Shown: piece after piece, positions 1 to 64,000 of the stretch | Layout: each line of letters opens with the position of its first letter | Position numbering within the stretch: position 1 is the first letter of the stretch | DNA from: Psychroflexus planctonicus | GTDB lineage: Bacteria; Bacteroidota; Bacteroidia; Flavobacteriales; Flavobacteriaceae | DNA length: 64,000 bases | Assembly (NCBI RefSeq): GCF_014640195.1 | Contig: NZ_BMGM01000004.1 | Coordinates: 186,001-250,000 of the forward strand | Direction: 5' to 3' | Notes under the pieces: model-generated | Seen by the model: only the letters and a program-made list of their open reading frames with translations | Database searches by the model: none | What the model was told of the DNA's origin: nothing | Translations under genes and position numbers: made by a program

Positions 1-987
1 AACTTGCTTTCCTTGTTGAAGCACTTTCTCAATCAATTGAATGTAGATTTCTGTTTTTCCTGATGAAGTGACGCCATGCAGCAAACACACTTCTTTGGTT
101 TCAAAACTTTCTTCAATTTGTTGCATGGCCGTTTGTTGAGCTTCCGACAATTGAAAAGCAGCTCGTGTTTTTGCGATGGCAAAATCAATACGATCTTGTT
201 TTATTTGGTATTCTTCAAAAATTTCTTTTTTGATTAAGGCTTTTACAACCGATGTGGAAACATCAGCTTTTTCGCTTAAATCTTTAGTGGTAATCGGTTT
301 TTTGGTTTTTGCTGAAAAACTAAAATACTTCAATAAAGCTTCTTTTTGCTTAGGGGTTGAACTCAATTGTTCCAATAAGTCGGGAAGTGCTTTTTCAGTT
401 GAATAGGCTTCGGTTAACCGAATGTATTTTTTGAGTTTGGGTTTATATTTGGTATTCAGCTCCTGATTCAGAATTAAAATTCCTTTTTCGGCCATGCGTT
501 TCACCACCGGCAAAACTGTTTTTTTATCTAAGATTTGCATGACTTCATGAATCTTCAGGGCATTTTGCTTTTGTAACGCTTCATAAAGCAAAAACTCTTC
601 ATCGTCTAAAGCTTCTGGTTCAATCTCAGTTTCTTTGTTCCATTCAATTAAAGTTTCGCTTTCTAATAATAAAGCATTCGGTAAAGCGGTTTTCATGACT
701 TCACCCAAGCTACACATGTAGTAATCGGCAATCCATTTCCAAAATTGAAGTTGGTTTTTAGTCACCAATGGCGCTTCATCTAAAATTTGTTCAATGGGTT
801 TTACTTCGTAATGCAAGGGTTTTTGATTGTGCAATTGTACCGCTAAACCGGTATAAACTTTGGTTTTTCCGAAAGGAACGGCCAATCGCATGCCTAATTG
901 AATTTCGTCTACTTCCTGTTCGCTTACGGCGTAGGTAAATAATTGCTTGAGTGGAAGCGGTAAAATAACATCAACGTAAGTAGACAT
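1..987 (-). CDS. priA: Primosomal protein N' (PriA helicase), N-terminal part, cut by window edge
   Basis: PriA is the 3'-to-5' DNA helicase that restarts stalled replication forks by rebuilding the primosome. The ATG is at 985-987 and the frame stays open for 329 codons to the window edge, so the helicase core and zinc-binding part are missing only because the window ends. The N-terminus (MSTYVDVILPLPLKQLFTY) and the early segment around GMRLAVPFGKT are typical of the PriA DNA-binding domain. A Walker A motif GVTSSGKTE lies at about residues 303-311. Family PriA is about 800 residues long, so roughly the first 40 percent is present. The neighbouring T9SS gene is on the same strand but is separated from it by a terminator. 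Confidence 0.93.
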   Translation of the reverse strand, partial: MSTYVDVILPLPLKQLFTYAVSEQEVDEIQLGMRLAVPFGKTKVYTGLAVQLHNQKPLHYEVKPIEQILDEAPLVTKNQLQFWKWIADYYMCSLGEVMKTALPNALLLESETLIEWNKETEIEPEALDDEEFLLYEALQKQNALKIHEVMQILDKKTVLPVVKRMAEKGILILNQELNTKYKPKLKKYIRLTEAYSTEKALPDLLEQLSSTPKQKEALLKYFSFSAKTKKPITTKDLSEKADVSTSVVKALIKKEIFEEYQIKQDRIDFAIAKTRAAFQLSEAQQTAMQQIEESFETKEVCLLHGVTSSGKTEIYIQLIEKVLQQGKQV

Positions 988-1060
988 AAATTGAATTTGA
1001 AATGGTAAAGATAATTAATTGTTAAGCCAAAAATGAAAATGCTTTTGTTTCTATTTTTAA

Positions 1061-1095
1061 AATAAAAAATCCCTGTTACCAAAGCAACAGGGATT
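1061..1095 (-). terminator. Rho-independent terminator of the T9SS protein gene
   Basis: A perfect 10-bp stem (AATCCCTGTT at 1068-1077 with AACAGGGATT at 1086-1095, 8-nt loop) is followed on the minus strand by a T-rich tract (1061-1070). It lies 22 bp beyond the stop codon of the 1118-4744 gene. Confidence 0.8.
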
Positions 1096-1117
1096 AACTC
1101 AACCACTTCTACTTTAA

Positions 1118-4100
1118 TTACTTTACTATTAATTGTTTGGTGGCGAGGTAATTTTCTAATGAAGTTATTTTGACCATATAAATTCCTTTGGTAAGTTGAC
1201 TTACATCTATTTGTTTATTTTGATTTCGTATTAACTTTCTTCCCAAACTATCATAGATTTCAACTAATTTAATTTCATTTTCTGTTGAAATTTGAAAAGA
1301 TGATGAAGCTGGATTTGGATAAATTTTTATGCTGTTAGTAAACTCGAAGTTTACATTAGATAAAGTATCTTCTACAGTTACTACTGCTACTACTGTTGTT
1401 TGATTTCCTTCAAGATCTGTAGCAGTTAAGTTTACAGTATAAGTTCCTATGCTTGTAAATGTATCTTGGTCAAGACTCAATGAGATATCAGACACTGCAC
1501 TACAGTTGTCGCTTACATTATCTAATACTTGAGTTTCTGTTATACTAACTGAACTGTTTCCAGCTAAATCGACCGTAACATCTAGTGTAGTAAGCGATGG
1601 CCCACTTGTATCTTCAACTGTAACAATTGCGGTTGTTATAGTTTGATTTCCTGAGGCATCTTCAAGCAATAACGAGACTGTGTTTTGACCAATGTTTGAA
1701 CAATCGAAATCTGAATCAGATAAGCTGAGATTGCTGATAGTACAATTATCTGACGAACCATCATCAATATCAGAAGCTTGAATGCTTGCTTGTCCATTCG
1801 CATCAAGTTGAATGGTGATATCTTGCGTTATAGCGTTTGGCGCTGTGTTATCTTCAACGGTAACGATTGCTGTTGTTATAGTTTGATTTCCTGAGTCATC
1901 TTCAAGCAACAAAGAGACTGTGTTTTGACCAATGTTTGAACAATCGAAATTTGAATCAGATAAGCTGAGATTGCTGATAGTACAATTATCTGACGAACCA
2001 TCATCAATATCAGAAGCTTGAATACTGGCTTGTCCGTTCGCATCTAATTGAACGGTGATATCTTGCGTAATAGCATTTGGCGCTGTGTTATCTTCAACCG
2101 TGACGATGGCTGTATCTGTAGCAGTGTTTTCTGCTTCATCTTCTACCGTTAGCGTCACTGTGTTTTGACCAATGTTAGAACAGTCAAAAGTAGTTTGATC
2201 CAAACTTAAAATTAAATCTGCTGTTGAGGTTTGGTCGTCTGTTGAACCATCATCCACATCAGAAGCTTGAATAGACACTTGCCCGTTGGCATCAAGTTGC
2301 ACGGTGATATCCTGCGTCACAACATTAGGTGCAGTCAAATCAGGTAAAGGGCCATCAAATTCAAATGCACCCAAATCTACACTTGTATTTTGTATACGAT
2401 TATTTCCGAGAATATCTTCTGTAATACCGCTTGGAATTTGACTATTGTCACCAGCATCAATCATTGGTGATGAGGCTTGCAAGCTAAAATCAAAATTGGC
2501 TTCATCGACAAAAAGCGGGTCTGTATTCAGGTTGTTAGATTCTGTAAACGTTGAAGCTTTAGAGGCTAAGTTGGTTTGGTTGTAATTATTGTGTGTAAAA
2601 TTAAGAGAAGTAATAGGTTGACTACCATTCATTAAGCCTATATTTTGTGGGTTTATCGTGCCGTTATCATCACTATAATTATTCCAAAAGATATTGTTAT
2701 GAAACTCCACATTAAGAACATCTGAACTTACAAAACGTCTTAAAGCAACTGTTCCTTTGTCAATAGATGATGCAGTTGAAACATCATAATTATTAGAAAA
2801 TGTATTATTTGTGATTGTAGCATTAATAGTTGCACCATTGTTTAAAAGCAAACCAAAGCTACTCGCTGAAAGCCCATCTCCTGCATTTACGTCTCCTGAA
2901 ACATTGCCATGAAACAAGCAATTATTTACACTTACATCTACTACTTTATTTGCTGTTGTAACGACTGCTGAAAATCCTGAGCCATATCTGCTAAAATTGT
3001 TTGTGAATTCACAAGATTCAATATTTAAATCACTGCTGTTATTATATCTTAAGTAAACAGCTCCTAGTACATTAGATATATTATCTTTTACTATGCAGTT
3101 TTTTAGTGTAAAGTTGATGAATTGGTCAAATTTATTAATAGCTGCGCCTCTATTAGCTGGACTGGAAGAGCCATCTGCATGACCGTCTTTCAAAATAAAA
3201 CCATTAAGTTCTACATTGTCTGCACCAACAGATACCAGTCTACGGCTATTATCTAATCTAAAAACACTGCTATATGTAAAATCATTAGGATCGTCATTTC
3301 CGGCCAAATCTCCTGAAATGATAGTTGGATGTGCTTCAATATCTCGTTGATCTAAATCAGTTTCTGTGCCATTAAAACCGCCAAATACCTTATTATTATC
3401 ACCTAATATTCTGAAGCTTTCTGATCTTGAAGAGTTATCTGGTTTGTATGTGCCTTGGGCCACCCAAAGTGTATCCGCTATGATATCATTTTCTATAGCA
3501 TCAAGACCGTCGTGCAAACTTGTATAAGCATTAGCCCAAGAAGTTCCGTCATTACTACCAGTAGCATTTTGATCTACATAAAATTTTGTAACTGCTGGAG
3601 TAACATCCTGGTAATAGCTTGTTAGCCCTAAAACTGTTGGAGATGAGAAATCTACATTAGACACAAAAATTCGACCATCAGAATTACGGATATTTAAAGT
3701 AGCTGTCTGATTTAATGTAGCATTATTTAATTGTGGCATAGGTGCCAGATCTGTCCAGGTGGAACCATCAAACTTACTTATTTTGACTTCAAATAAATCA
3801 TTCACATATAAAGCATAAGTATTTCCATCAATTGGGTTAAACTTCATTTGCATAGTTCTACCTCGTGCATCATCCGAATTTGGCGGAGAGTCTAATAATT
3901 CATTAGGATTATCACCTGTGTAAAAAATTGGACCATTAGTCGAATTTCTTTTTACTAAGAAATTTTCATTTAATGTATTGGCTGCAAGACCTGGAAAAGT
4001 TCCAGCATTTTGAAATCCTCCAGGTGGGAAATTTGAATTGGAATAAACTGATGTTGCAGATGACCAACTCACATTCGTATCTAATGTTTTTTTGAAAATA

Positions 4101-4744
4101 CCTAAATTACCATTATTCATACTAGTATAGTAAAAAAGATTATAACTAGGATAATCGAATGCACTTAATTCAGTATGCTGAACATTAAATTCTGTTTGCC
4201 ATGAACCCGTTTTATTGGATCTTACAAATGTTCTGTAAAATAAATTTGTATAAAAACTAGAATAGGCAATATAAGCGTTTCCTGAATCATCAAAATTTAT
4301 GAAAGATCGATAAGCAGGTATTATAGGGTTACCACCGCTGGATCCTGAAATATTTGTTCCTTCATCTAACCAGTTAGATCCGTTGAATCGTTTTACAACT
4401 AAAATATTGCTACTTGCGGTGATATCTGTTCGATAAACCACCCATGGTTCTCCTGTAGCAGGATTTATGTTAATGCTTGGAATGCTTACATTTCCAATTG
4501 CAGAAACCGTACCACCAAGGTCATTCCAAGTTGTCCCATCATAAAATTTCACTTTCAAATGATCATTGTCGGATTGATCTACATAAGCAACGTAAAGGTT
4601 TCCTGTAGTTTCATCCACCGTAGTAGCAATTTGTTTTGGGTTGTTAGCAAATTGTGCTGTGCCCAAGGTGCTCCAAGTTTGAGCTGAAAGCAGTTGTGTA
4701 AAAAATAGTGTAATACTCAAACACAATAGTAATTTAGATTTCAT
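1118..4744 (-). CDS. T9SS-exported parallel beta-helix protein with HYR-like repeats
   Basis: This 1208-residue protein is probably secreted or surface-attached through the type IX secretion system. It has a signal peptide (about 1-21, ending LLSAQ). About residues 25-390 carry blocks such as TTWNDLGG, SNWLDEG and STWTDLAP, suggesting a beta-propeller. About residues 395-800 start with YVDQNATGSNDGTSWANAYTS and contain many short asparagine-rich strands, as in right-handed beta-helix (choice-of-anchor Q) proteins. Four HYR/Ig-like repeats of about 80 residues follow. The last 75 residues form a type A sorting domain (IYPNPASS ... GIYMVKI). The middle two repeats are nearly identical in DNA. 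No catalytic motif is evident, so adhesion or glycan binding is more likely than catalysis, but the substrate is unknown. A sensor/regulator pair lies just upstream on the same strand. Confidence 0.85.
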   Translation of the reverse strand: MKSKLLLCLSITLFFTQLLSAQTWSTLGTAQFANNPKQIATTVDETTGNLYVAYVDQSDNDHLKVKFYDGTTWNDLGGTVSAIGNVSIPSININPATGEPWVVYRTDITASSNILVVKRFNGSNWLDEGTNISGSSGGNPIIPAYRSFINFDDSGNAYIAYSSFYTNLFYRTFVRSNKTGSWQTEFNVQHTELSAFDYPSYNLFYYTSMNNGNLGIFKKTLDTNVSWSSATSVYSNSNFPPGGFQNAGTFPGLAANTLNENFLVKRNSTNGPIFYTGDNPNELLDSPPNSDDARGRTMQMKFNPIDGNTYALYVNDLFEVKISKFDGSTWTDLAPMPQLNNATLNQTATLNIRNSDGRIFVSNVDFSSPTVLGLTSYYQDVTPAVTKFYVDQNATGSNDGTSWANAYTSLHDGLDAIENDIIADTLWVAQGTYKPDNSSRSESFRILGDNNKVFGGFNGTETDLDQRDIEAHPTIISGDLAGNDDPNDFTYSSVFRLDNSRRLVSVGADNVELNGFILKDGHADGSSSPANRGAAINKFDQFINFTLKNCIVKDNISNVLGAVYLRYNNSSDLNIESCEFTNNFSRYGSGFSAVVTTANKVVDVSVNNCLFHGNVSGDVNAGDGLSASSFGLLLNNGATINATITNNTFSNNYDVSTASSIDKGTVALRRFVSSDVLNVEFHNNIFWNNYSDDNGTINPQNIGLMNGSQPITSLNFTHNNYNQTNLASKASTFTESNNLNTDPLFVDEANFDFSLQASSPMIDAGDNSQIPSGITEDILGNNRIQNTSVDLGAFEFDGPLPDLTAPNVVTQDITVQLDANGQVSIQASDVDDGSTDDQTSTADLILSLDQTTFDCSNIGQNTVTLTVEDEAENTATDTAIVTVEDNTAPNAITQDITVQLDANGQASIQASDIDDGSSDNCTISNLSLSDSNFDCSNIGQNTVSLLLEDDSGNQTITTAIVTVEDNTAPNAITQDITIQLDANGQASIQASDIDDGSSDNCTISNLSLSDSDFDCSNIGQNTVSLLLEDASGNQTITTAIVTVEDTSGPSLTTLDVTVDLAGNSSVSITETQVLDNVSDNCSAVSDISLSLDQDTFTSIGTYTVNLTATDLEGNQTTVVAVVTVEDTLSNVNFEFTNSIKIYPNPASSSFQISTENEIKLVEIYDSLGRKLIRNQNKQIDVSQLTKGIYMVKITSLENYLATKQLIVK
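1607..2086 (-). repeat. Two near-identical 240-bp tandem copies inside the T9SS gene
   Basis: Two consecutive 240-bp units (1847-2086 and 1607-1846) encode 80-residue HYR-like domains that begin TAPNAITQDIT and end TTAIVTVED. They differ at only a few positions at both DNA and protein level. A more diverged copy precedes them (from about 2334) and another follows (to about 1365). Exact periodicity and low divergence suggest a recent in-frame duplication. Confidence 0.85.
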
Positions 4745-4849
4745 AATATTTAATTTTGTTAATTTGAATTAAAATTATGAGTTGAAATTGTTTTTTATGT
4801 TGTTCGACTTCTGAAAGTTGAATTTGAATTGCTGAAGTAAAAGAAATTT

Positions 4850-5602
4850 TTAAAACTCTTGCATAAGTTGCATAAATTCTTCAGTTTTACTTTTAGAGAG
4901 AGAAACAGACTTGTCGTTATCCATTACAATATAACCACCATCGGATTTGACGTACTTTTTGATATAATTTAAATTGATTAAATAGGAACGATGCGGTCTA
5001 TAAAATGTGTGAACAGAATCTAAGGTGTTGGTGAAGAATTTTAAAGGTTTGCTTATGTAAAGTGGTTTTTTTTCACACTTTACGTAAACCTTTGTGTACA
5101 TTCCATCTGCTTCTAGCAAAATAATATCTTTAAAAGCTACAAATTCAATTCCATCGCTTACGGGTAATCCAATTTTTCTAAATTCATTAGATTGAAATAC
5201 TGATTTTAATTCTTCAAGACGTTCATTAATTTTTGATTTACCAATGAATGTTAAGGCTTTATCTACTGCTTCTTTAATTTTGCTAGCTCTTACGGGTTTT
5301 AACAAGTAATCTAAAGCGGAAAGCTCAATAGCTTTAATGGCATATTCTTGGTAAGCTGTGGTAAAAATAATTTCGAAGTTGTAATCTTCTTTACTTATAA
5401 AATCTAAAATCTCTAAACCAGTATGTTCTGGCATTTCGATGTCTAAAAAAACAAGTTGAGGTTGTTCTTCTTTAATAATATCTACCCCTTCTAATAAAGA
5501 ACCAGCCTGATAAATCGATTTTATTTTTGGGCAATTCTCTTCAATGAGTACTTTTAGTAAATTTCTCGCTTTAGCTTCATCGTCAATAATAATTGCCTTC
5601 AT
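4850..5602 (-). CDS. LytTR-family response regulator
   Basis: This 250-residue two-component regulator has an N-terminal receiver domain (about 1-120) and a C-terminal LytTR DNA-binding domain (about 145-250). The receiver shows the acidic pair D7/D8, the phospho-acceptor D54 in VFLDIEMPEH, and a conserved lysine in LLKPV. The LytTR half contains LEADGMYTKVYV and FYRPHRSYLINLNYI, typical of the family. It starts 2 bp after the stop of the histidine kinase gene, so the two form one operon and presumably one phosphorelay. Targets are unknown. The large T9SS gene downstream on the same strand is an obvious candidate, but a 105-bp gap lies between them and no operator was identified. Confidence 0.93.
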   Translation of the reverse strand: MKAIIIDDEAKARNLLKVLIEENCPKIKSIYQAGSLLEGVDIIKEEQPQLVFLDIEMPEHTGLEILDFISKEDYNFEIIFTTAYQEYAIKAIELSALDYLLKPVRASKIKEAVDKALTFIGKSKINERLEELKSVFQSNEFRKIGLPVSDGIEFVAFKDIILLEADGMYTKVYVKCEKKPLYISKPLKFFTNTLDSVHTFYRPHRSYLINLNYIKKYVKSDGGYIVMDNDKSVSLSKSKTEEFMQLMQEF

Positions 5603-5604
5603 AA

Positions 5605-7458
5605 TTAGTTGTTTTTTATAGGTATACTTATTTGTACTCGAGTTCCTATAGCTTCCCCATCTTCAGTTTCTAAATCTTTTATTTCTACACCAATTTTTTC
5701 AAAGTTTTGCTGATTGATCAAGGCTAATCGTTCTTCTGTAGCTTTGGTAGCAAAAGATTGATGTAAGTTTGTTTTTTTGGCTTGTAAACTAGCTGATTTT
5801 TTTCTTCCAATTCCATTGTCTTCAATGCTACACGCTATGCACTTTTCTGAAACTCGCTTAAATTCAATTGTAATTTTGCCTTTCTCTTTTTTATGAAAAA
5901 GTCCATGTTTTACTGCATTTTCAACATAAGGCTGAATAAGCATAGTTGGAATTTCAATTTCTTCAACAGGAATTGAATCTTTTACTTTTATCGAAAACGA
6001 AAACTGCTCACTAAACCGAAGTTGTTCTAGACTTAAATATTTTTCTAAGGTTTCAATTTCTTCTTCTAAAGTCAACTTTCCTTTATTGCTGAAAAATAAG
6101 TAACTACGAATTAGTTCTGCAAAAGTGGCAAGATATTCACTGGCTAAATCCTTTTTATTTAATACAATAAATTCTTGTATAGAATTGAGTACATTAAAAA
6201 TGAAATGCGGATTCATCTGTGCTTTTAAGGCTTTCAATTCACTATCTCTATATTGCTTTTCTAGGGCAAGTTGTTGTTGAGAAGCATTTAATTCTTGTTT
6301 GATTAAAGCCGCTTTTTTGGCTTCCTTTTGTTTAGCTGTATACACTATAAAAACAACAATAAGTAAAATAATTAATGCAACTGAAGCGATAAGAAAAATA
6401 AGATTTCGTTCATTTTCTGCTTCAGCTAAAGCAGCTCGTTTCTGGTTTAATTTATTTTCAGCTTCAATTTGTTCAGTTTCGTATTTGGTTTTCATTTCAG
6501 CCACCAATGCTTTTTTAGATTGATTATCTAAAGAGTCTTTATAAAAGTTATATTTTTGGTTAGCTTCATTAGCTTTAGGTGTATCTTCAACAATATTATA
6601 AGCGATAAATAATTTCTGATAAATATCTTTTACAAAATAAAGTTTGCCTAATTCTTCATAAATTGATATTGCTTTTTCATATAAAGGAATTGAGAACTTG
6701 TGTTCACCTTCTAATGATGCTATGGTTGCTAAATCATAGTAAATCAATGCAATGTTTGCTTTGCTATCAAGCGATTTGTAATATGGCAAAACCGAATTAA
6801 GTAAATTCTTTGCTTTTTTATATTCGTCTTTTACTTTATACAATTGGCCTAAGCTTAGACCTATCATTTTTTCTCCAGGAGTAAATTTTGTTTCTTCTGA
6901 AATTCGCAATGCTTCTTTGTAATTTTCTTCAGCTTTCCCTAAGCTATCAAGTGCGCGGTATGTGTTGCCTAAATCGAAAAAGTAGCGCGCTTTAGTAGGT
7001 GAATCTTGATCCTTAATTACAAGTTTTAAATTTTGTTTATTTATTTTTAGCGCGTCTTCAAAAAATTGTTGATCTCGATATAAGGTAGCTAAAATACTAT
7101 TGGTAAGTAGTTTTTCGCTTTTCAATGCAGTTGTGTCGTAGATTTTTTTAGCTGAAATAGCTTCACGCACCGCTAAATCATAAACTCCTTTATTACGATA
7201 GGCTGAGGCTAATTGTTGATGTGCTTTTGCTTCTGAAAAACTTAAATTTTCTTGTCTACTTAATTCTTTAGCTCGTTGAAGATATTCAATTTCTTGATTT
7301 ACATTTTCATCTGAAAAACTTTTACTTAGCTGAAATAAATAATCTACATAGGTGCTATCTTTTATGGAAGTTGTATTGATAAGATTCAATAAACTATCCC
7401 GCTGACTGATGGAATTGGTTGTAAAAAGTAAAAACAGTAAAATGCAAAATGCTCTCAT
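5605..7458 (-). CDS. TPR-containing sensor histidine kinase (LytS/YehU type)
   Basis: This 617-residue sensor kinase has a signal peptide (MRAFCILLFLLFTTNSISQ), about 300 residues of tetratricopeptide repeats placed outside the cytoplasmic membrane, a coiled-coil (about 315-350), one membrane helix (about 353-373) and a cytoplasmic kinase. The His_kinase domain contains NPHFIFNVLNSI with the phospho-acceptor histidine near residue 418. The ATPase part shows the N-box YVENAVKHGL and the G-box DNGIGRKK. This architecture is very common in Bacteroidota and is normally paired with a LytTR regulator, which is the next gene here, 2 bp away. The stimulus cannot be read from sequence; a periplasmic protein or peptide bound by the TPR repeats is the usual assumption. 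Confidence 0.92.
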   Translation of the reverse strand: MRAFCILLFLLFTTNSISQRDSLLNLINTTSIKDSTYVDYLFQLSKSFSDENVNQEIEYLQRAKELSRQENLSFSEAKAHQQLASAYRNKGVYDLAVREAISAKKIYDTTALKSEKLLTNSILATLYRDQQFFEDALKINKQNLKLVIKDQDSPTKARYFFDLGNTYRALDSLGKAEENYKEALRISEETKFTPGEKMIGLSLGQLYKVKDEYKKAKNLLNSVLPYYKSLDSKANIALIYYDLATIASLEGEHKFSIPLYEKAISIYEELGKLYFVKDIYQKLFIAYNIVEDTPKANEANQKYNFYKDSLDNQSKKALVAEMKTKYETEQIEAENKLNQKRAALAEAENERNLIFLIASVALIILLIVVFIVYTAKQKEAKKAALIKQELNASQQQLALEKQYRDSELKALKAQMNPHFIFNVLNSIQEFIVLNKKDLASEYLATFAELIRSYLFFSNKGKLTLEEEIETLEKYLSLEQLRFSEQFSFSIKVKDSIPVEEIEIPTMLIQPYVENAVKHGLFHKKEKGKITIEFKRVSEKCIACSIEDNGIGRKKSASLQAKKTNLHQSFATKATEERLALINQQNFEKIGVEIKDLETEDGEAIGTRVQISIPIKNN

Positions 7459-7543
7459 AAACAGAAAATATCTACTAAATTAGAAATATTTTTTAACTAA
7501 TTTATTTTCAATTTCTGAAATATCGTTTACAATTGCTAAGCGC

Positions 7544-7915
7544 CTATTTGATCTGAATTTCTTCTCGTTTCTTTTTCGGCAATTTGCTCACCACCAAGTC
7601 GTAACTATGGTTGATGAGTTGTTTTATAAGTTCTAAACTAAGATTTGGACCATTAACTGTAACCGAATTCCAATGTTTTTTGTCCATGTGGTAACCGGGC
7701 AACACTTCATCGGGATACTTTTCTCTTAATTCTATGGCTTTATCTGGAACGCATTTTAAGTTGATGCTGTGGTCGCCTTCTTCCCATTTTTTCAGCGAAG
7801 TCAAGGCATACATTTTCCCCGCCACTTTAAAAACCAAAACATCTTCATCAAAAGGGAATTCTTCTGTGGTTTGGGGTTTGCTGAGGCAGTAGTTTCTAAA
7901 TTCGTCTATTTCCAT
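7544..7915 (-). CDS. MmcQ/YjbR family protein
   Basis: This 123-residue protein matches the MmcQ/YjbR family, small double-wing-like proteins proposed to bind DNA but without a settled role. Recognisable features are the N-terminal MEIDEFRNYCLSKPQTTEEFPF, the central DVLVFKVAGKMYALTSL, and the C-terminal GYHMDKKHWNSVTVNG followed by LIKQLINHSYDLVV. It is full length for the family. It starts 5 bp after the stop of the broken pirin gene and is probably cotranscribed with it. No regulator or enzyme nearby suggests a specific pathway. Confidence 0.88.
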   Translation of the reverse strand: MEIDEFRNYCLSKPQTTEEFPFDEDVLVFKVAGKMYALTSLKKWEEGDHSINLKCVPDKAIELREKYPDEVLPGYHMDKKHWNSVTVNGPNLSLELIKQLINHSYDLVVSKLPKKKREEIQIK

Positions 7916-7920
7916 GCTAA

Positions 7921-8790
7921 TTATTTAGGTAAAGGCACAAAATCGGTTTCACCTGGTACTTTTGGAAAAGATTGATTTTTCCATTTTTCTCTGGCTTCTT
8001 CAATCATTTGTTTTTCGCTGGCTACAAAATTCCAGTGGATAATTCTTTCTTCTGGAAAAACTTCTCCACCAAAAATATATACGGTGGTGTTGGCTTCCAT
8101 AGTAAAAGCACATAATTCGGCTTGTTTGCTCACCAAAATACGTTTGGGTTCGTAGCTCTTATCATTATGACTTACGCTTCCTTCCAAAATATACAACGCG
8201 CTTTCACCTTACAAATCTTTGCCAATATTTACTTGGGTTTTGGCAGTAGATTTTATTTCAATGAAATACAATTTGCTATGCACAGGAACTGGCGATTTTT
8301 TGTTGAAGGCTTCACCTGCAATCAGTCGGTAATGCAAATCACCATCTTGCCAATGCGGTATTTCTTCTTTTTTGACATGGGTAAATTGGGGTTGCATTTT
8401 TTCTAAAGCTTTTGGCAAAGCTACCCAAATTTGCAATCCGTGTAAGGTTTTTTTCTTTCCGCGTAAGTTTTGTGGAGTCCTTTCTGAATGCACAATGCCT
8501 TTGCCTGCGGTCATCCAATTTACCGCATCAGGTTCAAATTCAATTTCGTTACCGAGACTGTCTTTGTGAACTATGCAGCCTTCAAACAAAAAAGTGAGCG
8601 TAGAAAGCCCGATGTGTGGATGCGGTGACACATCTAGGTTTTGGTTTTCATCCATTTCGGCTGGACCCATGTGGTCGATAAATGCAAATGGTCCCACCAT
8701 GCGTTTTTGTCGGAATGGCAATAAACTACCGACCATAAAATCGCCTATATCGGCTGCTCGTTCTTCAATGATTAAATCTATATTAGACAT
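7921..8790 (-). pseudogene. Pirin family protein interrupted by an in-frame TAA stop
   Basis: The reading frame from ATG at 8790 encodes the pirin cupin domain (LPFRQKRMVGPFAFIDHMGP; DVSPHPHIGLSTLTFLFEG; DAVNWMTAGKGIVHSERTP) and stops at TAA (8209-8211) after 193 residues. The same frame continues straight after the stop with GESALYILEGSVSHN and runs to 7921 (VPGETDFVPLPK). Together they give the normal pirin length of about 289 codons. The lesion is therefore a nonsense codon, possibly AAA or GAA changed to TAA, and not a frameshift. Pirins are Fe-binding cupins, some with quercetin 2,3-dioxygenase activity. The N-terminal fragment keeps the metal-binding histidines and might still fold. An intact pirin paralogue lies at 37959-38672. 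A sequencing error cannot be excluded. Confidence 0.85.
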
Positions 8791-8896
8791 ATGTAAATTT
8801 TTAAACCTTTAGCCATTAAGCAGAAAAAGGTAGGTTTGTGGCATAGTTAATGGTACATAAAAAAACTCAAATTTAATTCTAAATGTTTGATCAGCA

Positions 8897-8929
8897 AGAC
8901 CTCACAGGTCTCAAAGACCTGTGAGGTCT
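8897..8929. repeat. Perfect 15-bp inverted repeat, REP-like element
   Basis: AGACCTCACAGGTCT (8897-8911) and AGACCTGTGAGGTCT (8915-8929) are perfectly complementary around a 3-bp loop. Each arm is itself a small palindrome (AGACCT-CAC-AGGTCT), so the element can also form two side-by-side hairpins. It lies in the 285-bp gap between the pirin remnant and the GH15 gene, which otherwise contains nothing recognisable. Very similar CCTCACAGG/CCTGTGAGG hairpins recur between genes in many Bacteroidota genomes. No T tract follows, so a simple terminator is less likely. Confidence 0.85.
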
Positions 8930-9075
8930 AAATCGTATAATATTGTAAATCAGTATCGTAATTGCTTTAATGATTTTTTGTCGTGTTTTAAAGGTATAGT
9001 TATAATTTTTCAAATTTAAAGTAAAGACATTTAATTAAGTATGTTTGATTCAAAAATTAAAGCAATGCATTTTAA

Positions 9076-10842
9076 TTATTTTTCATCAAAATTCATAGCC
9101 GTTTCAATCAAAGCGAGATGTGAATAAGCCTGTGGGAAGTTTCCGAGCAAACGCTTACTTTTAAAATCGATGTCTTCGCTAAACAAACCTAAGTGGTTGG
9201 AGTAGGAAAGGAGTTGATCAAATTGCTTTTTCGCTTCGGTTTCCTTACCAATTTTATATAAAGCGTTGATGTACCAAAAGGTACAAATGGTAAACGATGA
9301 ACTAGGTAAACCAAAATCGTCTTGATTTTTGTAACGATACAATAAGCCGTCATTCATTAATTCCTTGCCGATGGCATTTACCGTACTCACAAATTTTGGG
9401 TTTTTGGGTTCTACAAAACCGTAGGTTTGCATCAATAAAACTGCAGCATCTAAATCAGTAGAATTGTAAGATTGAGTAAAAGCTTGTTTTTCTTCATTCC
9501 AAGCGTGTGTCAAAATATCGGTTCTAATTTCTTGCTCCAATTTGTTCCAACGTGCTAATTTCGATTCCTTGTTGAGTAATTTTGAAACTTTAATGGCGCG
9601 ATCTATCGCCACCCAACACAAAACTTTGGAAAAGGTAAAATGCCGGTCTTCGGTTCTAAATTCCCAAATGCCTTTGTCGGGTTCTTGCCAGTGTTTACCA
9701 ACTACCCAAGCAATTCCTTTGGCAATGTTCCAAAGTTCTTCTACGTTTTCTAATTCTTGTTCTAAATTGACAAACTCTTGGTAAATTACATCCATCAAAA
9801 TACCATAAATGTCGTTTTGTTTTTGAGCATAAGCTGCATTCCCAATTCTAACAGGTTTGGAATTTTTATACCCGCTTAAGTGCGGAAGCAGTTTTTCGGT
9901 AAGTTGTTTTTCCTTATTTATCCCGTACATAATTTGTAACTTTTCATCTTTATCAGGAACTAAATCCACAATAAAGTCTAAAAAGCGCTTGGCCATGCGT
10001 TTGTGACCGAGCTGTGAAACTACTTTTATAACCATAGATGCATCGCGAATCCAACAAAAGCGGTAATCCCAATTTCTTACTTCGCCAATGGTTTCTGGCA
10101 GTGAAGTTGTTGCAGCGGCAAGTATAGCACCAGATTTTTCATAACTGAGCAATTTCAAGGTCATTGCGCTACGTCTAATTTCTTGATTGTATTGTGAGAA
10201 ATTAGGTGTTTTTTCAGCCCAGTTGTACCAATATACTTTGGTTCGGTCTAATTCCAATTGTAAACTTTCTAAGGTTGGAAGTTCAATCTTTTCATTGTAA
10301 CTCAAGAGAAAAAATGCATCCTTAGTTAATTCTATTTCAGAACCATTTACCACTTTCTCTTGACTGAGATTTGTATAGAGATAAAGCGAATCGAATTTTT
10401 CTTCTTCGGTTAAACTAGCAATAAAATTTTTCTTCAAAAAAGTTTTTGTTACACCAAAGGCATATTCTAGTTTCGGTTGATAGTTTATTTTGAATTTAGG
10501 TTTGCCATGCAAAATTTTGATCAATCGAATAATCTCTGGAGGCGAATGGTATTTTTGATTTTCCTTCTGATAACGCGGTAGGAAATCGATTACTTCAAAA
10601 GAAGCTTCTGCCGAAGTAAAAGTGGTGACTAAAATGCAAGTATTTTCGTGGTATTTTTGATTTGTTACGTAGGAAGAATCAACTTCAAAAGAAAACTGGC
10701 CTCCTATTTCTTCGTCTAAGAGCTTGGCAAATACAGAAGCAGAATCAAATTCAGGCAAACAACACCAGTCTAGCGAACCCGTTTCAGAGACCAAAGCTGC
10801 AGTTCTACAATTCCCTATAATTCCGTAATTAAGATTATTCAT
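9076..10842 (-). CDS. Glycoside hydrolase family 15 protein (glucoamylase/trehalase-like)
   Basis: This 588-residue cytoplasmic enzyme belongs to GH15, whose members hydrolyse alpha-1,4-glucans or trehalose. The N-terminus MNNLNYGIIGNCRTAALVS with SLDWCCLPEFDS is the family's typical opening, so I chose the ATG at 10842; an upstream in-frame start at 10914 would add 24 hydrophobic residues unlike the family. The conserved active-site block NWDYRFCWIRDAS spans about residues 257-269, and GIWEFR and FSKVLCWVA follow in the helical barrel. It is transcribed divergently from the trehalose-6-phosphate synthase/phosphatase gene with 79 bp between the starts. Trehalose hydrolysis is therefore an attractive function, although glucan hydrolysis cannot be excluded from sequence. 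Confidence 0.87.
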   Translation of the reverse strand: MNNLNYGIIGNCRTAALVSETGSLDWCCLPEFDSASVFAKLLDEEIGGQFSFEVDSSYVTNQKYHENTCILVTTFTSAEASFEVIDFLPRYQKENQKYHSPPEIIRLIKILHGKPKFKINYQPKLEYAFGVTKTFLKKNFIASLTEEEKFDSLYLYTNLSQEKVVNGSEIELTKDAFFLLSYNEKIELPTLESLQLELDRTKVYWYNWAEKTPNFSQYNQEIRRSAMTLKLLSYEKSGAILAAATTSLPETIGEVRNWDYRFCWIRDASMVIKVVSQLGHKRMAKRFLDFIVDLVPDKDEKLQIMYGINKEKQLTEKLLPHLSGYKNSKPVRIGNAAYAQKQNDIYGILMDVIYQEFVNLEQELENVEELWNIAKGIAWVVGKHWQEPDKGIWEFRTEDRHFTFSKVLCWVAIDRAIKVSKLLNKESKLARWNKLEQEIRTDILTHAWNEEKQAFTQSYNSTDLDAAVLLMQTYGFVEPKNPKFVSTVNAIGKELMNDGLLYRYKNQDDFGLPSSSFTICTFWYINALYKIGKETEAKKQFDQLLSYSNHLGLFSEDIDFKSKRLLGNFPQAYSHLALIETAMNFDEK

Positions 10843-10921
10843 GTAATTCAGTTTTTTCGATAATAAAATTATACATTTGGCTAAAGTATAGAAAATAATA
10901 CACAAAAATTTCATTTTTATT

Positions 10922-13135
10922 ATGAATAAAACAATAATTGTTTCAAATAGATTGCCTTTGCAAATTCAAGTTGAAGAAGATGGAGAAGTTACTGCAAAGC
11001 CGAGTGTTGGTGGCTTAGCCACAGGAATGAAATCGGTTCACCGTGACAGCAATGGCATCTGGATTGGTTGGTCGGGTGTTAAAGATGAAGACTTGACACC
11101 TGAGATAGAAAAGAAAGTAAACAAGGCAGTTGAAAGTGAACAATGTGTTGCTGTAAAACTGAATGAACATGATTTAGACAATTATTATTACGGATTTAGC
11201 AATAGAACTTTATGGCCATTATTCCATTACTTTTTAGAATATACCGAATTTGATAAAGGCTATTGGGAAAGTTATGTTGAAGTAAATAAGAAATTTGTTG
11301 AAGTGGTTATCGCGCAAGCGGAAGAAGGCGATACCATTTGGGTTCATGATTATCAATTGTTGTTATTACCAGCTTTGGTAAAAGAGAAAATTCCAAACAT
11401 TTCCATCGGTTTCTTTTTACACATTCCGTTTCCTTCTTATGAAATATTCAGAACTTTTCCTGCTCGAAAAGAAATTTTAGAAGGCATGTTAGGAGCCGAT
11501 TTATTGGGTTTTCATACCTACGATTACGAACGACATTTTTTGAGTTCGGTAAAAAGAATTTTAAGCTTGGAAGTCAATTTTAATGAAATAACTTATGGAA
11601 ACCGAATTATAAAAGTAGATTCTTTTCCGATGGGAATAGACTACCATAAATTTAAAGATGCAGCATTACATCATCACAAACAAACAGAAATTGAAAAATC
11701 TGAAATTCAAAAAAGATTAGATCAGCATTTACAATATGATAAAGATGTAAAAATGATTTTATCTATCGATAGAATGGATTATACCAAAGGAATTCCCAAC
11801 CGAATTCGAGCCTTTGAATATTTTTTGAAAAAGTATCCACAGTTTCAAGAAAAAATTCGTTTGATCATGTTGGCGGTGCCATCACGCTCGGAAGTTCCGC
11901 AATATCAATTATTGAAAAAGGAAACTGACGAATTGGTAGGTCGTGTTAATGGCGAATTTTCAACGGTAAGCTGGACGCCGATTTGGTATTTTTACAGAAC
12001 CATGCCTTTTGAAAATTTAATCGATTTGTACACATCTTCAGATGTTGCATTGATAACTCCCGTTCGCGATGGAATGAATTTAGTAGCCAAAGAATACATA
12101 GCCACTAGAACCAATCAAGATGGTGTTTTGGTATTAAGTGAAATGACGGGAGCTTCAAAGGAATTAGACGATGCGTTGTTAATCAATCCATTCAATTTTG
12201 GTGAAATTGCTGATACCATCAAACAAGCTATCGAAATGCCTAAAGCAGAACAAAAACGCAGAATGAAAGGCTTGCAAAAAAGAGTTGCTCGTTATAGTGT
12301 TGAAAAGTGGGCTGAAGAGTTTATGCATTCGCTAAATAATGTGGAACAAAATCTAGCTGATGTAATTGATGCACAACCTGTTTCAACTGAAAAAATAAAG
12401 AAATTTGAGAAAATAGTGCAAAGTCAAGAAAGCAAAGTTTTTTTCTTAGATTACGATGGCACTTTGGTCGGATTTCAGAAAAACCCACAAGACGCCAAAC
12501 CTGATGATGAGTTAAAGTCTTTACTTAAAAAGCTTCTAAATCAACCTAATTTAGATGTAGTAGTGATAAGTGGAAGGGACAAAAAAACACTGAATAAATG
12601 GATGGGCGACTTGCCGATGAGCTTAGTTTCGGACCACGGTGTTTCTTACCGACCTAAAAATAAAGATTGGAAAAATTTAGAAATTTTAAAAACAGATTGG
12701 AAAGAAAACGTGATTCCTGTAATTGAAAAATTTGTAGATAACACACCTGGAAGTATTTTAGAAGAAAAGAAATTTTCGGTGGCTTGGCATTACAGAAAAG
12801 CAGATCCAGAATTAGCACAGCGCCGTTTGGTTGAAATTAAAACCGTATTGACTAGTTTTATCTCCAATACAGATTTGACTTTACTTGAAGGAAACAAAGT
12901 GATTGAATTAAAAAGCAGTAAAGTAAGCAAAGGAAGAGCCAGTTTATTACTGTATAATGAAAAAAAATACGATCATGTTTTTGCCTTAGGCGATGACTGG
13001 ACAGACGAATTTATGTTTGAAGACTTACCAGATAAAACCAATAGCATTAAGGTCGGTTTAAACAAAACGAAGGCAAAATACTATGTAAACTCTACTAAGG
13101 AAGTAAGGCAACTGCTTCAACAACTAGCTAATTAA
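10922..13135 (+). CDS. otsAB: Bifunctional trehalose-6-phosphate synthase/phosphatase
   Basis: The 737-residue protein fuses both enzymes of the OtsA-OtsB route: transfer of glucose from a nucleotide sugar to glucose-6-phosphate, then removal of the phosphate to give trehalose. Residues 1 to about 480 are a GT20 synthase (VSNRLP at the start; GGLATGM; WVHDYQLLLLP; GFFLHIPFPS; DGMNLVAKEY). Residues about 500-737 are a HAD-type phosphatase with the nucleophile motif DYDGT at 510-514, SGRDKKTL, and FALGDDWTDE near the end. The fusion is common in Bacteroidota. Trehalose is a compatible solute, which fits a marine or saline habitat. The divergent GH15 enzyme may degrade the product. Confidence 0.95.
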   Translation: MNKTIIVSNRLPLQIQVEEDGEVTAKPSVGGLATGMKSVHRDSNGIWIGWSGVKDEDLTPEIEKKVNKAVESEQCVAVKLNEHDLDNYYYGFSNRTLWPLFHYFLEYTEFDKGYWESYVEVNKKFVEVVIAQAEEGDTIWVHDYQLLLLPALVKEKIPNISIGFFLHIPFPSYEIFRTFPARKEILEGMLGADLLGFHTYDYERHFLSSVKRILSLEVNFNEITYGNRIIKVDSFPMGIDYHKFKDAALHHHKQTEIEKSEIQKRLDQHLQYDKDVKMILSIDRMDYTKGIPNRIRAFEYFLKKYPQFQEKIRLIMLAVPSRSEVPQYQLLKKETDELVGRVNGEFSTVSWTPIWYFYRTMPFENLIDLYTSSDVALITPVRDGMNLVAKEYIATRTNQDGVLVLSEMTGASKELDDALLINPFNFGEIADTIKQAIEMPKAEQKRRMKGLQKRVARYSVEKWAEEFMHSLNNVEQNLADVIDAQPVSTEKIKKFEKIVQSQESKVFFLDYDGTLVGFQKNPQDAKPDDELKSLLKKLLNQPNLDVVVISGRDKKTLNKWMGDLPMSLVSDHGVSYRPKNKDWKNLEILKTDWKENVIPVIEKFVDNTPGSILEEKKFSVAWHYRKADPELAQRRLVEIKTVLTSFISNTDLTLLEGNKVIELKSSKVSKGRASLLLYNEKKYDHVFALGDDWTDEFMFEDLPDKTNSIKVGLNKTKAKYYVNSTKEVRQLLQQLAN

Positions 13136-13548
13136 AAAATGGATTAATACCTAACATAGCTTAAACGAATTGAAATACTCTTTTCTTCTATAAATTAAGA
13201 ATGACGTTTTAAATTCTTTCAATATCAAATCAAAATTCCAGTGCGAATGTGCAAGGTTTTTTGTTTAGACTTCTTCATGAGTTAGTTTCTATATACTTTT
13301 AACTTTTCATATATAATCAAATTTAGATATGTGCGTCAAGTTAGTATCAATATTACTCTGTAATTATAAACATATAGTTTGCTATTTATTAAACTAATAA
13401 AAACCCATAAACAAATAGAATTTTTAAGTAATAAGCAGGTAAAGCTTTCAACAGGTAGGTATATATCGATTTTATTTATTAGGTTGTTTTTTTATGTGCT
13501 TGAATTTTCAATACAATCATTTTGTATCTTACCACAAAATTTTCAAAA
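13136..13548. other. Intergenic stretch without a recognisable gene
   Basis: This 413-bp AT-rich stretch lies between otsAB and the prolyl oligopeptidase gene. I see no coding frame, RNA gene or strong terminator in it. Its last part may hold a promoter for the peptidase: TTG at 13500-13502, 22 bp, then TATCTTAC at 13525-13532, which is two changes from TAnnTTTG. Confidence 0.5.
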
Positions 13549-15678
13549 ATGAAACTAACTACTATTTCTCTCGGTTTGGTATGCCTTATATTTGCCGCTT
13601 CTTGTACAACTGAAAAATCAGACGAATTGGATATAAAACCGCCAAACGCACAAAAAATTGATACTACTTTAACCAAACATGGTCATGAACGCAATGATCC
13701 ATATTATTGGTTAAATCAACGTGAAAATCCAGAAGTGATTGATTATTTAAATGCTGAAAACGATTATTATCAAAAAATGACGGCTCACACAAAGGATTTT
13801 CAACAAGATTTGTTTGAAGAAATGAAGGCAAGAATTAAAGAAGATGATGCATCTGTACCTTATTTCTTAAATGGATATTGGTATCAAGTACGATACGAGA
13901 AAGGAAAAGATTATCCTATTTACACAAGAAGAAAGGAAAAAATAGATGCTCCGGAAGAAATTATTGTAGATGCCAATATAATGGCAGAAGAAAAATCCTA
14001 TTTCAATTTGAACGGCTTAAGCATCAGTCCTGATAACAAGTACGCTTCATTTGGAGTTGATACTGTGGGGAGAAGGAAATATGAAATTCAATTTAAAAAC
14101 CTACAAACAGGTGAAATCTTAGAACAAAAAATTCCACTAACTACCGGTGGAAGCACATGGGCTAATGACAGTAAAACCCTTTTTTACACTAAAAAAGACG
14201 AAACCACATTGCGTTCAAATCAAATATTTAAACACAAGTTTGGATCTTCTTCAGAAGAAGATAAATTGGTTTTTGAAGAAAAAGACGAGACTTTTTCATG
14301 TTACGTATACAAATCGAAGTCTAGGAAATATATTTTTATAGGATCATCATCTACTATGGCAGACGAATACAGCTTTTTAGATGCAGATGCACCTGATCAA
14401 GATTTTAAACTAGTTACTCCAAGAAAACGAGGCGTGGAGTACAGTCTTTCTCATTTCGGAGATTACTTTTACATTACAACCAATAAAGACGATGCTACTA
14501 ATTTTAAATTAATGCGAGCTCCAATTGAAAATTCTACAGATTGGGAAGAAGTTGTACCGCACCAAGAAGACGTCTTGTTAGAAGGAATTGATATTTTCAA
14601 GGATTTTCTGGTTTTAAGTGAGCGATATAATGGTTTAACAAGAATTAAAGTTCAGCCTTGGAAGAATAAAGAAGATGCTTATTATTTACCATTTACAAGC
14701 GAAACCTATACGGCTTATACCACAACAAATTTAGAATTTGATACAACCAAGTTAAGATATGCATACAACGCCTTAACAACACCTTCATCAGTTTTTGAGT
14801 TTGATATGGAAACCAAAACAGAAACTTTGTTGAAGCAACAAGAAATTCCAGATCCAAATTTTGATCAAGACCAATATATATCTGAACGAATTTGGGCAAC
14901 AGCTACCGATGGAACCGAAATACCAATTTCATTAGTTTACAAAAAAGGAATTCAGAGAAACGGTAAAAATCCAGTTTTACAATATGCTTACGGAAGTTAT
15001 GGAGCTACTATGGATCCTTATTTTTCTACTACTAGAATAAGTTTGTTAGATCGTGGTTTTGTATTTGCTCTTGCACATATTCGTGGTGGGCAATATCTTG
15101 GAAGGGATTGGTATGAAAAAGGAAAACTACTACACAAAAAAAATACCTTCACAGATTTTATAAATGTAAGCGAATATTTAATTGAACAAAAATATACAAC
15201 ACCAGAACATCTATACGCAATGGGCGGTTCTGCTGGTGGATTATTGATGGGTGCAGTTGCTAATATGGCACCAGATTTATACCATGGGATGGTTGCTCAA
15301 GTTCCGTTTGTAGATGTTGTAACCACAATGTTAGACGATTCAATTCCTTTAACAACTGGAGAATATGATGAGTGGGGAAATCCAAACGAAAAAGAATCTT
15401 ATGATTATATGTTATCTTATTCGCCTTACGATAATGTAATTAAACAAGACTATCCAAATCTTTTAGTAACAACTGGATTACACGATTCTCAGGTGCAATA
15501 TTGGGAGCCTGCTAAATGGGTAGCCAAATTACGAGATAAAAAAACAGACAATAATCTTTTATTTTTAGACACTAACATGGAAGCTGGCCATGGAGGCGCT
15601 TCAGGAAGGTTTGAAGCCCTAAAAGAACTCGCTAAAGAGTATGCTTTTTTGTTTGATTTAGAAGGAATAGAAAACTAA
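13549..15678 (+). CDS. Prolyl oligopeptidase family (S9A) serine peptidase, lipoprotein
   Basis: This 709-residue peptidase cleaves short peptides after proline and is probably anchored in the envelope. The chosen ATG (13549) gives a lipoprotein signal ([19 protein letters not shown], lipidated C19). An ORF start 27 bp upstream would bury it. The N-terminal beta-propeller covers roughly residues 90-430. The alpha/beta-hydrolase domain contains GGSAGG with Ser561, Asp646 in DSQVQYWEP and His681 in GHGGASG, so the triad is complete. Length fits the S9A family (about 700). It has its own upstream region and is followed 65 bp later by the cysteine-synthase-like gene; a functional link is not obvious. 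Family members in Bacteroidota are often called protease II or oligopeptidase B, from which it cannot be firmly separated. Confidence 0.93.
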
Positions 15679-15743
15679 TTTCAAAAAAAAATGTAAATTT
15701 GTTTTTTTGGGAAGGTATTTTCTCAAAAAATAAACAACAAAAT

Positions 15744-16793
15744 ATGTTAAATCATAACAAAATCCACGACAGTCTGCTAGACTTGATTGGGAATACCCCG
15801 ATGTTAAGGTTAAATAAAGTTTTAAATGCTATTCCTGGTGAGTTTTATACCAAGTTTGAAGCTCATAACCCTGGTCATTCTTCAAAAGACAGAATTGCAG
15901 CTTATATTATTGATAAAGCTGAAAAAGAAGGGAAATTAAAACCTGGAGACACAATTATTGAAACCACATCCGGAAATACTGGCTTTAGTGTCGCCATGGC
16001 ATGTGTAATTAAAGGCTATAAATGTATTCTGGCAGTTAGTAACAAGTCTTCTAAAGATAAAATTAGTTTATTAAAAACCATGGGAGCAGAAGTGCATGTT
16101 TGTCCATCTAATGTAGCTTCAACAGATCCTAGATCCTATTACGAAGTAGCTAAACGAATTCACCAAGAAATTCCTAATTCAATTTACATCAATCAGTATT
16201 TCAATAGTTTGAATATTGATGCACATTACTTAACCACTGGTCCTGAAATTTGGAATCAAACACAAGGAAACATTACGCATTTAGTGGCTTGTAGTGGAAC
16301 TGGCGGAACCATTTCTGGAAGTGCACGCTATTTAAAAGAACAAAATCCTGGAATAAAAATTATTGGCATAGATGCTTTTGGATCTGTAATTCAAAAATAT
16401 CATGAAACAGGTGAGTTTGACCAAGAAGAAATTTATCCCTATAGAATTGAAGGTTTAGGAAAAAACCTTATTCCTTCTGCAACCGATTTTGAAGTTATAG
16501 ATCGGTACGTAAAAGTTTCTGATGAAGATAGTGCATTTGCAGCTAGAGAAATTGCCAAAAAAGAAGGAATGTTTGTAGGTTATACTTCTGGAGCCGCTTT
16601 ACATGGTGTTCGAATTTTAGCAGAAGAAGGAGAATTTGATGAAAACAGCAAGGTAGTGGTAATCTTTCCAGATCATGGATCGCGTTACATGAGTAAAATA
16701 TACAGTGATGAGTGGATGGCAGAACAAGGATTTACCACTCCCGAAGAAAAAAAACCAACTCCAAAACCAATCAAAAACTTGAACAAAAATTAA
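15744..16793 (+). CDS. PLP-dependent cysteine synthase family protein, candidate cysteate synthase
   Basis: This 349-residue fold-type II PLP enzyme resembles cysteine synthase/cystathionine beta-synthase. The ATG at 15744 begins [20 protein letters not shown], the family's normal start; the upstream frame is not similar. The PLP lysine is K48 in NPGHSSKDR, the PLP-phosphate or substrate loop is TSGNTG (75-80), and the glycine loop SGTGGTISG is present. The usual NPxGSVKDR context is changed to NPGHSSKDR, so substrate choice may differ from OAS sulfhydrylase. The next gene, 77 bp downstream, is an alpha-oxoamine synthase. In Bacteroidota this pairing matches the first two steps of sulfonolipid synthesis, where a cysteine-synthase homologue makes L-cysteate from phosphoserine and sulfite. 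I infer that role; ordinary cysteine synthesis remains possible. Confidence 0.82.
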
Positions 16794-16842
16794 ATCTAGT
16801 ATTTAATTTCATTAAGGTTTTTTCCAATTCGCTTCTGTAAAT

Positions 16843-16850
16843 TAGTTTTG
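16843..16850 (+). promoter_or_regulatory. -7 promoter box of the alpha-oxoamine synthase gene
   Basis: TAGTTTTG matches the Bacteroidota -7 consensus TAnnTTTG exactly and lies 20 bp before the ATG at 16871. No clear TTG is seen at -33. It implies that the gene can be transcribed separately from its upstream neighbour. Confidence 0.5.
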
Positions 16851-16870
16851 CAGAATACAAAACAACAACT

Positions 16871-18127
16871 ATGAACGACATATTCGATAAAATATACAAA
16901 GACAAAGGGCCATTAGGTAAATGGGCAGACCAAGCAGAAGGTTATTTTGTTTTCCCAAAACTTGAAGGAAATATAAGTAACCGAATGAAGTTTAACGGAA
17001 AGGAAGTAATAACTTGGAGCGTTAACGATTATCTTGGTTTAGCAAATCATCCTGAAGTGAGAAAAGTTGATGCAGAAGCTGCTAAAAAATGGGGAAGCGC
17101 ATACCCAATGGGTGCTAGAATGATGAGTGGTCATACTGAATTACACGAAAAGCTTCAGAACGAATTAGCAAGTTTTGTGAACAAAGAAGCTGCGTATTTA
17201 TTGAATTTTGGATACCAAGGCATTTTATCTACAATTGATGCTTTAGTAGGCAAAAATGATGTAATTGTTTACGATGTTGATGCACATGCTTGTATAATTG
17301 ACGGTGTGCGTTTGCATCTAGGAAAAAGATTTACATATAAACATAACGATGTTAAGAGCATTGAACTTAACCTAGAAAGAGCTACTAAAATTACAGAGCA
17401 AACGGGTGGTGGAATTTTACTAATTTCGGAAGGTGTTTTTGGAATGCGAGGTGAACAAGGCAAACTAAAAGAAATAGTAGCCTTAAAAGAAAAATATAAT
17501 TTCAGATTATTAGTAGATGATGCACACGGTTTTGGAACCTTAGGAGAAACTGGTGCAGGTGCTGGCGAAGAACAAGGTGTGCAAGACCAAATTGATGTAT
17601 ATTTTGCCACTTTTGCAAAATCGATGGCTAGTACAGGTGCTTTTATTGCTGGCGATAAAGAAATAATGGATTATATGAAATACAACATGCGTTCTCAAAT
17701 GTTTGCAAAATCATTGCAAATGACGCTTGTTGAAGGAGCACTTAAGCGCCTAGAAATGATTAGAACTATGCCAGAATTGAAAGCAAAACTCTGGGAAAAT
17801 GTAAATGCATTACAAAACGGACTTCGAGAAAATGGATTTGACATTGGTACAACATCAAGCTGCGTTACACCAGTTTATTTACACGGAAGCATTCCTGAAG
17901 CCATGGCTTTAGTTAAAGATTTACGTGAGAATTTTGGGATTTTTTGTTCTATTGTAGTGTATCCTGTTATTCCAAAAGGTTTGATTTTACTTCGTTTAAT
18001 TCCAACTGCTTCGCATACCTTAGAAGATATAAACGAAACCTTAAATGCCTTTTCAGCAATTAGAGAAAAATTAGAAAACGGCACTTACAAGAAATTAGCT
18101 AAAATGGCAATGGAAGCTGCTGAATAA
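16871..18127 (+). CDS. Alpha-oxoamine synthase family aminotransferase, candidate cysteate acyltransferase (capnine synthesis)
   Basis: This 418-residue fold-type I PLP enzyme belongs to the family of serine palmitoyltransferase, KBL and AONS, which condense an amino acid with an acyl-thioester and release CO2. Visible motifs are WSVNDYLGLANHP (about 49-61), GSAYPMGARMMSGHTELH (75-92), VDDAHGFGTLGETG (215-228) and the PLP lysine K250 in TFAKSMASTG. It is full length. In Bacteroidota this enzyme makes the base of sphingolipids (with serine) or sulfonolipids (with cysteate). The upstream cysteine-synthase-like gene argues for cysteate, giving 3-ketocapnine-type products. The serine palmitoyltransferase alternative cannot be excluded without biochemistry. 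Confidence 0.85.
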   Translation: MNDIFDKIYKDKGPLGKWADQAEGYFVFPKLEGNISNRMKFNGKEVITWSVNDYLGLANHPEVRKVDAEAAKKWGSAYPMGARMMSGHTELHEKLQNELASFVNKEAAYLLNFGYQGILSTIDALVGKNDVIVYDVDAHACIIDGVRLHLGKRFTYKHNDVKSIELNLERATKITEQTGGGILLISEGVFGMRGEQGKLKEIVALKEKYNFRLLVDDAHGFGTLGETGAGAGEEQGVQDQIDVYFATFAKSMASTGAFIAGDKEIMDYMKYNMRSQMFAKSLQMTLVEGALKRLEMIRTMPELKAKLWENVNALQNGLRENGFDIGTTSSCVTPVYLHGSIPEAMALVKDLRENFGIFCSIVVYPVIPKGLILLRLIPTASHTLEDINETLNAFSAIREKLENGTYKKLAKMAMEAAE

Positions 18128-18129
18128 TT

Positions 18130-19101
18130 TTACTGCGGAGGGATTTCAAATTTTTCTCTCCGCTCTTGTTTTTTCTCTTTTACCTTTTCTTTCTTTTGGA
18201 ATTCGTCTTTTTGTTCATCATTTTCAAAGATGTATTCTTCTTTATGAAATTGATCAATTCTATAAGAAATTCCAACTCCAACCTGCCATCTCTGTGGTGT
18301 GTCTTTAAAATTAATCAATCCGAACGCATCTACTTGTAAATTTCTATCAAATAGATAAGCTGCTCCAAATCGAAATAAATCATCTGAATAAAAATCATCT
18401 ATCAGGCTTTGAAATTCGCCAAAAACTGAAAAACGGCTACTTAAAGAATGGGTTAATGTGAAGGTTGCTGCAAATAATGGATAATCTGTTGTAAATCTGT
18501 CGTAAATAAAATTGGTTACAAATACCCAGCGAGAATAATTATGCTGCGTAATAATTCCTATTCTAGGTGAAACATTTGGTGTCTCTGGTGGCATAAATTT
18601 GCTTTCTGGCCCAAATGCAATATTGGCACCAGCATAAACAGAAACTGCTGGAATTAAATGAAACCACTGAAAAGAATTATTGGCTTTCCAGCTGGTTAAA
18701 ACTGGACCATCTTGTTCACGTTTTATCCAAGGGTCGTATAGTAAATATTTTGCACCAATTGTATTTCTTTCAAAATTTGAAGCTTCATAAACCTGATTTA
18801 CACCACCAACTAGAATACTTTCACTTTCACTTAAAAACCGACCATCTAAAATAACTTCTAGTCGATCCATATTTAAACCATAACGGATGGAATAATCAAT
18901 TCCAAAAATATCTGAATCCGAGAGTAGTAAGGCATGATTATCGTTTCCAAAACTCATTCCTGTTTCAAGTTGAATTACCTGATTACCAACTCCATAAGCG
19001 CCATAAGATAATCCTGGTCTATTGGAGTTAATGGTTTCAGTATATTGAGATTGTGCAACTATGCTTAAGGAAATAGCAAGAATCAAAAAAATAGATTTCA
19101 T
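18130..19101 (-). CDS. Outer-membrane beta-barrel protein (Phenol_MetA_deg-like transporter family)
   Basis: This 323-residue protein has a signal peptide (MKSIFLILAISLSIVAQSQ) followed by TETINSNRPGLSYGAYGVGNQVIQLETG, the opening of the Phenol_MetA_deg family of outer-membrane proteins. Alternating aromatic/polar strands (for example SIRYGLNMDRLEVILDGRF, WVFVTNFIYDRF, RWQVGVGISYRID) support a beta-barrel up to about residue 280. The C-terminal tail is highly charged (EKVKEKKQERREK). The gene converges on the alpha-oxoamine synthase with only 2 bp between stops. The family name refers to early annotations in phenol degradation; true substrates are unknown, and nothing nearby points to aromatic catabolism. 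Confidence 0.75.
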   Translation of the reverse strand: MKSIFLILAISLSIVAQSQYTETINSNRPGLSYGAYGVGNQVIQLETGMSFGNDNHALLLSDSDIFGIDYSIRYGLNMDRLEVILDGRFLSESESILVGGVNQVYEASNFERNTIGAKYLLYDPWIKREQDGPVLTSWKANNSFQWFHLIPAVSVYAGANIAFGPESKFMPPETPNVSPRIGIITQHNYSRWVFVTNFIYDRFTTDYPLFAATFTLTHSLSSRFSVFGEFQSLIDDFYSDDLFRFGAAYLFDRNLQVDAFGLINFKDTPQRWQVGVGISYRIDQFHKEEYIFENDEQKDEFQKKEKVKEKKQERREKFEIPPQ

Positions 19102-19203
19102 ACAATGTGAGATTTATTATCAAATATAGTTTATTTCGTAATTTTAAGGCCTTGTTTTATTTTATCAATTTTATAATCTTATTTTTGTGCAAAAGTGTTT
19201 TAA

Positions 19204-19467
19204 ATGGAATCCTTTGTAAGCTTCATTTTATTTTTTTTACTTTTTTATTTCCTTTTCAAATTCATTTGGAGAAGATATAAGTTAAGTATTCTCAAATACG
19301 TTTCAAAAAAATTTCAACAAAACATTCATAAACGTTTTCAACAGGAGTTTCATCAGAAATATACTGATCAAAACGAACCATTCATTACTTCAACTAAAAA
19401 AAATTCACGTAAGACCAACAAAAATCATAAGGTAGGTGAATATGTTGATTTTGAAGAAGTTGAATAA
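19204..19467 (+). CDS. DUF4834 family membrane protein
   Basis: This 87-residue protein has one N-terminal membrane helix (about residues 5-22) followed by a basic tail (ISTKK-type lysine-rich stretch) and an acidic end (VGEYVDFEEVE). It matches DUF4834, a short Bacteroidota family of unknown function. It lies 17 bp upstream of the YfhO gene and is likely cotranscribed with it. This neighbourhood is typical for the family, which suggests a helper role for the membrane enzyme, but no function is known. Confidence 0.75.
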   Translation: MESFVSFILFFLLFYFLFKFIWRRYKLSILKYVSKKFQQNIHKRFQQEFHQKYTDQNEPFITSTKKNSRKTNKNHKVGEYVDFEEVE

Positions 19468-19484
19468 ATAAGTATATCATTTAT

Positions 19485-21899
19485 ATGAAAATTTCTTGGC
19501 ATAAAGTTGTACCCCATGTTTTTGTAATTCTAGGATTTATTATTGTTTCCGTAGGATTTTTTAATCCTGTTTTGTCCGGAAAAGTAATTTACCAAAGCGA
19601 TATTGTACAACACAATGGCATGGCAAAACAACAGCGCGACCTAATTGCTGAAACAGGTGAAGAGTCTTATTGGATGGATAATGCTTTTGGTGGGATGCCG
19701 ACTTATCAAGTAGGTGCAAATTATTCACATAATTACGTAAAACAACTAGACAAAGTGATACGGTTTTTACCAAGACCAAGTGATTATTTGTTTATTTACT
19801 TTTTGGGTCTTTACTTGCTTTTTATGGTGCTAAAAGTGGAACCTAAATTCTCATTTTTAGGTGCATTGGCTTTTGGATTTTCTACTTATCTAATTATAAT
19901 TTTAGGCGTTGGGCATAATGCAAAAGCACATGCAATTGCTTATATGCCATTGGTATTAAGCGGGATATTACTTTGTTTTAGGAATAAGTTATTTTGGGGC
20001 TTTTTAGCGCTTAGTCTTGGCTTGGCTTTAGAGTTGGTAGCAAACCACTTTCAAATGACGTATTATTTGTTACTGCTTTGCATTTGTGTTGGAGTGGTGT
20101 ACCTAATTCATGCTATAAAGTCTAAACAGATTCCGCAATTTGCTAAGCAACTTGGAGTTATGGTAGGGGCCGCAATTCTGGCTATTGGCTTCAATGCTTC
20201 TAATTTATTAGCTACTCAAGAATATACAGATTTTTCTACTCGCGGTACTGAAGAATTAAGCATTAATCCCGATAGTACTGTTAAAGAGAAAAAGAGCGGC
20301 TTAGATTATGATTATATTACAGAATACAGTTACGGAGTTGTAGAAAGTTTAAATTTATTTATACCCAATTTTAAAGGTGGTAGCAGTAGTGAATCTTTAG
20401 ATACTAATTCTGAAACGTATCAAGCTTTATTAGCGCTAACCGGAAGTGCTACTACAGCCAAGCAGTACTTAGAAGGTATGCCAACCTATTGGGGAGATCA
20501 GTCTTATGTGGCAGCACCAGCTTATGTTGGAGCAGGAGTTTTATTTTTATTTCTATTGGCTGCTTTTCTTGTAAAAAACAGAATACGCTATTGGATATTT
20601 GCAGGCTGTATTTTATCCTTATTTTTATCTTGGGGCGATAACTTTGAAATATTAACCCGATTTTTTGTAGATTATGTTCCTTTATACAACAAGTTTAGAG
20701 CGGTTTCTTCTATTCAAGTAATACTAGAATTATGTATTCCTATTTTTGCTATTATTGGTTTAAAACAATTCTTTTCTGAAAAAACAAATATGGATGTTAA
20801 AGAAAATGCGCTGAAATGGAGTGGAATAATTGCTGGCGGTATCTGCATTATTTTTCTTCTTTTTAATAGCAACTTTTTTAATTTTTATCATCCAGTAGAT
20901 CAGCAATTCCCTGATGAGTTGGCTCAAGCTATTCGAAAAGATAGACAAGCTATGTTAGTGAGCGACACCTGGCGAAGTTTTTTAATTGTAGGATTAATTT
21001 CAGGATTTTTATGGTTGCTCATCAAGAAAAAATTAAAATCTAAATTAGTTTTAATCAGCCTAGGAGTTATTGTAATTTTCGATTTAATTTCAGTAGATAG
21101 ACGCTACGTTAATGAAGAAGATTTTGTTCAAAAATCCAAGATGGAACGTCCTTTTGAAATTACTCCAGCAGACCAAGAAATTTTAAAAGATACTACACAT
21201 TATCGAGTTTTAGATTTATCTAGTAATCCGTTTAATTCTGCCAGAGCTTCCTTTTTTCATAACTCAATCGGGGGTTATCATGCAGCAAAGCCAAAACGAA
21301 TTCAAAATTTGTATGAATTTTATATAAGTCAAGGAAATCAAGAGGTACTCAACATGATGAATGTAAAATACTTCATTATGAATCCTGAAGACCAAGGTTT
21401 ACAAGTTCAAAAAAATGATGAAGTAAATGGCAACGCTTGGTTTGTAAATAAAATTGAAACAGTTAGTAGCATAGATGAAGAACTTTTGGCTTTAGGCAAC
21501 TTCAACTCTAAAGTAACTGCTTTAATGTTATCTAACGAAGCTTCCCGTTTACAAAAGCATGAATTTGATGTACAAGATGAAGATTTTATTACATTGAAAA
21601 AGCATCAACCTAACCGACAAGTATTTGAGTTCAATGCATCTAAACCACAATTCGCTGTATTCTCAGAAATGTTTTATAAAAATGGTTGGACAGCCAAAAT
21701 AAATGGCACAAAACAATCAATTTATAAAGTGAACTATTTATTGCGCGGTTTAAAAATACCAGCAGGAAAAGGAGAAATTATTTTTGAGTTCAATCCACAA
21801 GTAGTTAAAACAGGTAGTAAAATCAGTTTAGCTTCCAGTATCATTTTTATTATTTTGCTTCTTTTTGGTTTAGTTCAGTTAAGAAAAACATCAAAGTAA
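19485..21899 (+). CDS. YfhO family membrane protein
   Basis: This 804-residue integral membrane protein belongs to the YfhO family, related to GT-C type glycosyltransferases. About a dozen hydrophobic helices are visible, the first at residues 11-28 and the last near the C-terminus (ISLASSIIFIILLLFGLV). The first periplasmic loop contains QSDIVQHNGMAKQQRDL with the acidic residue expected of GT-C folds. A soluble C-terminal region (about 540-770) contains YRVLDLSSNPFNSAR and FSEMFYKNGWTAKINGT, characteristic of YfhO. In Gram-positives YfhO-like proteins glycosylate cell-wall polymers; in Bacteroidota the role is open. It is followed by a glycosyltransferase, a flippase and a GlmU-like gene, so glycan assembly at the membrane is likely. 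Confidence 0.9.
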   Translation: MKISWHKVVPHVFVILGFIIVSVGFFNPVLSGKVIYQSDIVQHNGMAKQQRDLIAETGEESYWMDNAFGGMPTYQVGANYSHNYVKQLDKVIRFLPRPSDYLFIYFLGLYLLFMVLKVEPKFSFLGALAFGFSTYLIIILGVGHNAKAHAIAYMPLVLSGILLCFRNKLFWGFLALSLGLALELVANHFQMTYYLLLLCICVGVVYLIHAIKSKQIPQFAKQLGVMVGAAILAIGFNASNLLATQEYTDFSTRGTEELSINPDSTVKEKKSGLDYDYITEYSYGVVESLNLFIPNFKGGSSSESLDTNSETYQALLALTGSATTAKQYLEGMPTYWGDQSYVAAPAYVGAGVLFLFLLAAFLVKNRIRYWIFAGCILSLFLSWGDNFEILTRFFVDYVPLYNKFRAVSSIQVILELCIPIFAIIGLKQFFSEKTNMDVKENALKWSGIIAGGICIIFLLFNSNFFNFYHPVDQQFPDELAQAIRKDRQAMLVSDTWRSFLIVGLISGFLWLLIKKKLKSKLVLISLGVIVIFDLISVDRRYVNEEDFVQKSKMERPFEITPADQEILKDTTHYRVLDLSSNPFNSARASFFHNSIGGYHAAKPKRIQNLYEFYISQGNQEVLNMMNVKYFIMNPEDQGLQVQKNDEVNGNAWFVNKIETVSSIDEELLALGNFNSKVTALMLSNEASRLQKHEFDVQDEDFITLKKHQPNRQVFEFNASKPQFAVFSEMFYKNGWTAKINGTKQSIYKVNYLLRGLKIPAGKGEIIFEFNPQVVKTGSKISLASSIIFIILLLFGLVQLRKTSK

Positions 21900-21937
21900 T
21901 ATCAAAATTAATTTAGAAAACCAGCAATCAATTCTAC

Positions 21938-23215
21938 ATGAAAAAAGTACTCATTATTGCTTATTATTGGCCACCAGCTGGCGGTCCAGGAGTGCAACGC
22001 TGGTTAAAGTTCACCAAATATCTTCCAGATTTTGGTGTAAAACCTATTCTCTACGTTCCTAAAAATCCAACTTATCCCATTACAGACGAAAGTTTAAATA
22101 GAGAAGTACCCAAGCACATTAAGGTTATTAAACGTAGCATTTTAGAACCACACCAAATTACTTCTGTACTTTCTAAAAACGAAACCAAAACCATGAGTGC
22201 AGGAATCATTGCAGGTCAAGAAAAGCAATCTCCAATGCAGAAACTCATGCTATATGTTAGAGGGAATTATTTTATTCCAGACGCACGCGTACTCTGGGTA
22301 AAACCATCGATTAAATATTTAGAAAAGTATTTAACAGATAATTCCATTGAAACCATAATTACTACTGGACCACCTCACAGTTTACACTTAATTGGGCAAG
22401 GATTAAAAAAACAATTTACTAATCTAAAATGGATAGCAGATTTTCGCGATCCATGGGTGAATATTGATTATCATAGTCAGCTAAAATTTAAGGAAAGCAC
22501 ACAACAAAAACACATAGAATTAGAAAAATCTATATTACAAGATGCAGACCAAATTGTAGTGACTAGTTTTGAAACAAAGCGAGAGTTTAGTTCCAAAACA
22601 GCAAAACCAATTGAAGTAATTACCAACGGATTTGATGAAGTGGAAGCTTTTGACATAGATTTAAGTGAAGCCTTTTCTTTTGTTCACGTCGGCTCGCTTT
22701 TAAGCGAAAGAAATCCAACAGAACTTTGGAAAGCTTTTGCAGACTTAGTTGAAGGAGATGAACATTTTAAACAATTTTTCGAGCTGCATTTTGTAGGAAA
22801 AGTAAGTCAAGTTGTTTTAAATAGCATAGAAGAAAACGGGCTGAAAGATTATGTATATTTAGATGGTTATTTGCCACATCTAGAAGCAGTAAAAGTACAG
22901 CATCAAGCGCAAGTACTCTTGTTAATTGAAGCCAACAGAACAGAGAAAAAAGGAATTATTCCTGGGAAAATTTTTGAATATTTAATGGCCAAACGCCCAA
23001 TATTAGCAATAGGACCAGAGCAATGGGATGTACAAAAAATTATTTCTGAAACCCAAGCAGGAAATTATTTTGATTATGATAGTCATAACCAGTTAAAAAA
23101 ACAAATTCAGATCTATTTTCAAGATTTTTTACAAGGTAAATTAAATGTCAATTCTCAACATATTGCTCAATACAGCCGAAAATCGCTTACCCAAAAACTA
23201 AGTAAACTTTTATAA
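21938..23215 (+). CDS. Glycosyltransferase family 4-like protein
   Basis: This 425-residue enzyme is predicted to transfer a sugar from a nucleotide sugar to a membrane or surface glycan. The N-terminal domain begins with YYWPPAGGPGVQRWLKFTKYL, the acceptor-side signature of Bacteroidota GT4-like enzymes. The middle contains WIADFRDPWVN, and the C-terminal GT-B domain has FVHVGSLLSERNP and PGKIFEYLMAKRPILAIGP, the nucleotide-sugar binding region. It is cytoplasmic and probably membrane-associated. It sits 38 bp after yfhO and 70 bp before a flippase on the same strand. Donor and acceptor cannot be inferred. Confidence 0.9.
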   Translation: MKKVLIIAYYWPPAGGPGVQRWLKFTKYLPDFGVKPILYVPKNPTYPITDESLNREVPKHIKVIKRSILEPHQITSVLSKNETKTMSAGIIAGQEKQSPMQKLMLYVRGNYFIPDARVLWVKPSIKYLEKYLTDNSIETIITTGPPHSLHLIGQGLKKQFTNLKWIADFRDPWVNIDYHSQLKFKESTQQKHIELEKSILQDADQIVVTSFETKREFSSKTAKPIEVITNGFDEVEAFDIDLSEAFSFVHVGSLLSERNPTELWKAFADLVEGDEHFKQFFELHFVGKVSQVVLNSIEENGLKDYVYLDGYLPHLEAVKVQHQAQVLLLIEANRTEKKGIIPGKIFEYLMAKRPILAIGPEQWDVQKIISETQAGNYFDYDSHNQLKKQIQIYFQDFLQGKLNVNSQHIAQYSRKSLTQKLSKLL

Positions 23216-23285
23216 TGTTATTTCTATAAAACAAAAGCTAACTTAATTACAATCTATTCTTTAATTTAGCACGATATGCCATTAT

Positions 23286-24746
23286 ATGGGGATAATTCTA
23301 AAACAGTCTTTTAATAATTTAGTTTCAACCTATGTGGGTTTTGGAATTGGGGCTATCAATGTTTTGCTTTTGTACCCAAATTTTATGCAACCTGAGTACT
23401 ATGGTTTAGTGAGCTATTTGTTAACTGCAGGAAACTTAGTTTGGCCATTAATGGCATTAGGCGGACACAACACTTTAATCAAATTCTTTAGCGCATTTAA
23501 ATCGAAAGAAGATCAGGATCGATTATTGAGCCTTGTCTTAATTATTCCACTAATTTCAGGAATAATTCTAGGAATATTAGGTGTTTATTTCTACGATTAT
23601 GTATTGGCATATTTTGAAGGAGAAAACAATTTAGTTCAGCCGTATGCTTGGCTTATCTTTGTTATAGCTATAGTTACAGCCTATTTTGAAGTATTTTTTT
23701 CGTGGAATAAAATTTTTCTAAAAAGCACTTTTGGAAATTTTATGAAAGAAGTTTTTCAACGCTTTGGCATTTTTGTACTCCTTATTTTGTTGTATTTTGA
23801 AATAATCCAAATTAGTTTTTTCATTTATGCTTCAGCTGGAGTCTATGTGCTTCGAGCTTTTATTATGATGTTTAGCGCTTTTCAAACCTACACGCCAAAA
23901 TTTCAATTCCGTTTTCCTTCACAAAAATGGGAAATTATAAAATATTCCTTTCTCATATTTGTTGCAGGTACCGTTGGCGTAGCTTTATTCGATTTAGATA
24001 AGTTTATGATTGAGCATTTCTTGCCCATAGAAAATGTGGCAGTTTATGGTATAGGGATTTACATTGCAACCGTAATTGCTGTTCCATCAAAAGCTATGCA
24101 ACAAATCACTAATCCTATAACAGCTAATTTTGTAAATCAAAATAGTGTAGATGAATTACAAAGCTTATATAAACGAACATCGGTAACCTTATTGGTCATA
24201 AGCGGACTTATTTTTGTTTTGATCATAGGAAACATCAATCAACTGTATGCATTAATTCCAGAAACCTATCACGCAGGTGTGCAAATTGTATTTTTAATTA
24301 GCTTGGTTAAATTATACGATAGTGTTTTGGGAAATAATGTAAGCATTTTATTCAATTCAAATTATTATCATTTTGTGCTGTATTCCGGTGTTATACTTGC
24401 TGTTTTAGCATTTTTACTCAACTTGTGGCTAATTCCTTTATATGGTATTTACGGTGCGGCTTATGCTACTTTTACCGCTTTCTTTTTATATAATTCTATT
24501 AAACTTCTCTTTGTATTCTTAAAGTTTAAAATGCATCCTTTTAGTATCAAATCGCTTTTGTTATTTTTAATAATAAGTATCTTCTTACTTGCATTCTATT
24601 TTTGGGATTTTCAATTTCATCCCATCATAAATATCATTTTAAAATCTGTTTTTATCGCGCTTAGTTATGTATTTTTAGTCTTTGCTTTAAAACTTTCAGA
24701 AGATATAACGGGTTTAATTAAAACAGCTAAAAGAAACTTTAAATAA
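23286..24746 (+). CDS. Oligosaccharide flippase (Wzx/polysaccharide biosynthesis protein)
   Basis: This 486-residue protein is a predicted MATE/MVF-type lipid-linked oligosaccharide flippase. Hydrophobic helices run through the entire length (for example 13-32, 79-103, 112-133, 154-176, and four near the C-terminus). The N-terminus ILKQSFNNLVSTYVGFGIGAINVLLLYP and the central LFDLDKFMIEHFLP are typical of the family. A flippase next to a glycosyltransferase and YfhO supports export of a lipid-linked glycan from the cytoplasm. It could serve O-antigen, capsule or protein glycosylation. Only 6 bp separate it from the GlmU-like gene, so the two are probably cotranscribed. Confidence 0.88.
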   Translation: MGIILKQSFNNLVSTYVGFGIGAINVLLLYPNFMQPEYYGLVSYLLTAGNLVWPLMALGGHNTLIKFFSAFKSKEDQDRLLSLVLIIPLISGIILGILGVYFYDYVLAYFEGENNLVQPYAWLIFVIAIVTAYFEVFFSWNKIFLKSTFGNFMKEVFQRFGIFVLLILLYFEIIQISFFIYASAGVYVLRAFIMMFSAFQTYTPKFQFRFPSQKWEIIKYSFLIFVAGTVGVALFDLDKFMIEHFLPIENVAVYGIGIYIATVIAVPSKAMQQITNPITANFVNQNSVDELQSLYKRTSVTLLVISGLIFVLIIGNINQLYALIPETYHAGVQIVFLISLVKLYDSVLGNNVSILFNSNYYHFVLYSGVILAVLAFLLNLWLIPLYGIYGAAYATFTAFFLYNSIKLLFVFLKFKMHPFSIKSLLLFLIISIFLLAFYFWDFQFHPIINIILKSVFIALSYVFLVFALKLSEDITGLIKTAKRNFK

Positions 24747-24752
24747 TTACAG

Positions 24753-25922
24753 ATGAATTACGTACTAATCGATTTTCCTGCTAACCGAAAAGCTTTATTG
24801 CCATTTACATACACAAGACCAATCGCAGAAATTAGAATTGGAATTTTAAGTATTTCCGAAAAATGGAAGCACTTTTTAAAGGAAACTATTTCCTATAAAA
24901 CAGAAGCATATTTAGAAGAAAAATACCCATTTCGCAAAGCGGAAATCAATACTTTTATCAATTCTTCCGTGTTGCCAACTGAAGCCTTAGTGCAACAAAT
25001 AAAAAAACTCAATCTTGGTGAAGCCTTGGTAGAAGGTGAAAGTGTGTTAGCTTATGTTTCAAATGAAGTTGTAGACCCAACTACGCTTCAACAAATTAGC
25101 TTTCAAGGAACATTCCTTCAAATTGCTGCCCTTTGGGATATCTTTTCAAAAAACCACCAAGCCATTGAAGCCGATTTTAAGCTACTTACTCAAGGGCGAA
25201 AATCAGCACCTATTCCCGATTCAGTTTTTACAGTAAATCCAGAACAAATTTTTATAGAAGAAGGTGCTAAATTGTATAACGGAAGCTTGAATGCTTCTGA
25301 AGGTCCTATTTATATAGGGAAAGATGCAGAAATTATGGAAAATTGTTCTGTTCGTGGGCCATTTTCTTTAGGTGAGCATTCTACTTTAAAAATGGGCGCA
25401 AAAATCTACACCGGCACTACTATTGGACCACATTGTAAAGTTGGTGGTGAAGTGAGTAATTCTGTAATTTTTGGATATTCCAACAAAGGTCATGATGGAT
25501 TTTTAGGAAACTCCGTTTTAGGCGAATGGTGTAATATTGGAGCAGATACTAATACTTCGAATTTAAAAAACAACTATGCACCTGTTCGTCTTTGGAACTA
25601 CGAAACAGGAAGATTTGCCAATACAGGATTACAATTTTGTGGTTTAATGATGGGCGACCATTCCAAATGCGGAATCAATACAATGTTCAACACGGGAACA
25701 GTTGTTGGCGTAAGTGCCAATATTTTTGGTGCAGGTTTTCCACGAAATTTTATTCCAAGTTTTAGTTGGGGCGGAAGTCAAGGCACAATGACTTACAAAA
25801 CTACCAAAGCTTTTGAAGTAGCTGAAGTAGTCATGAAACGCAGAAAAATTGAATTTTCAGAAACTGACAAATCTATCCTAGAGAAAGTTTTTGAAATTAC
25901 ATCAGAATACAGAAGAAGCTAA
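24753..25922 (+). CDS. GlmU-like putative sugar nucleotidyltransferase
   Basis: This 389-residue protein resembles the Bacteroidota GlmU-like family. An N-terminal part (1 to about 170) has the truncated nucleotidyltransferase opening NYVLIDFPANRKALLPFTYTRP. A left-handed beta-helix of hexapeptide repeats follows (about 180-340: GPIYIGKDAEIMENCSVRGP, GAKIYTGTTIGPHCKVGG, CGINTMFNTGTVVGVSANIFG). It lacks the standard GlmU pyrophosphorylase motif LxxGxGTRM, so classical UDP-GlcNAc synthesis is doubtful. It ends a glycan-related run and may activate or acylate a sugar for that pathway. Family and fold are clear; the reaction is not. Confidence 0.8.
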   Translation: MNYVLIDFPANRKALLPFTYTRPIAEIRIGILSISEKWKHFLKETISYKTEAYLEEKYPFRKAEINTFINSSVLPTEALVQQIKKLNLGEALVEGESVLAYVSNEVVDPTTLQQISFQGTFLQIAALWDIFSKNHQAIEADFKLLTQGRKSAPIPDSVFTVNPEQIFIEEGAKLYNGSLNASEGPIYIGKDAEIMENCSVRGPFSLGEHSTLKMGAKIYTGTTIGPHCKVGGEVSNSVIFGYSNKGHDGFLGNSVLGEWCNIGADTNTSNLKNNYAPVRLWNYETGRFANTGLQFCGLMMGDHSKCGINTMFNTGTVVGVSANIFGAGFPRNFIPSFSWGGSQGTMTYKTTKAFEVAEVVMKRRKIEFSETDKSILEKVFEITSEYRRS

Positions 25923-25947
25923 ATTGAAATTGCAAATGGATAAATCC

Positions 25948-25975
25948 ATAGCCCACAGATTAATCCGTGGGCTAT
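25948..25975. terminator. Stem-loop between convergent genes
   Basis: ATAGCCCAC (25948-25956) pairs with GTGGGCTAT (25967-25975) over a 10-nt loop, midway between two convergent genes. The tracts beside it are A/T-rich but contain no clean run of T, so termination is plausible but not certain. Confidence 0.5.
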
Positions 25976-26017
25976 TGAATAATAATTATCAGAAATAAAA
26001 CCATTTTAATGGTTTGC

Positions 26018-26440
26018 TTAACTTTCTTCAGAATTTTTAAAATGATTTTGAAGCGCTTTCATTTGCTTTTGAAATTGTTCTTGGTCTGCTTTAGCTACTC
26101 GAAATTTAGATAAGTTTGTTTTTTGCTTATTTTTTAATTTAATTACCCATGTACTTCCACTAACAGGTTCTACATACTTAATGTTTTCTAGTTTAATTGC
26201 TCTAGATTTAAAAGAATTAAAAACTTCAATAACATTGTCTTTCACTAGAATATAATTCTTTTTGTAAAAACTAGCTAGAATTAAAAGAGCAACAGGAATA
26301 TTCATAAAAACAAGAAATTCAGGAATCTCTGAATCTCCAAAATATATAAATATTGATGCTATTAAGATTAGCAAAACATAAATAAGCACAAAGTAACGTA
26401 TAAAGTTATTTTGCTTGTAAGTGTAATTTTCTAATTTCAT
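26018..26440 (-). CDS. Small membrane protein with PH-like cytoplasmic domain, function unknown
   Basis: This 140-residue protein has two membrane helices (about 14-33 and 41-58) followed by a basic soluble domain of about 80 residues (YILVKDNVIEVFNSFKSRAIKLENIKYVEP) ending in an acidic tail. The order of two helices followed by a small beta-rich domain resembles bacterial PH (YdbT/YdbS-like) proteins, but the match is weak. The gene is alone, downstream of raiA on the same strand and behind a terminator. I do not recognise a specific function. Confidence 0.6.
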   Translation of the reverse strand: MKLENYTYKQNNFIRYFVLIYVLLILIASIFIYFGDSEIPEFLVFMNIPVALLILASFYKKNYILVKDNVIEVFNSFKSRAIKLENIKYVEPVSGSTWVIKLKNKQKTNLSKFRVAKADQEQFQKQMKALQNHFKNSEES

Positions 26441-26443
26441 TTT

Positions 26444-26483
26444 TTAAAAATAAAAGCCGCTCTACACTGATGTAAAACGGCTT
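26444..26483 (-). terminator. Rho-independent terminator of raiA
   Basis: On the minus strand AAGCCG and CGGCTT (26454-26459 and 26478-26483) form a stem whose inside also pairs partly (TACA/TGTA). A T-rich run follows toward 26444. It lies 20 bp beyond the raiA stop codon. Confidence 0.7.
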
Positions 26484-26503
26484 GTTCATATTGCATAATT
26501 AAA

Positions 26504-26806
26504 TTAATGCGTTGTCATTTTTTCTTTCTTTTTTTGAAGCTGTCTTTTTATATCTTCAATAGTGGTTGCAATTGCTGCTTCAAAATTTTTCTCGTTAGTA
26601 GAAGCGAATACATTTTGTCCTGGCGCACTTAGCTTAATTTCACAAATCATTCCTGTTTCTGGGCTAGAAGTATTTTCTTTTTTAATAAAGACTTCAGCTC
26701 TTACAATCCAGTCATAACGTTGCTTTAATTTCTCTAAACGTTTGCTGGTAAATTCTTCAAGTCGTTCGCTCGCAGTTACGTGTACGTAATTAAAATTAAT
26801 ATCCAT
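26504..26806 (-). CDS. raiA: Short hibernation-promoting factor / ribosome-associated inhibitor RaiA
   Basis: This 100-residue protein binds the 30S subunit and stops translation during stationary phase or stress. It has the family fold order beta-alpha-beta-beta-beta-alpha: NFNYVHVTASERLEEFTSKRLEKLKQRYDWIVRAEVFIKKEN, then CEIKLSAPGQNVFASTNEKNFEAAIATTIEDIKRQLQKKKEK. Its length fits the short HPF/YfiA type with no C-terminal dimerisation domain. It is a single gene followed by its own terminator. Confidence 0.9.
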   Translation of the reverse strand: MDINFNYVHVTASERLEEFTSKRLEKLKQRYDWIVRAEVFIKKENTSSPETGMICEIKLSAPGQNVFASTNEKNFEAAIATTIEDIKRQLQKKKEKMTTH

Positions 26807-26951
26807 AATTGTATTGTTTTAGAATATAAATTTAAGAAATAAAAGAAGTAACTTGGCTACCATTCATGAAATTATTTATGACATTTATCAAAAATTTTAA
26901 TTTTGTCAGTACACCTTTGCAATCTAGTTAAACAAAACATCACCTTAATTA

Positions 26952-29864
26952 ATGCAAGAAAATTTAATACATTGGAGTAATCTAAAATCCGCATTCAAGG
27001 GCGAAATTCATTTAGATCCTTTACACCAAAGCATTTATGCTACAGACGCATCGGTTTATCGTAGTTTGCCGGTAGCTGTAGCTTTACCAAAAGACACTTC
27101 AGATTTACAAAACTTAGTGAAATTTGCTCAAAAGCATCAACTGAGTTTAATTCCACGAGCGGCTGGTACTTCTTTGGCTGGACAATGTGTAGGCAAAGGA
27201 GTGGTTGTAGATACTTCTAAATACTTCAATAAAATTATTGAAATCAATGCAGGTAAAAAACAAGTTAAGGTTCAGCCTGGTGTGGTTTTAGACGAATTAA
27301 ACGCTGCTTTAAAACCCTATAATTTATTTTTTAGTCCCAATACTTCAACAGCAAACCGATGTACTGTTGGCGGTATGTTTGGGAATAATTCCAGTGGAAC
27401 AACTTCCATAAAATATGGGGTAACTCGCGATAAAGTGATAGCTTCTAAAGTGGTGCTTGCAAACGCTACTGAAGCAGAATTCAAATGGATTGATAACGAA
27501 GAATGGCAAGAAAAATTGAAACTGAATTCCTTAGAAGGTAAAATCTACACTACTTTTTTTGCAATGAAAAAGGATGCAGAATTGCTTTCAGCCATCGAAG
27601 CTAATTTTCCCAATCCAAAAATACACCGAAGAAACACAGGCTATGCTTTAGATGAAGTTTTAATGAAGGATGAAAAAGGAATCAACATCAATACAATCTT
27701 AGCTGGAAGCGAAGGAACTTTATGCTTCACTACCGAAGTTACGCTGGCTTTAGACAATTTACCACCAAAAATCAATCGAATAATCGCTGCTCAATTCAAT
27801 AGTGTAGAAGATGCTTTGGAAGCTGTTCAAGTAGCAATGCAACACGATTTGTTTACCTGCGAGTTGATGGATAAACGGATTTTAGATTGCACTAAAAACC
27901 AATTGTATTATCAACAACATCGCTTTTTTATTGAAGCTGATCCAGAAGCAATTTTACTGTTAGAATTAAAATCAGATTTCCAAGACGACTTAGCTAACCA
28001 AGTTGAAGAACTGCTAACCGATTTACAAAATTCATCACAAGCCTATGCGTTTCCAGTTTTACAAGGAGAAGATATTGCAAAAGCATTTGAACTACGAAAA
28101 GCGGGTTTAGGCTTATTGGGAAATGTAAATAGCGATAAAAAAGCAGTAGCTTGTATTGAAGATACAGCGGTTGCTTTAGAAGATTTGAGTAATTACATTA
28201 AAGAATTTTCTAGTTTAATGAAAAGCTTTGGTCAAGATGCAGTGTATTACGCACATGCTGGAGCAGGAGAGTTGCATTTAAGACCTATTTTAAATTTAAA
28301 AATAAGGGAAGATGTCCAACTTTTTCAACAAATTTCAGAAGCGGTTGCACAGTTGGTTAAAAAATATAATGGTTCGTTAAGTGGTGAGCATGGCGATGGT
28401 AAAGTACGTTCTTCTTTCATTAAAATGATGCTGGGCGATACCTGTTATTCCGCTTTAGAAAATGTGAAAAATGCATTTGATGAAAAGGGAATTTTTAACC
28501 CAAACAAAATTTTAAATCCTTTACCGATTCATCAAGATTTACGCTATGAAACCGACCGAGAAGAACCAGAAATAAATACGCAACTTCAATTTACAGAAGA
28601 AGGTGGAATTTTACGTGCAGCAGAAAAATGCAATGGTTCGGGAGATTGCAGAAAAAGCCATACAGCAGGTGGCGGAATGTGTCCGAGTTACCATGTTACT
28701 AAAAATGAAAAAGACACCACACGAGCAAGAGCCAATGCTTTGCGCGAATTTTTAACCCACGGTAAAAAGGAAAATAATTTTAATCATGAAGCTTTAAAAG
28801 AAACTTTCGATTTGTGTGTGGGTTGTAAAGCTTGTAAAAGTGAATGCCCGAGTAGCGTTGATGTTACAGCTTTTAAAACTGAATTTTTACATCAGTATAA
28901 TCAAAGCAATTCCGTTTCGTTTAAAAATTGGTTTTTTGCCAACGTAGATCAAGTGAATTCATGGATTAAACCATTTTCTGGAATCTATAATTCGTTGATT
29001 TCAAATAACCTAATGAAAAGTGTTTTATATAAAACCATGGGAGTTCCTATGGAAAGGAGTTTACCTAAAATTGCTTCAAAAACACTCTTTCAACTAGTTG
29101 AAGCTGGAAAAATTAATTTAAAACCGAAACAAAACCCAATTAAACAGGTTTATATTTTTATTGATGAGTTTACTAATTATTACGATGTTGATATTGGCAT
29201 TGCAGCAATTGATGTTTTAGTGAAATTAAATTACGAAGTAAAAATACTTCATCACAAACCCAGTGGGAGAGCTTTACTTTCTAAAGGATTTTTGAAAAAA
29301 GCTAAATTATTTGCGAATGAAAATATAGCATTGTTTAAAAACAAAATTTCTGCTGAAACGCCTTTATTGGGAATTGAACCTTCGGCTATTTTAAGTTTTA
29401 AAGATGAATACATTCGTTTAGCAAATGATGTGGAAGCTGCTAAACGCATAGCTCAACATACATTTTTAGTTGAAGAATTTTTAGTAAAAGAGATGGAACT
29501 TGGAAACATTAAAAAAGAGCAATTTACATCAGAAGTCACTCAAATGAAGGTGCACGTACATTGTCATCAAAAAGCATTGGCTTCAACTTTACCAACTTTT
29601 ACTTTATTGAATTTTCCGGAAAACTACGATGTTAAATTAATACCTTCGGGTTGTTGTGGTATGGCAGGCAGCTTCGGTTACGAAAAAGAACACTACAAAG
29701 TTAGCTTGCAGATGGCTAATTTACAACTGATTCCTGCTGTACAAAAAACAGCAACTTCAACTCTAATTGTAGCGAACGGTCACAGTTGTCGGCATCAAAT
29801 TAAAGATGCAACCCAACGGAAAGCAATACATCCTATTGAAGTGATAAAAGCAGCTTTGGTGTAA
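26952..29864 (+). CDS. FAD-linked oxidase fused to Fe-S/CCG domains (D-lactate/glycolate/2-hydroxy acid dehydrogenase-like)
   Basis: This 970-residue fusion couples a GlcD/Dld-type flavin dehydrogenase to a GlcF-type iron-sulfur protein. The FAD_binding_4 domain is at about 35-210 (LIPRAAGTSLAGQCVG; CTVGGMFGNNSSGTTS) and the FAD-oxidase C domain at about 260-530 (GELHLRP; GSLSGEHGDGKVR). Cysteine clusters follow at about 558 (CNGSGDC ... MCPSY) and 621 (CVGCKACKSECPS), suited to two 4Fe-4S centres. A CCG domain at about 865-910 has HCHQKAL and SGCCGMAGSFGYE. Such enzymes oxidise D-2-hydroxy acids and pass electrons to quinone. Substrate is uncertain (D-lactate, glycolate or D-2-hydroxyglutarate). 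It is transcribed alone. Confidence 0.9.
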   Translation: MQENLIHWSNLKSAFKGEIHLDPLHQSIYATDASVYRSLPVAVALPKDTSDLQNLVKFAQKHQLSLIPRAAGTSLAGQCVGKGVVVDTSKYFNKIIEINAGKKQVKVQPGVVLDELNAALKPYNLFFSPNTSTANRCTVGGMFGNNSSGTTSIKYGVTRDKVIASKVVLANATEAEFKWIDNEEWQEKLKLNSLEGKIYTTFFAMKKDAELLSAIEANFPNPKIHRRNTGYALDEVLMKDEKGININTILAGSEGTLCFTTEVTLALDNLPPKINRIIAAQFNSVEDALEAVQVAMQHDLFTCELMDKRILDCTKNQLYYQQHRFFIEADPEAILLLELKSDFQDDLANQVEELLTDLQNSSQAYAFPVLQGEDIAKAFELRKAGLGLLGNVNSDKKAVACIEDTAVALEDLSNYIKEFSSLMKSFGQDAVYYAHAGAGELHLRPILNLKIREDVQLFQQISEAVAQLVKKYNGSLSGEHGDGKVRSSFIKMMLGDTCYSALENVKNAFDEKGIFNPNKILNPLPIHQDLRYETDREEPEINTQLQFTEEGGILRAAEKCNGSGDCRKSHTAGGGMCPSYHVTKNEKDTTRARANALREFLTHGKKENNFNHEALKETFDLCVGCKACKSECPSSVDVTAFKTEFLHQYNQSNSVSFKNWFFANVDQVNSWIKPFSGIYNSLISNNLMKSVLYKTMGVPMERSLPKIASKTLFQLVEAGKINLKPKQNPIKQVYIFIDEFTNYYDVDIGIAAIDVLVKLNYEVKILHHKPSGRALLSKGFLKKAKLFANENIALFKNKISAETPLLGIEPSAILSFKDEYIRLANDVEAAKRIAQHTFLVEEFLVKEMELGNIKKEQFTSEVTQMKVHVHCHQKALASTLPTFTLLNFPENYDVKLIPSGCCGMAGSFGYEKEHYKVSLQMANLQLIPAVQKTATSTLIVANGHSCRHQIKDATQRKAIHPIEVIKAALV

Positions 29865-29866
29865 AA

Positions 29867-30709
29867 TTATTCTTCTAAAGTTACTTGAAAAGTAGCTAAT
29901 TCCTGTTCGATTAAAACCATAATGTCTTCTAAATTGAAATCAGGAATTTGGTTTAGTTCATCGCTAAAGTTTACATTTAAGTTGGTTTCACTTTGTACTA
30001 ATCCCACTTCATTGGCAAAGTAATTAGTAGAATTTATTACTTCCTGAAATTCAATTACTTGAACTGTAATAGGAAATGGTAATGGCGGTACAGTTGTAGT
30101 AGCATCTACTCCTATAGAAACTATAAACTGCGATCCGATTACATCTTCATATATTTCACCATTAACATCAATTTCTTCTATGTTGCCAAGGCTTACACTT
30201 TCAATGCTTAAACTTAAATTTAGTGTAATGTTGTTGAACTCAGGTAAGGTTGTGTTTTGGTCTTCGCTAAACATCAAATCACCATCAATGGCATTATTGT
30301 TATAAATTACCACGTTTTCAAAATCGATATCAAAGTCAGGGATTTCTGTTTGATCTAGTCCTAAATCTACACTACCGGTAAGCAAGAGTTGATCTTCATT
30401 TTTATAAACTTGTCCATTAGAAAGAATACTTGTAAAAGAAACTCCAGTTTGGTTATTGTCTGAGTCTAGTAAAAAAACATTTCCGTTTTCGGTTTGTTCT
30501 TCATTAGCAACGCTAAGTGTTTCTTGAGTATCTTGCGTTTCATTATTTGCAGTTTGCTTGTTATTGTACTGCCATTGGTTTTCTACAACTAATGGAAAGT
30601 AGTTTTTAGGACTGTTATCTTGAGATGGATTATCATCGTCTGAAGAGCAATTCCAAAACAAGATAAGGCTTAAAAGAAGTAAAAATGTGTGGTTAATTCT
30701 ATGTTTCAT
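29867..30709 (-). CDS. Hypothetical lipoprotein
   Basis: This 280-residue protein starts at ATG 30709 (MKHRINHTFLLLLSLILFWNC), giving a lipoprotein signal with lipidated C21 followed by SSDDDNPSQD, a flavobacterial export-type tail. A longer reading frame starting at 30784 would overlap the upstream gene and hide the signal. The mature part is rich in Asn, Asp and Glu and begins KNYFPLVVENQWQYNNKQ, a motif shared by many Bacteroidota surface lipoproteins of unknown function. It converges with the FAD enzyme 2 bp away and follows another envelope gene. No function is recognised. Confidence 0.8.
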   Translation of the reverse strand: MKHRINHTFLLLLSLILFWNCSSDDDNPSQDNSPKNYFPLVVENQWQYNNKQTANNETQDTQETLSVANEEQTENGNVFLLDSDNNQTGVSFTSILSNGQVYKNEDQLLLTGSVDLGLDQTEIPDFDIDFENVVIYNNNAIDGDLMFSEDQNTTLPEFNNITLNLSLSIESVSLGNIEEIDVNGEIYEDVIGSQFIVSIGVDATTTVPPLPFPITVQVIEFQEVINSTNYFANEVGLVQSETNLNVNFSDELNQIPDFNLEDIMVLIEQELATFQVTLEE

Positions 30710-30737
30710 AAACAGATATTTCTTCAAATATAAAATT

Positions 30738-31667
30738 TTAGAAATTAATAGGATAATAAATTTCAGAACTAACTGGCAAACCATTAATTAATCCAGGCTC
30801 GAAACCCAAATCGCAAGTTTCAATTATTTGTTTTGCGGCTTCGTTTAAATATTCGTAATCGCTTTCTTCAATTTCAATATGAGTGATTTTTCCATCGGGA
30901 TGAATTACAAAACGTAAAATTAGTTGATAATCTTTTCCGTCGATTAGTCGGTTGCTGTTTTGTTCAACAACAGCTTGATAACACCAAAAACCACGGTCTT
31001 TTAAATCAGGAAAATCAATTACTTCATCTAAATTATTATACGCTGCAACTTGCATTTTTTCTTCATCGAAACTAAAATCCATTTCGTTAATGGCTTGCTT
31101 TTCAATGTTAACAGCAGTTTTAATTTCAGTGTATCCGTTATGTTTAGTAATGGTTTTTAATGGAATTCCACCCTTGGTTTGTTTTAAAATTTCATTCCAT
31201 TGCATGAAATAGTGCTTCGAAAAACGACTTGTATCTATGGTGATTTCATCTGAATAATAATTGATTTCTCCAGTAGTTGGATGGGTGGTCTTATAAGCTG
31301 AATAACCTAGAAAATCTTTGGTATGAGTATGATCGATTTGTAATTTTACATCCGACTTGAATTTTTCTAAATCGGTTTTTAAATAGAGATAATATGGACG
31401 ATTTCCCATGCTAAAAAGCATTTTCTTTGAAGCTGGATCATACACATATTCTTCAATAATTTCTCCATTGCTATAGCTAACAGACTTGTATGCTTTTTCA
31501 TTAATAGTATAACTTACACTATCTATTTTAGTTCCTTCTAGAACATCTTCGAGAGGTAGGTTGTTCTTGGTTTGGTATTCAAATTGGTATACTATTTTTC
31601 CGCTAAATTGAGCGTAAGTGAACTGGAAACAAATGAACATGAATAAAAAAAACAACGTATTTTTCAT
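30738..31667 (-). CDS. Secreted protein: GLPGLI-like N-terminal region with TonB C-terminal-like domain
   Basis: This 309-residue protein has a signal peptide (MKNTLFFLFMFICFQFTYAQ). Residues 22-200 (GKIVYQFEYQTKNNLPLED; SYTINEKAYKSVSYSNGEIIEEYVYD) resemble GLPGLI-type periplasmic proteins. The C-terminal 80 residues (YQLILRFVIHPDGKITHIEI, EAAKQIIETCDLGFEPG, GLPVSSEIYYPINF) look like a TonB C-terminal domain. A usual TonB has an inner-membrane anchor and a proline-rich linker; neither is present. It may be a periplasmic binding or scaffold protein. It lies 28 bp upstream of the lipoprotein gene on the same strand. Confidence 0.65.
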   Translation of the reverse strand: MKNTLFFLFMFICFQFTYAQFSGKIVYQFEYQTKNNLPLEDVLEGTKIDSVSYTINEKAYKSVSYSNGEIIEEYVYDPASKKMLFSMGNRPYYLYLKTDLEKFKSDVKLQIDHTHTKDFLGYSAYKTTHPTTGEINYYSDEITIDTSRFSKHYFMQWNEILKQTKGGIPLKTITKHNGYTEIKTAVNIEKQAINEMDFSFDEEKMQVAAYNNLDEVIDFPDLKDRGFWCYQAVVEQNSNRLIDGKDYQLILRFVIHPDGKITHIEIEESDYEYLNEAAKQIIETCDLGFEPGLINGLPVSSEIYYPINF

Positions 31668-31708
31668 TTCTTGAATTTTTGAGTTTAGGTTTCAAGAATT
31701 AAGCCAAA

Positions 31709-32383
31709 CTAAATGTGTAATCCGCATTCTGTTTTGGCTAAACCAACCCAGCGACCTTCTCTACTTTCGCCTTTAACTGTACAATGTTTACAACCAATGG
31801 AGTGGTAGCCTTCTTTTACCATAGGATGCGTTGGTAAGTTTTCTTGTTTAATAAAAGCATCTCGCTTGGCTGGATCTATATCAATAATTGGGTAAAAGCG
31901 TAAATTTCCTTTCTTTTCTTCAAAAATGCGTAAGCTTTTACGATGTTCGTTTTGTGAACGCATTAAACCCGAAGCCCAAACTGCATAATTTTTAGCCACA
32001 ATAGAAAGCGGTTGAACTTTATTGATTTCACAACACAAGTCGGGATTGGTTTTCCAGAGTTGTTCTTTGTTTGCAGCTTGATTTTGTGCTTTGTTAGGTG
32101 TAATGTCTACTACATTTAAATTATATTTTTGGCTAAGAAATTGTTTGTAGTGCAAAGTTTCATCAAAGTGAAAACGGGTATCTATAAAATGAATTTCCTG
32201 TGCAGAATGTCCATATTTACTGAATAAATGTAAGAAAAAAGCCGAATTGGCAGCAAAAGAAGAAGTAACTAAAACCTGATTTACATCAAATTCTTTATAA
32301 AATTGTTCGATGCGTTGAGAAGGTAATAAATCCTTGTATCGTGCATTAAGTTCATCTAGAAATGAAGTGGTTTTAACTTCCAT
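31709..32383 (-). CDS. cysH: Adenylyl-sulfate (APS)-type reductase, CysH family
   Basis: This 224-residue enzyme reduces activated sulfate (APS or PAPS) to sulfite with thioredoxin. The nucleotide-binding loop VTSSFAANSAFFLHLF (39-54) and IDTRFHFDET (67-76) are present. The cysteine pairs C117-C118 and C198-C201 are those of the [4Fe-4S]-containing assimilatory APS reductases, which argues for APS over PAPS. The catalytic C-terminal ECGLH motif is at 219-223. It is full length. No other cys genes (cysD, cysN, cysI, cysJ) are beside it, so the remaining steps must be elsewhere. Its product, sulfite, is also the sulfur donor for cysteate synthesis. Confidence 0.92.
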   Translation of the reverse strand: MEVKTTSFLDELNARYKDLLPSQRIEQFYKEFDVNQVLVTSSFAANSAFFLHLFSKYGHSAQEIHFIDTRFHFDETLHYKQFLSQKYNLNVVDITPNKAQNQAANKEQLWKTNPDLCCEINKVQPLSIVAKNYAVWASGLMRSQNEHRKSLRIFEEKKGNLRFYPIIDIDPAKRDAFIKQENLPTHPMVKEGYHSIGCKHCTVKGESREGRWVGLAKTECGLHI

Positions 32384-32401
32384 ACTATTATTTCAAACCG
32401 T

Positions 32402-32409
32402 CAAAAATA
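32402..32409 (-). promoter_or_regulatory. -7 promoter box of cysH
   Basis: On the minus strand TATTTTTG matches TAnnTTTG exactly, 18 bp before the cysH ATG. No good -33 element is evident. Confidence 0.45.
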
Positions 32410-32522
32410 GGATTCTATTCAAAAACTAAAGGCTGTATTTTTAAAAATTTAATTTTTCTCATGCGTAGGTTTCAACATTCTAGTAAATTTACTTTTTAAA
32501 ATAATTCAAATAACAATACAAT

Positions 32523-33035
32523 ATGGCACTTATTAAATCGGTACAAAATCATACTCCACAGTTTGGCGAAAACTGTTTTTTAGCTGAAAACGCAACTATT
32601 ATTGGAGAAGTAGAAATGGGAAACGATTGCAGTGTATGGTTTAATGCAGTTGTGCGTGGCGATGTACATTTTATTAAAATTGGAAACAAAGTAAATATTC
32701 AAGATCAGGTTATGATTCACTGCACCTACCAAAAAGCACCTACAAGCATCGGGAATAACGTATCTATTGGACATCGAGCTATCGTGCATGGATGTACAAT
32801 ACAAGATGATGTTTTGGTAGGAATGGGTGCCATTATCATGGATGGAGTTGTGGTTGAAGAAGGCAGTATTATTGCTGCGGGTGCCGTGGTTTTGGAAAAT
32901 ACTCGTGTAGAAAAAGGCAGTATTTATGCGGGTGTTCCAGCCAAAAAAGTGAAATCGGTAAGTCCCGAATTACTTTCTGACGAAATTAATAGAATAGCAG
33001 ACAGTTACCTAATGTATGCAAGTTGGTACAAATAA
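32523..33035 (+). CDS. Gamma-carbonic anhydrase family protein
   Basis: This 170-residue protein is a left-handed beta-helix of hexapeptide repeats (CFLAENATIIGEVEMGNDC, SIGNNVSIGHRAIVHGCTI, VEEGSIIAAGAVVLENTRV). The three zinc-ligand histidines of the gamma-class are at H66 (MIHCTYQ), H84 and H89 (GHRAIVHGC), so the metal site is intact. Members often hydrate CO2 or have lost activity, as in some YrdA/PaaY proteins. It is divergent from cysH with 139 bp between starts and appears to be transcribed alone. Confidence 0.9.
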   Translation: MALIKSVQNHTPQFGENCFLAENATIIGEVEMGNDCSVWFNAVVRGDVHFIKIGNKVNIQDQVMIHCTYQKAPTSIGNNVSIGHRAIVHGCTIQDDVLVGMGAIIMDGVVVEEGSIIAAGAVVLENTRVEKGSIYAGVPAKKVKSVSPELLSDEINRIADSYLMYASWYK

Positions 33036-33049
33036 AAGCCACATACAAA

Positions 33050-33077
33050 TTTGCTAAGTCTTAGTTGCTTATCTTTG
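33050..33077 (+). promoter_or_regulatory. Promoter of the CvfB-like gene
   Basis: TTTG at 33050-33053 and TATCTTTG at 33070-33077 match the Bacteroidota -33 TTTG and -7 TAnnTTTG boxes with a 16-bp spacer. The -7 box lies 16 bp before the ATG at 33094. Confidence 0.65.
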
Positions 33078-33093
33078 CCAAAAAAATAGAATT

Positions 33094-33930
33094 ATGCTTG
33101 CCATTGGTGTTCACCATGAACTAACAATAGATCGCGATACAGAACCAGGATTGTTCTTGAAAGACGATCAAGATAACGAAGTCCTACTTCCCAATAAATA
33201 CAAACCAGAACAATTTGAAATTGGCGATACCATTCGTGTTTTCGTGTATTTAGATCATGAAGAACGTCCCGTTGCTACCAACCTAGAACCCTACATTAAA
33301 TTAGACGAATTTGCTATGCTTTCCTGCGTAGACATTAACAAATTTGGTTCGTTTATGGATTGGGGTTTAGAAAAACATCTCTTTGTTCCGTATATAGAAC
33401 AAGCCAATAAAATGAAAGTAGGCGAACGCTACTTAGTTTTTTGTTACTTAGATGAAGAAACCAATCGGTTGGTAGCATCTTCTAAAGTACATCATTTTGT
33501 AGATAATGCTGAACTTACAGTTGAAGCTTTTGAAGAAGTAGATTTACTGATATCTAATCCAACAGACTTGGGCTACAATGCCATTATCAATGATATTCAT
33601 TTGGGTTTGATTTTTGAAAACGATGTTCATCAAAAATTGAGAGTAGGAGATCGCCTAAAAGGTTTTGTAAAGAAAATTAGAGAAGGCAATAAAATAGATT
33701 TAAGCTTACAACGACCAGGTTACCGAAGTATAGAACCCAATGCAGAAAAAGTGCTAGAAGTTTTAAAAGAAACCGATGGATTTTTACCACTACATGACAA
33801 ATCTGATCCTGAAATGATTAACAAGTTATTGAAGATGAGTAAGAAAGCATTTAAAAAAGCGATTGGAACTTTATACAAAAACAGACAAATTACCATCGAA
33901 AATGGCGTAGGTATTTCTTTGAAGGAGTAG
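33094..33930 (+). CDS. S1 RNA-binding domain protein, CvfB family
   Basis: This 278-residue protein resembles CvfB/YitL, which carry several S1-like OB folds and a C-terminal winged helix. The early region (GLFLKDDQDNEVLLPNKYKP; GDTIRVFVYLDHEERPVAT), the central S1 repeats (DINKFGSFMDWGLEKHLFVP; GDRLKGFVKKIREGNKIDLSLQ) and the end (LPLHDKSDPEMINKLLKMSKKAFKKAIGTLY) are typical. CvfB in Staphylococcus affects virulence gene expression through RNA binding; here an RNA-linked regulatory role is inferred. The gene stands alone with a good promoter. Confidence 0.9.
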   Translation: MLAIGVHHELTIDRDTEPGLFLKDDQDNEVLLPNKYKPEQFEIGDTIRVFVYLDHEERPVATNLEPYIKLDEFAMLSCVDINKFGSFMDWGLEKHLFVPYIEQANKMKVGERYLVFCYLDEETNRLVASSKVHHFVDNAELTVEAFEEVDLLISNPTDLGYNAIINDIHLGLIFENDVHQKLRVGDRLKGFVKKIREGNKIDLSLQRPGYRSIEPNAEKVLEVLKETDGFLPLHDKSDPEMINKLLKMSKKAFKKAIGTLYKNRQITIENGVGISLKE

Positions 33931-34052
33931 TTCACTAGGACTAAAACTTATTTCATCAGATCAAAATTTACTTGTTTTTATTAAAACTTAGATTGGTTCA
34001 TAAATATATGATTGCCAATTTTTTACGGTTTATATCTTTTTAAAAAAATATT

Positions 34053-34074
34053 TGATACTTTTGTATTAGTATCA
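34053..34074 (+). promoter_or_regulatory. Promoter overlapped by an inverted repeat upstream of the DUF6922/AbiEii-like pair
   Basis: TACTTTTG at 34056-34063 matches TAnnTTTG exactly. It is embedded in an inverted repeat, TGATACT (34053-34059) and AGTATCA (34068-34074), whose last base is the A of the start codon. A second, nested palindrome ATAC-TTTT-GTAT is present. A start point about 5-7 bp after the box would leave almost no 5' leader. The layout suggests autorepression by a protein of the operon. Confidence 0.65.
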
Positions 34075-34373
34075 TGAATTTAACTAAGAACATATTAAGA
34101 AATATACCCAACTACTATTTTTGGGACTTGGATGTGTCAAAGCTTGACATTCAGAAGGATTGTCATGTAATCATATCACGGATTCTTATGTTTTCAGATT
34201 ACTCAAACTACAATAAAAACATATTGTTCTTAGAAGACCTATATTGTAAAGAAACAATTCAGAGAGTTCTTTCAAATACATTTGAACGAATTCCTGATGA
34301 TATTTGCCAGCTTTTAGCTAAGCGTTATCATATTCGTGTGAAAAGTAAATTCAACAAAAATGTATATCTCTAA
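34074..34373 (+). CDS. Small DUF6922-like protein, putative partner of the AbiEii-like gene
   Basis: This 99-residue protein (MNLTKNILRNIPNYYFWDLDVSKLDIQKDC) resembles the DUF6922 type of small Bacteroidota proteins found next to AbiEii-type nucleotidyltransferases. The sequence FWDLDVSKLD followed by VIISRILMFSDYSNYN and a helical second half (LYCKETIQRVLSNTFERIPDDICQLL) suggests a small helical DNA-binding or antitoxin-like protein, but no established helix-turn-helix could be confirmed. It overlaps the next gene by 14 bp, so translation is probably coupled. Its promoter carries a palindrome fitting autoregulation. Confidence 0.7.
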   Translation: MNLTKNILRNIPNYYFWDLDVSKLDIQKDCHVIISRILMFSDYSNYNKNILFLEDLYCKETIQRVLSNTFERIPDDICQLLAKRYHIRVKSKFNKNVYL

Positions 34374-35082
34374 TGAATTAGAGAAGATTATTAAAGAATT
34401 ACAGGAATTAAATTCGTTAAGGAACTTCTATTTAGCTGGGGGAACAAATTTAGCTATACGCTACGAACATAGAGAATCTGTTGATATTGACTTGTTTTGT
34501 GAAAGTATTATAGGCTTTGAAGGATTTAAGCTAATTGAAAGGGAAATAAATAAGAAGTTTAAAGACAGACTTCTGTATATTGGCTACCCAACCAAACAAA
34601 CTGAAGAACTCATCTTTTTAAGGACTATAATTTCAACTGGATTAATTAATATTAAAGTTGAAGTTTTACAAGGATTTAAATTGTTAAAACCAATCGAGCT
34701 GATCAATGGAATAAGATTAGCTAGCGAAGTAGATGTAGGACTTTTTAAATTAGATGCGCTAGCCAACAGATTTGCTGAAAAAGATTTGTATGATTTAGAC
34801 TATATTACAGATCATCCAAATCAAACTTTACATACGCTAATGAAGTTATATAAAAAGCGAAAAAATTATTATCTAGAAAATAATCTGAACACAATATTTA
34901 CTTTGTCAAATCAATTTTGCCCTATTGAAAACCCAGAAATGTTAATTTTAGAAAACCACAAGCAATTAAAAGATGATTTCCCCATTCATTCAGATTCACG
35001 ACTTAGAAATAATAAAACATCTTTTATTTACCATAGGTCTAACTGGAAGGTGAAAGTAAAAACTTATCTGAATAACAAGTAA
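34360..35082 (+). CDS. AbiEii/AbiGii-type nucleotidyltransferase, putative toxin
   Basis: This 240-residue protein has the family nucleotidyltransferase core: LAGGTNLAIRYEHRESVDIDLF, with G27-G28, and D42 and D44 as metal ligands. A later conserved segment VGLFKLDALANRFAEKDLYDLDYI matches the family motif around KL-x-A-x-x-R-x-x-x-KDxYDL. AbiEii toxins transfer nucleotides, for instance to tRNA, and inhibit growth upon phage infection. It overlaps the upstream small gene, as in toxin-antitoxin operons, but that partner is not the classical AbiEi type. Family membership is clear; toxicity and phage defence are inferred. The pair stands alone among housekeeping genes and is followed by a strong terminator. 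Confidence 0.85.
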   Translation: MYISNELEKIIKELQELNSLRNFYLAGGTNLAIRYEHRESVDIDLFCESIIGFEGFKLIEREINKKFKDRLLYIGYPTKQTEELIFLRTIISTGLINIKVEVLQGFKLLKPIELINGIRLASEVDVGLFKLDALANRFAEKDLYDLDYITDHPNQTLHTLMKLYKKRKNYYLENNLNTIFTLSNQFCPIENPEMLILENHKQLKDDFPIHSDSRLRNNKTSFIYHRSNWKVKVKTYLNNK

Positions 35083-35185
35083 GATTATACAATTAAAAAA
35101 TATCCCAAATTTTTCTTCAAGTTTGTAAGATTATCCTAGCCCCGATAGAAATAAAAAGCCCGCAAAGACAGAAATTCACAAAACT

Positions 35186-35233
35186 AGCATCAAAAAAGCG
35201 ACTTTACGAAGCTCTTTTTGATGCTTATTTTTT
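35186..35233 (+). terminator. Rho-independent terminator after the AbiEii-like gene
   Basis: AGCATCAAAAA (35186-35196) pairs perfectly with TTTTTGATGCT (35215-35225), with additional inner pairing, followed by a run of T on the plus strand. The 216-bp gap after the AbiEii-like gene contains nothing else recognisable. Confidence 0.75.
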
Positions 35234-35298
35234 GTTATTGATGTCTGAGGACTTGAAATGAATAGCGGGATGAGCTCCTTATATCAACTTTTAATAGC

Positions 35299-35790
35299 TT
35301 AGTAAAACAAGTATCTATTTGCTCTTAACCTGCCATAACTTGTTCCTTGGTAAAAAGTTGGATTCCATTGTGCAGAAGAATGGTAGTAATTGTTTTGCCA
35401 TCCGTAAGGTTGATAATTGTAGGGTTGCCTAAAGTCTACACCAGCTTCTGTAGTCATCGATTTCTTTTTTAGTCCAGATTTGTAATTTTGTGAAATCCGA
35501 ATCTGTTGTTGATTTATCCTTGATTGATAAATTTGAGCTAAGTAATTTCTTTCGGATTCTTTACGCTGCACTTGCTCTGCCATATTGATGTTTCTTCTTT
35601 GGCTAGAAGTAGCGTAAATATTGGTAGGAATGTATATTGGCCTTAAATTTCTTTTGAAAGTCTGATCGTACAAAACAGAAATAGTGGGTCTAGTTTCTAA
35701 ATCGAAAAAACGCACTCTATCTTCCTGAGCAGTCATTTGAGAAGGAATGAAAGCTATACTAAAAACAATAATTTGGAGTGGTTTATACAT
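35299..35790 (-). CDS. Hypothetical secreted protein
   Basis: This 163-residue protein has a signal peptide (MYKPLQIIVFSIAFIPSQMTAQ) and a basic mature part rich in Arg, Gln, Asn and Tyr (ERNYLAQIYQSRINQQQIRIS; RQPYNYQPYGWQNNYYHSS). It has no cysteine, lipobox or recognised domain and ends SYGRLRANRYLFY. Its ATG overlaps the end of the tryptophan dioxygenase gene by 8 bp, so the two are translationally coupled. Nothing links it to tryptophan metabolism except this overlap. I do not recognise the family. Confidence 0.7.
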   Translation of the reverse strand: MYKPLQIIVFSIAFIPSQMTAQEDRVRFFDLETRPTISVLYDQTFKRNLRPIYIPTNIYATSSQRRNINMAEQVQRKESERNYLAQIYQSRINQQQIRISQNYKSGLKKKSMTTEAGVDFRQPYNYQPYGWQNNYYHSSAQWNPTFYQGTSYGRLRANRYLFY

Positions 35791-36697
35791 TTTCTTCTTT
35801 CCAATCTAAAATACTAGTTTCTTGCCATAAGGATGGAAAAAATGATCTTTGTTGATGCCTTGGGTGTAAATATTTTTGCCATTTAGAGCCGCCTGTAGCT
35901 GCTTTATTTTCTCCTTTTTTGTTTAAGTATTTTTGTGCTGTTCTAAGGTGTGTTAACGGCCAACTTACATTGTAATTGTAGTCAAAATCACGCATAGCAT
36001 TGAGTAAGTCTTCGCTCGGATTTTTCATTTCTGAAAATTGTTCATGAATGGTCTTGCCTTTAACTTCTTTAGCTAGATTTATAAATTTATCTAAGTATTT
36101 ATCTTCAAATGTTTTTAATGTTAGGGACTTTTCTCCTGTTTTTCGATTATGTCCTGCATCTTTCCAATAAATATGCTCGAAATAATCTTCAATTCTTGGT
36201 TTTGTTGGTAATCTGGATTTACCTTTTTCATTTACTAAATTTTCTAACTCAGTACAGTAAATTTCTAAAAATCGAAATTGGGCACTTTGAAATCCACTGG
36301 CAGGCGCCAAGCTTAAGCGAAATACATTGTAATCTTCATAACTCATACCGTCTTTCATTACCGAAAAAGAAGTAATTAACATGTCGGTATAGCGGGTTAA
36401 ACGCTGCATTTTATCAATCAATAAATTTTCTGAAGATCCTGAATTTATGAGTTGTTGCAATTCATGAATCATTAATTTTAATACCAATTCTGTAATTTGG
36501 TGGTAGCCTATAAAAACCACTTCATCTTTAAAATGAGTTCTTGGTTTTTGTAAAGCTAACAAGGTTTCCACTTCAATATAATCCCAATAGTTTATGGGCT
36601 TGGCATGCAACAAACCTTCTAAGTAAGTATCAGGATTTTCACCTAAAGATTCATATTTTGTTACCAACTTTTCAATTAAGTCTTGTGTTTTGCCCAT
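35783..36697 (-). CDS. Tryptophan 2,3-dioxygenase family protein
   Basis: This 304-residue heme enzyme opens the indole ring of L-tryptophan to N-formylkynurenine, the first step of the kynurenine pathway. Recognisable blocks are YWDYIEVETLLALQKP (37-52), HFKDEVVFIGYHQITELVLKLMIHEL (57-82), DYNVFRLSLAPASGFQSAQFRFLEIYC (the substrate-binding region) and the distal TGGSKWQKYLHPRHQQRSFFPSLW near the end. Length fits the bacterial TDO family. Other kynurenine-pathway genes are not nearby. It may supply NAD precursors or just degrade tryptophan. Confidence 0.88.
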   Translation of the reverse strand: MGKTQDLIEKLVTKYESLGENPDTYLEGLLHAKPINYWDYIEVETLLALQKPRTHFKDEVVFIGYHQITELVLKLMIHELQQLINSGSSENLLIDKMQRLTRYTDMLITSFSVMKDGMSYEDYNVFRLSLAPASGFQSAQFRFLEIYCTELENLVNEKGKSRLPTKPRIEDYFEHIYWKDAGHNRKTGEKSLTLKTFEDKYLDKFINLAKEVKGKTIHEQFSEMKNPSEDLLNAMRDFDYNYNVSWPLTHLRTAQKYLNKKGENKAATGGSKWQKYLHPRHQQRSFFPSLWQETSILDWKEENV

Positions 36698-36869
36698 ACT
36701 TTTTCAATTTCGACAAATTTATTATAATTATTTGCTATTTTGAAGCTTATCTTCATTTTGTTGAATAGAATATTGGAAAAACAAATTCTTTTTAATTGAT
36801 AAATAGATTCAACTTATAAACCTATTTCAACAAAGGATTTTTCTATGATTTAGTTTCATAAAAACGTAG

Positions 36870-36877
36870 TATTTTTG
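36870..36877 (+). promoter_or_regulatory. -7 promoter box of trxB
   Basis: TATTTTTG fits TAnnTTTG exactly and lies 17 bp before the trxB ATG. The -33 region has no obvious TTG. Confidence 0.5.
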
Positions 36878-36894
36878 TAACAAATTTGAAAATT

Positions 36895-37884
36895 ATGTCA
36901 GAACAAATCGAACGAATTAAATGTCTTATTATAGGATCTGGACCAGCTGGATATACAGCTGCAATTTATGCTGCTAGAGCAGACTTAGACCCAGTAGTTT
37001 ATACAGGAATGGAGCCTGGCGGACAACTAACTACCACCACAGAAGTAGAAAACTTTCCAGGTTATCCAGATGGAATTGATGGACCAAAGATGATGACAGA
37101 GTTGCAAGCGCAAGCAGAGCGATTTGGAACTGATGTTAGAATTGGAATGGCAACTAAAGTTGAACTTTCTGAAAAAGAAGGTGGCATTCATAAAGTACAG
37201 ATAGACAACAAAACTTGGATTGAAGCGGAAAGTATCATTATTTCCACAGGTGCTTCAGCTAAATATTTAGGTATAGAAAGCGAGCAACGCTTACGCGGTG
37301 GTGGCGTTTCTGCTTGTGCTGTTTGTGATGGATTTTTCTATAAAGGCCAAGATGTAGCTATTGTTGGTGGAGGAGACACCGCGGCTGAAGAAGCTACCTA
37401 TCTTGCTAAAATTTGTAATAAAGTAACGATGTTGGTTAGACGTGGAGAAATGAGAGCATCTAAAGCCATGCAAAATCGCGTTTTTAATACCAAAAACTTA
37501 GACGTTAAATTTTATACTGAAATAGATGAAGTTCTAGGTGAACAAGTAGTAGAAGGTTTACGAATGATTAATAACCAAACCAAAGAAACCGAAGAAATTA
37601 AAATAACAGGATTGTTTATTGCCATTGGGCACAAACCCAATACCGATATTTTTAAGGGTTTTCTTGATATGGATAAAACAGGTTACATTATTACTCAAGG
37701 TAAAACCACTAAAACCAATATTCCTGGTGTATTTGCCAGTGGAGATGTGCAAGATAAAGAATACAGACAAGCGGTTACTGCAGCTGGCACAGGTTGTATG
37801 GCCGCCTTAGATGCAGAACGCTACTTGGCCAGTTTAGAAGGAGATGAAGAAGAAAAAGTAAGCGAAGAAGAGTTTGTAAATTAA
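36895..37884 (+). CDS. trxB: Thioredoxin-disulfide reductase
   Basis: This 329-residue flavoenzyme transfers electrons from NADPH to thioredoxin. It shows the FAD motif GSGPAGYTAAIYAARA (15-30), the redox pair C141-x-x-C144 in SACAVCDGFF, the NADPH motif VGGGDTAAEEA, and the C-terminal FASGDVQDKEYRQAVTAAGTG. ATG 36895 (MSEQIERIK) is preferred over an upstream in-frame TTG. A terminator follows. It would recharge the thioredoxins that serve the peroxiredoxin and the APS reductase found in this window. Confidence 0.97.
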   Translation: MSEQIERIKCLIIGSGPAGYTAAIYAARADLDPVVYTGMEPGGQLTTTTEVENFPGYPDGIDGPKMMTELQAQAERFGTDVRIGMATKVELSEKEGGIHKVQIDNKTWIEAESIIISTGASAKYLGIESEQRLRGGGVSACAVCDGFFYKGQDVAIVGGGDTAAEEATYLAKICNKVTMLVRRGEMRASKAMQNRVFNTKNLDVKFYTEIDEVLGEQVVEGLRMINNQTKETEEIKITGLFIAIGHKPNTDIFKGFLDMDKTGYIITQGKTTKTNIPGVFASGDVQDKEYRQAVTAAGTGCMAALDAERYLASLEGDEEEKVSEEEFVN

Positions 37885-37903
37885 ACCGAATTCTTAATCA
37901 ACT

Positions 37904-37939
37904 AAAAGCGCTTCAATTTTAAGTTGAAGCGCTTTTTTT
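37904..37939. terminator. Bidirectional terminator between trxB and pirin
   Basis: A 13-bp stem (37904-37916 with 37924-37936, core GCGCTTCAA/TTGAAGCGC) is flanked by A and T runs on both sides, so it can act for trxB on the plus strand and for the pirin gene on the minus strand. Confidence 0.88.
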
Positions 37940-37958
37940 ATGTTTGTTGAAATTATTG

Positions 37959-38672
37959 CTAAAAATCCATGGGAACTTCCATCATCAAAATTTCGGACTT
38001 CGCTTCAATATGCATTTGAAATTCTTCTGTTTCCCAAATTCCAAAGGCGTCTTTTTGATTTAAAACTTGGTTTTCAATTTGTGCTTTTCCTTTCAAAATA
38101 AAGACATAAACTCCGTTTTTTGTATCTTTTAGATTGAAGTTTTTTTGAAGTGTTTCGTCAAACCTTCCCAAATAAAACCAAGCATTTTGATGTATCCAAA
38201 CCCCATCATCATCAGGATTTGGCGAAAGAATCTGACCAAATTGATTATGAACTTTTTCTGGATCAATTTTTTGTTGGTCGTATCTAGGTTGTACATTTTT
38301 TTTGTTTGGAAAAACCCAAATTTGCAAGAAGTTTACTGGAAGATCAGCATTTTTATTTTTCTCGCTATGTTGCACACCTGTTCCACCGCTCATGACTTGA
38401 ATTTCCCCCGATTTAATAATGGATTTGTTACCCATGTTGTCTTGGTGTTCTAAGTCTCCAGACAACGGAATAGAAATAATTTCCATATTTTCATGCGGAT
38501 GTGTTCCAAAACCCATATTTGGGGCAACTACATCGTCATTTAAAACGCGCAACGCACCAAAATTCATATTATTGGGGTCAAAATAAGAAGCAAAACTAAA
38601 ACTGTGGTGTGTGTTTAACCAACCGTGATTAGCATGGCCTCGTTTGTTTGCAGGGTGAAAAGTTGTCTTCAT
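37959..38672 (-). CDS. Pirin family protein (YhaK-like), intact
   Basis: This 237-residue protein is a bicupin of the pirin/YhaK type. The N-terminal cupin contains FHPANKRGHANHGWLNTHHSFSF, FGTHPHENMEIISIPLSGDLEHQD and MSGGTGVQHSEKN, with the histidines and glutamate of the metal site. Some members are quercetin 2,3-dioxygenases or redox sensors; no specific substrate can be assigned here. It is complete, unlike the pirin at 7921-8790, and belongs to a shorter subtype. It is monocistronic, convergent with trxB across a shared terminator. Confidence 0.92.
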   Translation of the reverse strand: MKTTFHPANKRGHANHGWLNTHHSFSFASYFDPNNMNFGALRVLNDDVVAPNMGFGTHPHENMEIISIPLSGDLEHQDNMGNKSIIKSGEIQVMSGGTGVQHSEKNKNADLPVNFLQIWVFPNKKNVQPRYDQQKIDPEKVHNQFGQILSPNPDDDGVWIHQNAWFYLGRFDETLQKNFNLKDTKNGVYVFILKGKAQIENQVLNQKDAFGIWETEEFQMHIEAKSEILMMEVPMDF

Positions 38673-38818
38673 TTTTTGGTTACAAAATAAAATAAATCAA
38701 CTACTAGTAACTATACTTTTTCAGTGAAAATTGTTCTGATGTTATAAAGAAAGCTTATGAATTACAGACTGATTTGTAAACCTGTAGTAGCTGTTTAAAC
38801 CGTAAAAATGAAGAACAA

Positions 38819-39265
38819 TTAACTTTTTTTCAAGTAGTATTTTTCTTTGAAAGCAGAATCTATTTCTTTGCCATCTTGGCTGAGCATTAACAATGAATTT
38901 TCTTCAACTTTAAACTTGTATTCGCTTTTAGTTTCGCTAGCTTTTAAGTGAATGTAATTTCCATTTTCAACCCACTTGTAAACTCCTTTGTCTTCGAAAA
39001 CTTCATCGCTCTTATCTACATAAATGTATTTTGCATGAAAGGTTTGGTCTTTGTTTATAGCAACTTTAAAGCGTATAAACGAACAATCTGCGCAAGGTAG
39101 ATTTCCTGAATAGGTTCCTGCATAATCTAAGGCAGTTCTGGCATTATGTTCATCTTTAAACTCCTTAGATTGTTCTTCGTTGCTATTGTTATCTTTGTTT
39201 TTTGGATCGTCTTGACAGCTAATTAACGCGATAAATAAACTGAAAACTAATAATTTTTTCAACAT
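38819..39265 (-). CDS. NlpE N-terminal domain lipoprotein
   Basis: This 148-residue lipoprotein (MLKKLLVFSLFIALISC, lipidated C17) carries an NlpE_N domain. The motif AGTYSGNLPCADCSFIRFKV contains the characteristic CxxC, followed by GVYKWVENGNYIHLKASE and EKYYLKKS. In enterobacteria NlpE is an outer-membrane lipoprotein that senses surface contact or copper stress and signals through Cpx; Bacteroidota lack that system, so the role here is unknown. It lies 61 bp after the DUF3820 gene at the end of the carotenoid operon strand and may be cotranscribed or separate. Confidence 0.85.
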   Translation of the reverse strand: MLKKLLVFSLFIALISCQDDPKNKDNNSNEEQSKEFKDEHNARTALDYAGTYSGNLPCADCSFIRFKVAINKDQTFHAKYIYVDKSDEVFEDKGVYKWVENGNYIHLKASETKSEYKFKVEENSLLMLSQDGKEIDSAFKEKYYLKKS

Positions 39266-39326
39266 GTATTTTTGTTTTAAACAAAGCTAAATATTTAATT
39301 TGAATAGAGTCAAAAGCGGTTAGAAA

Positions 39327-39545
39327 TTATTTTCTTCTAATTTTCCATAAAATTTCTTCTAAGCCATTTACTTTTAATTCTAATACTTCTTGCATTTGCA
39401 AACCGAGTTTATTGTCAGGAAAGCCTTTCTGCTTAAACCAAATGAGATAGGCTTCTGGTAAGTCACTTAAATATGAACCTTTAAATTTCCCAAAATGCAT
39501 TTTAGCAAAAGCCAATTCTTCCAGTTTTTTAGGATTCAATTTCAT
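39327..39545 (-). CDS. DUF3820 family protein
   Basis: This 72-residue protein matches DUF3820 (MHFGKFKGSYLSDLPEAYLIWFKQKGFP), a small family of unknown function annotated as putative quorum-sensing-regulated virulence factors. The family motif G-x-F-K-G-x-x-x-x-D-L-P-x-x-Y-L-x-W is present. It starts 2 bp after the crtY stop and so is the likely last or next-to-last gene of the carotenoid operon. Nothing in its sequence suggests a role in carotenoid synthesis. Confidence 0.85.
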   Translation of the reverse strand: MKLNPKKLEELAFAKMHFGKFKGSYLSDLPEAYLIWFKQKGFPDNKLGLQMQEVLELKVNGLEEILWKIRRK

Positions 39546-39547
39546 AT

Positions 39548-40699
39548 TTATTTGAATAAGTGGTTAAAAAAAGCATTGATGAATTTTATTGAAGTAAGCG
39601 ATTTAATGATGCTCAAATCTTCTACGTAATTGGTTTCTTCATCTAAAAACCTAAGTAATGTTTGAATGTTGTTTTTAGCATAGAGCTTGTAAAATACTTT
39701 TTCGCCAAGATGATTGTTTTCGTATAAAACATTTAAAAAAAGCGTATCGTAATGCTTGTATTTTGGATGCGAAAGCTTGTGAATAGGTGAAATATTATCT
39801 TTTAAATTCTTGACAATTTTCTGAGCTTTTTTCTCAGCATTTTTAAAAGAGTAACCTGATGATGCTTTTACCCAACCACCTGCAGTACCAATTTGGATAA
39901 TTTTTTCAGTGTGATTCTCATCGAAGTTGTAATTACTCATCGGAATAATTCCTTTTTCTTGGTCTATAATTTCATATTCATCGGTTGTATATTGGTCTTG
40001 AATATATTTTTTTAAGAATTCATCGTATGTTTTATCTTCAACTAGCTCGGGTGTAAAATAAGTGTATTCAACCAGTGCTATGTTTTCCGAAACAGGTAAA
40101 ACATATACAAAACTAGTTAAGTCTCCATCTTTATAGCGGTAATCCATCATGGTAAATTCAGAAGGATCAAAAGTTGCTTTTTTAGTTTTAATAAACCAAC
40201 CTTTAAAATGTTGGAGTAGTGTAAAATCAGCTTGGTTTTTAATTGTATTGAAATCAGGAATCCGACTATTAAAAACTAACTTTGAAGTGTACTCACTTTC
40301 AGATGTGCTAATATGTACCAGATTTTCGTGCTCTGAAATATCTACTACAGCTTCATAAATAACTTCTACGTTTGAAGCGTTTTCAAGTTGTTGATAAGCA
40401 TAGGTGTAGAAATCTATTGACCGAAGCATTTTGTAAGAGTACGGATTCAACTGTAAATCTACTTTTTGATTTTGGGCATAAATCTTTCCTTTAGACCAAG
40501 CTTTGTAAATCAATTTATCCCATTTTCCTTTACCATCTTCCCAAAAAGACCAAGTTTTATCGTTTTCGGTTTTTGGCCCTTTTTCAAATAAAGCAATTTT
40601 ATAATCTTTAAAATATGCATCATTTACTAAAGCCAAGGCAAGATGTAAACCAGAAACACCACCGCCAACTATGCCAATATCGAATTTAGAAGTAGACAT
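39548..40699 (-). CDS. crtY: Lycopene beta-cyclase
   Basis: This 383-residue flavoprotein of the CrtY/CrtL family forms beta-ionone rings at the ends of lycopene or related acyclic carotenes. The N-terminal dinucleotide motif IGIVGGGVSGLHLALAL (8-24) is present, and so are DYRYKDGDLTSFVYVLP and the C-terminal QIGTAGGWVKASSGYSFKNA. The ATG at 40699 (MSTSKFDIG) gives the usual start; an upstream in-frame ATG would extend it into the cruF-like gene by 30 more bases. It overlaps that gene by 14 bp. Whether it cyclises one or both ends cannot be told from sequence and decides the final pigment. Confidence 0.92.
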   Translation of the reverse strand: MSTSKFDIGIVGGGVSGLHLALALVNDAYFKDYKIALFEKGPKTENDKTWSFWEDGKGKWDKLIYKAWSKGKIYAQNQKVDLQLNPYSYKMLRSIDFYTYAYQQLENASNVEVIYEAVVDISEHENLVHISTSESEYTSKLVFNSRIPDFNTIKNQADFTLLQHFKGWFIKTKKATFDPSEFTMMDYRYKDGDLTSFVYVLPVSENIALVEYTYFTPELVEDKTYDEFLKKYIQDQYTTDEYEIIDQEKGIIPMSNYNFDENHTEKIIQIGTAGGWVKASSGYSFKNAEKKAQKIVKNLKDNISPIHKLSHPKYKHYDTLFLNVLYENNHLGEKVFYKLYAKNNIQTLLRFLDEETNYVEDLSIIKSLTSIKFINAFFNHLFK

Positions 40700-41330
40700 A
40701 GAAGTAGATAAAAAATACGAGTTGAACAAAATAAATATGAAGGCTGATAAATAAATTGCCTTTCAGTTTTAAGCCACTAAATAAAAGGTGAAATAAAAAT
40801 GCTATAATTCCCCAGGCAATGTAATTATCAATAGGAGCGTAGCCGCTATTAAATTCCCAAAAGTCGAAAATAGGAGCGGAGGCTTCCATTAAAACATCTA
40901 GAAATAACATTAAAAAGGTACCGATTAGTGCTTTAAAAAACCAATTTTCGGTAAGGTAATTGGCCATAGCTCCTGTTGTAAAAGTTAGTAGAGCCCAATT
41001 AAGCCCAATTAACCACGGAACTCCACCGATTTTTGGTCCCATATTTTCACCATAACTGTAGTCTCCAAAAAACAAACCATAGTTCACGCCCAGATATTCT
41101 ACTACAATTCCTAAAGTGGCTAAGACCAAAAAAGTAGCCCATAATTTAATGGAATTTACAGGGAAGAAAATAATCAGAATTAATCCTACAATGAGTAAAT
41201 TTAAACTGGTTCGGCTGGCAAACCAATCCATGTAACCCAAGCTAATACCAAGGATTCCACTGATGTGGAAAAGCCATAAAATACCTGCTGCTAAAGTGTA
41301 AGCATACTTTTGTTGGTTAATAATTTTCAT
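40686..41330 (-). CDS. cruF: Carotenoid 1,2-hydratase-like protein (CruF/DUF422 family)
   Basis: This 214-residue membrane protein has six to seven helices, and the family segments LGVNYGLFFGDYSYGENMGPKIGGVPWLIGLNWALL and LDVLMEASAPIFDFWEF. These mark the CruF/bisanhydrobacterioruberin hydratase family, which adds water across the 1,2 double bond of the acyclic end of a carotenoid such as gamma-carotene. It sits between crtD-like and crtY with no gap on one side and a 14-bp overlap on the other. With a crtD-like desaturase beside it, it predicts a monocyclic tertiary-hydroxy carotenoid. Gene symbol is by family similarity. Confidence 0.85.
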   Translation of the reverse strand: MKIINQQKYAYTLAAGILWLFHISGILGISLGYMDWFASRTSLNLLIVGLILIIFFPVNSIKLWATFLVLATLGIVVEYLGVNYGLFFGDYSYGENMGPKIGGVPWLIGLNWALLTFTTGAMANYLTENWFFKALIGTFLMLFLDVLMEASAPIFDFWEFNSGYAPIDNYIAWGIIAFLFHLLFSGLKLKGNLFISLHIYFVQLVFFIYFYVYF

Positions 41331-42806
<1,476 letters not shown>

Positions 42807-43250
42807 TTATTTTTGTTTTAAATAACGCAAAGGTGGTACAAGCATCCCGAAGCATTCGCTTTCTTCTTTTCCTAAATGCTTGTGGTGAATTTTGTGCGCT
42901 CTTCTAATGGATTTTGCATACCAATGATTGGCTTTTCTAAAAAGTTTGAAACGTTGGTGAATAAATATGTCGTGTACTAAAAAATAAGTTGCTCCATAAG
43001 CGGCAATTCCAGCACCAATGGCATTGCCAAAAGCTACATAATCTGTCATAAAAAAGAACATGCTTATTGCTGCATAAAAAACAAAGAACAAATCGTTTCT
43101 TTCCCACCAAGAATTATGGTCTTTCCGATGATGGTCTTTGTGTAAAACCCATAAAAAACCATGCATTACATATTTATGAGTAAACCAAGCCATGAATTCC
43201 ATTCCGGCAAAAGTTCCAAAAAATATTAATATTGAATATATAATATTCAT
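42807..43250 (-). CDS. crtZ: Beta-carotene hydroxylase
   Basis: This 147-residue di-iron membrane enzyme hydroxylates C3 of the beta-ionone ring. Four hydrophobic segments and the fatty-acid-hydroxylase histidine boxes are visible: HKYVMH (25-30), HKDHH (37-41), H93/H98 in HDIFIH, and HKIHH (119-123). Length is normal for bacterial CrtZ. It lies 16 bp after crtB and 3 bp before the crtD-like gene. It would convert beta-rings to zeaxanthin-like rings, or add the 3-hydroxyl of saproxanthin/myxol. Confidence 0.95.
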   Translation of the reverse strand: MNIIYSILIFFGTFAGMEFMAWFTHKYVMHGFLWVLHKDHHRKDHNSWWERNDLFFVFYAAISMFFFMTDYVAFGNAIGAGIAAYGATYFLVHDIFIHQRFKLFRKANHWYAKSIRRAHKIHHKHLGKEESECFGMLVPPLRYLKQK

Positions 43251-43266
43251 ACTTAGTTATGCTTTT

Positions 43267-44106
43267 TTAAATTAAATTTAATCTACACGAAATAAATGAT
43301 TTTGCTAGCAAACTAGCTTTTGTGTAATTGGGCACGCTAATGCGCGTGTTTTTAATTTCTAACGAAGGGGTTGCTTTTAGTTTGTGCAATAATTTTAAAT
43401 AGTAAATATAAGCCGTGTATACTCCAAGTTTGGCTTCCACTGGAAGTTGTGTAATTCCGCGTAAGCCTGCTTGAAAATCGGCTTCAATTTCATCGATGAT
43501 TTCTTGTTTTGTTGCTTCGTCAAGTTGTTCTAAGTTGGCATTAGGAAAATAAGACCTACTCAATTCTTCGTAATCTGCTTTTAGGTCTCTTAAAAAGTTC
43601 ACTTTTTGAAATGCTGAGCCCAATTTCATAGCATCGTTTTTTAATCTGTGGTACATTTCATCATGTCCTTTTACAAAAACTTTTAAGCACATTAGGCCCA
43701 CAACATCGGCACTTCCGTAAATGTATTCTTCGTATTCTTCTTGTGTTTTGTAAGTAGATTTAGATAAATCTTTTCGCATGCTTTCCAAAAAGGCATTGTA
43801 TAATTCAGCTGGAATTTGATATTTATGAACTGTTTCTTGAAACGAATTTAAAATGGGGTTCAAACTAATTTTCCGATCGATTGCTTTATACAATTCCAAT
43901 TCAAATTCATCTAACAATTCATTTTTATTAAATTCATGAAAAGTATCTACAATCTCGTCTGCAAAGCGAACAAATCCATAAATGTTATAAATATCCTGCC
44001 TAATGGAAGGAGCAAGTAATTTTGTTGCAATTGAAAAAGACGTGCTGTAAGATTGGGTTACCCGCTTACTACAGTCTCTTGCAACTTGGTCAAAAATCGA
44101 TTTCAT
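43267..44106 (-). CDS. crtB: Phytoene synthase
   Basis: This 279-residue prenyltransferase condenses two geranylgeranyl diphosphates head to head to phytoene. Both DxxxD metal-binding motifs are intact, D50-D54 in RFADEIVD and D174-D178 in LRDLKADYEE, along with YSTSFSIATKLL at about 20-31. It follows crtI by 11 bp on the same strand. A geranylgeranyl diphosphate synthase (crtE) is not in the window and must be supplied elsewhere. Confidence 0.97.
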   Translation of the reverse strand: MKSIFDQVARDCSKRVTQSYSTSFSIATKLLAPSIRQDIYNIYGFVRFADEIVDTFHEFNKNELLDEFELELYKAIDRKISLNPILNSFQETVHKYQIPAELYNAFLESMRKDLSKSTYKTQEEYEEYIYGSADVVGLMCLKVFVKGHDEMYHRLKNDAMKLGSAFQKVNFLRDLKADYEELSRSYFPNANLEQLDEATKQEIIDEIEADFQAGLRGITQLPVEAKLGVYTAYIYYLKLLHKLKATPSLEIKNTRISVPNYTKASLLAKSFISCRLNLI

Positions 44107-44117
44107 AGCAATTTTTT

Positions 44118-45575
44118 TTAGTTCTTTTCAATTAATTCTGAAACCAACTTCCCAGAGATAAGAGCTGGTGGCACTCCTGGTCCTGGAACGGTTAATTGGC
44201 CTGTAAAAAACAAATTGTCAACTTTTTTACTTTTTAACTTAGGTCTTAAAAAAGCGGTCTGCAATAAAGTATTTGCCATACCATAAGCATTACCGCCATA
44301 AGAGTTGTAGTCTTTTTTAAAATCGTCTACGCAAAATGTTCTTTTAAATATAATATTATTTTTAATACTTTCCCCAGTTAATTTTTCGAATCTAGAAATA
44401 ACAATGTCGAAATATTGTTCTCTCAATGCTTCTGTGTCTTCTAAACCAGGCGCAATTGGCACCAAGAAAAATGCATTTTCGCAGCCTTTTGGAGCTGTAG
44501 AAGGATCGCTTAGCGAAGTAAAATTAGCGTAAAACAAAGGTTCGGTTGGCCACTTAGGGTCTGAATAAATTTCTTCTGCGTGTTGTTCAAAGTCCACATC
44601 AAAAAATAAATTATGATGATTTACTTTAGTTAGTTTCTTATCTATACCTAAATAAAATAGGAGAGAAGAAGGCGCAAAGGTTTTCTTTTTCCAGTATTTT
44701 TCTGAATATTGACGATGATGTTCGTCAAGAAGCGTTTCCGTATGGTGATAATCTGCTCCGCTTAAAATGATATCTGCTTGAACTGTTTTACCATTGCACA
44801 CTAAACCAACTGCTTTTCCATTTTTCACTTCAATTTTTTCAATATTTGCTTTGGTTTGAAACGCTACCCCTAAAGATTTGGCTAGTTTTTCCATTGCAGC
44901 CACTACTTGGTACATTCCACCTTTTGGATGCCACGTGCCTAAACCAAAATCTGCATGATTCATAAAATTGTAAAAGGATGGGGTATCGCTTGGTTTTGCT
45001 CCTAAAAATAAAACTGGGAATTTTAAAATTTGTCTTAGTCTTTCGTTTTTAAAATCCTTGTCCACATCGTCAGAAATGTTTCCAAAAAATTGATTTACTC
45101 TTTTAGCTGTTTTCCAAGTTACCAACTCCATTGGAGATACGCCTGGCTTGTACACTAAGTCTTTGATGGCAATATTGTAATTGTCTAAAGCTTCATCCAT
45201 AAACTTTTTTAATTTTCTAGCTGAATGATTTTCTTCAGCTTCAAAAACTTTAAAAATTTTATCTAGTGAATCTTCAATATCAATTTTATCATTTTCTCCA
45301 AAATATACGGAGTATGCGGGATTTAATTTATCTAATTGATAGAAGTCTGAAACTTGATGATTAAAATCAGCAAAAAAACGTTCAAAAACATCAGGCATCC
45401 AATACCAAGATGGTCCCATATCAAAGGTAAATCCTTCTGCTTTATATTGGCGAGCTCTTCCGCCTATGCTATCGTTTTTTTCAAAAACTTGTACTTTAAA
45501 TCCAGCTTTGGCAAGGTAACAAGCTGCAGATAAGGATGAAAATCCAGATCCAATTATGGCAACCGATTTAGGCAT
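44118..45575 (-). CDS. crtI: Phytoene desaturase
   Basis: This 485-residue flavoprotein introduces double bonds into phytoene to give lycopene. The FAD motif IIGSGFSSLSAACYLAKAGF is at about 7-26, FDMGPSWYWMPDVFERFF at about 51-68 is typical of flavobacterial CrtI, and the C-terminal FFTGQLTVPGPGVPPALISG is the family signature. It begins 1 bp after the stop of the MerR/B12-type regulator and is the first enzyme gene of the operon. Both crtI-family genes in this operon are full length. Confidence 0.95.
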   Translation of the reverse strand: MPKSVAIIGSGFSSLSAACYLAKAGFKVQVFEKNDSIGGRARQYKAEGFTFDMGPSWYWMPDVFERFFADFNHQVSDFYQLDKLNPAYSVYFGENDKIDIEDSLDKIFKVFEAEENHSARKLKKFMDEALDNYNIAIKDLVYKPGVSPMELVTWKTAKRVNQFFGNISDDVDKDFKNERLRQILKFPVLFLGAKPSDTPSFYNFMNHADFGLGTWHPKGGMYQVVAAMEKLAKSLGVAFQTKANIEKIEVKNGKAVGLVCNGKTVQADIILSGADYHHTETLLDEHHRQYSEKYWKKKTFAPSSLLFYLGIDKKLTKVNHHNLFFDVDFEQHAEEIYSDPKWPTEPLFYANFTSLSDPSTAPKGCENAFFLVPIAPGLEDTEALREQYFDIVISRFEKLTGESIKNNIIFKRTFCVDDFKKDYNSYGGNAYGMANTLLQTAFLRPKLKSKKVDNLFFTGQLTVPGPGVPPALISGKLVSELIEKN

Positions 45576-45576
45576 A

Positions 45577-46476
45577 TTACAAATTGAGTGTTAGTTCGTT
45601 TATATTTTTGAAAGCTCTTACTCTTTCTGGTAACGTAACATTATTGTCTATTAATTCAACAGCTTTTCTTCCCAATAACCAATACTCACATTCTTTAGAA
45701 GTACAGATTTCAGTATTGAAACGTTTAATATATTCTTCTACATTTTCAGGTTTTACTGTCAAGTAGCTAACAAATGTTGTGTTATCGAATATTTTTGAAA
45801 GATAATCTAAATCTTCCATGGGTAGACTTTGTCCTAGAAATATTACTTTATAGCCATGTAACAAAATTTCGTAATTAGCGTAAAATAAGCCTACATCATG
45901 AATTTCTTCATTAGGTAGGAATAATACAAAAACGCGATTTGTTTTTGCAGGTTGTTCTCTTTGTAGCATTTCAATATTAATGAATAGCTTTTGTTTGATT
46001 AGAGACGAAATAAACTGTTCGTGCGCTGGAGTAATTGTTCCTGCCTGCCACAATATACCTATTTCTTGTAAGAGTGGTATAAAAACCTGATTGTAAATAT
46101 CTCTAAAGGTTAGCTTTTCTAGCAAGCCGTCATAAGTTCTCAAAAACAAAGGCTGATCGAAATTCATCATAGCCACCTTAAGCGATTTAACTGCTCTATT
46201 AGTGTTACTTTTACTGGTGGTAATACGTTGCACTAGCTCCGAAATTTCACCGTTTGTCATTTTGGAAATACGCGAAATTTTATAACCGTTTTCGTTTAGA
46301 AAAGCGATATTTAAAATCTTTTGTAGTCCGCTAACACCGTATGTCCTAATGTTGGTATCAGTACGGTTTGGCTGTAAAACACCATAGCGTTTTTCCCACA
46401 TACGAATGGTATGTGCTTTTATACCGCTGAGCGATTCTAAATCTTTAATACTGAAATTTTGTTTAATATTTCCCAT
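45577..46476 (-). CDS. MerR-family regulator with B12-binding-type domain (CarH/LitR-like)
   Basis: This 299-residue protein has an N-terminal MerR helix-turn-helix (IKDLESLSGIKAHTIRMWEKRYGVL, about 10-34), a helical linker and a cobalamin-type domain (about 100-299). The ATG at 46476 is chosen because MGNIKQNFSIKDLE is the normal start; an upstream in-frame codon would cross the promoter. The lower-ligand motif is E191-x-H193-x-x-G196, followed 40 residues after G196 by SYL (S237-L239), as in methionine-synthase-like B12 folds. The four-helix-bundle cap has W143-x9-E153 as in CarH, but the next residue is Q154 where CarH has His, and Q144 follows W143. CarH represses carotenoid genes in the dark and is released by light through adenosylcobalamin. 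Being first in the carotenoid operon, it most likely regulates it. Confidence 0.92.
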   Translation of the reverse strand: MGNIKQNFSIKDLESLSGIKAHTIRMWEKRYGVLQPNRTDTNIRTYGVSGLQKILNIAFLNENGYKISRISKMTNGEISELVQRITTSKSNTNRAVKSLKVAMMNFDQPLFLRTYDGLLEKLTFRDIYNQVFIPLLQEIGILWQAGTITPAHEQFISSLIKQKLFINIEMLQREQPAKTNRVFVLFLPNEEIHDVGLFYANYEILLHGYKVIFLGQSLPMEDLDYLSKIFDNTTFVSYLTVKPENVEEYIKRFNTEICTSKECEYWLLGRKAVELIDNNVTLPERVRAFKNINELTLNL

Positions 46477-46490
46477 AGTTTCATTTAACA

Positions 46491-46528
46491 ATTCCAAAAA
46501 TATTTTATTTTGGAATATTTTGTTCAAA
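46491..46528 (-). promoter_or_regulatory. Promoter of the carotenoid operon with overlapping inverted repeat (candidate regulator operator)
   Basis: On the minus strand TTTG (46525-46528) is followed 22 bp later by TATTTTTG (46495-46502), an exact match to TAnnTTTG. An inverted repeat of 9-bp arms, ATTCCAAAA (46491-46499) and TTTTGGAAT (46508-46516), covers the -7 box, 15 bp before the regulator ATG. This is a suitable place for repression by the MerR-type protein. The start point would be near 46489, leaving a leader of about a dozen bases. Confidence 0.7.
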
Positions 46529-46634
46529 AAATGAAGTTAAAAATTAAACAAAATAATTTAATAATGTATAATCATTTGTTAATGGCAATTGAGACCTTCT
46601 ATTTATGCTCTTTTGAAATGAATAAGTTGGTGTT

Positions 46635-47435
46635 TTATTTAAACTCTGCTTCTTCATCAGATTCAATTCCAAGTGCTTCGTAAATATAGTCAAAGGTAGA
46701 AAGTAGTTGTGGTTTACCATTAATCAAGGCCACATCGTGTTCAAAGTGAGCGCTAGGCAAACCATCGGATGTGAGTATTGTCCAGCCATCAGGAAGTTGT
46801 TTTATACGTTTTGTTCCCATATTAATCATGGGTTCTATGGCAACAACCATTCCTTCTATAAATTTTTTACCACGACCACGTTTACCATAATTTGGCATTT
46901 CTGGATCTTCGTGCATTGTTTTTCCTAGTCCATGTCCAACTAATTCTCTAACCACACCATAGCCATTTTGTTCTGCATGTTTTTGGATAGCAAAACCAAC
47001 ATCGCCAACTCGATTTCCTTCTTTAAATTGTTTAATGCCTTTATATAGTGATGCTTTAGTAACTTCTAAAAGCTTTTTTACTTCAGCAGAAACTTCGCCA
47101 ACTTCAAAAGTATAGGCGTGGTCTCCATAATATTCATTTTTAATGGCTCCACAATCTACAGAAATAATATCTCCTTCTTGCAGTGGATTTTTATTAGGAA
47201 CACCATGAACAACTTGTGCATTTGGACTTACACACAAAGTGTTTGGAAAATCGTATAAACCTAAAAATCCAGGTACGGCATTATGGTCTCTTATAAATTC
47301 TTCTGCTTTTTTATCTAAACTTAATGTAGTTACACCTGGTTTAATTTCTTTGGCAATCATGCCTAAAGTTTTGGAGACGATGAGTGCGCTTTCTCGCATG
47401 AGCTCAATCTCTTCTGGACTTTTAGATATAATCAT
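46635..47435 (-). CDS. map: Type I methionyl aminopeptidase
   Basis: This 266-residue enzyme removes the initiator methionine from nascent proteins. All five metal ligands are present: D94, D105, H168, E201 and E232, in the blocks SVDCGAIKNEYYGDHAYTF, VGHGLGKTMHEDP, AIEPMIN and SAHFEHDVAL. It starts exactly where the upstream HAD gene stops, in a run gpmI - thioredoxin-like - HAD - map. Confidence 0.97.
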   Translation of the reverse strand: MIISKSPEEIELMRESALIVSKTLGMIAKEIKPGVTTLSLDKKAEEFIRDHNAVPGFLGLYDFPNTLCVSPNAQVVHGVPNKNPLQEGDIISVDCGAIKNEYYGDHAYTFEVGEVSAEVKKLLEVTKASLYKGIKQFKEGNRVGDVGFAIQKHAEQNGYGVVRELVGHGLGKTMHEDPEMPNYGKRGRGKKFIEGMVVAIEPMINMGTKRIKQLPDGWTILTSDGLPSAHFEHDVALINGKPQLLSTFDYIYEALGIESDEEAEFK

Positions 47436-47864
47436 TTATTTGGTATTCAATTTATTCAATAATTTTTTTAATATTCCTTCCTTTTTTGGAATTGTAACCG
47501 GACTTAAATTTTCACCTACTAATTCCTTATATACATTTCCCCAGCCAATAAAACCACCAACGTTTCTATCGTCTATAAATATATCTGCTGCAATTTTTCT
47601 ACTTATAGTTTCATCAAACTCTTCCTCGGGATAACTTTTGTTTACCGCATAAAATTCAATTCCGTGGTCTTTACAAAACTCAACAGCTTCATCTAAACGT
47701 TTGCCAGAACGGTAAGTCCATAAAATTAAAGTAAATCCTTCATTTTGCAATTTTTTCAGTGTTTCAAATGCAAATAAAATTGGTTTACCAATTTTAGGAT
47801 ATTTACTCTCTACAATTGTTCCATCAAAATCTACGGCAAGTGTTGGTTTTGAGTTCGAAATCAT
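47436..47864 (-). CDS. HAD-like hydrolase, BT0820 type
   Basis: This 142-residue protein is a small haloacid-dehalogenase-type phosphatase. The nucleophile motif VDFDGTIVESKYP is at about 11-23, the second motif is LILWTYRSGKRLDEAVEF, and the third acidic motif IFIDDRNVGGF lies near residue 97. It has no large cap domain. Homologues in Bacteroides (BT0820) are structurally known, but their substrates are unclear. It directly abuts map and lies 11 bp after the thioredoxin-like gene. Confidence 0.85.
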   Translation of the reverse strand: MISNSKPTLAVDFDGTIVESKYPKIGKPILFAFETLKKLQNEGFTLILWTYRSGKRLDEAVEFCKDHGIEFYAVNKSYPEEEFDETISRKIAADIFIDDRNVGGFIGWGNVYKELVGENLSPVTIPKKEGILKKLLNKLNTK

Positions 47865-47875
47865 CTTATATTAGT

Positions 47876-48436
47876 TTAAAACTTGTAGCTGTGTTGGTAA
47901 TCTTCATCTGAAAGAATAGATAATACATCGTCTTCTAAGGTTTTTACGGCAAATTCTACAAACCGATTTAAGTATGTATTGTCTTCGTAAAATACAAAGG
48001 TAGGTACCATTTGTATATCTAATTCTTTAGCTTTTTTTTCAGTTAAGTTGGGTACAATTTTGTCTCTGTCTAAGCCAATTAACTTTACATTATTCATGTT
48101 GAAATTGCTTATTTCTAAGAGTTTAATTAACCTAGGAACTTCGCGTTGGCTATCAGGACACCAAGTGCCAAAATAAATTTCAATTTTTAAATCTCTGTTT
48201 TTTGCTTTTTTTGAAATGGATTCTACAATACTTATGTCTGGTTTATAAGAATTGAAATTTTCTTTGTACCATTCAAAATCTTCAATATCACTTAATTTCA
48301 GTTCACCTAAAAGAATTGTTTCTTGTTCTTCTAGCGAATTTTCATCTTGTAAACTGGGTTGGCATTCATTCGCATAAATGAAAGATAGACCAGCTATTAG
48401 CAAGGTAATGCTAAAATATTTTCTTAACTTTTTCAA
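47876..48436 (-). CDS. Thioredoxin-like exported protein with CPDS active site
   Basis: This 186-residue protein has a signal peptide (about 1-23) and a thioredoxin fold. The active site reads IYFGTWCPDSQREVPRL: C93-P-D-S96 with one cysteine, where classical thioredoxins have CxxC. The cis-proline region IQMVPTFVFYED follows. A monothiol site cannot make an internal disulfide, so isomerase, glutathionylation-like or binding roles are more likely than simple reduction. Such CPDS proteins occur in Bacteroidota without known function. It overlaps the end of gpmI by 4 bp and is coupled to it. Confidence 0.82.
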   Translation of the reverse strand: MKKLRKYFSITLLIAGLSFIYANECQPSLQDENSLEEQETILLGELKLSDIEDFEWYKENFNSYKPDISIVESISKKAKNRDLKIEIYFGTWCPDSQREVPRLIKLLEISNFNMNNVKLIGLDRDKIVPNLTEKKAKELDIQMVPTFVFYEDNTYLNRFVEFAVKTLEDDVLSILSDEDYQHSYKF

Positions 48437-49950
48437 TCTACAAGGGATTTTTGGGTCATTAATTCTGGCTGTTCAATTTCCATCAATTTTAATATTGTAG
48501 GAGCAATGTCGCCTAAAATACCATTTTTTATGGTTTTAATTTCTTTGTCTACTAAAATTATAGGAACTGGATTAGTAGTATGAGCTGTGTTTGCGCTTCC
48601 ATCAGGATTAATCATGGTTTCTGAGTTTCCGTGATCTGCAATTACAATCATACTATAATTGTTGGCTTCGGCTTTTTCAATTAATTCTCCAAGACAGGTA
48701 TCTACTGTTTCACATGCTTTTACAGCAGCTTCAAAAACTCCTGTATGGCCAACCATGTCTGGATTAGCAAAATTAATACACATGAAATCTGAAGATTGGT
48801 CTTCAATTTCTGAAATCAGTTTGTCTTTCAATTCAAAAGCGCTCATTTCAGGTTGTAAATCGTATGTAGCTACTTTAGGAGAATTTACCATGAGTCTTTT
48901 TTCTCCACGGAAAGCTTCTTCTCGGCCGCCAGAAAAAAAGAAAGTTACATGTGGATATTTTTCTGTTTCTGCAGCTCGAAGTTGTGTTTTTCCTTTGGCT
49001 TCTAAAACTTCGCCTAGAGTGGCTTTTATATTTTCTTTTTTATAAACTACATTGATGTTTTTAAAAGTATCATCATACTTCGTCATAGTAACGTAGTATA
49101 AAGGTAGAGTGTGCATGTCAAACTCTGGAAAATCTTGTTGACTTAAAGCTTGAGTTAGCTGGCGACCACGGTCTGTTCTAAAATTAAAAAACACAACTAC
49201 ATCTCCTTCACTAATTTTAGCAACTGGCTTGTTGTTTTCTGTTATTACAATTGGTTCGATAAATTCATCTGTTACCTTGTTGTCGTAACTTTCTTGAATA
49301 GCTTCTAATGGATTTTCGGTGGAAGCGCCTTTACCATTAACCAGTAATTGGTAGGCTTTATTAACGCGTTCCCAGCGTTTATCTCTGTCCATGGCAAAAT
49401 ACCTACCTATAATAGTTGCTAACTTTGTTTGATTTTGCTTAAAATAAGGTAATAAATCTTCAATAAATCCTTTAGCTGAATTAGGGTCTACATCACGGCC
49501 ATCGGTAAATGCATGGACATATTTTTTAGTAATTCCGTAGTCTTCAGCAGCTTTAACTAAACCTTTCAAATGATTGATATGCGAGTGTACTCCGCCATCA
49601 CTAACCAAACCTAAAAAATGAACCGACTTGTCTTTTTCTTTAGCATACTGAAAGGCTTGTTGTAAAACGGGTTCTTCTTTTAAGGTGTCTTTTTCTACAG
49701 CTATGTTTATTTTTACCAAATCTTGGTAAACAATTCTGCCAGCGCCTAAGTTCATATGTCCTACTTCGCTATTTCCCATTTGTCCTTCTGGTAAACCTAC
49801 ATGCAATCCATCTGTTCTAAGCTTTGCATTTGGATACTTTTTATATAAAGCGTCCATCACCGGAGTTTTGGCCTGATCTACAGCAGAAGTTTTTTGGTCT
49901 GGAGAAATTCCCCAACCGTCTAAAATGGTTAATATTACTTTCTTACTCAT
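48433..49950 (-). CDS. gpmI: 2,3-bisphosphoglycerate-independent phosphoglycerate mutase
   Basis: This 505-residue manganese enzyme interconverts 3- and 2-phosphoglycerate in glycolysis. The N-terminal LTILDGWGIS (about 7-16) with the first metal aspartate, the phosphoserine S61 in QMGNSEVGHMNLGAG, FTDGRDVDP, and the C-terminal VIADHGNSETM with AHTTNPVPI are all present. Length fits the iPGM family. It is the first gene of a four-gene run ending in map. Confidence 0.97.
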   Translation of the reverse strand: MSKKVILTILDGWGISPDQKTSAVDQAKTPVMDALYKKYPNAKLRTDGLHVGLPEGQMGNSEVGHMNLGAGRIVYQDLVKINIAVEKDTLKEEPVLQQAFQYAKEKDKSVHFLGLVSDGGVHSHINHLKGLVKAAEDYGITKKYVHAFTDGRDVDPNSAKGFIEDLLPYFKQNQTKLATIIGRYFAMDRDKRWERVNKAYQLLVNGKGASTENPLEAIQESYDNKVTDEFIEPIVITENNKPVAKISEGDVVVFFNFRTDRGRQLTQALSQQDFPEFDMHTLPLYYVTMTKYDDTFKNINVVYKKENIKATLGEVLEAKGKTQLRAAETEKYPHVTFFFSGGREEAFRGEKRLMVNSPKVATYDLQPEMSAFELKDKLISEIEDQSSDFMCINFANPDMVGHTGVFEAAVKACETVDTCLGELIEKAEANNYSMIVIADHGNSETMINPDGSANTAHTTNPVPIILVDKEIKTIKNGILGDIAPTILKLMEIEQPELMTQKSLVD

Positions 49951-50023
49951 CGCTAATATTTATTTGTAATGTGCTAAAATAATCAATCTAATCTTTTTTA
50001 TCCTTTATCTTTAAGAAGCTTTT

Positions 50024-50764
50024 TTATCTTAAACTAGAATTTATGCCTTCAACATAATCAGAAATGTACTTTTCAAAGAAATTTACGTCCATGTTTTCTA
50101 AGCCTTTTATTTTTTCTGAATTTAATTTTTTAGCCATATTTAGTTCAAGGTATTCTTGTAAGTATACTTTTGCTTTGGGTATATAGCTATAATGCCAAGG
50201 TTCATATTCATAACCAGTTCTTTCCTGATTATTTGTGTAGGTTAAGTAAAATCCGAATGAAGCAGCATTTTCTTGCATCCAAAGGTGTAAATTCGAAAAT
50301 ATTCCTTCTTTTTTGAAATGATTTGGTTGTAAAACATCTTCAACTTTATGGTTTGTACTTCTTTTTTCAATCAGATCGATGTCGGTTCCCCAATGGTGTC
50401 TAGAAGTTCCTGGTATTGAAGAATATTGTGTAATTTGGCGGATGGTTTCCATTTCACTTAAGTTGGTTTGTTGAAGCTTTAAAAACTTTGCTTCAAAAAT
50501 TTCTTTTTGCCTGGTGAAACTTCTAAAAGCAGATATCAATTGTATTTGAATGCCATCTTTTCTAGTTGCTTTTTTCATTAATTGAAACTGAGCAGCGGTT
50601 TCATTTTCTAAATAATGATCGCCAAGTTTTGTGAATTGTGAAAGCTTACTTTTTCCCATTAAAAAATCTTTTTTAGATTTAGTTGAGTAGGGAATTAGCC
50701 GTGGTAGGAAATGAATAGCTAAAATTGACTTCCCTAGATATAATGCAAACTTTCTTCTATTCAT
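50024..50764 (-). CDS. M15-family D-alanyl-D-alanine carboxypeptidase (VanY/DacB-like)
   Basis: This 246-residue zinc peptidase trims peptidoglycan stem peptides or D-Ala-D-Ala. The metal site is H123 and D130 in SRHHWGTDID and H191 in EPWHYSY, with E188 as the likely catalytic base. The N-terminus (KFALYLGKSILAIHFLPRLIPY) resembles a membrane or export signal, placing it in the periplasm. It overlaps the GNAT gene upstream by 8 bp, and clpP lies before that. Regulation and exact substrate cannot be inferred. Confidence 0.88.
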   Translation of the reverse strand: MNRRKFALYLGKSILAIHFLPRLIPYSTKSKKDFLMGKSKLSQFTKLGDHYLENETAAQFQLMKKATRKDGIQIQLISAFRSFTRQKEIFEAKFLKLQQTNLSEMETIRQITQYSSIPGTSRHHWGTDIDLIEKRSTNHKVEDVLQPNHFKKEGIFSNLHLWMQENAASFGFYLTYTNNQERTGYEYEPWHYSYIPKAKVYLQEYLELNMAKKLNSEKIKGLENMDVNFFEKYISDYVEGINSSLR

Positions 50765-51194
50765 AACTTTTCAACATCAACTGGTGTGGTCCAACATAAG
50801 GAATTTCAAAAGGTTCCCCATAAGCTTTAAAACCGAATTTCTGGTAAAAATCTACAGCGCTTACTCTCGCATTACACCAGATATTTAATATTTTGTTTGT
50901 CTTTAAAAATTCGGGTAAAAATTCCATTAGCGATTTTCCAAGTTTATTTCCTTGAAATTGATCTAGAATTGCCATTCCACGTAATTGATAGGCATATAAT
51001 TTTTGCACGATCACTTTTTCATTGTTCACTAAAGTGCAAATTCCAGCTAAATTATTATCTAAAAAAACACCTAAATGAAAGGTGCTTTCTAGATAATCTC
51101 CTGTAAAATAACAAGTTTCAATAGGTTTGTTTTTGCGTAAAACAGCATGCCGAATTGGGATGGTCTCTGCTACTGAAATTTGTTTAATAGTCAT
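50757..51194 (-). CDS. GNAT family N-acetyltransferase
   Basis: This 145-residue protein fits the small GNAT fold. The acetyl-CoA region is LRGMAILDQFQGNKLGKSLMEFL, with Q/N-x-x-G-x-G/L as the pyrophosphate loop, followed by WCNARVSAVDFYQKFGFKAYGEPFEI typical of GNATs. The acetyl acceptor is unknown. It starts 1 bp after clpP and overlaps the VanY-like gene by 8 bp. Confidence 0.88.
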   Translation of the reverse strand: MTIKQISVAETIPIRHAVLRKNKPIETCYFTGDYLESTFHLGVFLDNNLAGICTLVNNEKVIVQKLYAYQLRGMAILDQFQGNKLGKSLMEFLPEFLKTNKILNIWCNARVSAVDFYQKFGFKAYGEPFEIPYVGPHQLMLKSYE

Positions 51195-51195
51195 T

Positions 51196-51750
51196 TTACA
51201 TATTCTTAAAATGATCGTCTACAATTCCGTATGCAATAGATTCATCTGCATCCATCCAATAATCTCTTTTGAAATCGTCCATTACTTTTTCGAATTTTTG
51301 TCCACAGTTTTCAGCTAAAATTTTCGCACTTAACTCTTTTGTTTTTAAAATTTCTTTAGCTTGAATTTCAATATTAGAAGCCTGACCTTGTGCGCCACCC
51401 ATAGGTTGGTGAATCATAACTTTTGCAAGTGGTTGTATAAAACGTCTCCCTTTTTTTCCAGCAGAAAGTAAAATAGAACCCATTGATGCGGCAAGACCGC
51501 TACAAATTGTACTAACTGGACTTTTCAAGGACTGAATTGTATCGTAAATGGCAAAACCGTCTGTAACATAGCCACCTGGACTGTTAATGAAGAACTTAAT
51601 TTCATCATGGTTTTCCATATCTAAGTACAGTAATCGATCTATTACATGTTTTGCAGATTTTCCATCTACTTGTCCGTTTAAAAAAACGGTTCTATGTTCT
51701 AAAAATTTTTGTTCAATTAAATCTTCAACTTTTCCTTTTTTTGAACTCAT
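51196..51750 (-). CDS. clpP: ClpP-like ATP-dependent protease proteolytic subunit
   Basis: This 184-residue serine peptidase has the full Clp triad: S89 in SGLAASMGS, H114 in VMIHQPMGG and D163 in FKRDYWMD, with the normal spacing. The glycine-rich INSPGGYVTDGFAIYD is also present. ClpP forms a barrel that degrades proteins unfolded by ClpX or ClpA/C. Flavobacteria usually also have a longer clpP next to clpX; this shorter one is separate and may be a second paralogue. A GNAT and a carboxypeptidase follow in the same operon. Confidence 0.9.
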   Translation of the reverse strand: MSSKKGKVEDLIEQKFLEHRTVFLNGQVDGKSAKHVIDRLLYLDMENHDEIKFFINSPGGYVTDGFAIYDTIQSLKSPVSTICSGLAASMGSILLSAGKKGRRFIQPLAKVMIHQPMGGAQGQASNIEIQAKEILKTKELSAKILAENCGQKFEKVMDDFKRDYWMDADESIAYGIVDDHFKNM

Positions 51751-51842
51751 TCTCGATGTTTTAAATTGTTTTAATGGCCGTAAAGTTACATTTAATTAGA
51801 GATTTGAAGTTTAGATTGCTTTACAATTAACAAAAACTTTTG

Positions 51843-51874
51843 TTGCTTTTTTTTCTGAATTAATTTTATATTTG
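51843..51874 (+). promoter_or_regulatory. Promoter of tRNA-Gly
   Basis: TTG at 51843-51845 and TATATTTG at 51867-51874 (exact TAnnTTTG) are separated by 21 bp. The predicted start is just before the tRNA 5' end at 51883. Confidence 0.7.
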
Positions 51875-51882
51875 CAATAATT

Positions 51883-51955
51883 GCGGGAGTAGCTCAGTTG
51901 GTAGAGCGTCAGCCTTCCAAGCTGAATGTCGCCGGTTCGAACCCGGTCTCCCGCT
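51883..51955 (+). tRNA. tRNA-Gly (anticodon TCC)
   Basis: A 73-nt tRNA: acceptor GCGGGAG/CTCCCGC, D-arm beginning AGCTC, anticodon loop CTTCCAA with anticodon TCC (reads GGA glycine codons), T-loop GTTCGAAC. The discriminator base is T and CCA is not encoded. Its last 16 bases also open a downstream 111-bp repeat. Confidence 0.97.
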
Positions 51956-52293
51956 CAACGAAACCTTACTTGAAAATGAGTAAGGTTTTTTTATTGAAGA
52001 AGTTTGAAAATATTTGCCGGGTGAGAAGTATATGCTCGAGAAATCGAGTAAACCCGGTCTCCCGCTCAACGAAACCTTACTTGAAAACGAGTAAGGTTTT
52101 TTTATTGAAGAAGTCTGAAAATACTTGCCGGGTGAGAAGTTTATTCTCGAGAAATCGGGTAAACCCGGTCTCCCGCTCAACAAAACCTTACTTGAAAATG
52201 AGTATGGTTTTTTTATTGAAGAAGTCTGAAAATACTTGCCGGGTGAGAAGTTTATGCTCGAGAAATCAGGGTAAATCCAGTCTCCCGCTCAAC
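51940..52293 (+). repeat. 111-bp tandem array seeded by the tRNA-Gly 3' end
   Basis: Copies begin at 51940 (inside the tRNA), 52051, 52162 and 52274 (partial), giving three complete units and a last one of about 20 bp. Periods are 111, 111 and 112 bp. Each unit has the tRNA 3' end (AACCCGGTCTCCCGCTCAAC or near), a terminator hairpin (AAACCTTACT ... AGTAAGGTTT plus T run), and a segment with CCGGGT and a CTCGA-GAAA-TCGAG hairpin. Units 2 and 3 share changes not found in unit 1, so the array probably grew by tandem duplication. No integrase is nearby. Confidence 0.92.
51961..51992 (+). terminator. Terminator of tRNA-Gly (repeated in each array unit)
   Basis: A perfect 10-bp stem (51961-51970 and 51979-51988) with a run of seven T downstream ends the tRNA transcript. 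The same hairpin recurs about 111 and 222 bp later; the third copy has one mismatch in its stem. Confidence 0.85.
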
Positions 52294-52552
52294 GTATTGA
52301 AATTGTACTGCAATTGAATCTGTCATTTCCGCACGAACTAAAGCGAGACGCGAAATTTGTTTGTTTTTGATAGCGATATTTCTGTTTACTTACTTTGCGT
52401 CTAGCGCATAACGAAAGTGACAACCTAAAAAGCGAAACTTTTCACTTTGTTTATCTAAAGGCTGGCAAAGGCAGGTTAAGCCTTCACATTATAAATACAC
52501 AAAACTCTCCTTTCATCAAAAATTTAGTCATTTTTGTTGTGTGTCTATGTTG
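52294..52552. other. Gene-free stretch between the tRNA array and HepT
   Basis: No gene was found. Parts such as CTGTCATTTCCGC and CGAAAGTGACAA form an imperfect inverted repeat, reminiscent of intergenic repeats in flavobacteria, but I cannot define it. Its base composition is similar to the neighbours. Confidence 0.4.
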
Positions 52553-52894
52553 CTAGTGCTTTCCCATCATGATCTGGATCTCTTTTTTCAATTCAGGTAG
52601 TTCTCGAACTATTATTGTCCAAATAACTTCGTCAGAAATGCTATCATATTCGTGAGCGATTCTATTTGGAGTTCCGATTATCTTTTGAGCGGTGTTTATT
52701 TGAAAATTAGATTCTTTGTGTTTAAATATTCGGTTTATTGCTTCTCCGATTATTTCAATATTTCTTTCAACTGCTTTTTTTGTTTTTAAGTCTTTTTGAT
52801 ACTCAAAGAAATTTCTTTTTTCGGGTAAAAACTCAAATATTTCATCAATAGATTTAATTATGTCTTCAAACCAAGCATTAATTCTATTGTCCAT
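52553..52894 (-). CDS. HepT-like (DUF86) protein of a HepT/MntA toxin-antitoxin pair
   Basis: This 113-residue helical protein belongs to the HepT/DUF86 family, HEPN-type RNases whose activity is blocked by the MntA nucleotidyltransferase. The segment IEIIGEAINRIFKHK and the C-terminal IWTIIVRELPELKKEIQ are characteristic. The catalytic motif normally reads R-x4-6-H-x-Y (often RNRLxHxY); here it is TPNRIAHEYD (75-84), with proline P76 where the first Arg is expected, while H81 and Y83 remain. The gene overlaps mntA by 11 bp. RNase activity may be lost or depend on R78. Confidence 0.88.
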   Translation of the reverse strand: MDNRINAWFEDIIKSIDEIFEFLPEKRNFFEYQKDLKTKKAVERNIEIIGEAINRIFKHKESNFQINTAQKIIGTPNRIAHEYDSISDEVIWTIIVRELPELKKEIQIMMGKH

Positions 52895-53186
52895 AAATCA
52901 GAATTTTTGTGCTATCAAGCTCTTTTCTGAAAAATTGATTTTTTATTCCACGTTCTTCAATTAAGTCAATTTGTTGCTGAAATAATTTTTCTAAACTCTC
53001 TTTGAGTTGAAAATATAAGTCTGTGTATTTAAAAGGATCTGTTTCATCAAAATCAACAACGAAGTCAATATCAGAATCATCTTTAAAATCATCACGAGTA
53101 ACAGAGCCAAAAGCGGAAAAAGTCTTTACTTTGTATTGTTTACAAAGTTTCTTAATTCGATTAATATTTTTTTCAGATATTTTCAT
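52884..53186 (-). CDS. MntA-like nucleotidyltransferase (antitoxin of HepT/MntA pair)
   Basis: This 100-residue minimal nucleotidyltransferase carries the exact antitoxin motif GSx10DxD: G27-S28, then D39-I-D41 (AFGSVTRDDFKDDSDID). The third acidic residue may be in the DLIEERGIKN strand near its end. In described systems MntA polyadenylylates HepT and neutralises it. It is the first gene of the pair and overlaps hepT by 11 bp. The pair lies just downstream of the tRNA-Gly repeat array, a likely insertion site. Confidence 0.9.
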   Translation of the reverse strand: MKISEKNINRIKKLCKQYKVKTFSAFGSVTRDDFKDDSDIDFVVDFDETDPFKYTDLYFQLKESLEKLFQQQIDLIEERGIKNQFFRKELDSTKILIYGQ

Positions 53187-53190
53187 ACAA

Positions 53191-53198
53191 CAAAAATA
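53191..53198 (-). promoter_or_regulatory. -7 promoter box of the MntA/HepT operon
   Basis: TATTTTTG on the minus strand matches TAnnTTTG exactly and ends only 4 bp before the mntA ATG. Transcription starting 5-7 bp downstream would give a leaderless or near-leaderless mRNA. A TTG 14 bp upstream is slightly too close for a standard -33 box. Confidence 0.5.
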
Positions 53199-53309
53199 CT
53201 CAAATTTTAGTTCAACTCATTCTTTGATTTTTTTTCAATATTAGCCACAGCTTTTTTATAATAACAGCAAAGGTTATTTTGCGATGGTTACTGAAGAAAA
53301 AGAAACAAC

Positions 53310-54929
53310 CTATATCTTTATAAGCTTGTAAGTCTGCATACTTTTAGTATTAGCTTCTTTTATCAAATACACACCTGCAGACCAGTTACTGGTATTAATT
53401 GTGGTTTCTTGACTATTTAATTTAAGTTCGCTTATTTTTCTGCCTTGCATATTGTAAACTTCTAATTTAGTTCCAAGGGCTTCAGATGAAGCGTGAATTT
53501 TGGTTGAATTTTCAGCAGGATTTGGAGCTATTCTAAGCTCGTTTTCTTTTTCAACATCTATGCTGCTTAAACTACTTTCTTGGTAAACACGAACGTATTT
53601 AATATCCATACTACTTTCAGTAAATTCAGGAACAATGCTGGGTTGAATGGCAATGTTTAAAAGCAAAAATTGGTCTTCGTCAAATGGCCATGTGTTTTCG
53701 TCTTGTACATCAGGTTCATATACATAATGTACTTCATCGTCTACACTAAAAACCATACGGTCAGGATACCAGTCTAAGGCGTAAACATGGTAATCTGTTG
53801 AAGCGGTTGGAATAACTTGTCCACCGTGATTAATTGTTCCGCCAAAGCTAGACGGTGTGTGCATTGCACTTTGAACAAAATTTTGGTTACTTCCCCAATG
53901 TTCCATAATATCAATCTCTCCGCATGCTGGCCAAGACGTGGTGCCAAATCCTTCATTATCCCAATAGGTTCCTAACTCTTCTATGTTTTTGCCTAACATC
54001 CAAATTGCTGGCCAAGTTCCAACTCCTGTAGGTAATTTTACTTCAACTTCTACGCGACCATAAGTAAAAGCAAATTTAGAATTCAGTCTGGCAGATGTGT
54101 AGTCTTTAGTAATTCCTTGGTCTGTAAAAGTTTCACTTTTTGCAACTATATGCAATTCTCCGTCACTTACATAAGAATTATCGGTTCTGTCTGTGTAATG
54201 CTGAACTTCACCATTAAACCAAGAGTTTCCATTTGGTAAAACAGTTTGATGATGCCATTTTTCGGAATCTATCGCTCCGTCAGTATCAAATTCATCAGAC
54301 CAAACCAATTCATCATAAACCGGATCATCTACTGGATTTTCATCATCAGACTCTTCTCCTTCAAAATAAAAATCATCGATATAAGCTAAGACTTCATCAT
54401 TGTTATTTTCTCCATTTATTTGAAGTAAAACTCGGTTAAAATCATTTCTACTTAATGGGTTAGGTGAGTCTGAATTCAAATTGATGTAAGAATCATTTGC
54501 AAAATCGAAAATAATTTCCTGCCATTCATCTAAAACCAATGGTTTAACTATTTCAGTCTGAGTAGACCACGGAGCATTAATTTGGTTATTTTGTAGCTTA
54601 AGTGAAATTTGATTGGGTTGATTTCCAGTAATTTCATCTGAAGGAACATATATCTTTATGGTAAAAGTTGTATTGCTTCCTAAATTAATATTTTCTGAAG
54701 AGTCAAAATATACATTGGCGTAACTTCCACCAGTATCGTGGTAGCTCATTACATTTTCTGATAAATTGATTGATTCTTGATATGGATTTAAAATGGGTTC
54801 TATAATCTCGCAATCATCACCTATCCAACTTGAAATTGTGCTGTTTCCATCAAAATTGTCTTCTAATAATTGTGCATTAATTGAAATGGATAGTAGTAAA
54901 CTAACTAATAAAATTATAATCTTGTTCAT
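53310..54929 (-). CDS. T9SS-exported GH16 beta-glucanase (laminarinase-like)
   Basis: This 539-residue secreted enzyme has a signal peptide (1-19), an N-terminal carbohydrate-binding-like beta domain (about 20-190), a GH16 domain (about 205-450) and a T9SS type A sorting domain (APNPAENSTKI ... AGVYLIKE). The catalytic motif E338-x-D340-x-x-E343 is in GEIDIMEHWGS. The segments LVWSDEFDTDGAIDSEKWHHQ and FGTTSWPACGEIDIM are typical of bacterial beta-1,3-glucanases that cut laminarin, though other GH16 substrates are possible. No SusC/SusD pair is beside it, so it is not part of a typical polysaccharide-utilisation locus in this window. Confidence 0.93.
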   Translation of the reverse strand: MNKIIILLVSLLLSISINAQLLEDNFDGNSTISSWIGDDCEIIEPILNPYQESINLSENVMSYHDTGGSYANVYFDSSENINLGSNTTFTIKIYVPSDEITGNQPNQISLKLQNNQINAPWSTQTEIVKPLVLDEWQEIIFDFANDSYINLNSDSPNPLSRNDFNRVLLQINGENNNDEVLAYIDDFYFEGEESDDENPVDDPVYDELVWSDEFDTDGAIDSEKWHHQTVLPNGNSWFNGEVQHYTDRTDNSYVSDGELHIVAKSETFTDQGITKDYTSARLNSKFAFTYGRVEVEVKLPTGVGTWPAIWMLGKNIEELGTYWDNEGFGTTSWPACGEIDIMEHWGSNQNFVQSAMHTPSSFGGTINHGGQVIPTASTDYHVYALDWYPDRMVFSVDDEVHYVYEPDVQDENTWPFDEDQFLLLNIAIQPSIVPEFTESSMDIKYVRVYQESSLSSIDVEKENELRIAPNPAENSTKIHASSEALGTKLEVYNMQGRKISELKLNSQETTINTSNWSAGVYLIKEANTKSMQTYKLIKI

Positions 54930-55172
54930 GAATTTTTTTTCCGAATATAAAGGTTTGTCTTATTTGTCGCAAATCAATACTCTTAAACTATTGTTGTGTT
55001 GTAGTGATGTAGGGTTTTTATCCTTAAAGCCTAGAATAGTGTAGTTGATTAATCTATACACTGATCTTAGTTGATAAGCAATATCAATTGTTAAAATATA
55101 TTAAATAGTAAAAGCTTATAGCTTTATAAAAAATGATAAGAATTTATTAGCATCTCAATCTTATCTATTAGC

Positions 55173-55180
55173 TATTTTTG
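55173..55180 (+). promoter_or_regulatory. -7 promoter box of the peroxiredoxin operon
   Basis: TATTTTTG matches TAnnTTTG exactly, 26 bp before the ATG at 55207. No distinct TTG is seen at -33. Confidence 0.5.
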
Positions 55181-55206
55181 CAACTAATAATTTAAAACAA
55201 TAAACT

Positions 55207-55845
55207 ATGTCAATTGTAGGTAAAACCTTTCCAGATTTAACAGTAGACGCCATGAATGAAATGGGCGATACTTTCAAAATTAATGTATTAGAAGAAGCAA
55301 AGAAAAACAACAAGAAAGTATTGTTGTTTTGGTATCCAAAAGATTTTACTTATGTGTGTCCAACAGAGTTACATGCATTTGAAGAAGCAAAAGCAGAATT
55401 AGAGAAGCGTGGTGTAATTGTAATTGGTGCATCTTGCGACACTCCAGAAGTTCATTTTGCTTGGTTAAATACTCCTAAAGATGATGGTGGTATTGAAGGT
55501 GTAACGTATCCAATTCTTGCTGATAGCAATAGAAATTTAAGTAGAAAATTAGGAATTCTTGATATTACCAACGAGCGTTACGATGATGAAACAGGAGATT
55601 ATCTAGTAGATGGTGATAATGTAACTTACAGAGCTACTTACTTAATAGATGAAGATGGTTTGGTATTTCACGAAGGTATAAACTTTATGCCAGTGGGAAG
55701 AAACGTTCAAGAATTTATAAGAATGATCGATGCTTACACTCACGTTCAAAAACACGGTGAAGTATGTCCAGCAAACTGGGAAGAAGGAAAAGATGCTATG
55801 AAAGCAGACCGCAAAGGAGTTGCATCTTACTTAGCAACTAAATAA
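55207..55845 (+). CDS. Peroxiredoxin (AhpC/Prx1 type)
   Basis: This 212-residue 2-Cys peroxiredoxin reduces peroxides with electrons from thioredoxin. The peroxidatic C51 is in DFTYVCPTELHAF and the resolving C187 in GEVCPANW. It is cytoplasmic and of normal length. It is followed by a thioredoxin gene 60 bp later and a DUF6952 gene, a probable oxidative-stress operon. A short hairpin lies between it and the thioredoxin gene. Confidence 0.96.
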   Translation: MSIVGKTFPDLTVDAMNEMGDTFKINVLEEAKKNNKKVLLFWYPKDFTYVCPTELHAFEEAKAELEKRGVIVIGASCDTPEVHFAWLNTPKDDGGIEGVTYPILADSNRNLSRKLGILDITNERYDDETGDYLVDGDNVTYRATYLIDEDGLVFHEGINFMPVGRNVQEFIRMIDAYTHVQKHGEVCPANWEEGKDAMKADRKGVASYLATK

Positions 55846-55858
55846 AATAAAAAAGAGT

Positions 55859-55882
55859 TCATGCAAGTTTGCGCTTGCATGA
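55859..55882 (+). promoter_or_regulatory. Intercistronic stem-loop between peroxiredoxin and thioredoxin genes
   Basis: TCATGCAAG (55859-55867) and CTTGCATGA (55874-55882) form a perfect 9-bp stem with a 6-nt loop, and no T run follows. It lies 13 bp after the peroxiredoxin stop. It is better explained as an mRNA-stability or partial attenuation element than as a full terminator. Confidence 0.6.
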
Positions 55883-55905
55883 GCAACAATTTTAAATTGA
55901 AAATT

Positions 55906-56220
55906 ATGTTCCAAGAATTAAAAGAAGATACTTTAAAAGAAGTAGTAGATAGCAACGATAAAGTAGTAGTACAATATGCTGCAAGTTGGTGTGGAAATTG
56001 TAGATTAATGAAGCCAAAATTTAAAAAATTGGCTGGTGAAAATGAGACAATTCCATTTATATTAATCGATGCTGAAAAAAATCCAGAATCTAGAAAATTA
56101 GCAAACGTGAACAATTTACCCACTTTTGCCATTTTTGAAAATGGAGAATTTAAAAATCAAGTACAGACAAATAAATTTGAATCTTTAAAAGAATTAGTAG
56201 ATGAAGTTACCAGTAATTAA
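55906..56220 (+). CDS. Thioredoxin family protein
   Basis: This 104-residue protein has the redox motif WCGNC (C29-x-x-C32) in AASWCGNCRLMKPKF and the cis-proline segment NNLPTFAIFENG. The ATG at 55906 gives the normal start; an upstream in-frame ATG at 55861 lies inside the intercistronic hairpin and would add 15 unrelated residues. It presumably reduces the peroxiredoxin encoded just upstream and would be recharged by TrxB (36895-37884). Its end overlaps the DUF6952 gene by 20 bp. Confidence 0.93.
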   Translation: MFQELKEDTLKEVVDSNDKVVVQYAASWCGNCRLMKPKFKKLAGENETIPFILIDAEKNPESRKLANVNNLPTFAIFENGEFKNQVQTNKFESLKELVDEVTSN

Positions 56221-56449
56221 ACATTTGCAGAAAAACAATGATGTTGAAAAGCTAAATCATACTATGGAAGTTTTAGAGTCTTTTTGCGAACATCGTTCTG
56301 TTAAAGAGAATGAAATGGATGTAGTAGGTGAGCTAATTACAAATTTAGCAGGTGCTGTTGAAATGGATAAACTGATACAAGAAGGCATGTCTGAAAAAGA
56401 TGCAGCAAATACCTTTGCAAAACGCGTGTTAGGTTCTATAGATCAGTAG
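56201..56449 (+). CDS. DUF6952 family small protein
   Basis: This 82-residue protein (MKLPVIKHLQKNNDVEKLNHTMEVLESFCEHRSVKENEMDVV...) has two or three amphipathic helices and matches DUF6952, a Bacteroidota family of unknown function. It overlaps the thioredoxin gene by 20 bp, so it is translationally coupled to it. It has one cysteine (C29, in SFCEH). A partner or adaptor role for the peroxiredoxin/thioredoxin pair is an inference from position only. Confidence 0.75.
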   Translation: MKLPVIKHLQKNNDVEKLNHTMEVLESFCEHRSVKENEMDVVGELITNLAGAVEMDKLIQEGMSEKDAANTFAKRVLGSIDQ

Positions 56450-56570
56450 CCAAAACCACAATTTAATATTATTAGATTAGCCTTTATAATTTCGATTGTT
56501 TCCTATTTTTCATGATTGTTTTAGGTTGAGTGTTTACAATAACAATTGAATTATAAGGGCTTTTATATAA

Positions 56571-56607
56571 AAAAGGCTATAACTTAGTTTAAGTTATAGC
56601 CTTTTTT
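56571..56607. terminator. Bidirectional terminator between DUF6952 and panB
   Basis: A 16-bp stem (56571-56586 with 56590-56605, core GGCTATAACTTA/TAAGTTATAGCC) carries A and T runs on both sides. It can end both the plus-strand redox operon and the minus-strand panB transcript. Confidence 0.88.
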
Positions 56608-56638
56608 GTTTTGGTAATTTTAAAAAATAATTGGCAAG

Positions 56639-57457
56639 TTAATACTGCTCATTTTCATTTGGAAAATCTCCAGACTTTACATCTTTATTGTAATCTTGGA
56701 TGGCTTTGGTCATAATAGTGTTTAAGTCTGCATAACGTCTTAAAAAACGCGGATTAAATTCATGATCCATGCCCAGCATATCATGAATTACTAAGACTTG
56801 TCCATCAACACCATTTCCAGCGCCAATCCCAATAACAGGAATGCTAATGCTTTTAGCTACTTCTTCGGCAAGTTTGGCAGGCACTTTTTCTAACACCAAT
56901 GCAAAACAGCCTAATTTTTCTAGTAATAAAGCGTCTTCTTTAAGTTTTTCTGCTTCGGCTTCTTCCTTTGCTCGGACGGTGTAGGTTCCAAATTTGTAAA
57001 TAGATTGCGGCGTTAAACCCAAATGTCCCATCACAGGAATTCCTGCTTTTAAAATTCGTTTTATAGAATCTTTAATTTCACTACCGCCTTCTAATTTTAC
57101 TGCATGAGCTCCGCTTTCTTTCATTATTCTAATTGCAGAACGCAGAGCTTCTTTGGGGTCACTTTGGTAGCTTCCAAAAGGTAAATCTACTACTACTAAA
57201 GAACGGTTTATGGCTCGTACAACATTTGTTGCATGATAAATCATATGGTCTAAAGTAATGGGCAAAGTAGTTTCATGTCCTGCCATTACATTAGATGCAG
57301 AATCGCCAACTAAAATTACATCTATTCCGGCTTGGTCCACTATTTTGGCCATGGTAAAATCGTACGAAGTTAGCATCGATATGCGTTCGTTATTCGCTTT
57401 CATATCTACTAAAGATTTTACGGTAATTCTTTTATATTGTTTCTTGGCTACAGACAT
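56639..57457 (-). CDS. panB: 3-methyl-2-oxobutanoate hydroxymethyltransferase
   Basis: This 272-residue TIM-barrel enzyme makes ketopantoate from alpha-ketoisovalerate with methylene-THF, the first committed step of pantothenate and coenzyme A synthesis. The metal and substrate site [34 protein letters not shown] and the catalytic glutamate stretch [11 protein letters not shown] are present, followed by [24 protein letters not shown]. Length is standard. No other pan genes are next to it. Confidence 0.97.
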
Positions 57458-57474
57458 GTTATATTGTTTTTTGA

Positions 57475-57482
57475 CAAAGGTA
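57475..57482 (-). promoter_or_regulatory. -7 promoter box of panB
   Basis: TACCTTTG on the minus strand matches TAnnTTTG exactly, 17 bp before the panB ATG. No distinct TTG is seen at -33. Confidence 0.5.
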
Positions 57483-57567
57483 GGATTTTAAGACGAATTG
57501 AAAATTAAAGCGCTGGCTCTATCGTAATCAATTCAATTTGTTATTTACCTTGAAGCTTTGTTATAGA

Positions 57568-58833
57568 TTATTTTTTTAATTTGATGTGTAAGTCTTTTCC
57601 GGTTGGATACTCAAAAACTTCTAATTTAAAATAAGGAATACTGGCTAAAATATGATCAAAAATATCGGCCATAATGTGTTCGTAATTTTTCCAAATTTTA
57701 TCTTGGCTAAAAGCATAAATCTCTAAGGGAATTCCGTTTGGAGTAGGAGCTAACTGACGGCTCATGACCATCATATCTTTGTTAACAGCTGGATTTTGTT
57801 TTAAATATTCGTCTACATATTTCCTAAACAAACCAAAATTGGTTAGATTTCTTCCGTTAATCAATACAGACTTGTCTGCGTTTAGGCGTTCATTATGCGA
57901 ATTGATTTCAGAAGAACGTTTGTTTACATAATCTGATATCAATTGTATATTTTTAAATTCACTTATTTCATCAGGATTTAAAAATTGAATTGAACTAGCT
58001 TTAATTAAAACGGCACGTTTAATTCTTCTTCCACCAGATTGACTCATCCCACGCCAGTTTTTAAACGAATCTGAAATCAAATAATAAGTTGGAATTGTAG
58101 TTATGGTATTGTCAAAATTTCGGACTTTAACCGAAGCTAAATTAATTTCAAAAACATCTCCATCTGCACCATATTTTTCCATTGTAATCCAATCGCCAAG
58201 TCTTACAGTATCGTTCACAGAAACTTGAATACTGGCTACAAAACCCAAAATGGTATCTTTAAATACCAAAAGCAAAACCGCAGAAAGTGCACCTAAGCCC
58301 GTAAATAATTTAGTTAACGAACGATCGGTGATTATGCTGAATATAATTACAATTCCAATTAACCAAACAACAATCATAAATACCTGTATGTAACTTTCAA
58401 CAGGCTTGTCTTTAAGCGATTCTATGGTTTTTAAGAAATCCTTAAATGTGAGTAAAATGCTTCTTAATAAGGTAATTACAAAAACTACGGTTAGTAATCC
58501 AACTAATTTTTCAGCGTAGACTTCAAAGCTTGGAAAATCTACTAGTATAAAAGGGATTAGGAAGGATATAAAATTTACGGTTAGTAAATTAGATAGGTGT
58601 AAAAAGGTTTTGTTTTTTACTAGAAAATCATCGAATTGTGTTTTAGATTTTGAAGCAAGTCGGTGGACTACATTTTCAGAAAAAACCCTGAGTACTTTAT
58701 AAATAACATATGCCAAAAGTAATGTTACTACAACATTAATCAACAAATTTAAATAAATAGCTAGTTGCTCTTGAAGCTCAAATTCTTCTTTAAATAAGCG
58801 ATAAAAATAGCGCGTTAGTACTTTGGTTTCCAT
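57568..58833 (-). CDS. MscS-family mechanosensitive channel (YbdG-like)
   Basis: This 421-residue channel has four to five membrane helices in the N-terminal half (the first near 25-45, the last near 180-200) and then the MscS beta domain (GDWITMEKYGADGDVFEINLASVKVRNFDNTITTIPTYYLI). The extension RRIKRAVLIKASSIQFL and the C-terminal GIPLEIYAFSQDKIW are typical of the larger YbdG/MscM group. It releases solutes on hypo-osmotic shock, which fits a salt-exposed organism that makes trehalose. It is a single gene with a good -7 box. Confidence 0.92.
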   Translation of the reverse strand: METKVLTRYFYRLFKEEFELQEQLAIYLNLLINVVVTLLLAYVIYKVLRVFSENVVHRLASKSKTQFDDFLVKNKTFLHLSNLLTVNFISFLIPFILVDFPSFEVYAEKLVGLLTVVFVITLLRSILLTFKDFLKTIESLKDKPVESYIQVFMIVVWLIGIVIIFSIITDRSLTKLFTGLGALSAVLLLVFKDTILGFVASIQVSVNDTVRLGDWITMEKYGADGDVFEINLASVKVRNFDNTITTIPTYYLISDSFKNWRGMSQSGGRRIKRAVLIKASSIQFLNPDEISEFKNIQLISDYVNKRSSEINSHNERLNADKSVLINGRNLTNFGLFRKYVDEYLKQNPAVNKDMMVMSRQLAPTPNGIPLEIYAFSQDKIWKNYEHIMADIFDHILASIPYFKLEVFEYPTGKDLHIKLKK

Positions 58834-58847
58834 TTAAAGATTTTTTT

Positions 58848-58855
58848 CAAAAATA
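58848..58855 (-). promoter_or_regulatory. -7 promoter box of the mechanosensitive channel gene
   Basis: TATTTTTG on the minus strand matches TAnnTTTG exactly, 14 bp before the ATG at 58833. Confidence 0.5.
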
Positions 58856-58903
58856 GCAAAGTTAGTTTGATATTAAGCGAATACCTGAAGAAGTATATTT
58901 TTA

Positions 58904-59842
58904 TTAAAAAGCAGATTTTTCTACTCCAAACTGCAATAATTTTTGTTGAATGCTTTTTAAGACTTTTAATAAACCACCTGGCAATTTCAATAAAAACAAC
59001 TGTTTTTTAGATAAACTATTTTCATTAAGTTCTTGCTGTGCAACTTTCCAAGTAGAGTCGCCATGCATTTTTGCTCTCAACACAATCGAAAACCGGTTTA
59101 GGTCTAAGTATTTTTGTAGAGCAGGATTTTTTTCAGCTTGATGTTGATATGCATTTATAAACGTCAACCTTTCTTTAAATCGGGGTGTTTTGGAAATGTT
59201 ATTTTCTGAAGATACATAGTAGGTGAAAGTTGATTTGGGATTGAAAACTATTTTTTTTTGAAGCCCAATTCTAATGAATAAATCGGTATCCTGTCCTGAA
59301 TAAATAGCTTCGTTAAATCCGCCAATTTGCTTAAAAAAATCTTTTTTAATAAGCATTCCAGAAGTAATTAGCAAGCTGTGTTTTGTGCTATTTTCAAAAT
59401 ACGACAGAGGCTTCATTTTGGAATCCAATTCAAAACTATATTGAGCAGTAGTTGTTTTATTATGTTCTTTAATTATGCTAGGTTTAGAAGAAAAAACAAC
59501 TTCGTCAGGAAATAATTGCACAGCTTTATAAAACTCGCTTAAATGATTTTCTTTCCAAAAATCATCTGCATCTAAAAAGGCAATCCAATGGCTTGTTGCA
59601 ATTTCTACACCGCGATTTCTAGCATAGGCAGCACCTTTGTTTTGTTGCTGTTCTAAAACAACTCTATTGTCTTTGAAATTGTTTATTTTTTCAATAGAAT
59701 CATCTGTCGATCCATCATCGACAATAATCAATTCAAAGTTTTTAAAATCTTGTTGAAGAACGCTCTCTACGCAAGCTTCAATAAAATTTGCTTTATTATG
59801 CAAAGGAATAACCACTGAAAAAAAAGGATTTAGCTTACTCAT
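58904..59842 (-). CDS. Glycosyltransferase family 2
   Basis: This 312-residue GT-A enzyme transfers sugars to a surface glycan. PFFSVVIPLHNKANFIEACVESVL and IIVDDGSTDDSIEKI hold the nucleotide-sugar site; DADDFW supplies the DxD-type metal motif. A QIGGFNEAIYSGQDTDLFIRIG segment (ED-like catalytic region) follows. ATG 59842 is preferred over an in-frame TTG 6 bp upstream. It overlaps the end of the neighbouring GT2 gene by 8 bp, so the two are coupled. Confidence 0.9.
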   Translation of the reverse strand: MSKLNPFFSVVIPLHNKANFIEACVESVLQQDFKNFELIIVDDGSTDDSIEKINNFKDNRVVLEQQQNKGAAYARNRGVEIATSHWIAFLDADDFWKENHLSEFYKAVQLFPDEVVFSSKPSIIKEHNKTTTAQYSFELDSKMKPLSYFENSTKHSLLITSGMLIKKDFFKQIGGFNEAIYSGQDTDLFIRIGLQKKIVFNPKSTFTYYVSSENNISKTPRFKERLTFINAYQHQAEKNPALQKYLDLNRFSIVLRAKMHGDSTWKVAQQELNENSLSKKQLFLLKLPGGLLKVLKSIQQKLLQFGVEKSAF

Positions 59843-60746
59843 TTTCAATTGATTTGAGTTCCTTTAAATAACAAAAATAGAGCATTCGGTATACGTCAAA
59901 CCAAAAAAGGCTGGGTGATTTTCCTGTAATTTGTTTACATAAAATAACGTGAAAAAGTTTGTAAAGCCATTTACATAAATTAAGCAATCTTAACTTTTTT
60001 AGTTTTAAATAGGCTTTTTGGATGGGTCTAAAATCTTTTGAAATTAAATTTTTATCTTCTAACAAAATCAAGCTTTTCCAAGCATCTTTGGTTTTGGAAA
60101 GAAAAACGGAATTGGTTTCTAAACCCAAATGAAATACTGGATTATTGATGTGAAGTACATTTGCATTTGCTTTCTTCAATTGGTAAGCCAATAAAATATC
60201 TAAACCGTAAATGTGTTCTAAAACGGTGCTGTGCTTTAAAAAAACTGATTTTTTAATACAAATTGCTCCAGTTACCAAACTTCTATATTTATTTTCTGTT
60301 CGGGCTATTAAATTTTGTTCTTCTCTGGCTTTCCCATATTTCCATCGGAGTAGATAATTCTTGTCTTTAGGCTTTTCTTGATACGCAATTCCACCAAAAA
60401 TTACATCTAATTCGTTATTTTTCTGAATTGCTTCAACGTAGTTGCTAATATAGTTTTTTTGCTGAGGAAATACGTCCGCATCTAGAAAAAGCAACCAGTT
60501 ATTTTTGGCTTCATCAGCCAATTTTATTCGCGTTTTTTCCCTGCCTAAATTGCTTTGGTTTTGTATAATATGAACATTGGTGAATTCTTCAAATTTTGTG
60601 TAAGTTTCAGTTATATGTGCTAGAGTAGAAGCATCATCGCCAATAATAATTTCAATTTGAGCATTTAGTTTTTCAATTTCATCTACTAAGCTGTAAACCA
60701 AATTTTGGCATTGATCGTTGAAATTAGGTATGAGTATGCTTAACAA
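59835..60746 (-). CDS. Glycosyltransferase family 2
   Basis: This 303-residue GT2 has MLSILIPNFNDQCQNLVYSLVDEIE and EIIIGDDASTLAHIT for the donor site, WLLFLDADVFP for the metal motif and a FGGIAYQEKP...RWKYGKAREE block typical of flavobacterial LPS- or glycan-linked GT2 enzymes. It differs from the second GT2 in the catalytic half, so a different sugar or linkage is likely. It begins a two-gene transcript, divergent from a 2OG-Fe(II) oxygenase. Confidence 0.88.
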   Translation of the reverse strand: MLSILIPNFNDQCQNLVYSLVDEIEKLNAQIEIIIGDDASTLAHITETYTKFEEFTNVHIIQNQSNLGREKTRIKLADEAKNNWLLFLDADVFPQQKNYISNYVEAIQKNNELDVIFGGIAYQEKPKDKNYLLRWKYGKAREEQNLIARTENKYRSLVTGAICIKKSVFLKHSTVLEHIYGLDILLAYQLKKANANVLHINNPVFHLGLETNSVFLSKTKDAWKSLILLEDKNLISKDFRPIQKAYLKLKKLRLLNLCKWLYKLFHVILCKQITGKSPSLFWFDVYRMLYFCYLKELKSIENE

Positions 60747-60758
60747 TTTCAGATTTTT

Positions 60759-60778
60759 ACTAACTTTACAAAGTTAGT
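60759..60778. promoter_or_regulatory. Palindromic divergent promoter between GT2 and 2OG oxygenase genes
   Basis: ACTAACTTT (60759-60767) and AAAGTTAGT (60770-60778) are a perfect 9-bp inverted repeat with a 2-bp centre. On the minus strand it contains TAACTTTG (60769-60776), an exact TAnnTTTG; on the plus strand TAACTTTA (60761-60768), one change away. Both divergent genes may thus use a shared, overlapping promoter. Confidence 0.6.
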
Positions 60779-60801
60779 TAATTAATTTCATCCATTTTGT
60801 T

Positions 60802-61623
60802 ATGAACCGAAGGCAAATTGCAGACCAAATCTATAAACATCTTTTAGCACATAAACAGCAACTTCAATTTGAATTTGAACAGAACAAAGATGCCATCCCT
60901 TATTTTTTTTTAGACGAATTGTTACCTGATGAGCTCGCACTTCAACTTTTTAATTATTTTCCAAAAGTGAATGAAATGATGCACAAAAATAGCATCCGTG
61001 AAAATAAATATGTAGGCTTTGAGATGAATAAGTACAACTCGCTTTTAGAAGAATGTATTTATGCCTTTCAAGAACCAAAAGTGGTTAAATTAATTTCAGA
61101 CATTTGTAACATACAAGAAGCATTGCCTGATAAAAATTTATATGCAGGCGGTCTTTCAAGTATGGGTGAAAACCAATTTTTAAATCCACATTTAGACAAT
61201 TCTCATGATAAAGACCGAAAACTTTGGCGTGTTTTAAATTTACTTTATTATGTAACTCCTTCTTGGGAAGTTAGTTATGGTGGTAATTTAGAACTATGGC
61301 CAAATGGTTTAAAGGGAGAACCCATAACTATTCACTCTAAATTTAATCGTTTAGTAGTAATGGCAACGCATCAAGAATCCTTGCATTCAGTTTCTCCAGT
61401 AAAATATATTGGTTTTAGATGTTGTATTTCTAACTATTATTTTTCAAAAAAACCTTTTAGTTTAAATGATGAATTTCATGTAACATCTTTCCGCGGCAGA
61501 CCAAATGAAATGCTAAAAGATAAAATCTTACAACTAGACAGTTGGATACGAATGGGAATCAGGAAAATTTTCAGAAAAGGAATTGTAGAAAATCCTCACG
61601 TTTATAAAAAAGACGAAGATTAA
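60802..61623 (+). CDS. 2-oxoglutarate/Fe(II)-dependent oxygenase
   Basis: This 273-residue protein has the double-stranded beta-helix with H130-x-D132 in NPHLDNSHD and a distal histidine H195 in QESLHSVSPV, followed by R206 that may bind 2-oxoglutarate (YIGFRCC). The N-terminus with PYFFLDELLPDELALQLFNYFP resembles prolyl 4-hydroxylase-like 2OG-FeII_Oxy_3 proteins common near glycan genes. It lies beside two GT2 genes, divergently. Its stop overlaps the ftsE stop in the four bases TTAA. Substrate is unknown; hydroxylation of a sugar, lipid or protein is possible. Confidence 0.85.
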   Translation: MNRRQIADQIYKHLLAHKQQLQFEFEQNKDAIPYFFLDELLPDELALQLFNYFPKVNEMMHKNSIRENKYVGFEMNKYNSLLEECIYAFQEPKVVKLISDICNIQEALPDKNLYAGGLSSMGENQFLNPHLDNSHDKDRKLWRVLNLLYYVTPSWEVSYGGNLELWPNGLKGEPITIHSKFNRLVVMATHQESLHSVSPVKYIGFRCCISNYYFSKKPFSLNDEFHVTSFRGRPNEMLKDKILQLDSWIRMGIRKIFRKGIVENPHVYKKDED

Positions 61624-62306
61624 CCCGCCTTCTTTTGGATAACTTCAAATACTTTTTGCCCGTCGCATTTTAAAGTTTTAGATGGATACTTAAGTAGCAA
61701 TGCGTAATCGTGCGTAGCCATTAAAATAGTGTTTCCATTTCGGTTGATTTCTTGAAGCACTTCCATTACTTCAACAGAAGTTTGTGGGTCTAAATTTCCA
61801 GTAGGTTCATCTGCTAAAATTAATTCAGGATCATTCAGTAAAGCTCTTGCAATAGCAATACGCTGCTGTTCTCCACCAGAAAGCTGATAAGGAAATTTAA
61901 AGTTTTTGGTTTTCATATCTACTTTATCAAGGACTTCAACAACCTTATTCTTCATTTTATCTTTGTCCTTCCAACCCGTTGCTCGTAAAACAAAAATTAA
62001 ATTTTGTTCCACATTTCGATCGTTCAACAATTTGAAATCTTGAAAAACCACTCCTAATTTTCTTCTTAAGTGTGGAATATTCTTTTCTTTTAAGGAGTTT
62101 AAATCCATACCAACAATTTTTCCTCTGCCTTCCTTCAAAGGTAAATCGCCGTACAAAGTTTTCATGAAACTACTTTTACCGGTTCCTGTTTTACCAATGA
62201 GGTATACAAACTCTCCTTTTTCTATTTGGATGTTAATATCGGAAAGCACTAAACTTTCCCGTTGAAAAATACTGGCGTTATTCAATTCTAAAATAACTTC
62301 TGGCAT
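61620..62306 (-). CDS. ftsE: Cell division ATP-binding protein FtsE
   Basis: This 228-residue ABC ATPase carries Walker [10 protein letters not shown] (38-46), Q-loop Q89, signature LSGGEQQR (142-149), Walker B LILADE (162-167) and the switch histidine in MATHDYALL. The sequence resembles FtsE, which with the membrane protein FtsX controls amidases at the septum, more than an exporter ATPase. ftsX is not in the window. It stands convergent to the oxygenase gene, sharing the four-base TTAA. Confidence 0.9.
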
Positions 62307-62427
62307 AAGTAAAATTTTACAGGGTTAAATATATCATTTATAAATAAAACTACTGTAGAATTACAAAGCAAAGTTAAACTAATTGTTGAGTTGAAATTCC
62401 TATCGTATATTACCGTAAAACTATTTA

Positions 62428-63726
62428 ATGAATATTCCAAATTCTGAATTACCCAGAGTGATCATAATAGGAGGTGGATTTGCAGGCATTTCTGTTGCTA
62501 AAAAGCTCTTTGATAAAAAAGTACAATTGGTAATGTTGGATAAACGAAATTACCATACTTTTCAACCTTTGCTTTACCAAGTGTCTACATCTGGCTTAGA
62601 ACCTGATTCTATTGCCTACCCATTGCGAAAAATTCTCAATAAATCGAATAATTCTTTTTTTCGATTGGCTGAAGTAGACCAAATTAATGCTGACCAAAAA
62701 GAAGTAAAAACCAATATCGGAACATTAAGTTACGACTATTTAATTATTGCTACCGGGTCTAAAACGAATTTCTTTGGAAACGAGAATGTTGAAAAAAATG
62801 CAGTTTGGATGAAGTCTGTACCGCAAGCTTTAAACTTAAGAAGCTTAATTTTAGAAAATTTTGAACAAGCAACTATTACAGATAATGTTGAAAAAAGAAA
62901 GGCATTATTGAATTTCGTTATTGCAGGTGCTGGACCGACTGGTGTTGAGTTGAGCGGAGCTCTAGCTGAGTTGAAAAATCATATTATTTCTAAAGATTAT
63001 AAAGACTTAAATAAAGAAGAAATTCAAGTTCATCTACTAGAAGGTGAAGATCTTGTTTTACCACCTATGAGCAAAAAATCTTCTGCAAATGCTCAACGTT
63101 TTCTAGAAGGTTTAGGAGTTCATGTGCATACTTCCACCTTTGTTGAAGATTACAAAAACAATATTGTTACTACAAATACAGGAAAGCAATTTAATACCGA
63201 AACCTTTATTTGGTCAGCTGGAGTAACTGGCGCGCCTGTTAAAGGTTTACAAGCCAAAGCTATTGTAGAGAAAGCGAACCGATACGAAGTAAATGCATTT
63301 AATCAAATTAAAGGTTATACAGATGTTTTTGCCATTGGCGACATCGCACTTATGCAAAACGAAGATTATCCTAAAGGTCATCCTATGGTAGCTCAGCCTG
63401 CCATACAGCAAGGAGAACATCTAGCAAAAAATTTACTACGCTTACTAAATAACGAAGAGATGAAGCCATTTTCTTATTACGATAAAGGCACCATGGCTAC
63501 TATAGGAAGAAATAAAGCGGTTGTAGATTTAGGTAAACTGAAGTTTGGTGGATTTTTCGCTTGGTTTATTTGGATGTTTGTTCATTTGTGGTTTTTAGTC
63601 GGTTTTAGAAACCGAATTGTTACCTTTTTCAATTGGGTTTATAGTTATGTTAATTACGATCGAGCAGCACGATTAATTGTAAGACCATTTAAGCATAAAA
63701 AGGTAGAAATGAGTGATACAGATTAA
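62428..63726 (+). CDS. Type II NADH dehydrogenase (NDH-2-like)
   Basis: This 432-residue flavoenzyme oxidises NADH and reduces quinone at the membrane without pumping protons. The FAD motif VIIGGGFAGISVAKKLF is near residues 11-27, the NAD motif FVIAGAGPTGVELSGALAEL near 168-187, and VFAIGDIALM at about 305. The C-terminal GGFFAWFIWMFVHLWFLVGF is a membrane-binding hydrophobic segment typical of NDH-2. It converges on the next gene 9 bp away. The closest alternative is a general pyridine-nucleotide disulfide oxidoreductase. Confidence 0.92.
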   Translation: MNIPNSELPRVIIIGGGFAGISVAKKLFDKKVQLVMLDKRNYHTFQPLLYQVSTSGLEPDSIAYPLRKILNKSNNSFFRLAEVDQINADQKEVKTNIGTLSYDYLIIATGSKTNFFGNENVEKNAVWMKSVPQALNLRSLILENFEQATITDNVEKRKALLNFVIAGAGPTGVELSGALAELKNHIISKDYKDLNKEEIQVHLLEGEDLVLPPMSKKSSANAQRFLEGLGVHVHTSTFVEDYKNNIVTTNTGKQFNTETFIWSAGVTGAPVKGLQAKAIVEKANRYEVNAFNQIKGYTDVFAIGDIALMQNEDYPKGHPMVAQPAIQQGEHLAKNLLRLLNNEEMKPFSYYDKGTMATIGRNKAVVDLGKLKFGGFFAWFIWMFVHLWFLVGFRNRIVTFFNWVYSYVNYDRAARLIVRPFKHKKVEMSDTD

Positions 63727-63735
63727 ACTTAAGTT

Positions 63736-64000
63736 TTAATTTAATCTAAATTTCTTCATTATCATTTTCCAACGGTAATTTCTAATGAATTTTCCTTCTG
63801 AAGCATTTACCATTTTCTTTGGTTTTTGGAACAATGCTGAGTTTACATAGGAAAGTATACCTTTTATAAAAAAGAAGATTTGTTTTTTTAGTAAGGCAAG
63901 TTTTAGTAAACTCAAAAAGCTCAATATAAAACCGTGATCCATTTTATACAAGGCTTTTCCATAGCGTTTAGCTAATGTGGACTGATATAATTTCCCTGTT
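63736..64000 (-). CDS. C-terminal end of a probable glycosyltransferase family 2, cut by the window edge
   Basis: The frame is open from the window edge (64000) to the stop at 63736, 87 codons. It reads TGKLYQSTLAKRYGKALYK, then MDHGFILSFLSLLKLALL and ends EGKFIRNYRWKMIMKKFRLN. The basic C-terminal tail and the preceding amphipathic helices resemble the ends of Bacteroidota GT2 enzymes that act in glycan synthesis. The catalytic part is outside the window, so the call rests on this C-terminal pattern alone. Confidence 0.55.
   Translation of the reverse strand, partial: TGKLYQSTLAKRYGKALYKMDHGFILSFLSLLKLALLKKQIFFFIKGILSYVNSALFQKPKKMVNASEGKFIRNYRWKMIMKKFRLN

Follow-up and report, generated by a model that had tools for sequence, protein, structure and literature searches.

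Behind the tyrT tRNA gene of Escherichia coli lie about three tandem rtT units of 178 bp, each of which opens with nucleotides from the tRNA 3' end and has a terminator inside, and this arrangement is found at one tRNA. REP sequences are palindromes whose partner, RAYT, is a Y1 transposase, and the attC sites of integrons are imperfect hairpins with a bulge and a variable terminal structure that occur in tandem cassettes. Repeats of tRNA tails, REP hairpins and GIY-YIG genes next to tRNAs are known singly; to our knowledge, no unit had been described in which both arm and end match whichever of many tRNAs it follows. According to excerpts of the Islander paper, a displaced tRNA fragment stands at the far end of integrase islands (PMC4383910). 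In phage T6, the GIY-YIG homing endonuclease SegB drives tandem amplification of the tRNA-Tyr/segB segment (excerpts of PMC13096335), and segB genes cluster with tRNAs in the same excerpts and in passages of PMC2988022. Here, an array behind a tRNA-Gly gene of Psychroflexus planctonicus is compared with these systems. The reading to which an even chance is given is that the array consists of three tandem, ORF-less units of a GIY-YIG-linked class of elements that sit at tRNA ends, mainly in Flavobacteriaceae. Apparently, the unit represents a family of tiny structured elements, undescribed so far, at the ends of many tRNA genes.

The window is a stretch of 64,000 nucleotides (positions 186001-250000 of contig C4 of genome G000), to which all coordinates refer unless a locus is named, and the array is present once in that genome. 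The host gene, tRNA-Gly(TCC), occupies 51883-51956 on the forward strand (ARAGORN; Rfam tRNA, 73.7 bits), and the copied tail consists of its final 17 bases (51940-51956, +). Unit 1 (111 bp; 51957-52067, +) comprises a terminator stem, a linker, a hairpin module and a tail copy at 52051-52067; unit 2 (111 bp; 52068-52178, +) closes with a tail copy at 52162-52178 and unit 3 (112 bp; 52179-52290, +) with one at 52274-52290, which has two changes, the hairpin of unit 3 having one additional base. TRF delimits the array at 51940-52294 (period 111, 3.2 copies, 94% matches, score 631), and a repeat search found 111-nt copies at 51940, 52051 and 52162, with 100, 95 and 92% identity to the first, as well as four tail copies at spacings of 111, 111 and 112. 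The tandem 111-bp array that the initial annotation had placed at the end of this tRNA is thus real by ARAGORN, TRF and the repeat search, and its view that the tRNA 3' end seeds the array is upheld, since the final 17 bases of this gene recur as a copy at the close of every unit. It had also given each unit a terminator: terminator-like stems were recovered by pattern scan in unit 1 (51960-51989, +, with a T-run) and unit 2 (52071-52100, +), and that of unit 3, though missed by the scan, is discernible by eye. Units 2 and 3 do carry common changes that are missing in unit 1, as had been noticed; at one of those sites their GTTTAT is the family consensus, so unit 1 is the derived one there. 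A second tandem repeat, of 240 bp and 2.1-2.4 copies, lies far from the array at 1609-2189.

Within unit 1, the 5' arm of stem 1, GCCGGGT (52016-52022, +), is paired with the start of the tail copy (52052-52058) and is followed by the conserved bulge GAGAAGTATA (52023-52032, +; family consensus GAGAAGTTTA) and the apical hairpin CTCGA-GAAA-TCGAG (52034-52049, +). The identical arm recurs at 52127-52133 and 52238-52244 (+) in units 2 and 3, whose bulges start at 52134 and 52245 (+). Two open frames, of 105 aa (51866-52183, -) and 139 aa (51898-52317, +), stay open through the array because 111 bases amount to 37 codons, and they are likely to be spurious and mis-annotated as proteins. In its number of tandem units, roughly three, in their position after a tRNA gene and in the bases they share with its 3' end, the array resembles that of E. 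coli tyrT. An Rfam search of the window stretch and 16 loci returned nothing above the gathering score except tRNA and rRNA, and no match to the RtT family.

A BLAST search with a single unit matched 29 of 299 family genomes, G000 included, many of them solely in the last 50 bases; 11 such last-50-base loci were scanned, and 10 lay behind tRNA-Gly(TCC), with a contig end truncating the remaining one (L038). A covariance model, R1, built from 17 elements of the tRNA-Gly type, also matched behind tRNA-Trp, Thr, His, Leu, Gln, Ala, Ile and Met, where the elements end in the tail of their own tRNA instead. A further model, R2, built from 50 elements of many tRNAs, matched 19 of 27 genus genomes (E<=0.01; the other eight were without a module match), 101 of 299 family genomes (E<=0.001) and 22 of 345 genomes of a phylum sample, 11 of these 22 lying outside the family. 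Of 13 out-of-family places listed, 12 were read: six have an exact tail behind a tRNA (Leu caa twice, Lys, Leu cag, Arg and Ser), two consist of the REP-like part only, and four are without a tRNA in the stretch read, two of these being cut by a contig end. In a phage collection, the best 20 of 322 records were matches of tRNA-Gly size and no record covered 80% of the query. Among the matches listed from the open-access literature, no title or abstract start described such units.

A total of 157 R2 matches (150 listed from the family search and 7 more from G000) were examined, and 143 of them have a same-strand tRNA upstream. With small end offsets allowed, the 14-base tail is identical to that of the upstream tRNA in 110 cases and differs by one mismatch in 18 (together 128 of 157), spanning 13 tRNA kinds; the remaining 15 of the 143 tails have 2-6 mismatches. 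Given equal slack, the best other tRNA kind came within one mismatch in 7 of 143 cases and was exact in none, and every other kind was further off than the own tRNA in 131 of 143. These matches bear on an explanation without any element, in which the 3' end of the tRNA gene was simply duplicated in tandem or multiplied by replication slippage; slippage was the main alternative named in the initial annotation. Perfect or near-perfect tandem units with local copies of the terminator speak for it, but slippage cannot place one bulge-hairpin module, with an arm adapted to the tRNA, behind 13 tRNA kinds. It is a good account of the growth and other copy-number change of a single array; as a full account it is refuted by the conserved module behind many other tRNAs, and the explanation as a whole is held to be extremely unlikely.

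Because both R1 and R2 were trained on elements that hold tails, named genomes were also scanned with a check pattern of 31 bases that covers the bulge and REP-like hairpin only. It gave at least 143 matches in at least 119 stretches. Among the matches listed, a tRNA lies on the same strand within 2 kb upstream of 128, 117 of 125 comparable tails have 0-1 mismatch (99 are exact), and 13 tRNA kinds are represented, Pro, Ser(cga) and Leu(taa) being new among them; a further 15 of those listed are without a tRNA in the stretch, 7 of which start less than 150 bases from its upstream edge. The 80 titled stretches listed are mostly from Flavobacteriaceae or genera thereof. Three are titled otherwise (candidate division CPR2, Candidatus Shapirobacteria and Balneolaceae), with exact tails at Ser, Pro and Leu, and any of the three may be a misbinned contig; the CPR2 and Shapirobacteria units (L352 and L364, behind tRNA-Ser and tRNA-Pro) reflect either a wider spread or misbinned contigs.

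The consensus unit runs in the order arm, GAGAAGTTTA, hairpin, R-A and tail, and the copied tail spans approximately T-loop base 58 to base 74 of the tRNA. In 135 distinct elements, the bulge is exact in 108 and the base preceding the paired tail, which we take to be tRNA position 58, is A in 128. Standard pairs fill 86.7% of cells in alignment A2 versus at most 54.0% in slid versions, two-sided changes number 128 versus a shuffle mean of 50.0, and the covariation score is 0.559 versus 0.278, all of which the slide and shuffle controls flatter because the structure was drawn from the same, related sequences. The arm changes with the tRNA, arm and tail being GGGAC/GTCCC at Thr, GAGAC/GTCTC at Trp and Leu, AGGGT/ACCCG at Gly (four pairs), TGGAC/GTCCA at Met and CAGAC/GTCTG at Ile. 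Arm-tail pairing averages 4.33 of 5 versus 3.57 with tails shuffled (sd 0.06, maximum 3.75, 2000 shuffles; n=124), and at least 4 of the 5 arm pairs are present in 121 of the 143 matches listed from named genomes. The eight core pairs hold 887 Watson-Crick, 129 G.T, 24 A.C and 40 other cells; this excess of G.T over A.C indicates that the folded strand is the tRNA-sense strand, as RNA or as that DNA strand.

The apical hairpin is a REP-like TGAGCGNAGTCGA in most aligned relatives, which is the likeness to REP, and varies to CTCGAGAAATCGAG in the window, CCGTTGTATAACGG in G020 and CCCGA..TCGGG in several out-of-family cases. Unlike REP/RAYT, then, the hairpin is replaceable, the unit is tied to tRNA ends and there is no clear link to a Y1 gene. 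A RAYT/Y1 transposase was considered as a partner: PF01797 is found in 13 of 21 genomes and does not discriminate, and G014 has two module matches and no PF01797. The imperfect bulged hairpin, its variable terminal structure and the tandem units are also like attC, and the units could be imagined as tiny cassettes moved by a recombinase that acts on a folded single-strand site at the T-arm. The stem with extrahelical bases, the variable apical hairpin, the cassette-like tandem units and a two-gene insert behind tRNA-Leu in G157 that ends in a module would suit this explanation. Unlike attC, however, the arm follows the tRNA and not a fixed box, so that a conserved R box was not found, and the GIY-YIG units described below offer a simpler partner; cassettes of this kind are therefore considered very improbable.

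Equilibrium folds were calculated for 83 first units together with their tRNA, under a model with no modifications and no folding order. The tRNA 5' end pairs with the copied tail at 0.81 and with its own tail at 0.09, a preference that is nearly unchanged when the arm is kept unpaired, and the mean probability of stem 1 is just 0.117. In the predicted fold of window unit 1, the entire unit sits in the T-loop, like an intron. The modelled preference for the copied tail would suit a tentative and rather doubtful variant, that of a tail-swapped tRNA, in which a target-adapting selfish element, copied by a GIY-YIG nuclease and having an intron-like T-loop fold, has its hairpin rebuilt to match whichever tRNA is entered; the arm would become complementary to the T-arm and the end would become the tail, giving the tRNA two interchangeable tails. 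A masking idea, in which the hairpin hides the extra tail and thereby lets the tRNA fold correctly, found no support: keeping the arm unpaired raised copied-tail pairing by more than 0.05 in 7 of the 83 folds and lowered it in 10.

Comparison of copy number among relatives, which had been proposed from the window alone, found that the number of units varies. Behind tRNA-Gly(TCC), there are three units in G000, three in G020 (the last tail shortened), two in G019 (the second tail shortened), one in G024 and none at the remaining genus loci examined. The spacer between tRNA-Thr(TGT) and tRNA-Tyr is empty in G007 and G025, where the tail is followed by TATTATCAGATT. In G008 and G004, which spacer similarity marks as the closest relatives of these two, it is filled and the same trailer comes after the last tail; G003 and G010 are filled as well, with a similar trailer. 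The filled and empty sites place the unit exactly after base 74 and before the native trailer, and this spacer provides presence and absence at one intergenic site among relatives, for ORF-less units only; the empty sites can also be explained by precise loss through tail-tail recombination. Decayed units occur in G002 and G013, and decayed tails in the Thr(TGT)-Tyr spacer of G008 and G010. At the site in G012 that is orthologous to the window array, judged by a neighbouring ClpP that is 92% identical, there is a decayed tRNA-Gly with no units (L031 1501-1572, G012:C5, -). Core identity is 0.854 between different tRNAs in one genome (42 pairs), 0.858 for the same tRNA across genomes and 0.836 for others. 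Spread within genomes found no support, module cores being no more alike than expected (398 of 2000 permutations at or above the observed value).

These distributions bear on another explanation, in which the unit would be a putative structured RNA of the host that is co-transcribed with tRNAs and regulates their 3' processing, termination or decay, the tandem copies providing dosage. Consistent with it are the sense-strand wobble bias and strong covariation, the fixed orientation, the usual distance of 50-125 nt from the tRNA to the first tail copy behind it, the terminator-like stems in two window units, a unit located between tRNA-Ile and tRNA-Ala next to 16S rRNA in G245, and units inside a Thr-Tyr-Gly-Thr tRNA cluster. 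However, units are patchy among close relatives and the decayed copies lie in four of their genomes, no Rfam family was matched, and stem 1 is improbable on average in the equilibrium folds. A host RNA is accordingly regarded as unlikely, if conceivable.

The initial annotation also raised the possibility of an attachment region or a scar of repeated integrations, and pointed to a HepT/MntA pair within 300 bp of the array. Pfam confirms the pair as a HepT-like gene (52553-52894, -; PF01934), the end of which is about 260 bp from the array, and an MntA-like nucleotidyltransferase gene (52884-53186, -; PF18765/PF01909). Both are neighbours outside the element, on the opposite strand and beyond the last tail, and the relatives' stretches compared contain only one weak MntA-like match (31%), at a GIY-YIG locus. 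Cargo was rejected on these grounds, and a role of the pair in the array is not supported. A scar left by tyrosine-integrase islands that repeatedly integrate and excise, with tail copies as att cores, was weighed in the same way. In excerpts on such islands and on archaeal tRNA disruption (PMC4383910, PMC3293823), a tail copy restores the tRNA and a displaced fragment marks the far end, which the units share; a direct repeat of the tRNA 3' end is present at both borders of the array, and in G000 a 6-kb integrase island does lie between tRNA-Leu and units. Unlike integrase islands, the units measure approximately 64-118 bp without an integrase, have one module over many tRNA kinds (13 in the R2 matches) and an arm complementary to the tail. 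By eye, no integrase was seen among ORFs of at least 80 aa at 48-58 kb of the window, seven of which were domain-searched, and none lies between the tail copies, where units of 111 bp are crossed by the 105 and 139 aa frames only. As the one island end that was read is also unlike the module, an integrase scar is judged highly unlikely.

That island, in contig C10 of G000, separates tRNA-Leu(TAG) from two family units (L254 1497-7526, L190 960-1330). It encodes a 474 aa integrase-like protein (PF13102 above the cut-off, PF00589 slightly below), and its end bears no resemblance to the unit with which it was compared. In G157 (L252 1639-3425), genes for a Peptidase_M78/IrrE-like and a DUF4411/PIN protein lie between tRNA-Leu and the module, as if carried by a larger unit, and in G183 (L253 2577-4400) an ISL3-type transposase gene (PF01610) lies between tRNA-His and units of which the first module is seemingly shortened. 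Of the 14 R2 matches (among 157) that lack an upstream tRNA, five belong to these three places and have an insert, five are at contig ends, one (G000:C6) is only a REP-like core, two are in G050, with units behind tRNA-Leu 57 kb upstream, and one is in G149. Orphan units were thus rejected as proof of independent mobility, the three orphan-looking places being explained by later insertions between tRNA and unit, a point that also counts against an integrase scar.

The GIY-YIG-linked reading draws on units that carry a nuclease gene. In G170 and G546, tRNA-Asn is followed by units with a GIY-YIG ORF of 95-102 aa (PF01541, on translations made by eye), the 3' end of which enters a partial tRNA-Asn copy with an inserted palindrome and then the tail or an altered tail. 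A GIY-YIG unit precedes a module unit at tRNA-Met of G023, two different GIY-YIG units stand in tandem at tRNA-Asn of G010, where no module was seen, and eight tandem GIY-YIG matches in G003:C34 lie behind the 3' part of a tRNA-Met and before a module, with no full tRNA in the stretch. G342, which is not a family member, has a GIY-YIG match with tRNA-Lys on one side and a weak module on the other; tRNA-Met of G103 and of G291 has a GIY-YIG ORF directly against its 5' end, with modules beyond its 3' end. The window's own array has no GIY-YIG unit; it is sister units elsewhere that carry PF01541.

PF01541 is found in 26 of 27 genus genomes, by a profile that also matches UvrC-like long frames. 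Among 29 of the 30 search-derived GIY-YIG loci, three have a tRNA 39-62 nt upstream, and all three have a tail copy 75-98 nt past the domain; since only these three have a tRNA just upstream, most GIY-YIG genes are not tied to tRNA 3' ends. Within L280-L329, a biased set of 30 search-derived and 20 hand-picked loci, tblastn gave 68 hits, which fall at 61 distinct GIY-YIG places. At 20 of these places a tRNA precedes on the same strand within 1.5 kb, and a tail copy also lies downstream at 11 of the 20; at 6 of the 61 the end of the ORF is where a tRNA begins. Among loci L001-L279, which overlap in part, a GIY-YIG match is present in just 7 of 279. Numbers of units and of GIY-YIG matches are correlated over 27 genomes (rho 0.51, p 0.007) and over the 23 genomes that are at least 90% complete (rho 0.48, p 0.02), both uncorrected for kinship; G006 has 13 GIY-YIG matches and no module match.

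These loci resemble SegB of T4 and T6, as excerpts describe it, in that a GIY-YIG gene occupies a tRNA region, the tRNA locus shows tandem amplification and insertion is intergenic; they are unlike it in being located on bacterial chromosomes, with short units that hold a copied, hairpin-modified tRNA part, and in having ORF-less members. The hairpin units are probably small passengers of a larger selfish element. This reading is supported by the tail matches, the arm-tail pairing and covariation, the filled and empty sites, the GIY-YIG units that end in tRNA copies, the correlation of numbers and the SegB precedent. Counting against it are the few unit loci with a GIY-YIG match, the many GIY-YIG genes away from tRNA 3' ends, G006, the eight genus genomes that lack a module match, the module cores that are no more alike within a genome, and the window array, which has no nuclease unit. 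A GIY-YIG nuclease, acting in trans, would break DNA at the tRNA end, and repair would then copy the unit into the break in a homing-like manner, the tail copy keeping the tRNA whole. Recombination between tails could make, enlarge or delete tandem arrays, and the tRNA-specific arm may be kept by selection on the folded sense strand. If this is right, a structured element that has no name so far sits at essential tRNA genes in approximately a third of the sampled genomes of a large bacterial family (101/299), and each copy shows its host tRNA, making covariation with the tRNA readable across genomes as a natural experiment. Small GIY-YIG genes would be tied to parasitism of tRNA ends in bacteria, tandem growth at tRNAs would have a mechanism, as it does for SegB in phage, and the spurious 105 and 139 aa frames would be explained by a repeat of 37 codons. 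It would also serve as a warning against taking every tail copy behind a tRNA for an integrase att site.

Other arrangements of GIY-YIG ORFs and tRNA copies were encountered among the loci. At L316, L319, L326, L210 and L238, GIY-YIG ORFs abut or enter the 5' end of the tRNA (Arg, Met), and at L316 upstream tandem units contain copies of the tRNA 5' part with palindromes inserted. Behind tRNA-Tyr (L012, L022, L079 and L090) lies another copy of the T-arm, consisting of GCAGGTTC, a palindrome in place of the T-loop, CTGC and the tail, which is a separate solution of the same plan.
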